Position numbers and translations under genes: made by a program. DNA of 50,521 bases from Roseiflexus sp. (lineage in GTDB: Bacteria > Chloroflexota > Chloroflexia > Chloroflexales > Roseiflexaceae): the NCBI GenBank assembly GCA_017743475.1, contig JAGHYV010000032.1, forward strand, positions 1-50,521, in the 5' to 3' direction. The notes under the pieces were generated by a model. That model did no database searches. It worked only from the letters and a program-made list of their open reading frames with translations, and was not told the DNA's origin. Numbering within the stretch: position 1 is the stretch's first letter; every line of letters begins with the position of its first letter. This document shows positions 1-50,521 of this stretch, piece by piece.

Positions 1-289
1 ATCCTCGTTTGGCGCTAGCCGCTCACGTCGTTCGTCTCTCCTTTGGGTGAGACGTGTAATTGACAACGCGGTATACTATACCACGGCTTGTCACTGTTGT
101 CAAGCACTGTATCGCACTGCCGTGTCAGTAGTTTGATTTTCTGCGACGCAGCGCCTGCCTTATTTCCCCCATTGCAAACACTACAATATAGCATGTTTCA
201 CGGCGTCTGTCAAGAGTCAAAAAGACAGTGGCAATCGCATCTTCCTGATTGCGGTTGCGGGCGTTTTCCGGCATCATGGCCCCACGCTC
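1..289. other. Left-edge non-coding stretch
   Basis: I see no convincing gene here. The stretch holds a perfect palindrome, GGTATACTATACC, at 70-82. A TTGACA at 60-65 is followed by TATACT at 72-77, but the spacing of only 6 bp rules out a normal sigma-70 promoter. The region leads into the decayed transposase and may contain the left end of that insertion sequence, though I could not define terminal repeats. Confidence 0.4.
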
Positions 290-1467
290 GTGTCTGATAG
301 CGGAGGGAGCCACGGCTGAACAACCGCAACTGGCGATGACCCAGTATTTTGCGACGGTGGACGATCCGCGCGCGGAGGCGCCAAGGCGCATCACCTGATT
401 GATATTATCGTTATTGCTGTGTGCATAATCACCCGCGGGGCAGACAGTTGGGTTACTGTGGCAAAATCTGGCCGCAGCAAACCAGTGTGGCTCGCCACGT
501 TTCTGGCGTTGCCGAATGGCATCCCCGCACACGATGCCTTTGGTCGGTCGTGCGCGCGGATCGACCCGGAACCGTTCCAGCGGAGCTTGCTGGCAGGTGC
601 AGGCCATCCAGCCAGCGCACTTGGACGTGATTATGATTGATGGCACAACCCATCGCCGGTCCCACGACCGTCCGAACGGGAAAGCGGCGCTGCATCTCCT
701 CAGTGCCCGGACTGCTGAAAATCGTCTGGCGCTTGGCCAAACTGCCATGAATGACACATCGATCGAAATCACCACCATTCCGCAATTGCTCGACCTGCTG
801 GATCTGCGCGGCAGCACGATCATGATTGCTGCCATGGAGCGCAGACGATGATGGCCAATTATCCAGCGGAGCGATCAGGATGTCCTAGCGCTGAAGGACA
901 ACCAACCTACCACGTCGGCTGTGGTGACCGCCTTGTTCGCTGATGCACAGGCAGCGCGCCAATCGGCGTCTGGGATGCAGACGAATCGCACCGTAACAAT
1001 CACAGGCAGATGGAAACCCGGCAGGCATACGTGATTCATGACCCGGCAGCATTGGCCTATCTGAGCGAACGGCAACACTAGGCGCATGTGAGCGGCGTGG
1101 CATTGGTCGAGGCCGAGCGAACCTCGGAACGGGGTGACGACGATCGAACAACGCCCCTAATCTCCCTCGTCAGGCCTGGAACGATGCCACGGTCAACACC
1201 CCAGCGCGGGACCATTGGGGGATTGAGAATCAGGTGCATTGGGCGCTCGACGTGACCTTCTACGAGGATGCGAGCTGCATTCGCAGCGGTGACGCGCCGC
1301 AGAATATGGGCGTGCTGCGCCATATCGCGCTCAATCTCATTTGTCAGGAGTCGAGCAAAGGCGGCGTTGAAACCAAACGCTTTCGTGCAGCATTGGATGA
1401 GACCTATCTAGCCAAGGTGCTCGGAACTTTTGCAGTTGCCCTGAGTGTTGAAACGGTTGAACGTTGA
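290..1467 (+). pseudogene. Decayed ISAs1-family transposase (H-repeat type)
   Basis: This is a remnant of an ISAs1-family DDE transposase, recoverable only by joining several reading frames. Segments seen in order are an N-terminal piece around 331-400 (motif FATVDDPR), the LIDIIVIAVC and FLALPNGIPAHDAFGR region (about 395-640), the DGTTHRRSHDR catalytic segment (about 630-850), LALKDNQP (about 885-910) and the C-terminal WALDVTFYEDAS region (about 1237-1467). Intact family members run to about 370 residues. At least three frameshifts or stops separate the pieces. At the second catalytic Asp, where the family normally has a TIDAM-like segment, this copy reads IAAM, so the residue is lost as well. 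The element is clearly inactive. The threonine dehydratase remnant lies convergently just downstream. Confidence 0.85.
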
Positions 1468-1494
1468 ACACCGTTTGTATCTGAAACGCTACAC

Positions 1495-2458
1495 CTACTC
1501 CACGGCGTACCCCGCAAAAACGCACGCCACATCAACATTGCCGCCGCAGATGATGGCAACTGGTGCTGCATAGCGTGCAACTTCGACCGCGCCGCTCTGG
1601 AGCGCAGCGATCACCGCAGCGCCAGTCGGTTCAACCAGTTGATTGCACTCTGTCCAGAGCCAGCGCATTGCTTCGACCATCAGCGCATCGGTCACCAGCG
1701 CGACTTCGTTAACATAACGCAATGCCAGGTCGAGGGTGCGTTCACTGAGGGCGCGTGGTGAGAGAGTGTCGGCGATGCTGTGGACGGCAGGCAGTTCCAC
1801 CAACCGACCGGCGTTAAGGCTGACGGTCATGATCGGTGCGCCAGCTGGCTCGACGCCAATGATACGGATTCCGGGGCGCGTCTGCTTGAGCGCGGCAGCC
1901 ACCCCGCCGATCAACCCGCTGCCGCCAACGCCGATTAGCACAAGATCGACGACTGGAACATCGGCAAGGATTTCGAGACCAAGCGTTCCTTGCCCTTCCA
2001 GGGTGCGTATATCGTCAAAGGGGTGGACATAGTACAATCCTTCGTTTGCTGCGTGTGCAATTGCGCGCTGATGGGCGTCGTCCCATGTGTCACTGTAGCG
2101 GAAGATATGCGCGCCCCAAGTGGCAATGCACTGTTCCCGGTCAGCGGAAGCGTATGCAGGCAGATACACCGTTGCAGGAATACCCAGACGCTAGGCAGCG
2201 TATGCCAGCGCCAACCCATGATTGCTGCCAGAAGCGGCGATGACCCCGTGCTTCCGCTGTGCCTCATCGAGTTGCAGCGGGTGGTTGAACGCTCCACGCG
2301 CTTTGAATGATCCAGAGACCTGGAGATTTTCCATTTTGAGCCGCAGGCTTGGATGGAAATCACCGCGCAATGCAGGCAGCGACACGAGCGGCGTGCGTCG
2401 GATAAACAGTGCGATGCGTTCACGAGCGGCTTCAATTAAACGGAGGAGGGTGCATCAT
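1495..2458 (-). pseudogene. Threonine dehydratase-like PLP enzyme, interrupted
   Basis: The encoded protein is a fold-type II PLP enzyme of the threonine/serine dehydratase family. Visible motifs are the lysine motif GSFKARGA, the substrate loop SGSNHGLALAYAA, the glycine-rich PLP-phosphate loop GVGGSGLIGG and a C-terminal CGGNVD segment. The reading frame is continuous from about 2440 to 1495 except for one in-frame TAG at 2191-2193, directly after LAYAA, where a CAG codon would restore the gene. The 5' end is also suspect: the only ATG codons, at 2453-2458, are in another frame and hit TGA within nine codons, so a frameshift near the start is likely. Length, about 320 codons, suits the family. 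Homoserine dehydrogenase lies immediately upstream on the same strand and belongs to the same amino-acid pathway. Confidence 0.8.
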
Positions 2459-2473
2459 AGACCTCGCACGGAA

Positions 2474-3535
2474 TCAACGCGCTGCAATGTCGAGAATATC
2501 GCGCAACATTGCTGCGGCGGTCGGCGTCGGATCGGTTTCAAGCGTCGTGGCGGTTTGTCTGCCAGCAATGTCAGTCATGTAGACCACCCCCATTTCGTCA
2601 GCACTCATACGCGCCAGAGGATGGGAGAGGGGCAGCGGCGTCGGTTGGACACTGAAATGGAAATCATCTTCCTTCCGTTCTGCCAGGCAGAGCAGCACAA
2701 TCCGCTCGCCGCGTTCGAGCGCCGCTCGCAGGTCGTCGGTCGTTAATCCGGTGATGCCACGCACCGTTACGTCGGCGAGTGTCGTCGGGCGGTGCAGCAC
2801 TGCGTTGGCGACGATGGTCAGTTTGCTGGCGGCATCCCACCCCTCGACATCGAGCAACGGGTCGGTTTCTGCCAGACCGCGCCGCTGCATCTCCGCCAGT
2901 GCGTCAGCGTAAGAGACGCCCTGTTCCATCGCCCGGAGAATGCCCTGGGTGGTTCCGTTCAGCACTGCCTCGACCCGCAGGATACGCGCACCGGCGAGAT
3001 CACGTCGTCCAATGGCGATGGTTGGTAGTGCGCCGCCAACACATGCGCTGAAACGCAGTGCAGGCCAGTCGCGCGGGTCGCCGCGCTCCTCAGAGACCTC
3101 GCCCATATCGCTGAGCGCAGCCAGCTCCGCATACGCCAGCGCCAGCGGTCCTTTGTTTGCCAGCACGGCGTGCATCCCGCGTCGCAATGCCGTGCGCACT
3201 GTATCGAGACCCGGTTGACCGTGCTTCAGGTTGACGGGTGTGGCTTCGAGCAGAATGTCCGCCTCGATGCGACGGACAACCTCAACAGGGGTCATACCAG
3301 GAATACCATGGAGTGGGAGTATTGCTACGCTCTGCTGTTGCTGTTTGAGCGCCAGGATCGATGCAGGGTCCAACCCGGAATTGTCAATTGCCGCGCCTCC
3401 CGAGTCGGCGACTGCAACCAGGCGAAGGGCAACATTGTAGCGCGTGGCGAGGAGCGACGCCTGCGATTGCATGATGGCGAGAAAACTGCGGCCCACATGA
3501 CCCAGACCGCTGAGAACGATGCGATACGTGCGCAT
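2474..3535 (-). CDS. Homoserine dehydrogenase
   Basis: The 353-residue protein is predicted to interconvert aspartate semialdehyde and homoserine with NAD(P)H in the threonine/methionine branch. It starts with a Rossmann motif (LSGLGHVGRSF), followed by the ANKGPLA segment and the central catalytic signature around VEAVLNGTTQGIL and DPLLDVEGWDAASK, both typical of the family. It lacks a C-terminal ACT domain, so it is the short, feedback-insensitive type. It reads in the same direction as the broken threonine dehydratase, whose 5' end is about 16 bp downstream of its stop, so the two probably formed a small operon for threonine metabolism. The start codon at 3535 precedes the dinucleotide-binding strand directly and no better start is seen. 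hom is the likely gene name, but paralogues may exist elsewhere. Confidence 0.9.
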   Translation of the reverse strand: MRTYRIVLSGLGHVGRSFLAIMQSQASLLATRYNVALRLVAVADSGGAAIDNSGLDPASILALKQQQQSVAILPLHGIPGMTPVEVVRRIEADILLEATPVNLKHGQPGLDTVRTALRRGMHAVLANKGPLALAYAELAALSDMGEVSEERGDPRDWPALRFSACVGGALPTIAIGRRDLAGARILRVEAVLNGTTQGILRAMEQGVSYADALAEMQRRGLAETDPLLDVEGWDAASKLTIVANAVLHRPTTLADVTVRGITGLTTDDLRAALERGERIVLLCLAERKEDDFHFSVQPTPLPLSHPLARMSADEMGVVYMTDIAGRQTATTLETDPTPTAAAMLRDILDIAAR

Positions 3536-3778
3536 ATGACCTGTCCCCCTGCCGTATTAGGCGCATTGTATCACGATCAGGTACGGGGGTGTTGCGCGTT
3601 GCAGATTGCGAGTGGGAAGGTCTCGGATGGGAAGATGTCAGCTTGAAGCAGACAACTGAAACCCCGATCCAGCGTAAAGATTTCTTTCCCCTATGTTTCT
3701 ATACCCCTCCTGCTACTAGACGTCGGATATGGTATTGTTTAAGATCACAACAACCGTTCAACCAGAAAGGAGAGAGCA

Positions 3779-4123
3779 ATGGCGCTACTCGAGACTGTCG
3801 GCGAAGTTCTGTTCGAGAAGACCATCTTTGGCATTCCCAACATTGTGGTTGGTGTGGCTGCCATCGCTGCAGCGCCAGTCGTCGTTCCGGCGTTGCGCCC
3901 GGTGACGAAGGCGATTGTCAAAGGCGGCATAATTGCCGCTGACCGGACGAAAGCAACGCTGGGCACGGTGGCTGAGCGCACAAAAGTGGCATTTAGCGAA
4001 GCGAGCGAACGTTGGGGCGACCTGATCGCCGAGGCGCGTGCAGAAGTGTACGGCGCTGCTCCAGCCATGACGAGTCCAGCACAAACGCTGGCGCCTGAAG
4101 TGACGGACGCGCCAGCGACATAG
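3779..4123 (+). CDS. DUF5132-like small protein
   Basis: This 114-residue protein resembles the DUF5132 family of small bacterial proteins of unknown role. It has a hydrophobic, alanine-rich stretch at about residues 18-40 (VVGVAAIAAAPVVVPAL) followed by an RPVTKAIVKGG motif and an amphipathic segment ending in DLIAEARAEVYG, the order seen in that family. The start at 3779 is fixed by a strong ribosome-binding site, AAAGGAGAG at 3766-3774. The gene stands alone and converges on the R2lox gene, with a hairpin terminator between them. Function is unknown; a membrane-associated structural role is only a guess. Confidence 0.65.
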   Translation: MALLETVGEVLFEKTIFGIPNIVVGVAAIAAAPVVVPALRPVTKAIVKGGIIAADRTKATLGTVAERTKVAFSEASERWGDLIAEARAEVYGAAPAMTSPAQTLAPEVTDAPAT

Positions 4124-4243
4124 CCGCAAAGCGCATACAGGAGGGACGTAGGTACGTACGAGTGCAGAGACTCAGCGCTGCGGAGCTCCGAGGAGGTGGT
4201 AGGGACGCAGCGCTATGGGGACGTGCGAATACAGGGATGCGGC

Positions 4244-4268
4244 AGGGACGCAGTAGCGCTGCGTCCCT
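4244..4268. terminator. Inverted repeat between convergent genes
   Basis: AGGGACGCAG at 4244-4253 and CTGCGTCCCT at 4259-4268 form a perfect 10-bp stem with a 5-base loop. The hairpin sits at the 3' ends of the DUF5132-like gene (+) and the R2lox gene (-), overlapping the R2lox stop codon. There is no long T-run, so it may be a weak bidirectional terminator or an RNA-stabilising end. A related half-site, AGGGACGCAG, occurs at 4201-4210. Confidence 0.6.
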
Positions 4269-5160
4269 ACGACGATGGCGGCGAGTCAGGCGCTTCTTCC
4301 TCGATAGACTCCAGTGTCTGATTGCGCGCGCGCTCAATGCGGTCAAGACGCCGCTGGAACTGTCCCATAGCAAAATGCATGAAATCGTCGTGGCTCAACC
4401 CAAATGGAACGACCTCATAACAGGCAAAGGCGTCATCGATCACCCCCATTGCGTACACCACAAGTTCGTTCATCCGCTCGACAACGACGTCCCACAGGCG
4501 TGGTTCGGCATTGATCAGACGCGACAGGAGATAGACGCCATAGGCGATATGGCGTGATTCGTCCTGCTTCAGCAAACCGATCCCCTTGCGTGTGCCCGGC
4601 ATCAGGTCGCGCCGTTCGAGCATGGTGAAGTAGGCGTGATACCCGGTCTCCGCCAGCACTCCTTCGACGATCATATTGTAGGTGAGCGATGCTATTGCCT
4701 GCGCTTCCGGTGACGGATCCTCGCGCAGACGCCCCATAGCAGCTGGTAACGCCTCGTGAATAAGCGCGCGGTAATTTGACGTATGGTAGTGGCTTAGATC
4801 TCCCGTCACCCCGGCGACTTCGGTCAGAAAGCGGTTGAAGAAGTCAGTGTGCTTGGCTTCCTCCCACAGGAAACTGGTCAGGAAGAGTTCTTCTTCAATG
4901 CGTCCCTCGGCAGCAATTGTAGCGACGAGCGGTAGCAGATCAAGCGTAACTGCCTCCTCGCCCGCCTGAAACAGCGATGTCAGACGCAGCACCAGATCGC
5001 GTTCGTCCGCCGTAAGTGTTTGCCAGTCGCGCACATCCTGGCTGAAGTCGATGTCGCTGGGATTCCAGACCCCCAGGCGTTTGGCTTTCTCGAACAGGCG
5101 CATCGGAACCGTATCGCGGCGTAAGCCCCGACTAGTGGTTACAAATGCGGTATGAATCAC
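4267..5160 (-). CDS. R2lox: R2-like ligand-binding oxidase
   Basis: The 297-residue protein belongs to the ferritin-like ribonucleotide reductase R2 superfamily and matches the R2lox subgroup, whose members carry a Mn/Fe cofactor and an internal Val-Tyr ether cross-link. All six expected metal ligands are visible: E68, E101, H104 (EEAKH), E166, E201 and H204 (DESRH). V71, in the E-x-x-V spacing, and Y161 (YNMIVE) are the pair that forms the cross-link in characterised members. This excludes a conventional NrdB, which would have a radical Tyr next to the metal site and a C-terminal peptide for docking the large subunit; neither is apparent. The start ATG overlaps the end of the LysR gene by 4 bp, so the two are translationally coupled. 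The physiological substrate of R2lox is not established; lipids bind in known structures. Confidence 0.88.
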   Translation of the reverse strand: MIHTAFVTTSRGLRRDTVPMRLFEKAKRLGVWNPSDIDFSQDVRDWQTLTADERDLVLRLTSLFQAGEEAVTLDLLPLVATIAAEGRIEEELFLTSFLWEEAKHTDFFNRFLTEVAGVTGDLSHYHTSNYRALIHEALPAAMGRLREDPSPEAQAIASLTYNMIVEGVLAETGYHAYFTMLERRDLMPGTRKGIGLLKQDESRHIAYGVYLLSRLINAEPRLWDVVVERMNELVVYAMGVIDDAFACYEVVPFGLSHDDFMHFAMGQFQRRLDRIERARNQTLESIEEEAPDSPPSS

Positions 5161-6143
5161 GAACGTCTCCTTTCTGTTTTTGCGATCTTGTCCCGTGTCT
5201 TTGTCTCCAGCGGCGATTGAATGCCAGCATGATGCAGGATGGTACGAACATCCGGACCGGTCAGGAAGGCAAATGCCTCCTGCACGGCGCGCGATGTGGG
5301 CTGTTCACGTGCACGAAGTGCAAACCATTCCTGTTGAAGATTCAGCCCATCGACTGGCACGATGCTAACGTCAGGGTGATGCATCAGACAGGATCTTGGG
5401 ACAAACGCCATTCCGATCCCGTTACGAACTGCTTCGATAGCGGCAGTAACACTATCAGTCTCCAGTACAATGTTGATGTCGGTACGCGCCGGTTTGCCTG
5501 AGCGTAGTCGCTCTTCAATGAGACGACGCGCAGAACTCCCGTTGAGTGGCATGATCAGCGGGAGGTGGCGGAGCGCATCCAGCGTTATCAGTCCGCGATG
5601 CGTGATCTCATGGGTGCGCGGTGCAACCAGTTCAAGCGGCTCACTGCCGAGGAGTTGCACGATCCAGCTGCGGGAGCTCTGCTTTTCCTCGATCAGTGCG
5701 ATGTGAATGTGCTGGCGGGCGAGCCGTTCCAGCAGGATCTCAGGAAGGGCGACGCTGACGGCGAGACTTACCGCTGGATGGCGATCGTGGAATGCTTTGA
5801 GTATTCGGGAAATCAGCAACTCGGCGCCTGAGGGCGTGCAGCCGACGATGACCCGACCGCCAATCTGACCGCGCAGGCTCCGGATGTGCTCTTCTGCGCG
5901 CGTTGCCAGTTCCAGCATTTCACGTGCCACTGCAACCAGTTCTTCGCCAGCGTGGGTTGGTAGCATCTGCTTCCCTACACGTCGGAAGAGGCGCACCTGA
6001 TCAAGCTGCGCTTCAAGTGCTCGTATGTGGTTGCTCACAGCTGGTTGAGACAGATGGAGACGTTCTGCTGCAGCGCTGTAGCTTCCGGTTTCGACCACTG
6101 CCAGAAATGTTTGCAGATGAATCGTGTTGAGCATAGCGTTCAT
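5157..6143 (-). CDS. LysR-family transcriptional regulator
   Basis: The 328-residue protein has a typical LysR layout: a winged helix-turn-helix at about residues 5-65 (LQTFLAVVETGSYSAAAERL, then SQPAVSNHIRALE), followed by a periplasmic-binding-like effector domain beginning near GRVIVGCTPSG. Its last codons overlap the ATG of the R2lox gene, so the regulator and the oxidase are made from one mRNA, and the R2lox pathway metabolite is a plausible effector. An alternative start lies at 6134 (MLNT). The C-terminal extension of about 25 residues (KTRDKIAKTERRRS) is basic and probably disordered. Its first codons overlap the 3' end of the antiporter remnant. Confidence 0.9.
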   Translation of the reverse strand: MNAMLNTIHLQTFLAVVETGSYSAAAERLHLSQPAVSNHIRALEAQLDQVRLFRRVGKQMLPTHAGEELVAVAREMLELATRAEEHIRSLRGQIGGRVIVGCTPSGAELLISRILKAFHDRHPAVSLAVSVALPEILLERLARQHIHIALIEEKQSSRSWIVQLLGSEPLELVAPRTHEITHRGLITLDALRHLPLIMPLNGSSARRLIEERLRSGKPARTDINIVLETDSVTAAIEAVRNGIGMAFVPRSCLMHHPDVSIVPVDGLNLQQEWFALRAREQPTSRAVQEAFAFLTGPDVRTILHHAGIQSPLETKTRDKIAKTERRRS

Positions 6144-6742
6144 TTGTCTGATGCTTGCACAGTGCGGCTAATCAACCGCCGTGGGCGTCTGGTGTCACCA
6201 CACAAAAGAATCCGAGACCGGTGATTCAGATACACTGCCAGTAACTGCATTCCTTCGAGCCGGTCGCTCTCGCCATCGACCGACTTCCTGCTCTGCATTT
6301 CACCAAGTAACTTAACGAGCGTTGGGATCATCATACCAACAACAGAGAGCAGCATCATCATCGCCGCTACGCCGGTCAGATCGTGATCAAACGTTCGAAT
6401 GCCATGGTGCAGACCACCAGGGGGCAGGCTGAAACTGGAAATGATCAGCAGGTTGCCCGGGATCGAGCCAGTGATTGACGATTTGACCAGTTTGAGCTTT
6501 CCTTTGCACAGCGCGACGATCGTGATGATCAGTTCAGCAGCATTCCCCGGAGTAGCGTTCAGCGGCCTGCCGACTTTCGGACCAACGTGGATGGCAAGTT
6601 CTTTGATCACCTCGCCGGGTAGATCGGCGAGCAGGACGGGGACGATACAGTAAAGAGCAAAGACGAGATGCATGTCGGGGAAGAACCGTTCTGCCAGAAA
6701 CGCAGGGGGCGTAAAGATCAGCATGTAGCGCAGAACGTTCAT
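6140..6742 (-). pseudogene. Truncated Ca2+/H+ antiporter (CaCA/Cax) remnant
   Basis: The reading frame encodes only the N-terminal part of a CaCA-family cation/proton exchanger. The family signature is recognisable (KELAIHVGPKVG, then LNATPGNAAELIITI, followed by SSITGSIPGNLL), but several residues depart from the consensus, including the acidic position before KELAIHVGP. After about residue 150 the frame becomes a charged, arginine-rich tail with no membrane helices. Intact members have about 350 residues and 11 helices, so roughly half is missing, including the second alpha-repeat. A truncated, non-functional gene is the best reading. It could have preceded the LysR gene as an operon partner. 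Confidence 0.75.
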
Positions 6743-6896
6743 CAGAACTTCCCTCCCCGCGACGAATGCAGATGAGCATTGGGTAAGTCATCATACCATA
6801 TGCTTGGCAGGTGTCAGTTGCACGCTGGCTGTTTTCAGCATACGATGAACAAGAAAGCGCGGTCGAGGCGCCGCGCTGCTATGGAAGGAGGTCGCT

Positions 6897-7319
6897 GTGT
6901 TAACCAGTGATCAGGAGATTCGTGAGTTACTCGCCGCCGCGCGCACTGTTGCTGTGGTTGGGATCAGCGACGACCCTGAGCGCGACTCGTATATGGTCGC
7001 TGAGTTTTTGCAGCGTCAGGGATACCGGATCATTCCAGTCAATCCACGCCTGGTGAATCTGAACATTCAGGTACTCGGCGAGAAGGCATATGCCACGCTG
7101 CGGGATGTGCCGGAAAAGATCGATATTGTGGACATCTTTCGGCGTCCTGAAACGGTCATGCCGGTTGTTGAAGACGCTATAGCAGCGGGGGCGGGGGCGG
7201 TGTGGATGCAGTTATCGATTGTAAACGAAGAGGCCGCGGCGCGCGCCGAAGCAGCAGGGTTGAAAGTGGTGATGAACCGGTGCATGGCAGTCGAGTACCG
7301 GCGGTTGATGCCCAGGTAG
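6897..7319 (+). CDS. CoA-binding (YccU-type) protein
   Basis: The 140-residue protein is a single Rossmann-type CoA-binding domain of the YccU family. The signature TVAVVGISDDPERDSYMVAE and the following YRIIPVNPR are typical, and the end (LKVVMNRCMAVEYRRL) is complete. It starts at GTG 6897 behind a near-perfect Shine-Dalgarno, AAGGAGGT at 6885-6892. The biochemical role of this family is not well established; members bind CoA and are homologous to the succinyl-CoA synthetase alpha N-domain. It is followed by the epimerase remnant with no intergenic space. Confidence 0.88.
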   Translation: MLTSDQEIRELLAAARTVAVVGISDDPERDSYMVAEFLQRQGYRIIPVNPRLVNLNIQVLGEKAYATLRDVPEKIDIVDIFRRPETVMPVVEDAIAAGAGAVWMQLSIVNEEAAARAEAAGLKVVMNRCMAVEYRRLMPR

Positions 7320-7322
7320 ATG

Positions 7323-8205
7323 TCTGGAACATTGCCCATGATATTTCTTGCTGCGCCAGCAATGGCGTCCTCGCAAACCGTATGCCGTTGTGTTCTACAC
7401 GTTGGGGTTGCTCGAATATGCCCGCGCACCGGTGACACCAGTTGTTTCGATAGAGCCGTTGGAGTCTTCTGGAAGATCGATGAGTGGATTCGCGATCCAG
7501 TACCGCTCGACCATTCAGGGCTGATCGGCAACCTGCTGGTCAGCAACCAGGCGAATATAATGGTGCTGGGCGAGCGTGGCGATCAAACCGGCGCGCGTCT
7601 CTGATGATCCGCGCTACCTGCGGGTCATCCGCGAAGCGACGGATGGTGTGATCCGCCACCACGACTCGCGGCATTTCATTCTTGTCGAGCATGGTGCATT
7701 CAATGGACGCGACCTGCGCGCCTGGCCCGAAGGTCGCCTGTTTAGCCCCAGTCATTTGGTCGGAGTCACTTAGTTTCTGCTTCATATGCTGGAATTTGTT
7801 CCCAGTGAGAAGCACCGGCAACTGGCGCTCGATACGCTAAAAGGATCGCTAGAGTATGGCTGGGATAACGAGTACGGTGAGTTGTGCTACTTCGATGGAT
7901 AGCGAAGGAAAACCCACGCTGCGACTCGAGTCGACCATGAAACTATGGTGGCCTCATACCGAGGCGATCTATGCGCTAGTGCTGGCGTACACATCGACTA
8001 GCAAGGAACGCTGGTTGCGCTGGCTGGAACGGGTGGACAAGTACGCCTTTTGCACATTTGTTAATCCAGTCTATAGAGGTGGTTCGGCTACCGTGATCGA
8101 CGTGGCGAACCGGCGCTGCGCAGCAAAGGCTGCAATTACAAAGTCACGTGCCGCATGCGCTGCTATTTGGCGTGCAGCGCATCGAAGGCGCGCCCCTCAC
8201 GCAGC
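7323..8205 (+). pseudogene. Decayed N-acylglucosamine 2-epimerase (AGE) family gene
   Basis: Fragments of an alpha/alpha-barrel AGE-family epimerase can be followed through all three plus frames. They include RIDEWIRDPVPLDHSG-like and NQANIMVLGE pieces (about 7470-7580), DDPRYLRVIREATDGVIRHH (about 7598-7660), WPEGRLFSPSH (about 7722-7755), MLEFVPSEKHRQLALDTL (about 7785-7840), KPTLRLESTMKLWWPHTEA (about 7910-7965), WLRWLERVDKYAF and a final SHVPHALLFGVQRIEG piece (about 8140-8190). At least four frameshifts or stops interrupt it, and the N-terminal 100 or so residues are absent. Intact members have about 390-400 residues. The last 40 bp overlap the 3' end of the convergent glycosyltransferase gene. 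Confidence 0.8.
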
Positions 8206-8915
8206 ACCGCCCATACAAAGAGCGGCACCGCCGTCATAATCCGTCGCCAGCGCCAGGGTTGCACTATCATGCGATAGAGCCATTTCAACCCCAGGCGTTG
8301 CACCAGCACTGGCGCACGCGGCACGACGCCTGCTAGTTCGTCGAAGGTTCCCCCCACGCCAATAGCAACCGGCACGCGCAGGAGCGGTTGATTGCGCGCA
8401 ATCCACAGATCCTGCGCCGGATGTCCGTATGCCACCAGGAGCACATCGGGTCTTGCAGCAAGGATGCGCTCGCGGATCAGCGGTTCGTCTGACGGGCGCG
8501 GCGAGCCAGCGTAGCATCCGGCAATGCGCAGACCTGGATTCGCCCTTTGCAAGGCTGCCGCAGCGCGCTCTGCAACGCCAGGCGCTGCGCCAAGGAGGAA
8601 CAACGACCAACCGCGTCGCGCCGCCTCAGCAGCGATGCGTTCGGTCAGATCGATGCCGGTCACGCGCCCGCGCAACGGCGTCCCACACCAGCGTGCTGCC
8701 AGGATTACACCAAACCCATCGGGCGTTGCCAGGTCGGCAGCAGCAAGCACCTGTCGAAAGGCGCGATTGCGTCGCGCTTCCATCACAAACTCCGGATTGA
8801 CCGTCACGATCTGGTGCGGACCGCCCTCGGCAATGAACCGGGCAACCGTGGCAATAGCTTCATCCATCAGCACATCATCGATGGCGACGCCAAGAATAAC
8901 AACACGCCTGCGCAT
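8163..8915 (-). CDS. WecG/TagA/CpsF-family glycosyltransferase
   Basis: This 250-residue protein is a GT26-family enzyme, predicted to transfer a UDP-N-acetyl-mannosamine-type sugar onto a polyprenyl-linked acceptor at the inner face of the membrane during cell-surface polymer synthesis. Family motifs are visible: VTVNPEFVMEARRNRAF (T38 and N40), the catalytic-region Asp D66 in ATPDGFGV, GSPRPSDEP and the VGGTFDELAG block. The C-terminal basic and aromatic segment (KWLYRMIVQPWRWRR) fits the membrane-contact tail of TagA-like enzymes. It stands alone and diverges from aspS, with which it shares a roughly 100-bp upstream region. Confidence 0.88.
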   Translation of the reverse strand: MRRRVVILGVAIDDVLMDEAIATVARFIAEGGPHQIVTVNPEFVMEARRNRAFRQVLAAADLATPDGFGVILAARWCGTPLRGRVTGIDLTERIAAEAARRGWSLFLLGAAPGVAERAAAALQRANPGLRIAGCYAGSPRPSDEPLIRERILAARPDVLLVAYGHPAQDLWIARNQPLLRVPVAIGVGGTFDELAGVVPRAPVLVQRLGLKWLYRMIVQPWRWRRIMTAVPLFVWAVLREGRAFDALHAK

Positions 8916-8919
8916 GGTG

Positions 8920-8949
8920 TTGGACAGCCCTTTCTTGTGCGGCTATAAT
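8920..8949 (+). promoter_or_regulatory. Sigma-70-type promoter of aspS
   Basis: TTGGAC at 8920-8925 and a perfect TATAAT at 8944-8949 are separated by 18 bp. Reading the -35 as TGGACA gives 17 bp. The elements lie about 65 bp upstream of the aspS start and point toward it. Confidence 0.65.
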
Positions 8950-9014
8950 GGCGATCTCTACGGTTGCACAGGATCGTCAATATTCCGATATGCGATTATA
9001 AAAGGAGTTCCATC

Positions 9015-10784
9015 ATGTACCGCAGCCACACCTGCGGCGAGTTGCGTGCAGAACACATCGGTCAGGAGGTGCTGCTTGCTGGTTGGGTGCATCGCCGCCG
9101 CGACCACGGTCCGTTGATTTTTATTGACCTGCGCGACCGGTATGGTATCACACAGATCGTCTTTGACTCGGCTGATTCGCCTGCGGCGCATGCTGTCGCC
9201 AGCAACGCGCGCGTGGAGTATGTGCTCCAGGTGCGCGGCAGGGTGGTACAGCGCCCGAAGGAGGCGTACAATCCTGATATTGCTACCGGTATGATCGAAG
9301 TGCATGCTACCGAAGCGACGGTGCTCAACCCGGCAAAAACGCCGCCGCTCTACATCAACAAGGAAGGTGGGGAAGAGGAGACTCTTCGCCTGAAATATCG
9401 CTATCTCGATCTCCGGCGCGAGCGGATGCAGCGGAATATCATGCTGCGCCATCGGATCGTCAAGTTCATCCGCGACTTTCTCGACCGCGAAGGGTTTGTC
9501 GAGGTTGAGACGCCAATCCTGATCAAATCGACACCGGAGGGTGCGCGCGATTATCTCGTGCCAAGTCGGTTGCATCCGGGCAAATTTTATGCGTTGCCGC
9601 AGTCGCCGCAGCAGTTGAAGCAACTGCTCATGGTCGCCGGACTCGACCGCTACTTCCAGATCGCGCGCTGCTTCCGTGATGAGGACCAGCGCGCCGACCG
9701 ACAACCCGAATTCACGCAACTCGACCTAGAGATGAGTTTTGTCGATCAGGACGATGTTCTCGATGTCATTGAGCGTCTGTTCACTGCGCTGTGTCGCGAA
9801 ATTGTGCCACATAAGCGGTTGGTGACGCCTTTCCCACGCCTGACGTATGCCGAGGCGATGGAGCGTTTTGGTTCGGACAAGCCGGATCTGCGCTATGGCC
9901 TGGAACTGGTCGATGTGAGCGATGTGGTAGCTGCCAGCCAGTTCGGTGTTTTTCGGGCAGCGCTCGATACTGGTGGTCAGGTGAAGGGATTGCGCATTCC
10001 CGGCACCGGGAGTTACTCACGCAAACAGATCGACGAGGTGGTTGAACTGGCGAAGCAGGTGGGCGCTAGAGGATTGCTCTGGGCGGTTGTGCCGGGTGAA
10101 GGAGGCGAGGTGCGCTCCAGTTTCGGCAGGCAGGTTTCATCTGACGAGATGGCTGCCATCATTCGTCGTATGGAAGGAGCACCAGGCGATCTATTGCTGA
10201 TCGTTGCAGATAAGCCGAAGATTGTTGCTCAAACCCTGGATCGCTTGCGGCGCGAATTTGGTGCACGCCTTAACCTTGCCGATCCGAATGTGCTGGCGTG
10301 GGCATGGGTGATCGATTTTCCGCTCGTCGAGTGGAACGAGGAGGAGCAGCGCTGGGATGCAGTGCATCACCCATTCACAGCACCGAAGGATGAGGACCTG
10401 CACCTGATAGACATCGATCCCGGCGGGGTGCGTGCCAAAGCGTATGACCTGATCCTGAACGGATACGAAGTTGGCGGCGGGTCGATCCGTATCCATCGCC
10501 GTGATGTGCAGCAACGCATGTTCGATCTGCTTGGCATCGACCGCGAAACGGCAATGCGTCAGTTTGGGCATATGCTGGAAGCGTTCGAGTACGGCGCTCC
10601 GCCACACGGCGGCATCGCTCCTGGCATCGACCGCATTTGCATGATTCTTGCTGATGAAGTTACAATCCGCGAGGTGATGGCATTCCCAAAGACGCAACAG
10701 GCAGTCGATCTGATGACCAATGCGCCATCGCCGGTCGATGAGCGTCAGTTGCGTGAGCTGCACATAGCGCTGCGGCTCGACTAA
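9015..10784 (+). CDS. aspS: Aspartyl-tRNA synthetase
   Basis: The 589-residue protein charges tRNA-Asp (and possibly tRNA-Asn, as in bacteria that use the indirect route). It has the N-terminal OB anticodon-binding fold ([20 protein letters not shown]), class II motif 1 around the [12 protein letters not shown] region, motif 2 ([20 protein letters not shown]), the bacterial GAD insertion in the middle (about residues 280-400), and motif 3 ([10 protein letters not shown]) near the C terminus. Length is normal for the bacterial type. The start at ATG 9015 is preferred over the longer frame from 8964 because AAAAGGAG lies 8 bp upstream and the OB fold begins right after it. The adenosyltransferase gene follows after 15 bp. 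Confidence 0.96.
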
Positions 10785-10799
10785 GAGAGGAGTGGTAGG

Positions 10800-11366
10800 G
10801 TGAAAATCTATACGCGGACGGGCGATAATGGCGAAACCGGGTTGTGGGGCGGGTTGCGCGTCCCTAAGGATGCGCCTCGTGTTCAGGCGTATGGCACCGT
10901 CGATGAGTGCAATGCAGCAATCGGCGTCGCGCGTGCGGCAGGTGTCGGCGCAGAACTCGACGCGCTGCTGGCGCGGGTTCAGAACGATCTCTTCGTCGTC
11001 GGCGCTGACCTGGCGACACCCGGAGAGGCGGCGAATATTCCACGTATCGACCAGGAGGCAGTGCAGGCGCTAGAGCAGGCAATCGATGAACTGGAGGCGC
11101 GACTGAAACCATTGCGCCAGTTCATTCTGCCGGGTGGTTCGTTATCCGCCGCTTACCTTCATCTGGCGCGCACGATCTGCCGTCGCGCCGAACGGTGGGT
11201 AGTGGCGCTGAGTCACAGCGAACCGGTCAATCCACAGGTTGCTGTCTATCTCAACCGCCTTTCGGACCTGCTGTTCGTTGCTGCGCGGTTTGCGAATGCG
11301 AACGCTGGCGTCCCCGATGTGCCGTGGGAAAGCCCGCGGATGCGGGGGAAGGCGGAGGAAGGATGA
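10800..11366 (+). CDS. Cob(I)alamin adenosyltransferase, PduO type
   Basis: The 188-residue protein converts cob(I)alamin and ATP to adenosylcobalamin. The N-terminal ATP-binding signature KIYTRTGDNGETGLWGG and the following AYGTVDECNAAIG are diagnostic of the PduO/MMAB type, and RTICRRAERWVV and LNRLSDLLFVAAR complete the five-helix bundle. It starts with GTG at 10800 behind a GAGAGGAG-like ribosome-binding site, 15 bp after aspS, and is probably co-transcribed with it. Adenosylcobalamin would serve methylmalonyl-CoA mutase, a partner of the acyl-CoA carboxylase encoded later in the window. Confidence 0.92.
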   Translation: MKIYTRTGDNGETGLWGGLRVPKDAPRVQAYGTVDECNAAIGVARAAGVGAELDALLARVQNDLFVVGADLATPGEAANIPRIDQEAVQALEQAIDELEARLKPLRQFILPGGSLSAAYLHLARTICRRAERWVVALSHSEPVNPQVAVYLNRLSDLLFVAARFANANAGVPDVPWESPRMRGKAEEG

Positions 11367-11413
11367 ACGTCGAACGCGGGACGATGGCTCAATATACATC
11401 ACCGATGGTCTTG

Positions 11414-11514
11414 GAATGCTCGAAGATGCTGAGCATTCACTGCCAGTCCCGTTGGGGCACGGCACACCGCGCCCGTACCCGTAATGCCCGAAGATGCTGA
11501 ACATTCACTACCAG
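11414..11514 (+). repeat. Duplicated start region with hairpin upstream of rRNA methyltransferase
   Basis: A 31-bp segment starting at ATG 11416 is repeated at ATG 11484 with 28 of 31 identical bases. Both copies encode M-L/P-E-D-A-E-H-S-L-P. The upstream copy forms a perfect 8-bp hairpin: GAATGCTC at 11414-11421 pairs with GAGCATTC at 11431-11438 and hides its own ATG. Substitutions in the downstream copy weaken the equivalent stem to about 4 bp. Confidence 0.7.
11416..11484 (+). CDS. Possible 22-codon leader peptide
   Basis: ATG 11416 opens a 22-codon frame that ends in TAA at 11482-11484, and the last A is the first base of the methyltransferase ATG, giving a TAATG overlap. The start is a near-duplicate of the real gene start, so this could equally be an accidental relic of a tandem duplication. 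No Shine-Dalgarno is obvious, but its ATG lies inside a perfect hairpin. A leader followed by a coupled start is the arrangement used for translational attenuation of erm-type rRNA methyltransferases. That role here is inference only. Confidence 0.3.
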   Translation: MLEDAEHSLPVPLGHGTPRPYP

Positions 11515-12437
11515 GGCGTAAGGCGCTGAGCGATGCTGGTCAGATCGATGCCGTTGTTAATGCCATCCTGGCAGCGCCAAAGTACCGCTCCATCGCCCCG
11601 ACCCTGGTGCGCACGCTCGCGGCGCGCGAACTTGCCGTTCGTCGCAATGTTCGGGAAGCGATTAAGGCGACGAAGAACCGGTTGCATCAGGTCGTTGGAG
11701 CGTATGTCGAACAGCGGATCGACGTGGAGCGCTGGTTGACGCTTTTACAGGCAGGTACTGCGCTCCCACCGGCAACTCTTTCCGATGAGGCGCTTATCCA
11801 AGCGGCGCTGGCCAACCCGCGCGTTGCGCACCTGGATGCTTCCTTCTTTCGTGCTACACTCTACCTGATGGCGCAGCATGCCTCAACTCGCGAACGTCTA
11901 CCGTTCCTGTCGCACTTTTACGCCAGCATATGTGCTGCCCTTCCACCTATTCGTTCAGTCCTTGATGTTGGCTGTGGGCTGAACCCGCTGGCAATACCCT
12001 GGATGCCGCTTGCTGATGACGCCGTCTACTATGCCAGCGACATCGATAGCGCCCTCATCGAGTTCATCGGACGCTTTATGGCGCTCATTGGCATCCCCGG
12101 ACGCGCAGAGGTGCGTGATCAGGCGACCGATCCCGGTGGTCCGCCAGTTGATCTGGCGCTGGCGTTGAAGATAGCGCCGGTGCTGGATCAGATCGAGCGC
12201 GGCGCTGCGGCGCGTCTCCTGGAAACGCTTGATGCAGCATTTGTGCTAGTGTCGTACCCGGTACAGACCCTGGGCGGGCGACGCAAGGGGATGGGCGCAA
12301 CCTACGAGCGCCAGTTTGAGGCGCTCATTGCTGGCAGGCAGTGGGACGTTCAGCGTTTCGTCTTCCCCGGTGAACTTGCATTTTTGATCAGAAAGGATAG
12401 CAGACTGCCATGGAAATCATTGACGTCATCCTGTTAG
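11484..12437 (+). CDS. 16S rRNA (guanine-1405-N7)-type methyltransferase, aminoglycoside-resistance family
   Basis: The 317-residue protein matches the Arm/Rmt/Sgm/Kgm group (FmrO fold), which methylates N7 of G1405 in the 16S A site and blocks 4,6-disubstituted deoxystreptamine aminoglycosides. Visible family features in order are a helical N-domain (KYRSIAPTLVRTLAARELA, then IKATKNRLHQVVGAY), HASTRERLPFL at about 132-142, the SAM-binding loop DVGCGLNPLAIPWM at 161-174, the ASDID acidic loop at 184-188, LALKI at 226-230, and SYPVQTLGGRRKGM at 257-270, which corresponds to the FPTKSLGxRxKGM-type motif. It lies 117 bp after the adenosyltransferase gene. The start at 11484 gives an N terminus repeated upstream, so a later start is possible, but the frame has no other good candidate before the conserved helices. 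Whether it confers resistance or has a housekeeping role is unknown. Confidence 0.85.
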   Translation: MPEDAEHSLPGRKALSDAGQIDAVVNAILAAPKYRSIAPTLVRTLAARELAVRRNVREAIKATKNRLHQVVGAYVEQRIDVERWLTLLQAGTALPPATLSDEALIQAALANPRVAHLDASFFRATLYLMAQHASTRERLPFLSHFYASICAALPPIRSVLDVGCGLNPLAIPWMPLADDAVYYASDIDSALIEFIGRFMALIGIPGRAEVRDQATDPGGPPVDLALALKIAPVLDQIERGAAARLLETLDAAFVLVSYPVQTLGGRRKGMGATYERQFEALIAGRQWDVQRFVFPGELAFLIRKDSRLPWKSLTSSC

Positions 12438-12589
12438 ATTTTGTACGTACTGGCTTCTTGATACTCCTCCGGGAAAATGCGGGAAGGTTCCTGATCGAGA
12501 GCGGGTATTCCTACCCTGTTGTCATGGAATGCAGTGCACTACCATGGAATACGTGAAGAACGACACAATCCGGTAATTGGAGGGATTGT

Positions 12590-13474
12590 ATGGGAAAAAA
12601 CGTCATCAAACTTTTTGTGCTGATGGCGGCGCTGACCGCGTTGTTTCTCGTCATTGGCAATGCACTGGGCGGAACATTCGGCCTGATTATCGCGGTCGTT
12701 TTCGCGGCTGTGATGAACCTAGGCGCATACTGGTTCTCCGACAGCATTGTGCTGCGCATGGCAGGCGCCCGCGAAGTGAGCCGCGAGGAAGCGCCGTGGT
12801 TCTACCAGACGGTTGAGCAGCTGAGTGCGCGTGCTGGACTGCCCATGCCCAGGCTCTATATCATCGATGAAGATGTGCCAAACGCATTCGCAACCGGTCG
12901 CAGCCCCAGCAAGGGAGTTGTGGCAGTGACCACCGGCATCAGCCGGCTGTTGACGAAAGAGGAACTCGCCGGGGTTATTGCGCACGAACTGGCACACATC
13001 AAGAACCGCGACACGCTGATCTCAGCAGTGACAGCAACAATCGCAGGTGCTATCGCGGCAATCGCTGATATGTGGATGTGGAGCCAGATCTTTAGCATGT
13101 TCGGCGGTGGCGATGACGAAGAAGGAGGTAACCCGATCGGCGAACTGCTGCTTGTAATTGTTGCACCAATCGCGGCAACACTCATCCAGCTTGGCATCTC
13201 GCGGGCACGCGAATTTCAGGCGGATGAACTTGGTGCGCGCATTCTGGGTGATCCGCTGCCGCTTGCGAGTGCGCTAGAGAAGATTGAGTGGGCGGCGCAG
13301 CACGGATTTATGCATATGAACCTGGCCACAGCTTCGCTGTACATTGTGAACCCGCTGAGCGGCGCCAGCGGGGTGATGCGCTGGTTTAGCACCCATCCGC
13401 CCACCGAAGAGCGCATTGCCCGCTTGCGGGCAATGGCACGTCAGGGGCGCGGTCGCGACGCACTGGCGGCGTAG
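12590..13474 (+). CDS. htpX: HtpX-family membrane zinc metalloprotease
   Basis: The 294-residue protein is a membrane-bound M48 protease that degrades misfolded membrane proteins. Two N-terminal membrane segments (about residues 8-25 and 28-48) are followed by the zinc motif HELAH at 132-136, with E133 catalytic, two more hydrophobic segments (about 143-165 and 184-203), and the third ligand E208 in REFQADELGA. The start at 12590 is supported by a TTGGAGGG ribosome-binding site just upstream. The 150-bp space before it separates it from the rRNA methyltransferase, so it probably has its own promoter. A rho-independent terminator follows. Confidence 0.94.
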   Translation: MGKNVIKLFVLMAALTALFLVIGNALGGTFGLIIAVVFAAVMNLGAYWFSDSIVLRMAGAREVSREEAPWFYQTVEQLSARAGLPMPRLYIIDEDVPNAFATGRSPSKGVVAVTTGISRLLTKEELAGVIAHELAHIKNRDTLISAVTATIAGAIAAIADMWMWSQIFSMFGGGDDEEGGNPIGELLLVIVAPIAATLIQLGISRAREFQADELGARILGDPLPLASALEKIEWAAQHGFMHMNLATASLYIVNPLSGASGVMRWFSTHPPTEERIARLRAMARQGRGRDALAA

Positions 13475-13498
13475 TCATGAGATTGATGTCGGTTAAAC

Positions 13499-13527
13499 GC
13501 AGGCGGCTTCAGGTCGCCTGCATTTTT
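13499..13527 (+). terminator. Rho-independent terminator of htpX
   Basis: GCAGGCG at 13499-13505 pairs with CGCCTGC at 13515-13521, with a 9-base loop, followed by TTTTT at 13523-13527. It lies 25 bp after the htpX stop. Confidence 0.8.
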
Positions 13528-13546
13528 CATTTTACGCTACAATGGA

Positions 13547-13605
13547 AAAACTGAGAACTGGGAACTGAGAACCGGGAACCAGAAACCGAGAGTTGGGAAC
13601 CGGTG
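13547..13605. repeat. Degenerate GGGAACT/GAGAACC heptad repeat
   Basis: About eight imperfect 7-bp units of the type GAGAACT, GGGAACT, GAGAACC, GGGAACC follow one another here. They lie between the htpX terminator and the histidine-kinase gene. Confidence 0.75.
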
Positions 13606-13641
13606 GGGAAAGCGTGGCTGAACACAAGCGCAGGACGGGGT

Positions 13642-15051
13642 ATGGATGCGATCGATACAGAGTTGACCCCACGTGCAGATGAAGCGCCGAAAATGTACTG
13701 GCAGGTTCTGCTGCGCCTGCGCTGGTTGCTCGGAGGCGCCATTGGTCTGGCATTTGCCATCGGACGGATGCTAGAGGCATTATGGTTCGAACCCGAAACG
13801 CCGCTCACGCGCGTCTTTGGCGATGTGGCAGCCTGGGGGCTTCTTGGCGGTCTGGCAGTCTGGTTGACACTGACATGGGTCAGTCGCCAGGAACAGCGGT
13901 ACCAGGCCGGACTGGAACAGGCGTTGCGCGACCAGCAGCGCGCTTACAGCCAGCTGGCGCTGCTCAGTGAAGTCAACCGGCGAATCGTTGATTCAGCGAC
14001 TCTTGATGACATTCTCGATGCAGCGATGACGTTCCCCCAGCGTCTGGTTCCGGCGCAGGCAACAGCAGTCGTGTTGCTCAACCCGAACGGGTTTGTCGAA
14101 GCGCGCGCCCAGGGGATGTCGGGAGAGGAACTCTCCCGTTTACGCAGAGTGTTGGGCATTGCCGATAGCGTGGCGACCGCCCGCCAACCGCAGATGATCG
14201 AAAGGTCTGGCTGCGCCTGCCTGGTGTTGCCGCTCCACGACGGTATGGCGTTGCTGGGTTGGATTGAACTCCATCTTGAGGACTCGATCCCCGTTGCCAG
14301 CGATGAACTGGCACTGCTGGAAACCATTGCGAATGAGGTTGCCGAAGCAATCGCCAGTGCCCGGCGACGTTCACGCGAGGAGCGCGCTATCTATCAACTG
14401 GAACGCGCAATCGCTGAAGAGCGCGCCCGTATCGCACGTGATATTCACGATGGTATTGCGCAGAGCCTGGCGTTTATGCGCATGCGCGTCGATCTGTGGC
14501 TGGACTGGATCGAGCATGATCCGCAACGTCTACGCGCCGAATTGCTGGAACTTAAAACCACGCTGCGCGAGCAAATCCGCGAATTACGACGGGCGATCTT
14601 TGCACTGCGCCCGGTGCAGTTCGACGAATTGGGCTTCGTGGGCGGGTTGCGGCGCTATATTGTTGAGTTTGCTGGTCAACATAACTGGGACATCGATGTT
14701 GATCTGACGGGTACACCGTCTACCATTTCACCAGAGATTGAGGCAGTTGCATTCCGCGTTGTCCAGGAAGCGCTGACCAATGTTGCCAAACACGCATCAG
14801 CGACGCGCGTTGAGGTTACGATTGGACGGGTCGATGAAGGGTTGCAAATTGTAGTGCGCGACGATGGACAGGGATTTGATCCTGGTGCGTTGCCTGAAGC
14901 GCCGGGGCATGTAGGGTTGCGCCAGATGCGTGAACGCCTGGCGGCGTTGCGCGGGCAATTGACGATCCTCTCCCGTCCCGGTGCAGGGACGGAGTTGCGC
15001 GCCTGGATACCCCTGCCAATGGGCGCCAGGGAGAAGGCAGTTCAAGGTTGA
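13642..15051 (+). CDS. NarL-type sensor histidine kinase with GAF-like domain
   Basis: The 469-residue protein has two N-terminal membrane helices (about residues 23-42 and 62-80), a GAF-like sensor region (about 105-240), a HisKA_3 dimerisation helix with the phospho-acceptor H268 in ARIARDIHDGIAQSL, and a HATPase domain with an N-box (VVQEALTNVAKHA) and a G-box (DDGQGFDPG). This is the NarX/DesK class. I chose ATG 13642; a GTG at 13603 would add 13 residues encoded by the repeat-rich upstream sequence and is less likely. The cognate NarL-type regulator follows after about 90 bp. Residues CAC at 191-193 in the GAF region could bind a metal or sense redox, but this is speculative. The signal is unknown. 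Confidence 0.9.
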   Translation: MDAIDTELTPRADEAPKMYWQVLLRLRWLLGGAIGLAFAIGRMLEALWFEPETPLTRVFGDVAAWGLLGGLAVWLTLTWVSRQEQRYQAGLEQALRDQQRAYSQLALLSEVNRRIVDSATLDDILDAAMTFPQRLVPAQATAVVLLNPNGFVEARAQGMSGEELSRLRRVLGIADSVATARQPQMIERSGCACLVLPLHDGMALLGWIELHLEDSIPVASDELALLETIANEVAEAIASARRRSREERAIYQLERAIAEERARIARDIHDGIAQSLAFMRMRVDLWLDWIEHDPQRLRAELLELKTTLREQIRELRRAIFALRPVQFDELGFVGGLRRYIVEFAGQHNWDIDVDLTGTPSTISPEIEAVAFRVVQEALTNVAKHASATRVEVTIGRVDEGLQIVVRDDGQGFDPGALPEAPGHVGLRQMRERLAALRGQLTILSRPGAGTELRAWIPLPMGAREKAVQG

Positions 15052-15138
15052 AGGTTAGGAATTCTGGAACGCAGCATGGCTGCGCTTTCCTCTGAACGGC
15101 AGAGTTGCCGTGTCAAATCAACGGGATAGGGGACGCAT

Positions 15139-15801
15139 ATGAGCAGTGAAATCCGTATTCTTCTCGCAGATGACCATCGCATGTTCCGTCAGGGATTGCG
15201 TGAACTGCTGGAGCGCAAGGCAGGATTCGTCATTGTCGGCGAGGCGTCTACCGGACGCGAGGTTCTGGCACAGGTTGCAGCGCTTCAGCCTGACATTGTG
15301 CTGCTCGACATTCAGATGCCGGAGATCGACGGTGTTGCCGTAGCGCGTCAACTTGCCCAATCGCACCCGGAGGTCAAGATCATTATGCTGACCATGTATC
15401 GTCAGGATCAGCACCTGTTCGAAGCCATCAAAGCCGGTGCGCGCGCCTATCTGCTGAAAGATGCCGACGCTGACGAACTGATTGATGTGATCGAGCGGGT
15501 ATATCGCGGCGAGGCAGCACTCGATCCAACCGTGACGTTGAAGGTATTCGATGAGTTTCGCCGTCTGAGCGTTGATCAGGATTCTGAACAGTTGACAGAG
15601 CGCGAACGGGACATTCTCACCCTTCTGGCAGCCGGATACGATAACCGCACTATCGCGCAGCGCCTGTTTCTTTCGGAAAAGACTGTTGGCAACCGCCTGA
15701 GTGAGATCTTCCAGAAACTTGGGGTCAGCAATCGCACGCAGGCGGCGCTGGTTGCCGTTCAGCGCGGCCTGATCGCCCCACCCAAACCGGACGCGGAGTG
15801 A
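15139..15801 (+). CDS. NarL/FixJ-family response regulator
   Basis: The 220-residue protein has a receiver domain with the acidic pair D11/D12, phospho-acceptor D57 (VLLDIQMP) and the conserved Lys in YLLKDAD, followed by a LuxR-type helix-turn-helix at about residues 150-205 (LTERERDILTLLAAGYDN and LSEKTVGNRLSEIFQKLGV). It is the evident partner of the kinase immediately upstream. The nearest candidate target is the convergent bicarbonate transporter gene, but nothing in the sequence proves this link. Confidence 0.94.
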   Translation: MSSEIRILLADDHRMFRQGLRELLERKAGFVIVGEASTGREVLAQVAALQPDIVLLDIQMPEIDGVAVARQLAQSHPEVKIIMLTMYRQDQHLFEAIKAGARAYLLKDADADELIDVIERVYRGEAALDPTVTLKVFDEFRRLSVDQDSEQLTERERDILTLLAAGYDNRTIAQRLFLSEKTVGNRLSEIFQKLGVSNRTQAALVAVQRGLIAPPKPDAE

Positions 15802-15822
15802 TCAGGTGCAGTTAGTTCTAAA

Positions 15823-16791
15823 CTATATGCCGAAGATTGCGCGGGTGATCGCAAGATAGAGTGGTAACCCAAGCGTCAGGTTGAATGGAAAGGTGATCAC
15901 CAGCGAAGCAGTCAAATAATACCCTGGATTGGCTTGTGGCAACGCGATGCGAACTGCCGCTGGCGCGGCGATGTAGGACGCACTGGCAGCCAGCACCCCT
16001 AGCACCATGCTGCCGCCAGGTGACATACCTGCAAGACCGCCAAGCCAGATACCTAGTATGCCATGCAGAACAGGCATAACAATACCGAAGCCGATCAGAA
16101 ACTTCCCGGCTTTGGCAACATCACGGAACTGGCGGGCAGCAACCATGCCCATTTCGAGCAGGAAGAATGTCAACGCGCCTTTGAATGGGTCCACAAACAG
16201 CGGTGCCACCTGGGCGACCCCTTCTTTGCCCGCAGCTGCACCGATCACCAGACCACCAAACAAGAGCAGAATGCTCCTGCCAGCCAACACCTCGTGCAAC
16301 ACATCGCGCCACGAGCCAACCTGACCGAGACGCAAACGCGCAATGACCAGCGCGACAATGATGCCGGGAATTTCCATAACGGCGACCAGCGTTGGCACGA
16401 ATCCTTCATACGACATCGGAACGCTTTCCAGAAACGTCAGGCTGGCGCCAAATGTCACGGCAGACACCGAGCCGTAGTGCGCGGCAATCGCGGCGGCATC
16501 GGCGACACCGAACTTGCCCAGTGTACGAAGTATGGCGTAGCACCAGATAGGAATGCCAACGCCGAGCAGGAGGGCTGCCAGGAGCGGCGCCCACAACTGC
16601 GCCAGGGGCGTCACTGACAGTTCCGCACCGCCCTTCAACCCGATCGCCAGCAACAGGTAGATCGATAATGCCGTATACAGTGCATCCGGGAAGTGGAGAT
16701 CACTTCGTACCATGGTGGCGACAATTCCCAGCACAAATGCGAGTGCCATTGGTGAGAGAAGGTTGAGACGTATCAATTCAAAGAAATCCAT
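15823..16791 (-). CDS. SbtA-family sodium-dependent bicarbonate transporter
   Basis: The 322-residue integral membrane protein has about ten hydrophobic segments and the recognisable SbtA features LLAIGLKGGAELS near residue 50, HYGSVSAVTFGASL near 105-118, and FLLEMGMVAARQ near 215. The family imports bicarbonate with sodium in cyanobacteria; orthologues occur in many other bacteria. Here bicarbonate uptake would feed the biotin-dependent carboxylases of the 3-hydroxypropionate bicycle, one beta subunit of which is encoded at 43.8 kb. No SbtB-type PII partner gene is adjacent, which is unusual compared with cyanobacteria. It converges on the response regulator gene with only 21 bp between the stops. 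Confidence 0.88.
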   Translation of the reverse strand: MDFFELIRLNLLSPMALAFVLGIVATMVRSDLHFPDALYTALSIYLLLAIGLKGGAELSVTPLAQLWAPLLAALLLGVGIPIWCYAILRTLGKFGVADAAAIAAHYGSVSAVTFGASLTFLESVPMSYEGFVPTLVAVMEIPGIIVALVIARLRLGQVGSWRDVLHEVLAGRSILLLFGGLVIGAAAGKEGVAQVAPLFVDPFKGALTFFLLEMGMVAARQFRDVAKAGKFLIGFGIVMPVLHGILGIWLGGLAGMSPGGSMVLGVLAASASYIAAPAAVRIALPQANPGYYLTASLVITFPFNLTLGLPLYLAITRAIFGI

Positions 16792-16904
16792 CTGGGCATC
16801 CTCGTGTCTACAACCTGCATCGCCAGTGCATCCCAGAGTGCATGGCGACAGGGCTACGGCTTCGATGCCTATTATATCGATAGCGTATACATATCAGTTT
16901 TACG

Positions 16905-17624
16905 ATGAAAATCGACAATAGTGCAGCTGCAGCGCTTCACGCGCCGATGACGCCGGTTCTGGAGGCGATCCTCGGCACCTTGCCGGTACCCGAAGGTCTG
17001 CTAACCGATGTAGGATGCGGTGCCGGGCATAAGACAGCGCTCATCCGCTCGACGCTCAACTTCGCAGGACCTATAGTCGGCATTGATTGCGACCGGAAAG
17101 CGTTATCGGCAGCGGCGCGTGGCGGAATGTGGGCAATCGCAGGTGATGCGCATATGCTGCCGCTGCGCACGGCGTGCTGCGACGCGGCAGTATGCCTGGC
17201 GACGCTAGGGATGCTGCATGATCAACGCGCGGCGCTCTGCGAACTGCGGCGTGTCGTGCGACTCGGGGGATGGCTGGTTATTGTTACGGCAACCACTGCC
17301 TGGACATTCTGGTCAGTTCGTCTACGCGATTGGATCCAGACGGTGATTGCGGAACGTGAACGCAGAGGAGTGGATCTACTGCTAACAACACCCGAACCGG
17401 CTGCTGATCTTGCCGCACTGCTCCGGGATGCAGGGTGGCGGGAGGTGCGCGCCGGGGCGTTTGTCATTGAAACGGGTAATGAGATGTCGCAGCGTGTATT
17501 GCCGTTGATCTCGCAGAACGACACGCGACAGCTGACGCAAGCCGAGGTGCGCGAGTATGACGCACTTGTTGCTGACGCCGATGTAGAATTGCTCCCGCTG
17601 ATGCTTGTGGCGACGGGACGGTGA
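16905..17624 (+). CDS. Class I SAM-dependent methyltransferase
   Basis: The 239-residue protein has a standard class I methyltransferase fold with motif I LLTDVGCGAGHKT near residue 32, an acidic motif II (IVGIDCDRKAL), the GDAHMLPLR segment and a post-I hydrophobic strand (GGWLVIVTATT). It resembles the methyltransferase-11 (UbiE-like) group; the substrate cannot be read from the sequence. The ATG at 16905 has no Shine-Dalgarno, and TATACAT lies about 17 bp upstream, so a leaderless or short-leader transcript is possible. The gene diverges from sbtA. Confidence 0.85.
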   Translation: MKIDNSAAAALHAPMTPVLEAILGTLPVPEGLLTDVGCGAGHKTALIRSTLNFAGPIVGIDCDRKALSAAARGGMWAIAGDAHMLPLRTACCDAAVCLATLGMLHDQRAALCELRRVVRLGGWLVIVTATTAWTFWSVRLRDWIQTVIAERERRGVDLLLTTPEPAADLAALLRDAGWREVRAGAFVIETGNEMSQRVLPLISQNDTRQLTQAEVREYDALVADADVELLPLMLVATGR

Positions 17625-17677
17625 GTGACCGACGTCTGGTTTTACGCTTCAGAGTCTGTGGATCGCGCACCAAAGGT

Positions 17678-17926
17678 TTACCGGTTGTGCGCCTGTTTCG
17701 ATGGATTACGTTTTTCCGGCAATGCCGGTAATGCCAGAGACGCCTGACGCCACGCCTGAGTCCCCCAGATCACCAGGGCAGTTGCCGTTGCCTCGTCGAG
17801 ATTACCGACAAACGGCAGAGCATCGGGGATCAACTCAAGGACTCCCGCTGTGGGATTGATCAGGCAGACGATGCCGAGCGCAATTGCGCCAAACGCAATC
17901 AGACGACGCTGCCATGGACGATTCAT
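17678..17926 (-). CDS. DUF1232 small membrane protein
   Basis: The 82-residue protein has two hydrophobic segments around the motif ELIPDALPFVGNLDEATA, which is the hallmark of DUF1232 (YkvA-like) proteins, whose function is unknown. I chose the ATG at 17926 because the upstream in-frame extension (10 residues, very basic) is outside the family profile. It sits between the methyltransferase and transglycosylase genes and is transcribed against both. Confidence 0.7.
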   Translation of the reverse strand: MNRPWQRRLIAFGAIALGIVCLINPTAGVLELIPDALPFVGNLDEATATALVIWGTQAWRQASLALPALPEKRNPSKQAHNR

Positions 17927-18016
17927 AAAAAACCTCTTCCTGAAAACAGTACGCACTGTTGAAAAGACGTAGAGAAAGCGTTAAGAGTTGCAACCCGATA
18001 TATCTCCGCATCTGCG

Positions 18017-18025
18017 TGGTATACT
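18017..18025 (+). promoter_or_regulatory. Extended -10 promoter, probably leaderless tgt-type gene
   Basis: TGGTATACT at 18017-18025 is an extended -10 element. It ends only 7 bp before the ATG at 18033, and no Shine-Dalgarno is present, so transcription would start at or next to the start codon. No good -35 is seen at the proper distance. Confidence 0.45.
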
Positions 18026-18032
18026 GCCAGCC

Positions 18033-19145
18033 ATGCCTGTACACAGCGACGAATTACCGACGCGCCGGGGAAGATTGCCACTGCCTGCCTTTCTGCCAGA
18101 TGCCACATTTGGCACGGTGCGCGCTGCCGATGCCGGCGATGTGCGGGCTGTTGGCATACGCGCGCTGGTGATGAACACATTCCACCTGATGCAAAAGCCA
18201 GGCTCATCGACCATTCAGGCGCTTGGCGGTCTTCACGCAATGGCGGGCTGGGACGGTCCAATCATGACCGATTCGGGCGGGTTTCAGGCATACTCGCTGA
18301 TCCGCCAGAATCCGAAACAGGGTCGGCTTAGCGATCAGGGAATCGTATTCCAGCCGGAAGGTGCAGGGCGCAAATTTCAGTTGACGCCAGAGAAGTGCAT
18401 TCAGTTGCAACTGGCATATGGCGCCGACATTGTTGTCTGCCTGGACGATTGCACCCATGTGGATGATCCACCGACCGAACAGCGCGCTTCAGTGCGGCGA
18501 ACCATCCAGTGGGCGGCGCGTTGCAAACAGGAATTTGAACGTCAACTTGCGATGCGTCGAATGGACAATGAACGCCCGCTGCTGTTTGCGGTTGTCCAGG
18601 GTGGAGGCATTGCCGAATTACGGCGCGAATGCGCTGAAGCATTGCTTGAGATCGGTTTCGACGGGTATGGCTATGGCGGATGGCCCCTCGACTCGGCAGG
18701 TAACCTGCTGACCGACATGCTGGCGCTCACCCGCGAACTGATCCCAGCGCATCTACCGCTCCACGCGCTTGGTGTCGGTCACCCGGAGTATGTGGTGACC
18801 TGCGCGCGAATGGGCTATCAGATGTTCGATAGCGCTCTGCCGACGCGCGATGCGCGCAATGGACGCCTGTACACCTTTGCTACCGATCCGCACACGCCAG
18901 AGTTCCGCCTCGTTGACCGCTGGTTTCACTACATCTACATCCAGGACGGTCGGTATATTAAGTCAACCTCGCCGATCTCTCCCGGCTGCGACTGCTACAC
19001 CTGCACACGCTATTCGCTTGGTTATCTGCACCATTTGCACGCAATCGGCGAAACCCTCTTCTATCGTCTGGCGACGATCCATAATCTCCGGTTTATGAGC
19101 ATTCTCACCGATCTGCTGCGCGCTGAACGGAAGGGTAGACGATAG
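18033..19145 (+). CDS. Divergent tRNA-guanine transglycosylase
   Basis: The 370-residue protein has the TGT barrel with D80 in MTDSGGFQAYSL, the nucleophile candidate D266 in MFDSALPTR, and the zinc site C319, C321, C324 (CDCYTC) and H350 (TIHNLRF). Bacterial TGTs exchange guanine-34 for preQ1 in tRNAs for Asp, Asn, His and Tyr. Two departures are visible. The substrate-specificity loop that usually reads GGLxxGE is here GGWPLDS at 215-221, with the Glu missing. The stretch between D266 and the zinc cysteines is about 53 residues instead of the usual 38 or so. The start at 18033 is inferred from homology and the promoter position; an in-frame GTG/TTG-type start at 17988 is less likely. It may use a different base, or be a paralogue of the housekeeping enzyme. 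Confidence 0.82.
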   Translation: MPVHSDELPTRRGRLPLPAFLPDATFGTVRAADAGDVRAVGIRALVMNTFHLMQKPGSSTIQALGGLHAMAGWDGPIMTDSGGFQAYSLIRQNPKQGRLSDQGIVFQPEGAGRKFQLTPEKCIQLQLAYGADIVVCLDDCTHVDDPPTEQRASVRRTIQWAARCKQEFERQLAMRRMDNERPLLFAVVQGGGIAELRRECAEALLEIGFDGYGYGGWPLDSAGNLLTDMLALTRELIPAHLPLHALGVGHPEYVVTCARMGYQMFDSALPTRDARNGRLYTFATDPHTPEFRLVDRWFHYIYIQDGRYIKSTSPISPGCDCYTCTRYSLGYLHHLHAIGETLFYRLATIHNLRFMSILTDLLRAERKGRR

Positions 19146-19689
19146 AAACGCTGAGGGTAGAAGCAATGATAGAAGCTATGTAGCTTATCGTCGCAAAAGC
19201 CGAATAACAATACCCCTTGACTTCTGGTGCCGTCTCCTTTCTTTTTCTCGAAAGGTACATACCGGGCATGGTACGAAGAAAACCAAATGAACGCTCCTTT
19301 TATGTCTGGTCCGATAATTACAATTTTTTCATGATTAACCATTTACTAATAATCCATAACCTGCTTTTTACCTGTATTTGAATGCTGCTTAAGTTGCTCT
19401 GATTATGTTTTTCCTTGAGCCTGAGTTACATGTATGCATGCGAGCGTGCCGGGTAATCCTGGACTCGTGCTGTTCACGGGTGAGCCGGGAGTGTAGACGG
19501 CATTCGCTTTGCTGAAAGATCCGTCGTTTCCTACGACGTCTTTACTCAAGGCATTCACGTTATATCTCCCGGTGTCCTCTGGTCTTGGTTCGCTCTCAGC
19601 CCAATCTTCGGTTACCGGCCGCTCCGCCGTGCATGATCAATCCTAGCTTGGGCGTTGTGGAAACAGACAGCAGCAAGGAGTGGAATGCG
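19146..19689. other. Intergenic region upstream of phosphatase gene, AT-rich in part
   Basis: No gene was recognised in these 544 bp. The part from about 19300 to 19440 is clearly more AT-rich than its surroundings and contains TTAACC at 19335-19340 and ATAACC at 19356-19361, two turns of the helix apart, which could be binding sites for a phosphate-type regulator. A small inverted repeat, GTCGT with ACGAC, lies near 19523-19537. Confidence 0.4.
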
Positions 19690-21264
19690 ATGTTCGGAGG
19701 AAAACGCACGCTTGGTCTGATTGGTACGGTTATCCTGCTAATCGCAACGGTCTCTGCGACAGCGGCAAGTACGGGCATCCCGGAATTGCAGGGTTCGTCA
19801 CGCACCGGCAACGTCATCTTCATCCATCCCGACGGCTCTGGCTTGAATCACTGGAGTGCCGCGCGCATCTACTGGTACGGTCCTGATGCGCTGAGCCCCT
19901 GGGACACGCTGCCTGAGATGGCGGTCTATCGGGGGCATATGAAGGACATTCTGACGGGAACGTCGAATGGCGGCGCAACCACCCATGCTTTTGGCTACAA
20001 AGTCGAAGGTCTTGGATCGTTTGGCAAGGATGGCGACGGCGATGCTGCTCGCAGCATTCGAGCACTCTCCGGCTATCCCGGCAGTATCATGCGCGAAGCG
20101 ATCAATAACGGTCACCCGGTGGCGCTGGTAAACGACGGTGACATCGCCGAGCCTGGCACAGCCGCTTTTGTCTCTGAGGTCAGCAACCGCGCTCTCGACA
20201 ACGAAATTGTCCGCCAGATCCTCGACGGTCGTCCAGGCTTCGAGGGCGAACAGCCACCACACATTATTCTTGCTGGCGGTGAGAGTTTCTTCCTGCCGGT
20301 CGGTACGCCGCAGTGCGCTCCGGGCGCCATAACGCTCGACTGCCACGTGCACCTCGATCCGATCACCGGCGAAGGTCCCAAACGCACGGATGGTCGCAAC
20401 CTGCTCAAGGAGTTTGAGGAGAGAGGGTATGTGATTGTGCGCACCCGCGCCGAGTTCGAGGCGCTGCGTGATCGCGTGAATAGCGACCGCCGGTATGCCC
20501 CGTATGTGCTCGGTCTGTTCGCTGCTGACGATATCTTCAACGACGTGCCAGAGGAACGCCTGATTAGCGCAGGTCTGGTCGATCCCTCCATCGACGTTGA
20601 CGACAAGCGCACCAACCTGATCCTCTTTGGCAGCCGCCCCGGTACGCTCGGTTATAACCCGCCAACCGCCGCTGAGATGACTGATCTTGCGCTGACGATC
20701 ATCCAGCGCTGCTCACGGCAGACAGGCAAACCGTTCATGATGGTTGTCGAAACAGAAAGCGTAGACAACTTCAGCAACGCTAATAACGCTATCGGTACAC
20801 TCACCGGTCTGAAGCATGCGAATGATGTGATCGAGGTTGCGCAGCGCTTCCAGCAGCGCAATCGCAACACGCTGATCCTTACCGCAGCTGATAGTGATGC
20901 GGGTGGCTTGCAGGTTGGTGCGTGGGATCCAACCAGGAATGTGACGGACTATAATAACAACCCGACCGGTGTCAGTGCGCAAAATGTGCGTTCGCCGCTC
21001 GATGGGCGCTACGGACGCAACTCGCCGCCATTCCTGAGCGAGCCCGATGCATATGGCAAACGGATGGCATTCGCAGTAAGCTGGGTAGGCACGCCTGACG
21101 TGTCGGGCGGTATCCTCTCGCGCGCTCAGGGTCTGAACGCTGCGGAACTGCGGCGCACGTTCCGCGGGCGCTTTGACAACACTGATGTCTACCGCCTGAT
21201 GTACCTGACCCTCTTCGGCAGAGCGCTGCCGTCGTCGGTCGGTCAGGAGGCTCCTAACCGGTAG
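19690..21264 (+). CDS. Exported alkaline-phosphatase-fold protein with altered metal site
   Basis: The 524-residue protein begins with a clear signal peptide (residues 1-26) and belongs to the alkaline phosphatase superfamily. The first metal-binding Asp is in FIHPDGSG (D48), and the nucleophile region reads TGTSNGGATTHAFGYK, with S92 in place of the usual DSAxxA context. The usual metal motif EGxxIDHAGHAND reads ETESVDNFSNANN, and TADHExGG reads TAADSDAGG. Thus several conserved His ligands are replaced by Asn or Ser, while the Asp residues remain. The start at 19690 was chosen because the signal peptide begins there; an ATG at 19585 would bury it. It may be a phosphatase with other metals, or a non-catalytic homologue. 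A terminator follows beyond an inserted repeat. Confidence 0.8.
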   Translation: MFGGKRTLGLIGTVILLIATVSATAASTGIPELQGSSRTGNVIFIHPDGSGLNHWSAARIYWYGPDALSPWDTLPEMAVYRGHMKDILTGTSNGGATTHAFGYKVEGLGSFGKDGDGDAARSIRALSGYPGSIMREAINNGHPVALVNDGDIAEPGTAAFVSEVSNRALDNEIVRQILDGRPGFEGEQPPHIILAGGESFFLPVGTPQCAPGAITLDCHVHLDPITGEGPKRTDGRNLLKEFEERGYVIVRTRAEFEALRDRVNSDRRYAPYVLGLFAADDIFNDVPEERLISAGLVDPSIDVDDKRTNLILFGSRPGTLGYNPPTAAEMTDLALTIIQRCSRQTGKPFMMVVETESVDNFSNANNAIGTLTGLKHANDVIEVAQRFQQRNRNTLILTAADSDAGGLQVGAWDPTRNVTDYNNNPTGVSAQNVRSPLDGRYGRNSPPFLSEPDAYGKRMAFAVSWVGTPDVSGGILSRAQGLNAAELRRTFRGRFDNTDVYRLMYLTLFGRALPSSVGQEAPNR

Positions 21265-21278
21265 GAGGCTCATGAAGA

Positions 21279-21380
21279 TTGAGCATTAAATCCGGTATCC
21301 CGTATAGCCATAGGGCTGAAGCCCTTGGCTATACGGGGCAAAGCCCGCCTGCGCGGGCTATAGCGGAATAATTGCTTAGA
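21279..21380. repeat. MITE-like palindromic element, copy A
   Basis: This element of about 102 bp has imperfect terminal inverted repeats. It starts TTGAGCATTAAATCCGG and ends CGGAATAATTGCTTAGA, the reverse complement of a related sequence. Internally it carries two hairpins: GTATAGCCATAGGGCT with its partner CTTGGCTATAC, and GCCCGCC with a near partner in GCGCGGGC. It shares ends, core and length with the element at 41.6 kb. Confidence 0.7.
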
Positions 21381-21393
21381 GACCATAAGCTCG

Positions 21394-21436
21394 ATGGAGG
21401 CAGCTACTCTGTCCGCTGCTTCCATCAATGTTTTTT
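21394..21436 (+). terminator. Rho-independent terminator downstream of phosphatase gene
   Basis: ATGGAGGCAG at 21394-21403 pairs with CTGCTTCCAT at 21416-21425 (one G-T wobble), followed by TTTTTT at 21431-21436. The MITE-like element lies between the phosphatase stop and this terminator, as if inserted there. Confidence 0.7.
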
Positions 21437-21462
21437 GATGTGAGACTGAAAATTGTCCCACA

Positions 21463-22281
21463 TTACTGCTCCTCAATGGCATCTATCGAGATGCCGACCG
21501 CACTCAATGTCTGCTCCAGTTCCTGGATTGCTGCTGCGATCTGTTGCTCTGCGATCTCTCTGGAATGCCCAGTTGTTGAGAGAAAAATCCGGAACTTTAC
21601 GTCAGAACCGAAGCGTTGCGCTCTAGACTTGATGTAGATATCAGGATGACGCTCTGCTACTGTACGAAGCACAGGCGCCAGGATCGATTCGTCGGTGCAG
21701 TTGACGATCACTAGGCGCTCGATGAAGACACGCTCGCCGAACAGTCGCTGAAGCAGCGGTTGTAACGGTCCTTCAACGATCCCCTTCAGTTCTGCCGGAA
21801 CACCGGGAAGGCAGATGATCGTAGAGGATTCAAGGTCGAGCACCACGCCTGGCGCTGCGCCGACCGGATTGTCGAGCGGATATGCACCCTCGGGCAGATA
21901 CGCCATTTTCTCACGTTCGGGGGTGATCGCTGGATCGTTCACTGCACCCTCACGGGCAAAATGCTCGTATCGCTGCTGCACGATGGCAAGCGCCTGCGGG
22001 TGTAGCTGCAGGGGTCGATGGACGGCGCGTGCAACTGCGGCGACTGTTATATCGTCCCACGTTGGTCCCATGCCGCCAATTGTGACGATCAATCTAACGG
22101 AACGTTCCAGGCTTGATCGGACCTCGCGGACGATTGCGTCCAATTCATCGCGGACGATCACGGCGCGCTCGACACGCCCTCCAAAAGCAGTGATTCGTTT
22201 GCACATCCAGTTTGTGTTTGTGTCCAGCACATCACCCAGCAGCACTTCATTGCCGGTTACAATGATTTCAACTGTAATCAT
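21463..22281 (-). CDS. CinA N-domain (MoCF-biosynthesis fold) protein
   Basis: The 272-residue protein corresponds to the N-terminal, molybdopterin-binding-like domain of CinA (competence/damage-inducible protein A): GNEVLLGDVLDTN near the start, then TIGGMGPTWDDITVAAVA and the CLPGVPAELKGIVEG segment. The C-terminal nicotinamide-mononucleotide deamidase (PncC) domain found in full CinA is absent, so this is the single-domain type. Such proteins have been linked to nucleotide-sugar pyrophosphatase activity; the role here is open. It stands alone between the phosphatase terminator and a pseudogene-rich region. Confidence 0.88.
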   Translation of the reverse strand: MITVEIIVTGNEVLLGDVLDTNTNWMCKRITAFGGRVERAVIVRDELDAIVREVRSSLERSVRLIVTIGGMGPTWDDITVAAVARAVHRPLQLHPQALAIVQQRYEHFAREGAVNDPAITPEREKMAYLPEGAYPLDNPVGAAPGVVLDLESSTIICLPGVPAELKGIVEGPLQPLLQRLFGERVFIERLVIVNCTDESILAPVLRTVAERHPDIYIKSRAQRFGSDVKFRIFLSTTGHSREIAEQQIAAAIQELEQTLSAVGISIDAIEEQ

Positions 22282-22547
22282 ATATCAGCAGACGGAGACG
22301 GGTCTGAAAATTCTTTCACGCATGTTTCAGGTTCATCCGCAACACGCTGCCAACGATGAAAACTTAGGTAGCATAGGAGATTCTCACTTCCCATCTGACC
22401 CCACAGAATTGCGCCAAAAGCGTTATCCGAAATCAATGTACGCTTTCGTACAAGATAGCCACAACTGCGATTATGAAGTGCAGTGGAGTGGTGTCGGTTA
22501 CAAACGCGTGTTGAGTAGACTAAACCTGAACAAGGTCGACCATATCT

Positions 22548-22830
22548 TTACCACAACTCACCTTCACGCCACTCTGCAGAAAGTGGTGTGCTCAGGTCTA
22601 TTGGCAGCGTTTTTGAAGGTCGTAGAATTATTACCTGTTCCTCGTTAGACGATGACAATAAACCATGTTCAGTTCTGATGAATAACGGGCCACGCCGGAG
22701 ATTCCATCCAAGTCGATCATAGAATGCAACACTGGACAGAGAAAGAGCTGCCAAATCATAGTTCTGAAGTCTTGTTGGCGATGCATTCCATTATGGCCGT
22801 CGCAAAGCCACGATTGCAATAGTAAGCATC
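22548..22830 (-). pseudogene. C-terminal remnant of a GNAT (AAC(2')-like) acetyltransferase
   Basis: About 90 codons are recoverable. They read YCNRGFATAIMECIA, then LAALSLSSVAFYDRLGWNL, RRGPLFIRTEHGLL and a final LSTPLSAEWREGELW. This order, and especially the YDRLGW-RGP-RT-H block with a C-terminal EW-REGELW, resembles aminoglycoside 2'-N-acetyltransferase-like GNAT proteins. The N-terminal half is missing, and no intact start is found. It is a dead fragment; the assignment to AAC(2') rather than another GNAT is tentative. Confidence 0.6.
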
Positions 22831-23533
22831 GATGACCGTACTTCTGTCCAACTACAGACCGATGCAGCTTTTTATCCCTATGAGGCAGATCAGGCTGCAA
22901 TAGTCTGATCTGCTCTGATCTTCTTCTTTGAGGTATCTAGCTGAAGACAGATGCACACGGGAAATTTTTATCATGGCTTCGATCGCCCGTCAAGGCTTTT
23001 GTAATCCCCCTCTATTGCTGAACGACTCGATCAAAATGAGTCTCGTATGGAATCACAGCGCGGCACAGGTGCAGCTGGAGCATCCGTATACGGTAGCGTT
23101 GGACAGGGACGAATGGCAAGCATTGGCCACAGCACTCTCAGGCACACTACCGCGCGCTCCGAACTGCTAAGCCTGCGCGGATCAGCGCGCTGGATCAGGC
23201 GTTTAAGTGGCGTTCTGGCTCGCAAAGGTGACAGGGAACCAGGGATGAATGAACACGCGGTAGCACGCGATCCACGGGGTCGGAGGTTGCAGGTTCGCGA
23301 ACTGCCCCTACTACGACAATACGGCATGATCTTAATTACGACCACATGGCGCTTAACCCTTCCTCTACAGTCTCCCTCCCGACTTGTAGGTAATGCATAG
23401 CTTCCCTTATTGCATGGGGATGAGAAGGCGCAGACGCGCTGCAACATCCCTGCCTATAGCAGATGCAACTGATTGAAGCGCCCGCCAGTTGCCAGCAGCC
23501 TCGCAACACCCGTGTCTCCAGCGGATGCGGCCT
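22831..23533. other. Gene-poor stretch
   Basis: I recognise no gene in these 700 bp. An open frame from ATG 22973 to 23170 (+, 65 codons) has no Shine-Dalgarno and no recognised family, and I would not call it. The sequence is probably old decayed DNA between the acetyltransferase remnant and the exported protein gene. Confidence 0.4.
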
Positions 23534-24871
23534 CTACAGCGTTGCGATCTGAAGATCATCCTGATCGGGCCAGAGCGATTCTTTGCCAGTCCAGTCGCGT
23601 GCGCGTGCGCGAAAGGCGTACACACCCGATTCAGGCGGAACAAACACCGCTTCGTGCTCTGTCGTCTGCGTAAGCCAGTCGATCCAGTCGCCATCCGGCA
23701 GACGCCGCACCTGCACATCGAACGATGCAATGCCGCTGACGTCGTCCTCACCATCCCAGCTCACCCGGATGCCGCCCTCGGGGAGCAACACCGCCTCAAC
23801 GACCGCGGCGTCTGGAGGGTGCACATCGTTGTGCAGGCGCCACTTGATTGCGTCGAAGTGCACTGCGCGTCCATCACTTCCGGTCTGATTCGTCAACATC
23901 ACCGAACTGCCCGGTCCCATATGGAAAATACCCAGTGAAACCCACCTGCCGGACGCAGCCGCCTGATTGATGACAACTTCCGACACTGCGCCGTTGTGCG
24001 TGACGGTGTAGCGCGCGTGTTCGGTCGGTGTGGGACCGCATGCCGGAATGAATGCCAGCGCCTCGTAGAAACCTTCACCCGGAAGCGGAGGCGTCCAAAT
24101 GGCGCGATGTTGCGAACGCGCTGTAGCCCCCGGCGTATCGTAGCTCCAGGCATGGCTGCCGCCAATGCCACAATTGGCGCTTTGCCAGTTTCGACCTTCA
24201 ATTGCAGCGTACCCTTCGGCAGCATCGTCAACCACGATTGCGTCTGGCTCGATGACAGCACGATCGGCAGCCGTCTGGTTGCCGGTCGCAACGAATGGGT
24301 CGGCGCCCAGCCACAAAAACGTCACTTCAACCCAATCGCTGTTCGTCATGCCGAGATCGTCCCAGAACGCGCCATCGGCAATGTCGATGCCGGTCGGCTG
24401 GCGAATGCGACGCCCGAACTCATCGCGTCCATTGTTGTACCCATGCTGGTGCGCCGCCTGCGCCATTGGCAGTCCCGGCGGAAGGTCGCCGTAGCGTCGA
24501 TTCGGCGACCAGTAATCATCATTCGTATTCCAGGGTCCCACATCCCACACCGGCAGCACGACACTCCGATCACGGTAGGTCACGCGCACCTGATACTCAT
24601 AACCGCTGCGACTCGAAAGGACACTCCATGATGGCAGCGCAACGAATCGGTCACGTGGTTTGATGACGTGCCCATTCGCGGTGCGTCGACCGACGCGTCC
24701 CTGCCGTGTGGCGAAGACGCGGTAGGTCGGTGCGATGGGCGAGGTGACGCTGAGAGCATCTGAGGGGGAAGGCGACGGCGGCTCTCCGGCATGCGCCTGA
24801 TTGGTGGTCAGGAACAGGGTCAAGATCGCTACAAGTGCTGCAATGATCGCCAGGCGTTGTGCTGGTACCAT
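23534..24871 (-). CDS. Secreted multidomain protein (double-psi-barrel-like, golvesin-type and Fn3-like domains)
   Basis: The 445-residue protein starts with a signal peptide (about residues 1-28). The next part (about 48-170) contains RQGRVGRRTANGHVIKPRD and VVLPVWDVGPWNTNDDYWSP, which resembles double-psi beta-barrel (RlpA/expansin-like) domains. The middle (about 215-350) resembles the golvesin/Xly carbohydrate-binding type (FYEALAFIPACG, then YTVTHNGAVSEVVINQ and GRWVSLGIF). The C terminus (about 355-445) is Fn3-like (IRVSWDGEDDVSGIASFDV, then YAFRARARDWTGKES). It is likely to act outside the cell on polysaccharide or peptidoglycan. The start at 24871 directly precedes the signal peptide. 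No operon partner is adjacent. Confidence 0.75.
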   Translation of the reverse strand: MVPAQRLAIIAALVAILTLFLTTNQAHAGEPPSPSPSDALSVTSPIAPTYRVFATRQGRVGRRTANGHVIKPRDRFVALPSWSVLSSRSGYEYQVRVTYRDRSVVLPVWDVGPWNTNDDYWSPNRRYGDLPPGLPMAQAAHQHGYNNGRDEFGRRIRQPTGIDIADGAFWDDLGMTNSDWVEVTFLWLGADPFVATGNQTAADRAVIEPDAIVVDDAAEGYAAIEGRNWQSANCGIGGSHAWSYDTPGATARSQHRAIWTPPLPGEGFYEALAFIPACGPTPTEHARYTVTHNGAVSEVVINQAAASGRWVSLGIFHMGPGSSVMLTNQTGSDGRAVHFDAIKWRLHNDVHPPDAAVVEAVLLPEGGIRVSWDGEDDVSGIASFDVQVRRLPDGDWIDWLTQTTEHEAVFVPPESGVYAFRARARDWTGKESLWPDQDDLQIATL

Positions 24872-25088
24872 TCATACTCCTGCTGTTCAAACGGCTCTGC
24901 ACTGCTGAAGGCGGCTGCGCAAATGCACAACAACAGCTCATAGACCGACACCCCAAACTGGTGCGGTACGCAGCGCAAAGCCTAGCGCGTACGAATTCGT
25001 TCACGAGAACGTGTGGCGTGCCGTTCACGACACGATATAGGGCGCGATTGTAGCCAACATCTCGAAATTGTCAAGTTGGCGTTACAGG

Positions 25089-25117
25089 TTGACGCATCCA
25101 GCGTATCGCGCCATAAT
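25089..25117 (+). promoter_or_regulatory. Sigma-70-type promoter of the HD hydrolase gene
   Basis: TTGACG at 25089-25094 and CATAAT at 25112-25117 are separated by 17 bp, 31 bp upstream of the ATG at 25148. Confidence 0.6.
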
Positions 25118-25147
25118 GGGACGCTCTGCAACGAAAGGCGTCATGAG

Positions 25148-25708
25148 ATGACCGACCAGAACATCCCGGCATACGCTCGACTGGCTGAACAGATTGTGGC
25201 GCTCAAGTTGCTGCCGCGCGTTGGATGGCTTCAGCGCGGCGTTGCGAATGCCGAGAGCGTCGCGGAGCATAGTTTCGGGCTGGCTGCGCTGGCGCTGATA
25301 TTCACCGCTGCGGACGATTCGGTTGATCGCGAACGAGTGCTGGCGATGGCGCTGGTGCACGACATTGCCGAGGCGCTGATCGGCGATCTGCCGTTTTCGG
25401 CGCGCCGCCTGATCGGCGAAGCGGTGAAGCGCGACGCCGAGCGCCGCGCGCTCATCGAACTGTGCGCACCGCTCCCCGGCGGCGAGCACCTGATCCGGCT
25501 GTGGGAGGAGTATGCCGCCGGTGCAACCCGCGAGGCGCGACTGGTCAAAGCGCTGGATCGCGTCGAGACGCTGGTGCAAGCGCTGGCATACGAACGCGCT
25601 GGCAATCGTCTGCTGGACGAATTCTGGATCGATGCCACCGCAGGGCTGGAAGAATTTCCCGACCTGATGGCATTCGTCGCCTGGCTGGCGGCACAGCGCA
25701 ACGGTTGA
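25148..25708 (+). CDS. HD-domain hydrolase (YfbR/HDDC2-like 5'-nucleotidase)
   Basis: The 186-residue protein has the metal-binding HD signature: H41 in ESVAEHSFG, H71-D72 in VHDIAEALIGDLPF, and a later Asp in KALDRVE. The AEH-HDxxE-GD pattern is that of the YfbR/HDDC2 group, which dephosphorylates deoxynucleoside monophosphates. The start at 25148 is chosen because the ATG five bases upstream (25143) runs into a stop and because the family begins here. The GH13 gene follows after 30 bp and is probably co-transcribed, though there is no functional link that I can name. Confidence 0.88.
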   Translation: MTDQNIPAYARLAEQIVALKLLPRVGWLQRGVANAESVAEHSFGLAALALIFTAADDSVDRERVLAMALVHDIAEALIGDLPFSARRLIGEAVKRDAERRALIELCAPLPGGEHLIRLWEEYAAGATREARLVKALDRVETLVQALAYERAGNRLLDEFWIDATAGLEEFPDLMAFVAWLAAQRNG

Positions 25709-25738
25709 ACGTTCCAGGATTGAACGGAGGAAACGTGT

Positions 25739-27466
25739 ATGCAATCGTTCACATGGTGGCAGACGGCAGTGTTCTATCAGATCTATCCGCGCAGTTTCGC
25801 CGATGGCAATGGCGATGGCATCGGCGATTTTGCGGGGATGATCGACAGGCTCGACTACCTGCGCGATCTGGGGGTCGGGGCAATCTGGCTCTCGCCGCAC
25901 TACCCTTCCCCGAATGCGGACTGTGGCTACGACATCTCGGACTATACCGGCGTTGCGCCCGAATACGGAACGCTTGATGATTTCCGGCGTTTTCTCGACA
26001 GCGCTCACGCGCGCGGTATGCGGGTGCTGATCGACCTGGTGCTCAACCATACGTCTGTGGATCATCCCTGGTTCAGGGAGTCACGGTCGAGCCGGGATAA
26101 CCCGAAGCGCAACTGGTATATCTGGCGCGACCCTGCACCTGACGGCGGTCCGCCGAATAACTGGTATTCGGCGTTCGGCGGTTCTGCCTGGACATTCGAT
26201 GAGACGACCGGACAGTACTATTACCATTTTTTCTTCAAGGAACAACCCGACCTGAACTGGCGCAACCCGGACGTGAAGCGGGCGATGTGGCAGGCGATTC
26301 GTTTCTGGCTCGATATGGGAGTGGACGGTTTTCGTCTTGATGCGATCGATACCATTTTTGAGGACCCCACGCTTACCCCGCACGAATCGCGGTTGTCGCA
26401 GGTTGAGATGCTGCGCATCTGGCGCGAAAACCGTCCGCCGGAAGAGACGAAAGAACTCTGGGAGCAGTTTGCGCTGATGTTTCGTTACCAGGTGCAGCAA
26501 CCAGGCTTACACGAGTTGATGAAGGAATTGCGCGCATTGGTGGACGAATATCCGGGGGATCGGGTGCTGATTGGCGAAGGGGACGACATCGCATACTATG
26601 GCAATGGCAGTGATGAACTACACCTGGTGTTCAATTTTCCGCTTATGCGCACCAACCGGTTGACGCCAGCGTGGGTGCGCGCCAATCAGGCAGAACGTCT
26701 GGCGGCGTTGCCCCCCGGCGCCTGGCCCTGCAACACACTGGGGAATCACGATGTCGGGCGCATGTGGACGGCATACGGCGATGGGGTGAACGATGCGGCG
26801 CTTGCCCGTCTGCACGTGGCGATGCTGCTGACGCTGAAGGGCACGCCGGTGCTCTACAACGGCGAAGAGATCGGCATGACCGATCTGTTGCTTGAACGGT
26901 TTGAACAGTTGCGCGACAATCAGGCGGTCAATCTGTATCACCTGGCAGTCGGCGATGGCATCGATCCCGCTGAGGCAATGAAGATGGCGGCAGCGATCAG
27001 CCGCGACCGCTGTCGCACGCCGTTCCAGTGGTCGAATGCGCCCAATGCCGGATTCAGTCTGCCGGGCGTGGAAACCTGGTTGCCGGTCAATCCCAACTAC
27101 GCTCAAGGCGTGAATGTCGCCGATCAGGAACGTGACCCGGATTCGCTGCTCAACTACTACCGCCGCCTGATCGCCGCGCGCCAGGCGACACCGGCATTGC
27201 TGGCGGGCGACTACACGCCGCTCCATCCCGACGAGGATCGCTATCTGGCGTTCCTGCGCACAACGCCGGATCAGCGCTGCCTGGTGGCGCTCAATTTCTC
27301 GTCAGAACCGGTCACAGCTGGCTTTGAACTGAACGGCGCCCGTTTGCGCACGCTCTTTTCGAGCCATCCCCGCCCCACCCGTGACGAACATCCGGAGCGC
27401 CTGACCCTGGCGCCGTTCGAGGCATACATTGGCGAGGTGATACGGATCGCAACGGATTGGGAATAG
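25739..27466 (+). CDS. GH13 alpha-glucosidase (oligo-1,6-glucosidase type)
   Basis: The 575-residue protein is a cytoplasmic (no signal peptide) glycoside hydrolase of family 13. Conserved regions are visible: DLVLNHTSVDHPWF (region I), DGFRLDAID with the nucleophile D201 (region II), VLIGEG with the acid/base E280 (region III), and TLGNHDVGR with D338 (region IV). The start (WWQTAVFYQIYPRSFADGNGDG) is typical of alpha-glucosidases and oligo-1,6-glucosidases. A trehalose-related specificity cannot be excluded. A clear ribosome-binding site, ACGGAGGAAA, precedes ATG 25739. Heptad-type repeats begin right after its stop codon. Confidence 0.92.
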   Translation: MQSFTWWQTAVFYQIYPRSFADGNGDGIGDFAGMIDRLDYLRDLGVGAIWLSPHYPSPNADCGYDISDYTGVAPEYGTLDDFRRFLDSAHARGMRVLIDLVLNHTSVDHPWFRESRSSRDNPKRNWYIWRDPAPDGGPPNNWYSAFGGSAWTFDETTGQYYYHFFFKEQPDLNWRNPDVKRAMWQAIRFWLDMGVDGFRLDAIDTIFEDPTLTPHESRLSQVEMLRIWRENRPPEETKELWEQFALMFRYQVQQPGLHELMKELRALVDEYPGDRVLIGEGDDIAYYGNGSDELHLVFNFPLMRTNRLTPAWVRANQAERLAALPPGAWPCNTLGNHDVGRMWTAYGDGVNDAALARLHVAMLLTLKGTPVLYNGEEIGMTDLLLERFEQLRDNQAVNLYHLAVGDGIDPAEAMKMAAAISRDRCRTPFQWSNAPNAGFSLPGVETWLPVNPNYAQGVNVADQERDPDSLLNYYRRLIAARQATPALLAGDYTPLHPDEDRYLAFLRTTPDQRCLVALNFSSEPVTAGFELNGARLRTLFSSHPRPTRDEHPERLTLAPFEAYIGEVIRIATDWE

Positions 27467-27468
27467 GA

Positions 27469-27505
27469 CACGGATGAGCACGGATATGACGGATCGGCGC
27501 GGATT
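27469..27505. repeat. CACGGAT-type heptad repeat, first array
   Basis: Four to five imperfect units (ACACGGATG, GCACGGATAT, GACGGATC, GCGCGGAT) follow the GH13 stop codon directly. The same unit recurs in both orientations at 28251-28344. Confidence 0.75.
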
Positions 27506-27569
27506 ATAGCAGTTCTCACAAAGGTTGGTCTTGTTGGACAGGGTTGCACACGCTATCGTCGTGCGACAT

Positions 27570-27640
27570 CTCTCTGCGTGCTCCGCGTCTCTGCGTGCAT
27601 CAGACCGGCTCACGCGAAGGCGCAAAGGTGCGGAGAATGG
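27570..27640. repeat. GCGTCTCTGCGTG / CGCGAAGGCGCAAAGG heptad repeat
   Basis: GCGTGCTCCGCGTCTCTGCG at 27576-27595 is followed by its imperfect reverse-complement type (CACGCGAAGGCGCAAAGG, then TGCGGAG) at about 27610-27636. It forms a degenerate inverted repeat built of 7-bp units, distinct from the neighbouring CACGGAT family. No gene is recognised between 27467 and 27786. Confidence 0.65.
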
Positions 27641-27786
27641 ACGGTCGATCTGGCGCAGTTGAGCAAACCGGAGCGTATTCTCTACCGCCAGTCGGAGCAC
27701 CTGCGGATCGAGGTCTTTCGCCTGCTCTGTCCACACTGCGGGAATGAATGTAGAGATGCTCGAAGCGACCTTTGAGGAGCACCGCG

Positions 27787-28236
27787 ATGCCTGAAGAGAT
27801 TCGTGCGGTGCGGCAACGAGCGCCAACGCCCGAAGAGGAAGCGCTGCACCGCTGGTTTGAAGAGCAAGAGAAAGACCCGCCGAAGCTGCTGGAAGAGGGA
27901 GCGAAGCGGATCATTTCGCTGGTGAGCGCCCTGTTCAGTGTGGTGTTCGGGACTCTGGCGCTGGCCGATAATCCATTACCGGTGTATCTGACCCAGTTGC
28001 CGGTGCGGGTGTTGGGGGTGGTGGCGGTGCTGGCATACCCGGTGGCGCTGCTGGCGGCGCTGGTGGTCGTGTTACCGGGGGCGTACCGCTATGCGGTGGC
28101 CAGTCGGACGCAGCGCCTGGCGGCGTTTCGCGCTCTGATGCGGCGCAAGGTGATCGGGCTACGGGTGGCGCTGTTCGCCTTTGCACTAAGGAGTGTGGCG
28201 TTTGCGGCGCTGTTTCTGGTGGTGTTGTGGGGGTAG
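27787..28236 (+). CDS. Small membrane protein of unknown function
   Basis: The 149-residue protein has a charged, soluble N terminus (about 35 residues, rich in Glu and Arg) and three to four hydrophobic segments (about residues 44-62, 75-100 and 127-149). I do not recognise the family. ATG 27787 follows GAGGAG at 27774-27779. A short upstream open stretch ending in HRDA overlaps the ATG by its TGA, which may be a coupling relic. The gene is flanked on both sides by heptad repeats and converges on the DUF4139-like gene. Confidence 0.55.
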   Translation: MPEEIRAVRQRAPTPEEEALHRWFEEQEKDPPKLLEEGAKRIISLVSALFSVVFGTLALADNPLPVYLTQLPVRVLGVVAVLAYPVALLAALVVVLPGAYRYAVASRTQRLAAFRALMRRKVIGLRVALFAFALRSVAFAALFLVVLWG

Positions 28237-28250
28237 GGATGAGGAATAGA

Positions 28251-28344
28251 ACACGGATTGGCACGGATGTGACGGATCGACACGGATGTTATTTATTTTA
28301 TCCGTGATTATCCGTAGCATCCGTGCACATCCGTGGTTAATCCG
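28251..28344. repeat. Inverted CACGGAT / ATCCGTG repeat array
   Basis: Four CACGGAT-type units at 28251-28289 are followed by an AT-rich turn (TTATTTATTTTA) and four ATCCGTG-type units at 28301-28344. The whole can fold into a long imperfect hairpin. It lies between two convergent genes and overlaps the stop codon at 28337, so it may act as a bidirectional terminator. Confidence 0.75.
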
Positions 28345-30349
28345 ACGCAGCGGCAATTGTCTGCTCGACTTCCTTCCGTAGGAGCCTGATCGCATCATTG
28401 GCTGTCTTTTCGGCGGCGAGCAGTTCATTCAGGCGGTCTTCCAGTTCGTTGAGCAGCGTCACGTAGCGTTGCCGCAGTTTCATCTCGTTGCCCTCACGCC
28501 CCAGCGGCGTCAGGTTCGCCTGCGTCTGCTTCTGGCGCTCGTAGATCTTCTGCCGCTCCGCATCGATCTCTCTCAGTTCGTCTTCGTGGCGTTCAATCTG
28601 CTCGTAGAGCGACAATAACCGGTTGAGCACGGCGAAGGTCTGTTTGTCCAGGTGCGTCTCCTCAAAGAATTGCTGAATCTGGCGCTGCGAGAGTTTGCGC
28701 ACCTCTTCGTAGCGCGATACCCTGTGGCGCTGGCTGACCGTAAAGGTCGTTTCGACTCCCGGCAGGCAGCGCACGGTCCAGCGCGCGACGTTGTGCGCCT
28801 GTTCCGTCGGCGGCGGCGTATCGAACAGGTCGTAGCCAGGAAGCATGTCGTGTTCGATCACAATATCGACGGCATTGGGCAGGCTGCTAGTCACCCGATA
28901 CAGCGTCCGTCGGATGTCCCATTCTTCGAACAGCAGGTACTCCTGATGCAGGCTCAACCCTGCCATCTGGCGTTCGGTGCGGTATTCCTCGCTGATCCTG
29001 ATGCCGAGTTCAACCGCGTAGGCAACAATCATTTCGGCGCCTGCGCGCGTGAATGGCAGCACCGCTTCACCGGCGTAGTCCCCCCGCTCGACGACCGTCA
29101 CCGGACCGCGTTCCAGGGTCAGACCGGTTTCATTCAGCATCCGCAGACTGGCGACAGGGTAATGCGGCTGTTTGCGACCGTTGTAGAGCAGTTCCTTGCG
29201 TCCGTCCAGGCGTCGGTTGACAATTGGTACCATTGCCGAACGTCCGCGTGCAACGCTGATCGGATGCGCCACGCGGTACTGGAACAACGCGCCGCGCTCT
29301 TCGCCAATGCCGACCGACGGCGCCGAATGTTCGACTTCATCGAGGCTGAGACCGAGATCGGCCGAGGAATAGAGTGACCTGGCATCGCTTTCCGCTGCGC
29401 CTGGAAATGCCATGCTGCGCGATCTCCCTCTGGCAGCGCCGGGGGCGGGCGGTGCGCTCTGCGCCGCAAACTCGATTGGCGCGGCGACGATGCGCTCATC
29501 GTCCTGCACCAGCGGGCGCTCGGGAGTGCGCGGCTCGTATAAACGGTAGCGGAATGAGACTGGCATACCTGCCACCAGGGTCAGTTCAACGTCTTCCAGG
29601 TCCTCATCGAGTTGATTGTCGAACATTCCCCACCCCTGCAACAGCACCGTCACCCGCTCGCCCGCGCTGTGTCCGTCGCCGTTCGACGGATCGCCATCAA
29701 CGATCTTTGGCTCAGCCAGCAGGCGGTAACTGACGCGCCAGGCGGGCGCAGGCGCGATGTATCCGATCAGGAGATCGTGCTCACCCTCGGAGAGGCGAAC
29801 GATTGCTGCCCGGCGATCCTCCTTGCTCTGTGCTGCGCGCAGGAAGTAGCTCATATCCGAAGCAGCGCGATCATCCAAGATTACCATGCGCGTAATACGC
29901 TTCACCGGTATACTGCGCACTTCGCGCTGCTCCGCCATGTACAGCGAGACCAGCGGGCGGTCGAGCGGCTCGTTCTCATCGACGTCGATACCGATCACTG
30001 CTCCTTCAACGGTTTCCTCACTCTGCGCTTCGTGGCGACGCTCAGGGTCAATCCACAAACGCACCTGTCGTCCGCGTAGGTCGCGCAACAGATCAAGCAG
30101 GCTGCGCGTGTCGGACAGGTGGATCGAACCGCGTTTGATCTGCGCTTCGCGGTCTTCCGGCGTCTCAAAATCGATGCCGCGCACATACCCCGCTCCGAGA
30201 TCGAGCACAATCAGGCTTTTGAGAATATCGTCCATCGCGGCGCGCGGGAAGGTCAGGCGCAGTTCGGCGCCGGTGATCGAACCGCGTCGCTCAAAATAGC
30301 CGACACCGTGCCGGTAGACCAGCATCCGGCGAATAGGGAGATCAGGCAT
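28337..30349 (-). CDS. DUF4139-like protein with C-terminal coiled coil
   Basis: The 670-residue protein is soluble with no signal peptide. The N-terminal part (PIRRMLVYRHGVGYFERRGSI) and the central segment (LDEDLEDVELTLVAGMP, then VSFRYRLY) resemble the beta-rich, elongated DUF4139 group. The C-terminal about 90 residues (LYEQIERHEDELREIDAERQ onward) form a predicted coiled coil. The function is unknown. I chose ATG 30349 (MPDLPIRR); an upstream frame of 34 residues is compositionally unlike the protein. It is on the same strand as the kinase gene but separated by 343 bp containing two repeat elements, so it is probably a separate transcription unit. Confidence 0.65.
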   Translation of the reverse strand: MPDLPIRRMLVYRHGVGYFERRGSITGAELRLTFPRAAMDDILKSLIVLDLGAGYVRGIDFETPEDREAQIKRGSIHLSDTRSLLDLLRDLRGRQVRLWIDPERRHEAQSEETVEGAVIGIDVDENEPLDRPLVSLYMAEQREVRSIPVKRITRMVILDDRAASDMSYFLRAAQSKEDRRAAIVRLSEGEHDLLIGYIAPAPAWRVSYRLLAEPKIVDGDPSNGDGHSAGERVTVLLQGWGMFDNQLDEDLEDVELTLVAGMPVSFRYRLYEPRTPERPLVQDDERIVAAPIEFAAQSAPPAPGAARGRSRSMAFPGAAESDARSLYSSADLGLSLDEVEHSAPSVGIGEERGALFQYRVAHPISVARGRSAMVPIVNRRLDGRKELLYNGRKQPHYPVASLRMLNETGLTLERGPVTVVERGDYAGEAVLPFTRAGAEMIVAYAVELGIRISEEYRTERQMAGLSLHQEYLLFEEWDIRRTLYRVTSSLPNAVDIVIEHDMLPGYDLFDTPPPTEQAHNVARWTVRCLPGVETTFTVSQRHRVSRYEEVRKLSQRQIQQFFEETHLDKQTFAVLNRLLSLYEQIERHEDELREIDAERQKIYERQKQTQANLTPLGREGNEMKLRQRYVTLLNELEDRLNELLAAEKTANDAIRLLRKEVEQTIAAASD

Positions 30350-30477
30350 GGTTTTCTCGCTTTCCAGAAAATTGGCGCCTCGGCGTGAGGCGTCCCATGG
30401 GGTGAGTATAGCAGCAAATGCACTGGCTGTCATCCGCGACGAATTGCACATCTACAGACGTGAGCGCATCAATAGTC

Positions 30478-30570
30478 TTTGAATAATAATTCGCTCTCGC
30501 CCGTGCAGGTGGGCTTCGCCTCGTATAGCCAAGGGGTTCAGCCTGACAGTGCACCGTTGCCTTGAAGGGC
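30478..30570. repeat. MITE-like element, copy B (reverse orientation)
   Basis: Starting at TTTGAATAATAATTCGCTC (30478), this copy carries the same core as the elements at 21.3 and 41.6 kb in the opposite orientation (GCCCGTGCAGGTGGGCTTCG, then TATAGCCAAGGGGTT). Its distal end has diverged or been lost. Confidence 0.6.
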
Positions 30571-30603
30571 TCGACTTCCAAGATGAAGGCCGCTGACACG
30601 GCA

Positions 30604-30675
30604 TGTTGACCGAGCCTGTGCAGGCGTACTTCGCCTCGCATAGCCGAGGGGTTGAGCCCGACAGCAAGAGGCGAA
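30604..30675. repeat. MITE-like element, copy C (core only)
   Basis: The core GCCTGTGCAGGCGTACTTCG (30614-30633) followed by a CGCATAGCCGAGGGGTT segment matches copy B at most positions over about 50 bp. No terminal repeats are visible, so this is a truncated copy. Copies B and C fill most of the 343-bp gap between the DUF4139-like and kinase genes (30350-30692). Confidence 0.55.
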
Positions 30676-30692
30676 TACCGGTTTATATTCCA

Positions 30693-32762
30693 TCACATCA
30701 TCAACAGCGCCAGTGCAATCGCCAGCACGATAGTCAGACTGGTCGCTGTCAGCGCGGCGATCCGATCCCAGTTCAGGAAGCGCCGATCATCGGGGAGGAG
30801 ACGCTCGAAGCCGTAGATGTACCAGCGGTAGAGCGTCGGTTCGCACTTCTGCGCAGTGCGCCCGCGCTGTTGCGGCTTCGTCCATTCGTCAAGGTCGAAG
30901 ACGATTTCAGTGACGGGAATAAAACTGATTGTCAGTTCGCTCAGAATAATGCGCGTGTCGGGATTCAGGCGTTCTTCCGCCCGTTTGATTAGACCATCGA
31001 CCCCTGCGACCGATCGCCATTCGGGGCGAAATCCTTCGTTCGCCTGCTCGCGGTAGACCTCGCGCTTGCGGCAGTTGCGTTGCAGCCACGCTTCATTGAT
31101 GCCAGGCAGATCGTCATGGGCGGTCAGGAGATCTGCCCGGCGCAGCCAGTGAAAGGTTTTGTGAATGATCAGGCGACTGACGCCATCGCAGCGTGTGCAG
31201 TGGATACCGCCCGTGCCCTGACAGTCGGGGCACGGAATGAGCGTCGGCGCTGCGGCGACCTCTGGTTGGGTCGCGACGGCAGCCTGTGCCGCGTCTGGCG
31301 TTCTGGTCGATGCAGCCGGCGAGGTATGGCGCTTGCGTCTGTCTGCTGCGACGGCAGCCTGTGCGACACTAGGCGCTTCATTCGAGACAGCCGGGGGAGA
31401 TAGAGCAGGGATACGCCGACGACCGTTGCACCGCGCGCAGATCGTCCGTCCGATCCCTTTGCACGTATCGCACTGAACGACCCGTGTTGAACCGGGGATG
31501 CGCACCACGCCCCCTGCTTCATTCTCGAACCCTCTAGGAGGGGGGAGCGGCACCTCCCACCGATCGAGTTCACGTTCCAGTTTGTTGTCCTTATAGTAGT
31601 GATGATCCGGTTCTTCTACGGTTTGCACTGGTTCGCGCGTTTCGTACAGAACACGCAGGGTGTACCAGTAGATGTTGCGGTGCGTCGTCTGCCGTATCTC
31701 CGCCAGGCGCCCCAGTGATGGACGACGCAGTAGCGGTCGCGCCCGGCTCCACGCATTCAGCAAATCAGCAATCGCACGCGGATCGCTGAGTTCTTTCGCC
31801 CGCTCGAGCGCATCCTGCATTGGCGCTTTGATCAGGTCAGCTGCCAGTACCTTTTCAACGGCGTGCGACGCTTCTGGCGGCATTGGCGAAATCGGAGCTG
31901 CAGCGGGGGGTATGCCGATGGCAACCTGGGTTGTGCTGGAGTGACGCCGCAGCACCTGGTCGAGCGCATCGGCAGCTGCCCGGGCGCCAGGGTACCGTTT
32001 TGCCGGTTCGAGCGCCAGCATGGTACGAATAATATCGTCGACCTCAGCGGGCACGCCAGTAACCCCACGATCACGCAGCGACATCGGCGGCGCAAACGGT
32101 CCACCACCCTCGCCCAAACCAGGCGTGTACGTCCACGGCAAGGCACCAGCAAGCATCACGAACAGCACGACACCCAGGCTGTAGATGTCGGAGAGATGGG
32201 TCACGGCAGTGGCCGACACAGCGTGTTCGGGTGAAAGGAACCCTGGCGTGCCCATCACTTTGTTGACGGTCGTCATCCGTGTCTTGCCCGATTCGCGGGC
32301 GATGCCGAAATCGGAAAGGAGCACCCGCCTACCGTCGCCCTCGACAAGAATGTTGCCGGTCGAAATATCGCGGTGAACGACGCCATGCGCATGGGCGTAA
32401 TCGAGCGCAGCAGCAGCGCAGCGAAAGATATGCGCCGCCAGGTCAAGCGGCAAACGCCCGCGCTGGTCGAGCAGGTCACGCAGTGATCCGCCCTCGACAT
32501 ACTCCATGACGGTGTAGTGAAAGGGCGCCTGATACCCGTGGTCGTAGATCGGTACAATATGTTCATGGCGCAGTTGACTGGTGATCTCTGCCTCGCGGGT
32601 GAAGCGGTCAATCCATTCGGTGTCCTGCGACAACAGGATTTTGATCGCCGCCCGACGTTCGCGCAGTACGCGATGACGCGCCAGCCAGACCTGGCTCATC
32701 CCGCCTTTGCCGATCTGTCGCTCCAGACGGTAGTTGCCGATCCATTCAGGAAAGGTGCTCAT
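30693..32762 (-). CDS. Tail-anchored Ser/Thr-type protein kinase with DnaJ-like zinc fingers
   Basis: The 689-residue protein has an N-terminal Hanks-type kinase domain: glycine loop GKGGMSQV (18-25), K41, catalytic D132 and N137 in HRDISTGNIL, and D151 in DFG. The catalytic-loop Lys usual in Ser/Thr kinases (HRDLKPxN) is Ser134 here. The middle region has two pairs of CxxC(x)G motifs (CDTCKGIGRTICARC and CPDCQGTGGIHCTRC), DnaJ zinc-finger-like, separated by an Ala/Pro-rich linker. A single hydrophobic helix at the extreme C terminus (SLTIVLAIALALLMM) makes it tail-anchored, the reverse of the usual PknB topology. Its start overlaps the ptsI stop region by 4 bp (ATGA), so translation is coupled to EI of the PTS. 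The start at 32762 directly precedes the kinase domain; the frame upstream overlaps ptsI and is not used. Confidence 0.88.
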   Translation of the reverse strand: MSTFPEWIGNYRLERQIGKGGMSQVWLARHRVLRERRAAIKILLSQDTEWIDRFTREAEITSQLRHEHIVPIYDHGYQAPFHYTVMEYVEGGSLRDLLDQRGRLPLDLAAHIFRCAAAALDYAHAHGVVHRDISTGNILVEGDGRRVLLSDFGIARESGKTRMTTVNKVMGTPGFLSPEHAVSATAVTHLSDIYSLGVVLFVMLAGALPWTYTPGLGEGGGPFAPPMSLRDRGVTGVPAEVDDIIRTMLALEPAKRYPGARAAADALDQVLRRHSSTTQVAIGIPPAAAPISPMPPEASHAVEKVLAADLIKAPMQDALERAKELSDPRAIADLLNAWSRARPLLRRPSLGRLAEIRQTTHRNIYWYTLRVLYETREPVQTVEEPDHHYYKDNKLERELDRWEVPLPPPRGFENEAGGVVRIPGSTRVVQCDTCKGIGRTICARCNGRRRIPALSPPAVSNEAPSVAQAAVAADRRKRHTSPAASTRTPDAAQAAVATQPEVAAAPTLIPCPDCQGTGGIHCTRCDGVSRLIIHKTFHWLRRADLLTAHDDLPGINEAWLQRNCRKREVYREQANEGFRPEWRSVAGVDGLIKRAEERLNPDTRIILSELTISFIPVTEIVFDLDEWTKPQQRGRTAQKCEPTLYRWYIYGFERLLPDDRRFLNWDRIAALTATSLTIVLAIALALLMM

Positions 32763-34429
32763 ATGTAGATATTCAGCACGGAGCGCGCTGCGGCGCGCGC
32801 CTCCGCCAGGGCGGTTTCGCTGAGACGCTCCTTGACCCCAGAAATACTCGCCGGATTCATGCTCAACTGAAACACGCCGAGTCCGACCAGGAGCGTCGCC
32901 AGTTCCGGGATGCCAGCAATCTCGCCGCAGACACACACTGGCAGATGGGCGCGCGCTGCAGCGCCAGCAGTCTGCGCGATCAGCCGCAGCACAGCAGCAG
33001 AGTGCTGCGGATAGCGAGTCGAAATATCGGCGCTGGTACGGTCAGCAGCGAGCGTATACTGCGCTAGATCGTTGCTGCCAATACTGAAGAATGCCGCCTC
33101 GCGCGCGATTAGGTCGGCGGTTACCGCCGCAGCTGGCGTTTCGATCATAACGCCGACCGGCACATCAGCGCGGTGTGGGATCTGATCACGCGCGAGCGAC
33201 TCGGCAGCAGCGCGGATCTGTGCCCGCGCCCACGTCACCTCGTCGGGGATTGTGATCATGGGAAGCAGGATCCGCAGGTCGCCATGAACCGCCGCCCGGA
33301 GCATCGCACGGATCTGGGTCTGGAACAGATCGGGGTGAAGCATCGAGAGACGCACCCCACGAATACCGAGCGAAGGATTGAGTTCGTGCGGCAGTTCGAG
33401 ATACTCCACCCGCTTATCACCGCCGATGTCCAGCGTGCGAATAATGACTGCCTGCCCTTTCATGGTTTCCAGCACCGTCCGATATGCTTCGTACTGCTCC
33501 TGCTCATCGGGTGGCGCATTGCGTCCCATGAACAGAAACTCGGTACGAAACAGTCCGATCCCCTCTGCCCCCCGTTCAAGCGCGATACGCGCCTCCAGCG
33601 GGTGGCTGATATTCGCCCAGATCGTTACCAGTTCGCCGCTTGCCATGCGTCCCGGTTGATCATGCAGGGGATGGTGCCGCACTCGCGCCGCAATCGTTCC
33701 CGAAGCGCGCCGTTCATACGCCGACCACTCAAACGTATCGGGGTCGACGATCACCAGAGCAGCGTGTCCGTCGAGCACCAGCGGCGCATTATCAGGGATC
33801 GCCAGGGTTGCGGCGCCCAAACCGACGACTGCCGGAATGCCGAAGGCGCGCGCCAGGATCGTTGTGTGACTGTTCGGTCCACCCTCAGCAGTGACAAACC
33901 CGGCGACACGCCCATCGCGCAGGCTGACCGCCTCGGCGGGGGTTAGGTCATTGGTGACCAAGATCGCGCCAATGGGGAGATCGTGCATATGGCGCGCCTC
34001 ACCGCGAAGCGCGGTCAGGATCGCGCGGCGCACATTGTCGATGTCGCTGGAACGTTCGCGCAGGTAGGGGTCATCAATCGCTTCGATGGTTTCGCGCAGC
34101 GCGCTAATGGCAACCGTCAATGCCTGTTCCAGGCTGACATGACCTTCCTGCATGCGCCGTGCCACGTCCTGCGTCAGAGTCTCATCTTCGACAAGCAGCG
34201 CGTGGGCATCGAAGATGCGCGCTTCCTCCAGGCGTCCCTCTTCACGCAGGATCGCTGCCAGCGTCCGAAGTTGACCGGCAGCCGTTGCCTGGGCGGCAAC
34301 GAGTCGCCTGATTGCCGCATCGACGTCAACATCGATCACGTGCCAGGCGTGATGGTCAGGCAGGTAACGCACTGCCCGTCCAAGCGCCACTCCCGGTGAA
34401 CCGCCAGCGCCACGCAGGTAAATTGCCAT
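32759..34429 (-). CDS. ptsI: PTS enzyme I (phosphoenolpyruvate-protein phosphotransferase)
   Basis: The 556-residue enzyme transfers phosphate from PEP to HPr. The phospho-His H188 is in EGGPNSHTTILAR. The PEP-binding barrel follows, with EGIGLFRTEFLFM and the C-terminal VCVCGEIAG motif with its catalytic Cys. It starts one base after the ptsH stop and its own stop overlaps the kinase start, so ptsH, ptsI and the kinase form a tight unit. No EIIABC sugar permease is in the cluster, so the PTS proteins probably serve DhaM only. Confidence 0.95.
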   Translation of the reverse strand: MAIYLRGAGGSPGVALGRAVRYLPDHHAWHVIDVDVDAAIRRLVAAQATAAGQLRTLAAILREEGRLEEARIFDAHALLVEDETLTQDVARRMQEGHVSLEQALTVAISALRETIEAIDDPYLRERSSDIDNVRRAILTALRGEARHMHDLPIGAILVTNDLTPAEAVSLRDGRVAGFVTAEGGPNSHTTILARAFGIPAVVGLGAATLAIPDNAPLVLDGHAALVIVDPDTFEWSAYERRASGTIAARVRHHPLHDQPGRMASGELVTIWANISHPLEARIALERGAEGIGLFRTEFLFMGRNAPPDEQEQYEAYRTVLETMKGQAVIIRTLDIGGDKRVEYLELPHELNPSLGIRGVRLSMLHPDLFQTQIRAMLRAAVHGDLRILLPMITIPDEVTWARAQIRAAAESLARDQIPHRADVPVGVMIETPAAAVTADLIAREAAFFSIGSNDLAQYTLAADRTSADISTRYPQHSAAVLRLIAQTAGAAARAHLPVCVCGEIAGIPELATLLVGLGVFQLSMNPASISGVKERLSETALAEARAAARSVLNIYI

Positions 34430-34711
34430 TTATTCCTCGGTTGCGAGTTGGTCCAGTAATGCAGCCAGCGCTGCTACCGCCTCACGTTCATCCTCACCCT
34501 CGGCGCGGATCAAGATCTGATGCCCCTGAGCAGCGCCAAGTTGCAGCAGATTCAACAGGCTGACCGGAAGTTCAGCCGAAGATCGCCGTGTAACGTTACG
34601 CACTGTGATACGACTGCGAAATTCGCGTGTTTTGCGATAGAAGTCGGCTGCCGGGCGAGCATGCAGCCCTAACGGATGTCGTATTCTGACCAGACGCTCT
34701 TCCATACACAT
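34430..34711 (-). CDS. ptsH: Phosphocarrier protein HPr
   Basis: The 93-residue protein has the active His in LGLHARPAA (H17 from the 34711 start), phosphorylated by EI. A Ser at residue 51 (PVSLLNLLQLGA) aligns with the regulatory Ser46 of HPr proteins; the preceding Lys of the usual KS motif is Val here. An alternative start at 34705 (MEERLV) is equally possible. It lies 46 bp after dhaM and abuts ptsI. Confidence 0.93.
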   Translation of the reverse strand: MCMEERLVRIRHPLGLHARPAADFYRKTREFRSRITVRNVTRRSSAELPVSLLNLLQLGAAQGHQILIRAEGEDEREAVAALAALLDQLATEE

Positions 34712-34757
34712 TGATAGCGCATTTCCACCGTCTACCTTTCAGAGAACACATACCAGA

Positions 34758-35165
34758 CTACGGATGACTCGTCCAGCGTTCCTGAACTTTCACCAGATCG
34801 CGCCCGCGCAACGCGGCTGCAGCAGTTTCTTCCAGGGTGGCGCCAACCGATGCCTCGACAGCGGCGAAGTAGGCACCTTCCACCAGCGGCGCGTTGCTGA
34901 TAACAACACGCATTTGCGGCTCGTCTTCGAGCACGGCTTCAACGCTCAGCGCGGCGCTCACGAAATCGACCAGTACCAGGACGCCGTCGCTGCTGGCAAT
35001 CTGCCGCAGACCCTGACGAATAGCATCGGTGCTGATTCCTAGCGATCCATCTACTGCGCCGCCGACTGCGACGATCGGCACCTGCCCGCGGGTCACCTGT
35101 TCGGTAAACTCTTTCACGCCGCTAGCGAGACGTTCGCTGTGAGCAACGATCAACAGACCAACCAT
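34758..35165 (-). CDS. dhaM: Dihydroxyacetone kinase phosphotransfer subunit DhaM
   Basis: The 135-residue protein is the EIIA-mannose-like subunit that takes phosphate from HPr and passes it to DhaL-bound ADP. The phospho-His H9 (VGLLIVAHSERLASG) and the segment IVAVGGAVDGSLGISTDAI are typical. Only the EIIA domain is present; the HPr and EI-like domains of E. coli DhaM are absent, in keeping with separate ptsH and ptsI genes next door. It follows glpC after 5 bp. Confidence 0.92.
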   Translation of the reverse strand: MVGLLIVAHSERLASGVKEFTEQVTRGQVPIVAVGGAVDGSLGISTDAIRQGLRQIASSDGVLVLVDFVSAALSVEAVLEDEPQMRVVISNAPLVEGAYFAAVEASVGATLEETAAAALRGRDLVKVQERWTSHP

Positions 35166-35170
35166 ACTAC

Positions 35171-36412
35171 TTACGTCGCGAGACCATACGCTTCAGCGAG
35201 GATTTCGATAGGATGGCGCGCTGTGACTCCGGCGCCGTGGCTGATCTGCCAGCGGCACGTCTCCGAGTCGCACAGCGCCATCGTGAACCCTGAACGGCGC
35301 ACCATGTCAAACAGCGGTGCGCCAACGTCCATACTGATCTGATACTTCTCGGCTTTCAGCCCATATGTCCCGGCGATACCGCAACAACTGGCATGGGTTT
35401 CGATTAGCCGCAACCCTGGAACGAGTTCCAGCACATCGAGTGCCGGGAGCCCGATGCGGTGCGCACGTAACTGGCATGGCGGATGATACGGCAGGGTGCG
35501 TTCAATAGGACGAAAGTCAGTCCGCAACTCGCCTCGTTCGTGCAGCATACGCAAAAACTCGAAGATGTCATATGTCTGCCGGGCTACGGCGCGCACGGTG
35601 TCGTTCTGCATACCGAGCAGTTCTGGCGCTTCTTCTTTGAGTGTCAGGGTACAACTGGTGCTGGCGCCGACGATGGGAATGTTGCGCAATGCGTAGGGTG
35701 CCAGAAACGCGATGTTTGCCTCGTGTGCGCGACGCGCGGCGGCGAAGTCGCCGTTCGAGAGTAGTGGCAGACCACAGCAGCGCTGATCCGGCAGCAGCAC
35801 CTCGAATCCGTTGTGTTCAAGCACAGCAACCACTGCTTTGCCGATCCATGGTTCGTAGTAGTTGGCTGCACACCCATGGAAATAGACGACCTGTCCTTTC
35901 GTGGCAACCGGCTGGACAATGCGCCGACGCCGGAACCAGGATCGAAACGTTGACCGGCTGAATAGCGGGAGTGGCGCTTCCCGCGCGATCCCTAACGTCT
36001 GTTCAATAATGACCCGCAATGGCTTGAAACTGAGCGCCGCATTCGCCAGCGGCGCCTGCGGTCCCGCTCCCAGACGCCCAATCAACTCTGAGCGACTGAT
36101 CAACCAGTTGCGCAGCGGTATGCCGCGCTCCGCTACCAGACGCGCCCGCGCGCGCGCGTTCAGTTCCGCAATCCGAACGCCGGTCGGGCATACCTCGTTG
36201 CACACGCGGCATCCTGAGCAGTAGTCTACCGACTCGTCAGGAGACGGTTGACGGTCATGCCGGAAGCGTTGCGCCTGCGGACCGACATACTTGGGTCCGG
36301 GGAAAAGGTCGGTCACTGCGCTGACCGGGCATGCCGCAGTGCAGATGTTGCACTTGATGCAATGGTCGAGCGATTGTTCGAGGGAATGCTCAATATGATC
36401 CACTGGTATCAT
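35171..36412 (-). CDS. glpC: Anaerobic glycerol-3-phosphate dehydrogenase subunit C
   Basis: The 413-residue iron-sulphur subunit carries two ferredoxin-type clusters (CIKCNICTAACP and CSGCRVCNEVCP, residues about 18-75) and two CCG motifs (CCGLPL near residue 213 and CCGIAGTYG near 343) that resemble the heterodisulphide reductase/GlpC quinone-linked module. It passes electrons from GlpAB to the membrane quinone pool. The gene overlaps glpB by 4 bp. Confidence 0.93.
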   Translation of the reverse strand: MIPVDHIEHSLEQSLDHCIKCNICTAACPVSAVTDLFPGPKYVGPQAQRFRHDRQPSPDESVDYCSGCRVCNEVCPTGVRIAELNARARARLVAERGIPLRNWLISRSELIGRLGAGPQAPLANAALSFKPLRVIIEQTLGIAREAPLPLFSRSTFRSWFRRRRIVQPVATKGQVVYFHGCAANYYEPWIGKAVVAVLEHNGFEVLLPDQRCCGLPLLSNGDFAAARRAHEANIAFLAPYALRNIPIVGASTSCTLTLKEEAPELLGMQNDTVRAVARQTYDIFEFLRMLHERGELRTDFRPIERTLPYHPPCQLRAHRIGLPALDVLELVPGLRLIETHASCCGIAGTYGLKAEKYQISMDVGAPLFDMVRRSGFTMALCDSETCRWQISHGAGVTARHPIEILAEAYGLAT

Positions 36413-37653
36413 AATGCGTTTCCTGCCAGTATGCGTCCTGCTGCCCAGCCAGTAGCGATTGAAACACCGCTGCGACTGCGTTCGCGAACAGTATCGGTTG
36501 CTCCAAGCGTTGCGCCAGCAACGGCGACATTAGTGTAGACCGGTTCACCGTGCATGTCGATTGGTCGGAGACATGGATCGACTGGAACGCCAGCAGTGTA
36601 AATCGCATGCCCTGCTGGATCGAGGAAACGCGGTGAAAACCAGTCAGCACGGTTTGCCGGTGCACGCACCGGCAGATCGAGAGCGGTTTCGCGAATGATA
36701 CCCATATGGTCGGCGCGGATGCCACCACCTGCAATCCCGCCAGTCGCCAGCAGCAGGCGCTCGACTCGGTGCTCCTGATGACGCGCTGCCGCTTCGCTCC
36801 AGACGGCGATAAGCCGACGTTCTTCACCGTGACCGCGAAGAACTTCTGAGCCGATCTGAAACCGTCCACCAGAATGTTCAATCGCATCGCGCAGGATGGT
36901 GAACAGCCGCATACCGGGAACCGATGGCGGCAACGTTGGTATCTCAAACACCTGCGCGCCGCTGGCATGCTGAAGATCGGCGACCACGCCGAGCGGATCG
37001 CGCAAACCAAGGATAGCTGGCAGCCCGATCCGCGTTGCCGATCCACGCTGCGCACGAAGTTGTCTTCCGATCTCCGCCCGAAATGCCGGGTCGTCGAACA
37101 TACGCGCAAGGATGACCGTCGTATATTCGCGTCGGCGGAATGCAGCGGGGATGGTCAGGTACACGCCGCGCGCCGCTACTCCCTGAGCTACGAGGTTGGC
37201 AGCGATGAACAGCGGATAGAAATCGCGCAATTCGCGGAACCCGGCAATCAGCATCTCTCCGCCCAGGCGAACATCACCGGCGGCCATCGTCACTGGCAGC
37301 AACGCAACCGGGCGCAACGCACCTGCTGCCGTGGGAAGCAGTACATTGCGCTCCAATCCGCCAACGTAGGGATAGCGGGCTGCTTCGGTCAGCGCACAGA
37401 AGCGAGCGATTGCCTCTTCAACGGCGCGTGCGCCGATCAGCGCATACGGGTGCTGCGGATGTGTCGCGCCGATCTCGTGGATCGCCCGACGTGGCGTGCG
37501 TTCATCGGCGCCCCAGACATCGACAGTTCCGGCAGTCCAGTGGGTCGCCCCCTGCCCCTTCGCCAGCACTAGCGGTTGCAATCCTGCCTCTGCTAGCGCC
37601 AGAGCGCCCATCAAGCCGCTCAAGCCGGCGCCGATTACGAGTGTGGTGCGCAT
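36409..37653 (-). CDS. glpB: Anaerobic glycerol-3-phosphate dehydrogenase subunit B
   Basis: The 414-residue flavoprotein subunit starts with the FAD-binding motif VIGAGLSGLMGALALAEAG and ends in a C-terminal FAD segment with GWAAGRILAGN. The pattern of GlpB, including ATGGIAGGGI near residue 300, is clear. It lies between glpA (15-bp gap) and glpC (4-bp overlap), the same order as in E. coli glpABC. Confidence 0.9.
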   Translation of the reverse strand: MRTTLVIGAGLSGLMGALALAEAGLQPLVLAKGQGATHWTAGTVDVWGADERTPRRAIHEIGATHPQHPYALIGARAVEEAIARFCALTEAARYPYVGGLERNVLLPTAAGALRPVALLPVTMAAGDVRLGGEMLIAGFRELRDFYPLFIAANLVAQGVAARGVYLTIPAAFRRREYTTVILARMFDDPAFRAEIGRQLRAQRGSATRIGLPAILGLRDPLGVVADLQHASGAQVFEIPTLPPSVPGMRLFTILRDAIEHSGGRFQIGSEVLRGHGEERRLIAVWSEAAARHQEHRVERLLLATGGIAGGGIRADHMGIIRETALDLPVRAPANRADWFSPRFLDPAGHAIYTAGVPVDPCLRPIDMHGEPVYTNVAVAGATLGATDTVRERSRSGVSIATGWAAGRILAGNAL

Positions 37654-37668
37654 ATTGCTCCCCTATTG

Positions 37669-39348
37669 TCACACGATCGCCGCAATCACAATATCGCGCG
37701 ACGCCTCAATCGTCGCATCTGTAGTCTCTGGCAAACGATCAACTGCCAGCGTTTCCAGGTAGTTCAACTCGTTGAGGCGCTCCTGGCGGAGTTGATCGCC
37801 CCACAGCGTCGGCGTGACGCCTTTCCAGCGTTCTTGCAGGAAGTGTGTGAGCAATGCCGACGCAGGCGGTGCACTGGCAGCCTGCTGCGCGGGCAGATGC
37901 TGGTTGCGGAGTTCGTGCCAGATCGCCGCAGCGCGATAGGTGCAGAATCCACCCTGGCATGGACCCATTCCAAGACGCGTATCGCGGCGCAGATCGTCGA
38001 GATTGGCAGTGCCCTCGCTCTGGATTGCCGCCTCGAGTTGGGCGCGGGTGACGAGTTCGCATTCGCAGATCAGATCGCCATAACTATCGTCCGCCTCGAC
38101 TTCCGCCAGTCGATGCCCCAGCATATAGAATGGCGATGTCAGAATGGCAAACCGTGCACGTGCGCGGCGATTCTGATTGGGTACGGCACCGTGGTGCAGC
38201 GCTTCGATAGGCAGATCCGCCGTTCGACACGGCACGGTCACCCCAAGTTTGGCTGCAACCAGATCAACGGTTTTCTCCGCCATCAGGCGATACGTGGTCC
38301 ACTTTCCGCCAACTACGCTGACCATCCCGGCGACCCCATCGCGCGTTTCATGATCGAGCAGTTTGTATGTGCGAGGAATATCACGGTTGCTGCCAGCGTC
38401 ATTTTCCTTATACAATGGGCGAACCCCTGCCCATGCTCGCAGAGCGCGCATGCGACTCACACCGGGAACGAGCCATTCGCCTTCTTTCAGGATCAGATCA
38501 ACCTCTTCCGGGGTAATATCGTACACATCTGGATCGGGAACCGGTATATCGGTCGTTCCGAGCACGGCAACCGTATGGATAGGCACGATAATGTCGCCGT
38601 CCGCTGGCATCTTGCAGCGGTTCACTACCGTATTAACGATCCGATGATTCATGGCGATCATTGTTCCCTTACCGGGAACGATGCTGATGCGCAGACTGGC
38701 AAGCTCTGCGATCTTCCCTGCCCAGGCCCCGGTTGCGTTGATGATGAAACTGGCATGGATGCGTACCGTTTCACCGCTTCGCAGATCTTCGCACACTGCG
38801 CCAATAATCCGGTCTGCCATACGCTCCAGTTCAACAACGCGGTGATACGTTAGCACCTGCGCGCCATAGCGCCGTGCATCATACGCATTGGCGTGGGTGG
38901 CGAGGAATGAGTCGGCGGCACCATCACGTACCGCGAATGCCCGCCTGATACGCGGGTTGAGCAACGGTTCGCGTCGAAGCGCCTCGCGCACTGGTATCTC
39001 TTCTACCCAAACGCCAGTGCGTCGGCAGGCAGCGACAAACTGATCGGCAAAGGCTTCATCGTCTGCCGGAGTTACGACGAACAACCCGCCGGTTTCTTCG
39101 ATGCAGTGCGGTATAATCCGGCGCAGGATCTCATTCTCGCGCGCACATTCCTCCGCCGATTGCGGGTCTTTCACCACATAGCGCCCGCCGGAGTGCAGCA
39201 ACCCGTGATAGCGCCCCGTCGTGCCGTGCGTCAGGTCGCCCTTCTCGACCAGGGCGCAGCGAATGCCGCGCAGCGCCAGATCGCGCAGGACACCCGTTCC
39301 GGTTGCGCCTCCGCCAATGACCAGAACATCTGTCGTCAGTGTACGCAT
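37669..39348 (-). CDS. glpA: Anaerobic glycerol-3-phosphate dehydrogenase subunit A
   Basis: The 559-residue catalytic flavoprotein oxidises glycerol-3-phosphate to dihydroxyacetone phosphate. The FAD motif VLVIGGGATGTGVLRDLALR and the family box KGDLTHGTTGRYHGLLHSGG are near the N terminus. The C terminus carries a BFD-type iron-sulphur module (ICECELVT and CQGGFC). ATG 39348 is preferred; an upstream ATG at 39363 would add five residues. dhaL lies 21 bp upstream. Confidence 0.94.
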   Translation of the reverse strand: MRTLTTDVLVIGGGATGTGVLRDLALRGIRCALVEKGDLTHGTTGRYHGLLHSGGRYVVKDPQSAEECARENEILRRIIPHCIEETGGLFVVTPADDEAFADQFVAACRRTGVWVEEIPVREALRREPLLNPRIRRAFAVRDGAADSFLATHANAYDARRYGAQVLTYHRVVELERMADRIIGAVCEDLRSGETVRIHASFIINATGAWAGKIAELASLRISIVPGKGTMIAMNHRIVNTVVNRCKMPADGDIIVPIHTVAVLGTTDIPVPDPDVYDITPEEVDLILKEGEWLVPGVSRMRALRAWAGVRPLYKENDAGSNRDIPRTYKLLDHETRDGVAGMVSVVGGKWTTYRLMAEKTVDLVAAKLGVTVPCRTADLPIEALHHGAVPNQNRRARARFAILTSPFYMLGHRLAEVEADDSYGDLICECELVTRAQLEAAIQSEGTANLDDLRRDTRLGMGPCQGGFCTYRAAAIWHELRNQHLPAQQAASAPPASALLTHFLQERWKGVTPTLWGDQLRQERLNELNYLETLAVDRLPETTDATIEASRDIVIAAIV

Positions 39349-39369
39349 AGTGCAATTCCTCACTGGTAT

Positions 39370-40035
39370 CTATGGGTTCTGCGTCTCTGGAGTCCTAGCT
39401 GGCAGATCGTCATCGAGACCAACCATCGCGCGGGCGATGTAGTATGCGGAGGTTGCGCCAGGATCCTGATGCCCGATGCTACGCGGACCAAGGAACGCTG
39501 CACGACCTTTGGTCGCCTGCATTGGGATTGTTGCACGCATGCCCTCTTCAACAGCGGCAAGCGCAATGCGTGCCGCTTCTTCAAGCGAATTTCCGTTCAT
39601 GATGGCATTACGAAACGTTTCAACCCCCGGCGCAATCGCATCGAGCATCGTTTTCTCGCCGCGCTGCACCCGACCGCGTTCCACAATGCCTTCAAGTGCC
39701 ACTTCGAGCGCCGCGGCAATGTCTTTTCCGTCAATAACTGATCGTCCGGCAAGCAGCGCTCCGGCGCGCCGAAATGCTGTTCCGTACAGCGGACCGGCCG
39801 CACCGCCGACAGTCGCCAGGAGAGTCTTCCCGGTCATATCAAGGATAGTGCCAATATCGCTCTCCTGAAATGCATCAAGTTTGACAACCACTGCCGAGAA
39901 GCCGCGATTCAGATTGGTGCCGTGGTCTGCATCGCCAATTACGGTATCAAGTTCCGTTAATTCGGCTGCATGGTCACGGATCAGCGCGGCAGCGCGCTCG
40001 ATAAAGCGGATGACATGGTCAACGGTGATCTGCAT
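39370..40035 (-). CDS. dhaL: Dihydroxyacetone kinase subunit DhaL
   Basis: The 221-residue ADP-binding subunit carries the three Mg-coordinating Asp residues (D30, D35, D37) in LDTVIGDADHGTNLNRG and the typical GGAAGPLYGTAF segment near residue 76. DhaL accepts phosphate from DhaM and donates it to DHA bound to DhaK. It appears intact although its partner gene dhaK directly upstream is broken, so it must work with another DhaK or be idle. Confidence 0.93.
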   Translation of the reverse strand: MQITVDHVIRFIERAAALIRDHAAELTELDTVIGDADHGTNLNRGFSAVVVKLDAFQESDIGTILDMTGKTLLATVGGAAGPLYGTAFRRAGALLAGRSVIDGKDIAAALEVALEGIVERGRVQRGEKTMLDAIAPGVETFRNAIMNGNSLEEAARIALAAVEEGMRATIPMQATKGRAAFLGPRSIGHQDPGATSAYYIARAMVGLDDDLPARTPETQNP

Positions 40036-40121
40036 CCGGGAAGCCTCCAGATAAACATTTCCTCACAAGTGCGTGTTGTACGGACCGCAATCAATCGATG
40101 GCATCAGGGCTTCGTACTGAA

Positions 40122-41059
40122 CTATATTCCCCGACGCAACGCCGGTGTCTATGCCGGAGCATCTCATAACCGCAGTAATTCATCGTCAAGACGAGTCAAT
40201 GTTACCGTGCATCCAGCCATGTTAAGCGACGTCATCTAACCACCCAGACTTCACTCGATCATGATGTTGTGGCGTTGAATGCGATAATACAACTCAATGT
40301 ATGGAGTTGCGCCTAACCCACTAAGACGGCCCCCGATCCTCGGCACGCAGGTGCAGAAAGATCGGCGCACAGGCGATCAACTATCTGAGAAACCGGCGCA
40401 GGCGTACTCTGTTGCCGGCCTGCTTCACCGGATGCCGATGCCAATCTCGATCTCGTGGTCGTCCAGACGAAAGGACGGACGGGCGAGAGATGGCACGGTG
40501 CAGGCGGAGAGTGCATCGCCGACGGAGCAACTCTGGCTGGCTGCGTGGTGCGCAATCCGGCGCACTCTTCGAGTGAGGCGCCTATCTCTGCAGCCGTACT
40601 GGCGATTTTCTCTACAATCACAGTGGCGCCGGTGCCGCGACGCAGTTCTTTTGCTGGACCTGGAATCTCATTGGCCACAATGACCGTTGCAACTAGTATA
40701 CCCTCGGCATTGATTATCTCGATAGCGGTCTTGAACCGACCGCCAGCATAGTTTCTGATAACGTACAGAATGCCTGCGTCGCCAGTGGCTTCGCGAGTGG
40801 CCACCAGAGTCCGATCTGGCGTCGGCGATGTGAAAATGGCGCCAGGACAGGCAGCAGTCAGCATCCCTCGCACGACATACCCGATATGCATTGGTTCGTG
40901 TCCGCTGCCGCCGCTCACGACCACAATCCGGTCGCAGAGTGGTGCATCGGCACGAATGACATAATCCGGGTTGCGTCGCACACGGATCAGTTCTGGATGG
41001 GCGCAAGCCAGTCCATCAAGCGCATCGGACACAAGCGTATCGGGTATATTGATGAGCAT
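40122..41059 (-). pseudogene. dhaK: Decayed dihydroxyacetone kinase subunit DhaK
   Basis: The frame is intact from the start (MLINIPDTLVSDALDGLACA) through VVSGGSGHEPMHIGYVVRGM and IVEKIASTAAEIGASLEEC, then breaks. Around 40545 a frameshift moves to SVGDALSACTVPSLARPSF. At GIGI the usual HGE, containing the His that binds DHA covalently, is destroyed by an apparent 2-base deletion, after which the first frame resumes (EAGRQQSTPAP). About 20-30 codons further on the sequence degenerates and some codons are missing. The C-terminal part MTSLNMAGCTVTLTRLDDEL is found again at about 40190-40250 in another frame with two in-frame stops, ending at 40122. Total span, 938 bp, is close to an intact gene (about 1 kb), so this is point decay, not truncation. 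Confidence 0.85.
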
Positions 41060-41165
41060 CTTTACTCGTGCGCCTTCCTGGCGTATCGATACGTGACCAC
41101 ACTGTCATTGTTGTACGCTGGATCGCACCACTGCGCTGGTTATTGATAAGCAATATACGCGCGTT

Positions 41166-41174
41166 ATTATACCA
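41166..41174 (-). promoter_or_regulatory. Extended -10 promoter of the dha-glp-pts cluster
   Basis: On the minus strand TGGTATAAT is a perfect extended -10 element, 107 bp upstream of the dhaK start. No matching -35 is seen at 17 bp, which is tolerable for extended -10 promoters. Confidence 0.5.
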
Positions 41175-41961
41175 GAAGCCGCATGATCGGCATATTCTGT
41201 AAGAAGGCAGTTTGCAGGGGATCGGGGTATGAGCACAAGATCAGAGAGAAATGTGCTCCCCATCCGGATGTGACGGGCATTGCATGGTGTGGTACATCTG
41301 TTCTGTATCTGCCTGGACAGGGCAGTCGGGAGGTAACGCAGGCGAGCGCGCCGTGCGTCGGCTGAGAGGGCGTCGCCTTGAAAGATTGAGCATGTATGGC
41401 AGTTCTCAAATATGTTGATCCCCGTCTGGGCCTGCCGCGTCGCGTACAGTGCCTGTTTCCAGCAGATTGTAGACCGAAGTGTATTTCGGTCATCGCGTGG
41501 GGCGCGCGACTCCGGGAATGTTCAACCTCCTCCATTGGACTCGACCTCTGCGAGAAATGCCATAAACCGGTATGCGCCTCGTGCCATCGGGCTAATGGAG
41601 ATTGAGCACATAATCCGGTGCGCGTCTCCTACCGTCGGAGTGAACCCCTCGGTTATGCAAGGCGAAGCCTGCCGCACAGGTTACAACGGAGCAATTGCTC
41701 AAAGTCCATGGGGCGACGGAAAAGGTCACAAAGCGTGCTCTGGCTGTTCATTCAGGGCGAACTCTTTTACCGCCGACAGCACCAGCGTGCACCTCGGAAT
41801 CGCAACCGAACAGCCACGCCTCCTTCTGCACAAATGACAGTTTCTCAACCACTCGCGCCGCTGTGTGTGTCGTCTGCACCGCCGTCACCTTTACCCAGTG
41901 ATGATAACGACGGTGACAATGACAGTGATGATGATGAGCATCAGGAAGAGCGAAGCAAACG
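41175..41961. other. Gene-poor stretch between the dha-glp-pts and trx-csoR units
   Basis: No gene is supported here. It contains one MITE-like element (41602-41702). The rest has only short, overlapping open frames without Shine-Dalgarno sites or recognised motifs. It may be remnant sequence of inserted elements. Confidence 0.45.
41602..41702. repeat. MITE-like palindromic element, copy D
   Basis: The element starts TTGAGCACATAATCCGG and ends CGGAGCAATTGCTCAA, giving imperfect terminal inverted repeats of about 16 bp. The core (CCCTCGGTTATGCAAGGCG, then AAGCCTGCC) matches copy A at 21.3 kb in the same orientation and position. Length, about 101 bp, is nearly the same as copy A. Confidence 0.7.
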
Positions 41962-41996
41962 CCGGTGATGTTGTGAGTGCAACATCAACCGGCGCC
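41962..41996 (-). terminator. Hairpin downstream of the csoR-like gene
   Basis: CGCCGGTGATGTTG at 41962-41975 and CAACATCAACCGGCG at 41982-41996 form a 14-bp stem with one bulged A and a 6-base loop. It lies about 40 bp downstream of the repressor stop codon; on the minus strand TTTGCTT follows, so it can serve as a terminator. Confidence 0.6.
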
Positions 41997-42038
41997 TGTA
42001 CATCGGAGTTTGGTGCAAATGGACTAGCAGGACTATCA

Positions 42039-42326
42039 TTATCGCGCCGACTTGAGCACGTCGAGCAAGCGCGCAATCTCTTCTGAGTCGATGGTTGCGC
42101 CAGAGCAGAGGCAATCGCGCGCATAGGTTTCCGCCAGCAGCGCGCTCAAACTTCCAACTGCGGCCTTAACAGCGGCAAGTTGGGTCACGATCTCCTTGCA
42201 ATCACGACACTCTTCTATCATCCGTTGAATGCCGCGTACCTGACCTTCGATTCGGCGCAGTCGCACCAGGACATCGTGACGCAACTCATCGCTTATTGGG
42301 CGCACAGGTCGCGGTGCGGACATCAC
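42039..42326 (-). CDS. CsoR/CstR-family metal- or persulfide-responsive repressor
   Basis: The 95-residue protein is a DUF156 (CsoR/RcnR/CstR) all-helical repressor, seen from LRRIEGQVRGIQRMIEECRD onward. In Cu(I)-sensing CsoR the ligands are Cys-His-Cys. Here the aligned positions are C43, Y68 and C72, so the His is absent, with extra Cys at 40 and 74. The His-less dithiol pattern fits CstR-type persulfide sensors better than copper sensors. It lies 14 bp after trxA in a two-gene operon, and an inverted repeat of the kind CsoR-family proteins bind overlaps the trxA transcription start. Autoregulation together with a thiol-redox protein is the obvious model. The start is at 42326 or 42323 (tandem ATG). 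Confidence 0.88.
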   Translation of the reverse strand: MMSAPRPVRPISDELRHDVLVRLRRIEGQVRGIQRMIEECRDCKEIVTQLAAVKAAVGSLSALLAETYARDCLCSGATIDSEEIARLLDVLKSAR

Positions 42327-42340
42327 TTTCTCCCCCGCGC

Positions 42341-42670
42341 TTATGCAGCAACGGCTGCATCAAATGCCTCTTTCAGCATGCGCTTGGGACCAGCGCCGAC
42401 GATCCGGTTGATCTCCTTGCCGTTCTTGAAAAAGATCATGGTCGGGATTGCCATGATGCCGAACTTGCTCATCCAGATCTGATGGTCGTCGGTGTTGACT
42501 TTGGCAACCTTGACTTTACCATCGTACTCGTTTGCCAGTTCTTCGAGGATCGGCGCAATGACCCGGCATGGACCGCACCATGGCGCCCAGAAGTCAACAA
42601 CAACCGGAATGTCGGACTTCAGCACCTGCTGCTCGAAATCATCGTCGGTAACAGTAACAGGCTTTGCCAT
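42341..42670 (-). CDS. trxA: Thioredoxin
   Basis: The 109-residue protein is a classic thioredoxin with the active site WAPWCGPC (C32, C35), FGIMAIPTMIFFKNGKE with the cis-Pro loop, and a C-terminal GAGPKRML segment. It is reduced by thioredoxin reductase and reduces protein disulphides in the cytoplasm. It is the first gene of a unit with the CsoR/CstR-like repressor, under a strong promoter with an overlapping operator. Confidence 0.95.
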   Translation of the reverse strand: MAKPVTVTDDDFEQQVLKSDIPVVVDFWAPWCGPCRVIAPILEELANEYDGKVKVAKVNTDDHQIWMSKFGIMAIPTMIFFKNGKEINRIVGAGPKRMLKEAFDAAVAA

Positions 42671-42706
42671 AACGGTTCGATACTCCCTTTACATTCACGG
42701 TCTACA

Positions 42707-42725
42707 CATACCTCCCAGGGGTATG
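42707..42725 (-). promoter_or_regulatory. Putative CsoR/CstR operator
   Basis: CATACCTCCCAGGGGTATG is an imperfect palindrome with the TACC...GGTA core and G/C-rich centre typical of CsoR-family operators. It lies 7 bp downstream of the trxA -10 box, spanning the predicted transcription start, and thus could block transcription of trxA and the repressor gene. Confidence 0.7.
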
Positions 42726-42732
42726 CATATAC

Positions 42733-42761
42733 AGTATAATCTGACTGTATCATGAAGTCAA
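42733..42761 (-). promoter_or_regulatory. Sigma-70-type promoter of trxA
   Basis: On the minus strand TTGACT (42756-42761) and TATACT (42733-42738) are separated by exactly 17 bp. A plus-strand TATAAT (42735-42740) overlaps the -10 and may serve the divergent acetyltransferase gene. An ATACAGT/ACTGTAT inverted repeat (42729-42735 and 42744-42750) brackets the same region. Confidence 0.75.
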
Positions 42762-42771
42762 GGAGTGCGGA

Positions 42772-43284
42772 ATGGTGATCGAGCGCATTAATGCAGCAAC
42801 ATTTCGTGCTGCACGCCCTGGATTGGTGGCACTGTTGAAGGACGCGGTGGAGAGTGGCGCCTCGCTTGGCTTTCTAATGCCGCTCGATACGGCAACGGCG
42901 CAACGTTACTGGGATGCCATTTGCGATGATGTTGTCGAACGTCTGCGTGTATTGCTGGTCGCGCGTGAAGGTGACACGATCATTGGCGCTGTTCAACTGG
43001 AACTGGCGCAGAAACCGGGTGAGCAGCATCGTGCGCAAATGAAAAAACTGATGGTACTGCGTTCGGCGCGGCGCCGGGGCGTTGCTCGGGCATTGCTGGC
43101 GGCGGTGGAAGAGGAAGCGCGGCGTGAAGGTCGCTCTCTGCTGATCCTTGACACGCGTGAGGGTGATCCGGCAGAACTGCTGTATCAGGCGTGCGGGTAC
43201 ACCTTCGTCGGGCGCATCCCAAAATACGCCCGTAGTGCCGATGGATCGTTGCACACGGCGGTCATTTATTATCGCCTGCTCTAG
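42772..43284 (+). CDS. GNAT-family N-acetyltransferase
   Basis: The 170-residue protein shows the acetyl-CoA-binding motif KKLMVLRSARRRGVARALL (Q/RxxGxG/A type) near residues 88-106, the preceding substrate strand IIGAVQLEL, and the C-terminal YQACGYTFVGRIPKY segment. The substrate is unknown. The ATG at 42772 is preceded by AAGGAG at 42760-42765. It is divergent from trxA with a shared promoter region of about 100 bp, so redox-dependent control may extend to it. Confidence 0.88.
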   Translation: MVIERINAATFRAARPGLVALLKDAVESGASLGFLMPLDTATAQRYWDAICDDVVERLRVLLVAREGDTIIGAVQLELAQKPGEQHRAQMKKLMVLRSARRRGVARALLAAVEEEARREGRSLLILDTREGDPAELLYQACGYTFVGRIPKYARSADGSLHTAVIYYRLL

Positions 43285-43292
43285 GATCGTCG

Positions 43293-43610
43293 TCACAGCA
43301 ATGGAATGACTGGCCTAACGGTGCCAGCGATGAGCAGCGGTACGGCAATGTATGCAAACTTGCGTAGAAGCCGCTGCGCACGAGTGCCAGCTGCCAGGTA
43401 CGGCTCACCCACTGCGATCCGTGTGACTATGCCCACCGTCAGTGCAATCATCGTGAGTTCGTAGGCTAATCGGGCTACGTCTCCCAGATTGAGCCATGCA
43501 CATTTCGAAAAAGGCGCGTAGCCGGATAACGTAACAGACGACAGCCGCAAGTGCCAGCAGCCAGCCATAGTCTCCACACTGCGGCGCTGCGCAACTATGT
43601 GCGCTCTGCT
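43293..43610 (-). pseudogene. Frameshifted small membrane protein
   Basis: Two frames together give a plausible three-helix membrane protein: GWLLALAAVVCYVIRLRAFF in one frame (about 43500-43570), then ARLAYELTMIALTVGIVTRI and FAYIAVPLLIAGTVR in another (about 43310-43480). One indel near 43490-43500 separates them. No family is recognised and no start codon with a Shine-Dalgarno can be assigned. I consider it a decayed gene. Confidence 0.4.
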
Positions 43611-43804
43611 GGTTGATGCTCGATCACTGTTCACCTCGTTCTCAATCACGCTGGTTTCATCATATCAAACAAGCGTGGTGATGTTGCGTGAGGAACGACC
43701 CATAACCCTATCAGCCTATGGATTCGTAACTGGAACTATCCTGCCAGTGTATCTCCGTCTCGTATAATCACGCTGATGCATTGCCTACAAGGACAGGTGT
43801 GCCA

Positions 43805-45355
43805 ATGAAGACAACTCGTGAGCGCATCGAGGATCTGCGTCGGCGGCGTGAGCGTGCACGCACGACTGATCCGGAGGCTGCGGCGAAGCAGCACGCACGT
43901 GGCAAAATGACAGCTCGTGAACGGATCGACAAGTTGCTCGATCCGGGTTCATTCGTCGAGCTCGACGCTTTTGCCGTCCATCGCACCACCGCGTTCGGCA
44001 TGGATCGCCACAAGCCGCTGGGTGATGGCGTAATTACCGGTTATGGCACGATCAATGGTCGGCACGTCTGCCTCTTTTCACAGGATTTTACTGTGTTTGG
44101 CGGATCCCTTGGCGAAGTGTTCGCTGAGAAGATCTGCAAGGTGATGGACCTCTCCCTACGTATGGGCGTGCCATGTATCGGCTTGAACGACTCCGGCGGC
44201 GCACGCATCCAGGAAGGGGTCGTCAGTCTGGGTGGCTACGCGGAGATCTTCTACCGCAATGTGATGGCATCAGGTGTGGTGCCGCAACTGTCGGTGATTG
44301 CCGGACCATGCGCGGGCGGCGCGGTTTATTCCCCGGCAATAACTGACTTCATCATCATGGTCAAGGGCAGCTCGCAAATGTTCATCACCGGTCCCGATGT
44401 CATCAAAACTGTCACCGGTGAGGATGTCGGCTTCGAGGAACTGGGCGGTGCCATGACGCACAACTCACGCAGCGGCGTGGCGCATTTCGCCGCTGATAGC
44501 GAGGAAGAAGCCTTTGATAAGGTGCGGGCGCTGCTCTCCTTCCTGCCATCGAATAACCTGGAAGATCCACCCTACGTCCCGCCCGACGATGATCCTGATC
44601 GCATGGACGAAAACCTGCAAACGATCATTCCCGACAATCCGCGCAAGCCATACGATATGCTCCAGGTGATCGAAGCGGTTGTCGATGAGGGCAGTTTTCT
44701 TGAAGTGCAACCCCTCTGGGCACGCAATATTATCATTGGTTTTGCGCGTCTTGACGGGCACGCGGTTGGCGTTGTCGCCAATCAACCCGCGCACCTGGCA
44801 GGGACGCTCGACATCGACTCATCGGTCAAGGCGGCGCGTTTTGTGCGCTTCTGCGATGCGTTCAACATTCCGCTGATCACCTTTGTCGATGTGCCCGGAT
44901 TCCTGCCCGGAACACAGCAGGAGTACGGCGGCATTATCCGTCATGGCGCGAAGTTGCTGTATGCGTACTGCGAGGCGACGGTGCCGAAACTGACTGTGAT
45001 CACGCGCAAGGCGTATGGCGGCGCATACGATGTGATGGCGAGCAAGCATATCCGCGCCGATTTCAACGTCGCCTGGCCCACTGCTGAGATCGCCGTAATG
45101 GGTGCCGATGCAGCCGTCAAGATCATCTTCCGTCGTGAGCTGGCGCAGGCTGCCGATCCGGCGGCGCGCCTGGCGGAACTGGTCGAGGACTATCAGAACC
45201 GCTTCGCCAACCCGTATATCGCTGCCGAGCGCGGGTACCTTGATGATGTCATCGAGCCGCGCGAGACGCGCCCGGCGCTGATCCGCGCGCTGCGCTTGGC
45301 GCGTGGCAAACGACAAACCCTGCCGCCGCGCAAACATGGGAACATTCCGCTATGA
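43805..45355 (+). CDS. Acyl-CoA carboxylase carboxyltransferase (beta) subunit
   Basis: The 516-residue protein is a biotin-dependent carboxyltransferase of the propionyl-/acetyl-CoA carboxylase type. The acyl-CoA-binding and biotin-binding oxyanion loops are visible: [20 protein letters not shown] with [12 protein letters not shown], and [23 protein letters not shown] with [11 protein letters not shown] in the second half. In Chloroflexi such subunits feed malonyl-CoA or methylmalonyl-CoA into the 3-hydroxypropionate bicycle. The biotin carboxylase and biotin carrier are not nearby. The ATG at 43805 is preferred over 43781 because AAGGACAGG lies at the proper distance upstream. A -10-like TATAAT lies at 43763-43768. 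A perfect 11-bp stem follows at 45412. Confidence 0.93.
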
Positions 45356-45411
45356 ACAGGGTGGATGCTGCACGTGCGTCGTTCTGATGCCCTGGTTCTC
45401 CTCATTCCCCC

Positions 45412-45445
45412 CGCCCCCTTCTCCCTGTGGCGGAAGAAGGGGGCG
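45412..45445 (+). terminator. Hairpin after the carboxyltransferase gene
   Basis: CGCCCCCTTCT at 45412-45422 and AGAAGGGGGCG at 45435-45445 form a perfect 11-bp stem with a 12-base loop, 57 bp after the stop. There is no T-run. The remaining sequence to 45620 holds no recognised gene. Confidence 0.55.
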
Positions 45446-45620
45446 CAAGAATCTCTCCCCCTCACTCCGCGTGATCGTTGCTTTCGCCTCCACATCGCGC
45501 CCAGCCTCTTGATCCAATCGATACAGTAACACATCGGTTATGCCAGCTCTATACTGTGAGCGACGTAGCGCGGCGTACCGGAGTTTTGCCGGACGGCGAA
45601 ATGAACCATTGGAGGGATCG

Positions 45621-47109
45621 ATGCACGACAACCTGTCATCATCGGACTGTACCGACGATGCCTTCGTCATATGGCCTATTCCGCCGGAGATCGCCAGATG
45701 GCCAGAACAGTCGCAGATCGGCAAATATCACACCGAAGGCGTCATGGGTTTGTAGCGGAAGATGATAATGCACTTGCAGATGTGATGCGGGGCAGACGCG
45801 TCGAAAGGATAGGGATCTCCAACAGTGTCGACGGACCGGATCGCATTGTCAATGGAATTGCCGTTCAAACGAAGTATTTTCAGACACCCCAGGCGACGGT
45901 CAATGCCGCATTCGATCCAGCGACCGGTCGGTACCGCTATCAGGGACAGATGCTGGAAGTTCCCGCAGACCAGTACGACACCTGTGTCAAACTGTTCCAG
46001 GAGAAAATCGCCCAGGGGAAAGTTCCCGGCGTCACCGATCCCGGCGAGGCGAAGAATATCGTCAGAAAAGGGTCGGTCACATACAAACAGGCGTGCAACA
46101 TCGCGCAAGCCAGGAATATCGACTCGCTCCTGTTTGATGTCAAGACGCAATCGATCACCTCAGGCTACCTCTTCGGGATTTCGTTTGCGGTCGACTTTGC
46201 GTGGCGAACATGGGGAATGGCGATGATCCGAAGCAAGCGATCAGATGTGCGATCCGAAGTGGCATCGATGCGGGGAACCAGGCGCTGATCATTGGTGTAT
46301 TGTCTGCGCAGGCGCTGCGCACTCCTGCGGCTGCGGTTGGCGTAACCGTGTTGCGCGGTAGGGTGAGAAGCATCGCCTCAACAGATCTCGGCAAGAATCT
46401 CGTTCAATACATTGCCGCAGGATCGCTTGGCAGAGCCGTCTACGGAGCGGCAGCAGTCAATCACGTTGCAAAATTGCTGCGGAGCAACGCGATTACTTCT
46501 GCAGTGAGTCTTGCGGTTGCGACAGCGCCGGATGCGTACCGTGCCGCCATTGGCGATATCTCGTGGTCTCAGGTTGCAAAAAACACGGCAATCAATGGGG
46601 CAGGCATCGCTGCTGGCGCCGGTGGATGGTTCGCCGGAACAGCAGCAGGAGCGGCGATTGGGAGCGCCATCCCGATCATTGGCACTGCCATTGGTGGAGT
46701 GATTGGAGGCATATGCGGCGGAATGATGGGCGGTGTTGTTGGCGCCAGTAGTGCCAGAATGGTGCTGGATCCGTTTATCCGGGATGACTCCGACCGAATG
46801 ATCATTCTTCTCCACGACGCTATCGGAGCGCTGGCGAGCGACTATCTCTTATCGAAGCGTGAAGTTGCAGAACTGATGACAGAAGTCCGGCGCACCGTCT
46901 CCGACAGTTGGCTCAGGGATATGTACCGGGTGGGATCATCGGGTGACTCGGATATTGATCGCAGGCAGTTTGCGTATTATTACTTCGAAAGGGCATGCCA
47001 GCGGATTGTCAGGAGGCGATCAAAAGTCCGCCTTCCCGATCTCGATCAGGTATTGAGTGCCGTCAGTGACGCTCTGCCCCCAAATTCCAAATCGCGCAAG
47101 CGAAGATGA
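45621..47109 (+). pseudogene. Conserved membrane protein of unknown function, two frameshifts
   Basis: The combined frame gives about 496 residues. The start at 45621 has a good TTGGAGGG ribosome-binding site. A first missing base near 45750 (a TTT run where TTTT would restore GFVAEDDN) and a second near 46208 (GGGG where GGGGG would restore WGNGDDPKQA) put the protein in three frames. Recognisable blocks are DGPDRIVNGIAVQTKYFQTP, VPADQYDTCVKLFQEKIAQG, KVPGVTDPGEAKNIVRKGSV and, later, GRAVYGAAAVNHVAKLLRSN, a glycine-zipper membrane region (AGTAAGAAIGSAIPIIG) and DSWLRDMY. From memory this is a widely scattered bacterial family, perhaps related to E. coli YeeR. No function is known. Either the gene is dead or the two homopolymer losses are sequence errors. 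It reads toward the partner-switch module. Confidence 0.7.
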
Positions 47110-47162
47110 TGCGTACTATGTTGATATTGAGTGCCGTCAGTGACGCTCTGCCCCCAAATTCC
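47051..47162. repeat. 38-bp perfect direct repeat
   Basis: A 38-bp sequence starting TATTGAGTGCCGTCAGTGAC occurs at 47051-47088, inside the 3' end of the preceding gene, and again at 47125-47162 with no mismatch. The offset is 74 bp. It looks like a recent partial duplication of the gene end. Confidence 0.9.
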
Positions 47163-47261
47163 CTATTGCTTCCCGACAGGGAGTCGTGCTAAGATGAGAG
47201 CCGTGCCTAATGCTTTATGCACGATCTACGTTCGGCGCATGCCATGAGTAGGCGAAATGCT

Positions 47262-47726
47262 ATGGCGGACGTGAGTCACAACGCCGGGCCAGTCGAGCGT
47301 GTCGTTGAGTTACATTTGCCCAGCCGACTTGGCTATGAAAAGGTTGCAATGGACGCAGCAGCGTCGCTTGCCCGGCGTATGGGATTCAGCGCCGATCGGG
47401 TTGATGCATTGCGTACTGCGCTGGCTGAGGCGATTACGAACGCGATTGAGCATGGGAATGCTCACGATGCGCAGATGCGCGTGCTGGTGATGCTAACGGT
47501 TCGTCCGTCTGAACTGGTTGTCAGCGTCGCCGATCAGGGGCGCAAACCGCTTATGCCAGCACACCTTTCACCGCCTCCTACGATTGAAGAATCGTTTACG
47601 CGGGGAGACAAGGGAGGTTGGGGTATCTGGCTGATCCGTGAGTTGATGGACGAGGTAGAGTTTACCACGGCTCCGTCTGGCGGCAATCAGGTACGCATGG
47701 TCATTCATCTGGAGAAACAGTCATAA
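47262..47726 (+). CDS. Anti-sigma-factor-type serine kinase (RsbW/SpoIIAB-like), first
   Basis: The protein, 154 residues from ATG 47262, is a stand-alone GHKL ATPase of the anti-sigma type. The N-box reads ALAEAITNAIEHGNAH, the G1 box VADQGRKP and the G2 region GGWGIWLIRELMDEV. Such kinases phosphorylate a STAS protein and bind a sigma factor or other partner. Alternative starts lie at 47217 and 47244; the sequence before about residue 12 is not conserved, so the start is uncertain. The stop TAA is followed by the second kinase after 2 bp. Confidence 0.88.
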   Translation: MADVSHNAGPVERVVELHLPSRLGYEKVAMDAAASLARRMGFSADRVDALRTALAEAITNAIEHGNAHDAQMRVLVMLTVRPSELVVSVADQGRKPLMPAHLSPPPTIEESFTRGDKGGWGIWLIRELMDEVEFTTAPSGGNQVRMVIHLEKQS

Positions 47727-47728
47727 GC

Positions 47729-48172
47729 ATGTACGATCCACCTGTCTCGTCCTCGATCGACCTTTCGATACCGAGTGAACTGGGCTATGAGCGGGTTGTA
47801 CGCGAAGCAGTCGCTTCATTTGCGCATCGCCTTGGTTTCGCAACCGAACGTGTTGAGGATTTGAAGACCGCAGTCAGCGAGGCATGTCTCAACGCCATTG
47901 AGCATGGCAACGCACAGACGCCAGGGCTGCGCGTCGATGTGACGTGTGTCTGGGACGGTTCCGGGTTGACGGTCTGTGTGCAGGATCAGGGGTTGAGACC
48001 GTATTCCGGTCACGTGACGCCGGGTATTGAGCAGCGGTTACGTGGTGATGCACCGCCACGCGGTCTCGGTCTGTACCTGATCACGCAATTGGTCGATGCG
48101 TGTGGCTTTAAGCTTTCCTCTAACGGCGGTAATGTGTTGTATATGTGTATGCGCCGTTGTCCAAGGGCGTGA
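47729..48172 (+). CDS. Anti-sigma-factor-type serine kinase, second
   Basis: The 147-residue protein is a paralogue of the kinase directly upstream, sharing the core LGYE-V-EA--S-A-RLGF, with N-box AVSEACLNAIEHGNAQ, VQDQGLRP and the GLGLYLITQLVDAC segment. It starts 2 bp after the first kinase stop and is surely co-translated. Two paralogous kinases with one STAS protein suggest a branched or heterodimeric partner switch. No sigma factor or PP2C phosphatase gene is adjacent. Confidence 0.88.
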   Translation: MYDPPVSSSIDLSIPSELGYERVVREAVASFAHRLGFATERVEDLKTAVSEACLNAIEHGNAQTPGLRVDVTCVWDGSGLTVCVQDQGLRPYSGHVTPGIEQRLRGDAPPRGLGLYLITQLVDACGFKLSSNGGNVLYMCMRRCPRA

Positions 48173-48256
48173 TTCATAATGCGGAATTCCCTATCCTGCT
48201 TTGATCTGGCGCAATGACCCGGCGACAGCAGGCGCAGGCGTCAGGAGTGATTCAGT

Positions 48257-48619
48257 ATGCTGGACAATGATCTGGAAGTGCACATTCGTGAGCGTGAAGG
48301 TGTGGCGATTATCGACCTGATCGGTGATGTGACAACCTTCGCCGAGGAAAAGATCACGAACGCCTATAATGAAGTTTCACGCAAAGGTGCGCGCAATATC
48401 CTGCTGAACTTTCGCCAGAACGACTATATTAATAGCGCTGGCATTGCTATCCTGATTGGGATAGTGACTGAGGTCAACCGCAGTAATCAGCGCCTGGCAA
48501 TGAGTGGTCTCTCGCAGCACTTCCAGAAGATCTTTCGTATGGTCGGTCTGGCGCAGTACGTCGATATCTATCAGGATGAAGACGAGGCGATCCGGGGCTT
48601 TACCGCCGCAATGGCGTGA
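48257..48619 (+). CDS. STAS-domain anti-anti-sigma factor
   Basis: The 120-residue protein is a single STAS domain of the SpoIIAA/RsbV type. The phospho-acceptor is S60 in NDYINSAGIAIL, and LIGDVTTFAEEKI at the N terminus and FRMVGLAQYVDIY at the C terminus are typical. In the unphosphorylated state it would bind one of the two upstream kinases and free its partner. It lies 84 bp after the second kinase gene, in the same direction. Confidence 0.92.
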   Translation: MLDNDLEVHIREREGVAIIDLIGDVTTFAEEKITNAYNEVSRKGARNILLNFRQNDYINSAGIAILIGIVTEVNRSNQRLAMSGLSQHFQKIFRMVGLAQYVDIYQDEDEAIRGFTAAMA

Positions 48620-48637
48620 TGCGCCGGGTGGGTGGTG

Positions 48638-48991
48638 ATGGGCGATTTCTTTTTATTGTTTGTTCTCTTCGCAGCTCTCCTGCTTCTCGCCGCATACCTG
48701 TTGTGGCGCTATTGGGCGACGCTCACGTCGCTTTCTCCTGATGAGGAACGTTTCGAGGAGCGTATCGCCGCGCTGAATGAACGTCAGGCGCACCGGTACA
48801 GCGATGAAGAACTGGCGATGCCGGTCACCGAAGAGGATGCCTGGCGCGTGATGGTGGAGCGCGGGCGTCGTGTGGCGCGCCGAGAACATTCTACCGGCGA
48901 TCTGATGCGTCGCCGCACCCGACGCCTGACAGACGGTTCGAGCCGTCTCCTGCCCGACCGTCGTCTGCCGCGCAAACCGGATCATGAGTAA
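48638..48991 (+). CDS. Single-span membrane protein with basic C-terminal tail
   Basis: The 117-residue protein has one N-terminal membrane helix (FFLLFVLFAALLLLAAYLLW) and a hydrophilic, Arg-rich cytoplasmic tail (RRRTRRLTDGSSRLLPDRR). I do not recognise a family. It lies 18 bp after the STAS gene and is probably co-transcribed; a membrane anchor or target of the switch is a possibility only. A GTG at 48632 is an alternative start. Confidence 0.6.
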   Translation: MGDFFLLFVLFAALLLLAAYLLWRYWATLTSLSPDEERFEERIAALNERQAHRYSDEELAMPVTEEDAWRVMVERGRRVARREHSTGDLMRRRTRRLTDGSSRLLPDRRLPRKPDHE

Positions 48992-48999
48992 CGCCTATC

Positions 49000-49705
49000 G
49001 CTCCGTTCCTCAGAAACCTACTCGAATCTACCAACTGCTCGATGTCTGATACCTGCTTCAAACGAGGAGCACCGCCCAAAGGCTGAAACCTCTCCTCTCC
49101 GCGGGCGTCCGCCCGAAGGCCCGTTTCCGTAGAACTTACGGTACGGTATGCCACATCTCTCAGGTTGCGTGTGGCATTCACATTACGGTCATGCTGAGCG
49201 CCGCAATCACACGTCCAACGCGGTCTGCTAACGTCAACCTGGAATTCATAGTCCCGCATAGAGAACACAGCCGCAATGGTGGGAAGAATCTCTCAGAGAA
49301 CAAAAGTCCCGAACCATACCATCTCGTCTTGTATTCCGTCTGCAGCCTGAACTCGCTCATTCCAACATCTGACATCGCTTGAGTCAGATGGTGGTTGGCT
49401 AACATTCCTGACACATTCAGGTCTTCCAGGACAACGACACGCGGTCATTCGCTCTCGGGCTTGGTTTTCGCGACGATCGCGCTTGTGACCTTGTGGAGTG
49501 TATCTCGTCGAATGTTGGCTATTTGCCGATGGACGTTCGCAAGTTTCCGGCGCGTCTTCTCTCAGTTTATTGCCGCCTTTCCTTCGGCGCGATAACTCAC
49601 GTTGCAGCCGCTTGAGTTTTGCTTGCACCTTCCTCAGGGGCTTGGGATTCTCAAATCGTCTCCCGTCCGAGACGACTGCCAATTCCTTAGACTTCATCAA
49701 GGTTT
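49000..49705 (-). pseudogene. Decayed TnpB (IS200/IS605 OrfB) remnant
   Basis: Pieces of TnpB in several minus-strand frames can be joined: KELAVVSDGRRFENPKPLRK and KVQAKLKRLQRELSRRRKGG (about 49700-49590), DLNVSGMLANHH-like and SDVGMSEFRLQTEYKTRWYG (about 49430-49310), LCSLCGTMNSRLTLADRV (zinc finger half) and WTCDCGAQHDRNVNATRNL (about 49225-49160) with the second zinc-finger half and the last RuvC Asp. At least three frameshifts occur and the N-terminal third is missing. No TnpA gene is seen. The element's 5' part is bounded by the repeat at 49687. Confidence 0.8.
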
Positions 49706-49736
49706 AATGGTATACTATTTCCATAAGAACTAAAAT
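49687..49736. repeat. 50-bp direct repeat, first copy
   Basis: A 50-bp stretch starting TTAGACTTCATCAAGG occurs here and at 50470-50519 with 48 of 50 bases identical. It contains a promoter-like GGTATACTAT and lies directly upstream of the IS5-type transposase remnant, so it probably belongs to the left end of that element. Confidence 0.8.
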
Positions 49737-49749
49737 AGAGGGAAATGCG

Positions 49750-50460
49750 ATGTGCAAGTATCGATCTATTATCGAAAATCCGGCGAAATGACGTTCTATG
49801 ACCGGACTGACCGCCGATGAATTTCACGCGCTGGTTCCGATCTTCCACGCTGCATTTGAAGCGTATATGAAACGTCGAACCATTGATGGTCACGTCCGAT
49901 AGTGCTGTCGCTCCGTCTCTTATGCAAACTCGCCGCTTCCAACAACGGGAGATACATCGCTCTTTATTTTGACCTACCTAAAACAAAATCCAACGCACGT
50001 GATGCACGGATACATCTTTCAGATGAGCCAGTCGAACGTGAGCAAATGGGTACATCTTTTGCATGGAGCGCTTAATTATGCGCTTTCACAGCAGAACCTC
50101 CTTCCTGCACGCACTGCCGACGACCTGGCTCAGCGATTGCATGAAGAACTGTCGCATGAAGAACCGTCGCATGCGACGGAAGCGCCCCCTTTTTATTCAG
50201 AACGTCCCATTTACCGTCCGAGCGACAAAGTCGACCGAGAGTTGTAGTATAGCGGCAAGAAGAAACGACATACGCTCAAGAATGTTCTTATTGTTGATGA
50301 GTTCGGCGCTATTCACTTTTTGAGCGATACGTATGAAGGAAGAGTGCATGACAAGAGTATCGCTGATGAAGCGAAGTATACCCTTCCGACAGCAAGTCTG
50401 CTCTATCAAGACGCTGGGTTCCAAAAGAAAAGGCGAATAATCGGCGTATATCATCGGTTC
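49750..50460 (+). pseudogene. IS5-type DDE (DDE_4) transposase remnant
   Basis: One frame carries the whole remnant, but in-frame stops interrupt it. It starts MCKYRSIIENPAK, stop, then MTGLTADEFHALVPIFHAAF, stop, then SPLPTTGDTSLFILTYLKQN, MSQSNVSKWVHLLHGALN (the helix-turn-helix), RPIYRPSDKVDREL, stop, YSGKKKRHTLKNVLIVDEFG, LSDTYEGRVHDKSIADEA, and LYQDAGFQKK. The remaining 3' part, including the final catalytic Glu region, is missing; the frame runs into the second copy of the 50-bp repeat. The three stops without any frameshift suggest slow point decay after truncation. Confidence 0.8.
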
Positions 50461-50469
50461 GCGTGCACA

Positions 50470-50519
50470 TTAGACTTCATCAAGGTTTAGTGGTATACTA
50501 TTTTCATAAGAACTAAAAT
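50470..50519. repeat. 50-bp direct repeat, second copy (window edge)
   Basis: This is the second copy of the sequence at 49687-49736, differing at two bases. As it ends at the window boundary, a further copy of the IS5-type element may start here and have truncated the first one. Confidence 0.75.
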
Positions 50520-50521
50520 GG

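Follow-up and report, generated by a model that had tools for sequence, protein, structure and literature searches.

In the DhaKLM relay, phosphoryl groups pass from PEP to EI, HPr, DhaM and DhaL in turn, and in E. coli DhaM is a fused protein with the order DhaM–HPr–EI. Among kinases, B. subtilis PrkC has HPr listed as one of its targets (PMC6213207); the primary reference for this activity seems to be Pietack 2010, cited in PMC4574613. For the locus described here, the original prediction was that a Hanks-type kinase encoded behind ptsI might act on HPr or EI, which would be a new kind of PTS control; given the PrkC precedent, such control would not be entirely without parallel. Searches of the literature for a Chloroflexi kinase of like build, and for a DHA kinase in Roseiflexus, returned nothing relevant.

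The dha–glp–PTS operon and its junction with the kinase gene

The locus lies in a 50,521-nucleotide stretch of Roseiflexus sp. DNA, which was analysed as a whole and is called the window below. Its PTS is a dihydroxyacetone phosphorelay, encoded in the order dhaK–dhaL–glpA–glpB–glpC–dhaM–HPr–EI–kinase. The upstream dha and glp genes, unmentioned in the original prediction, define the role of this PTS. The genes are:

40110..41059 (end approximate), minus strand: dhaK pseudogene, with several indels relative to the intact copy in a relative (G009)
39370..40032, minus strand: DhaL (TIGR02365, 232.7 bits; cut-off 138.3)
37669..39348, minus strand: GlpA (TIGR03377, over cut-off)
36409..37653, minus strand: GlpB (TIGR03378, over cut-off)
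35171..36412, minus strand: GlpC (TIGR03379, over cut-off)
34758..35165, minus strand: DhaM-type EIIA, the phosphoryl donor subunit of DHA kinase (PF03610, 80.4 bits)
34430..34711, minus strand: HPr (ptsH), with His17 and Ser51 present (TIGR01003, 70.6 bits; cut-off 47.9)
32759..34429, minus strand: EI (ptsI), 556 aa (TIGR01417, 478.9 bits; cut-off 341.7)
30693..32762, minus strand: Hanks-type kinase, 689 aa, called kinase A here (ORF call and domain search)

From dhaL onward the run is compact, with spacings of −4 to 46 nt; the DhaM-type protein scored 97.0 bits against the DhaM model TIGR02364, whose cut-off is 98.25. The end of HPr abuts the start of EI (34430/34429), and the kinase ATG (32762–32760) shares the sequence ATGA with the EI stop, confirming that the kinase overlaps the end of ptsI by 4 bp and that the pair follows directly behind ptsH. 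Scans for promoters and terminators found few sites, in numbers close to those in shuffled sequences, and these sites were left aside. On the other side, kinase A is adjoined by a 671-aa protein without a Pfam family (28337–30352, minus strand), which is 95% identical in G009 and is not found beside the kinase in other members of the genus.

The DHA relay adjoins the genes for anaerobic glycerol-3-phosphate dehydrogenase (glpABC), and both routes lead to DHAP. The PTS_EIIC permease family (PF02378), which was our search for EIIC, is absent from this genome, and the only further HPr and the only further EI are both located in a second DHA cluster on contig C102 (glpF–dhaK–dhaL–glpK plus an 856-aa fused EIIA–HPr–EI; L123, 5476–12772). 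By its gene content and this PF02378 search, the PTS of the window is a DHA-specific relay and not a sugar PTS. DhaK is intact in G009 and in the C102 cluster. Because dhaK carries indels in this strain, the window relay is perhaps left without an acceptor of its own and might rely on the DhaK of the second cluster.

Domains of kinase A and its degenerate paralogue

The features of the predicted kinase are:

31992..32732, minus strand: protein kinase domain, residues 11–257 (PF00069, E 1.5e-43), with K41, E57, D132, N137 and D151 kept
32352..32375, minus strand: catalytic loop HRDISTGN, with Ser at the position that is usually Lys in Ser/Thr kinases
31428..31472, minus strand: first double CxxC pair (C431, C434, C442, C445), putative zinc site, invariant in 56/56 homologues
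31188..31232, minus strand: second double CxxC pair (C511, C514, C522, C525), putative zinc site, invariant in 56/56 homologues
30696..30761, minus strand: C-terminal hydrophobic tail anchor, about residues 668–689 (hydropathy)

By sequence, the presence of a kinase domain is certain: the PF00069 score of 149.6 bits, against a curated cut-off of 31.7, places kinase A among the Hanks-type kinases. The ATP Lys, helix-C Glu, HRD Asp, catalytic Asn and DFG Asp are conserved across 37 orthologues (K41 in 36 of them, the remaining one having a gap), and kinase A is presumably active. Two residues after the HRD Asp, the same 37 orthologues have Ser (30), Ala (4), Thr (2) or Asn (1), and none has Lys. 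The model for PASTA kinases, NF033483, matched over the kinase part only (237.7 bits versus 450), indicating that kinase A is not of the PASTA type. Its best solved relatives are PknA and PknB.

The strongest hydrophobic stretch of kinase A is formed by the last ~22 residues (mean hydropathy 2.35 over 19 residues, lying 3 residues short of the C terminus). This stretch is a helix in the structure model (block pLDDT about 77–92), and a comparable C-terminal anchor is found in 43 of 44 homologues, bearing out the tail anchor that had been proposed. By contrast, the proposed “reverse topology” reduces to this tail anchor, because, as in PknB, the protein begins with its kinase domain on the cytoplasmic side, and almost nothing lies outside.

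DnaJ-like CxxC zinc fingers had been suggested as well. The four CxxC pairs are real and, being invariant in 56/56 homologues, are not due to chance; the linker between the two double pairs is variable. The likeness to DnaJ, by contrast, stays below threshold: the DnaJ central domain PF00684 scored 18.8 bits (cut-off 32.7), the match to the BSD2-type Cys-rich domain PF25436 was also under its curated cut-off, and the domain search found no J domain. The eight invariant cysteines are consistent with zinc binding. AlphaFold2 models of the C-terminal half, made for four sequences, were poor (mean pLDDT 55), and a fold assignment for this half was rejected, as the fold search gave chance matches only (best E 0.16).

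Most genomes of the order that have this kinase family hold two paralogues. The second, paralogue B, has the same C-terminal half, with eight cysteines and an anchor, and a degenerate kinase domain (loci L034–L039 and L151–L162); in the genome of the window (G000) it appears to be split across two contig ends (C135:3–569 and C85:3390–3524). Because the ATP Lys (K41), the helix-C Glu (E57) and the DFG Asp (D151) are lost in 19/19 copies read, paralogue B looks like a pseudokinase, which may be a partner of kinase A.

Distribution of the kinase family and of its link with EI

To describe the survey, we denote the genus of the window g1, a sister genus g5, and the families of its order f1–f4. A profile of the C-terminal half was searched against 158 genomes of the class, in which gene calls for relatives were mechanical open reading frames. 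The kinase family was found in 78 of the 158 genomes, and matches were confined to one order (f1–f4); in a sample of the phylum the other matches were weak and partial, covering ~120 model positions. A single-protein search with the kinase returned five loci only, one of them in Roseiflexus sp. SKYG45. EI (PF05524) was present in 73/158 genomes, and 58 genomes had both proteins according to the kinase and EI survey tables.

EI and the kinase are directly adjacent in seven genomes, comprising 6/6 of the genus, each with the ATGA junction, and one g5 genome with a short gap; in all seven the join is kept despite a rearranged downstream flank. In 51 of the 58 genomes with both proteins, they are not directly adjacent. 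One of these, G014, has an opposite-strand ORF between the two genes, and in the remaining genomes they are on different contigs or more than 100 kb apart, which is indicative only where a genome is fragmented. In the g4 genome G004, a glpABC–dhaM–HPr–EI block has no kinase match behind it on a contig that extends about 1.3 kb past EI. Kinases without any EI match were found, for example, in G015, G017, G023 and G075. Conservation of the ptsI–kinase linkage holds for the genus and one g5 genome and was not seen in most relatives: the link is genuine, though of recent origin and confined to this clade. A service of the kinase to the PTS is not supported, given the orthologues in genomes without EI, the 51/58 non-adjacent cases and the G004 block without a detected kinase.

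A dedicated control of the PTS, in which kinase A phosphorylates HPr (at Ser51) or EI, gates the flow to DhaM and DhaL and replaces HprK, has to be weighed against this distribution. Alignment confirmed that HPr keeps a serine, Ser51, at the Ser46-equivalent position, which we take to be the equivalent of the regulatory Ser46. The 4-bp overlap in 6/6 genus genomes, the close spacing in g5, the presence of Ser51 and the PrkC–HPr precedent in B. subtilis (PMC6213207) all speak for such control. So does the lack of hprK: the absence first noticed in the window extends to the genome, which has zero matches to PF07475 (Hpr_kinase_C), and none was above the cut-off in 26 family genomes (this one and 25 relatives). 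But Ser is also found at this position in HPrs unlinked to the kinase, with Thr in one related f2 genus, so that conservation of Ser51 was rejected as evidence for HPr phosphorylation. As hprK is also missing from unlinked relatives, its absence does not mark a vacancy filled by kinase A. Together with the orthologues that lack any EI, the non-adjacency in most genomes with both proteins, the g4 operon without a detected kinase and the dead dhaK of this strain, these points make a dedicated PTS control quite improbable. HPr or EI as a substrate of kinase A is possible but unsupported.

In the kinase tree, f1, f2, f3 and f4 each group together, and this match with taxonomy indicates that the protein was vertically inherited while its neighbours changed. 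In f2, kinase A commonly follows a galE-like epimerase gene, near EPSP synthase (aroA), an FHA regulator and another kinase; one example of this conserved block (L106, 765–9794) consists of a divergent kinase, the FHA regulator, EPSP synthase, the epimerase and kinase A. In g2, kinase A stands alone. The orthologue of Chloroflexus-like relatives lies apart from their PTS genes; genus g12 of f2 is presumably Chloroflexus. Two g9 genomes (L031, 9058–13327, and L032) have kinase A behind glpK and a gene for an SMP-30 lactonase, and in L031, the g9 genome inspected in detail, the kinase is coupled by a GTGA overlap.

The g9 arrangement, in which kinase A is last in a glpK–SMP30–kinase run as it is last in the dha–glp operon of g1 and g5, hints that in the Roseiflexus family the kinase might regulate glycerol and triose-phosphate metabolism by acting on glycerol, DHA and glycerol-3-phosphate enzymes, the PTS being one part of its range. 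We consider this unlikely, as the contexts are two only and were picked after the fact, the link is absent in f2–f4, in g2 and on the short g4 contig, and the g9 kinases are divergent (35–36% identity).

A pure bystander is also unlikely. According to this explanation, the operon fusion arose by chance, has no regulatory meaning even at the level of expression and was kept only since the kinase no longer had a promoter and a ribosome site to itself. In this genome no evident Shine–Dalgarno sequence precedes the kinase start, a break would silence the kinase, and the linkage arose in one clade while the context of the kinase varies. Against this, the join is retained throughout the genus despite downstream rearrangement, and the phylum may commonly use starts without a Shine–Dalgarno sequence.

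Probable capture of a general kinase by a metabolic operon

Instead of being dedicated to switching the DHA pathway, kinase A probably serves in general signalling, because nearly every member of the order carries it elsewhere than behind the DHA operon, often without those genes. Our preferred reading, to which we give a probability of about 0.6, is that a general core kinase was captured by the DHA operon in the Roseiflexus clade, so that its expression became coupled to that operon. According to this reading, an active, cytoplasm-facing and tail-anchored kinase with an eight-cysteine, DnaJ-like putative zinc module would belong to a core family of the order that works in general signalling on general substrates, probably alongside the pseudokinase paralogue. 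Its gene would have become, in the Roseiflexus lineage, the last cistron of the dha–glp–PTS operon, through which dihydroxyacetone and glycerol-3-phosphate would be turned into DHAP. Transcription of the kinase would then be driven by the operon through co-transcription, and translation would probably proceed by termination–reinitiation at the ATGA overlap.

Capture of a general kinase is favoured by the order-wide spread, the tree that follows taxonomy, the EI-free genomes, the lineage-specific contexts, the restriction of adjacency to g1 and g5, the compactness of the operon, and the catalytic residues that orthologues keep and the paralogue has lost. Counting against it are the missing catalytic-loop Lys, the GTGA coupling in the g9 glycerol-kinase operon, which hints at a glycerol/triose link, and the EI–kinase join kept across g1 and g5; since that join was retained through rearrangement of the flank, it leaves room for a real role in glycerol or DHA metabolism. 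A bolder extension, in which kinase A and its paralogue form a conserved membrane-tethered pair that senses redox state or zinc through matching eight-cysteine modules, and in which operon capture in Roseiflexus placed dihydroxyacetone and glycerol phosphoryl flow under their control, with HPr or EI among the proteins phosphorylated on Ser/Thr in bacteria without HprK, seems highly improbable. If kinase A did act on HPr or EI, a eukaryotic-like kinase would be standing in for HprK where that enzyme is missing. With a kinase older than, and independent of, its neighbour, the tight gene overlap is a poor guide to function, and the more general target for study is the order-wide kinase–pseudokinase pair with its cytoplasmic cysteine module.

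Compared with described systems, the operon resembles DhaKLM with EI and HPr in that dhaK, dhaL, dhaM, HPr and EI occur together, with the DhaM–HPr–EI order of the E. coli fusion; it differs in that the Roseiflexus genes are split, glpABC is inserted, the kinase is added last and dhaK is broken in this strain. With HprK, kinase A would share only the proposed target, Ser46 of HPr; its fold is unrelated, and HprK was not found above the cut-off in this genome or its family relatives. The cysteine module has the four CxxC-type pairs of the DnaJ CxxCxGxG (PF00684) and BSD2-type (PF25436) domains, but in each half the two pairs have a spacing of 11 residues, and a long variable linker separates the halves. 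Kinase A shares with PknB/PrkC-type kinases the N-terminal cytoplasmic kinase domain, the ATP/Mg residues and a single membrane anchor. Unlike them, it is without PASTA or another extracellular sensor, carries a putative zinc-type module on the cytoplasmic side together with a tail anchor, and has Ser in place of the catalytic-loop Lys.
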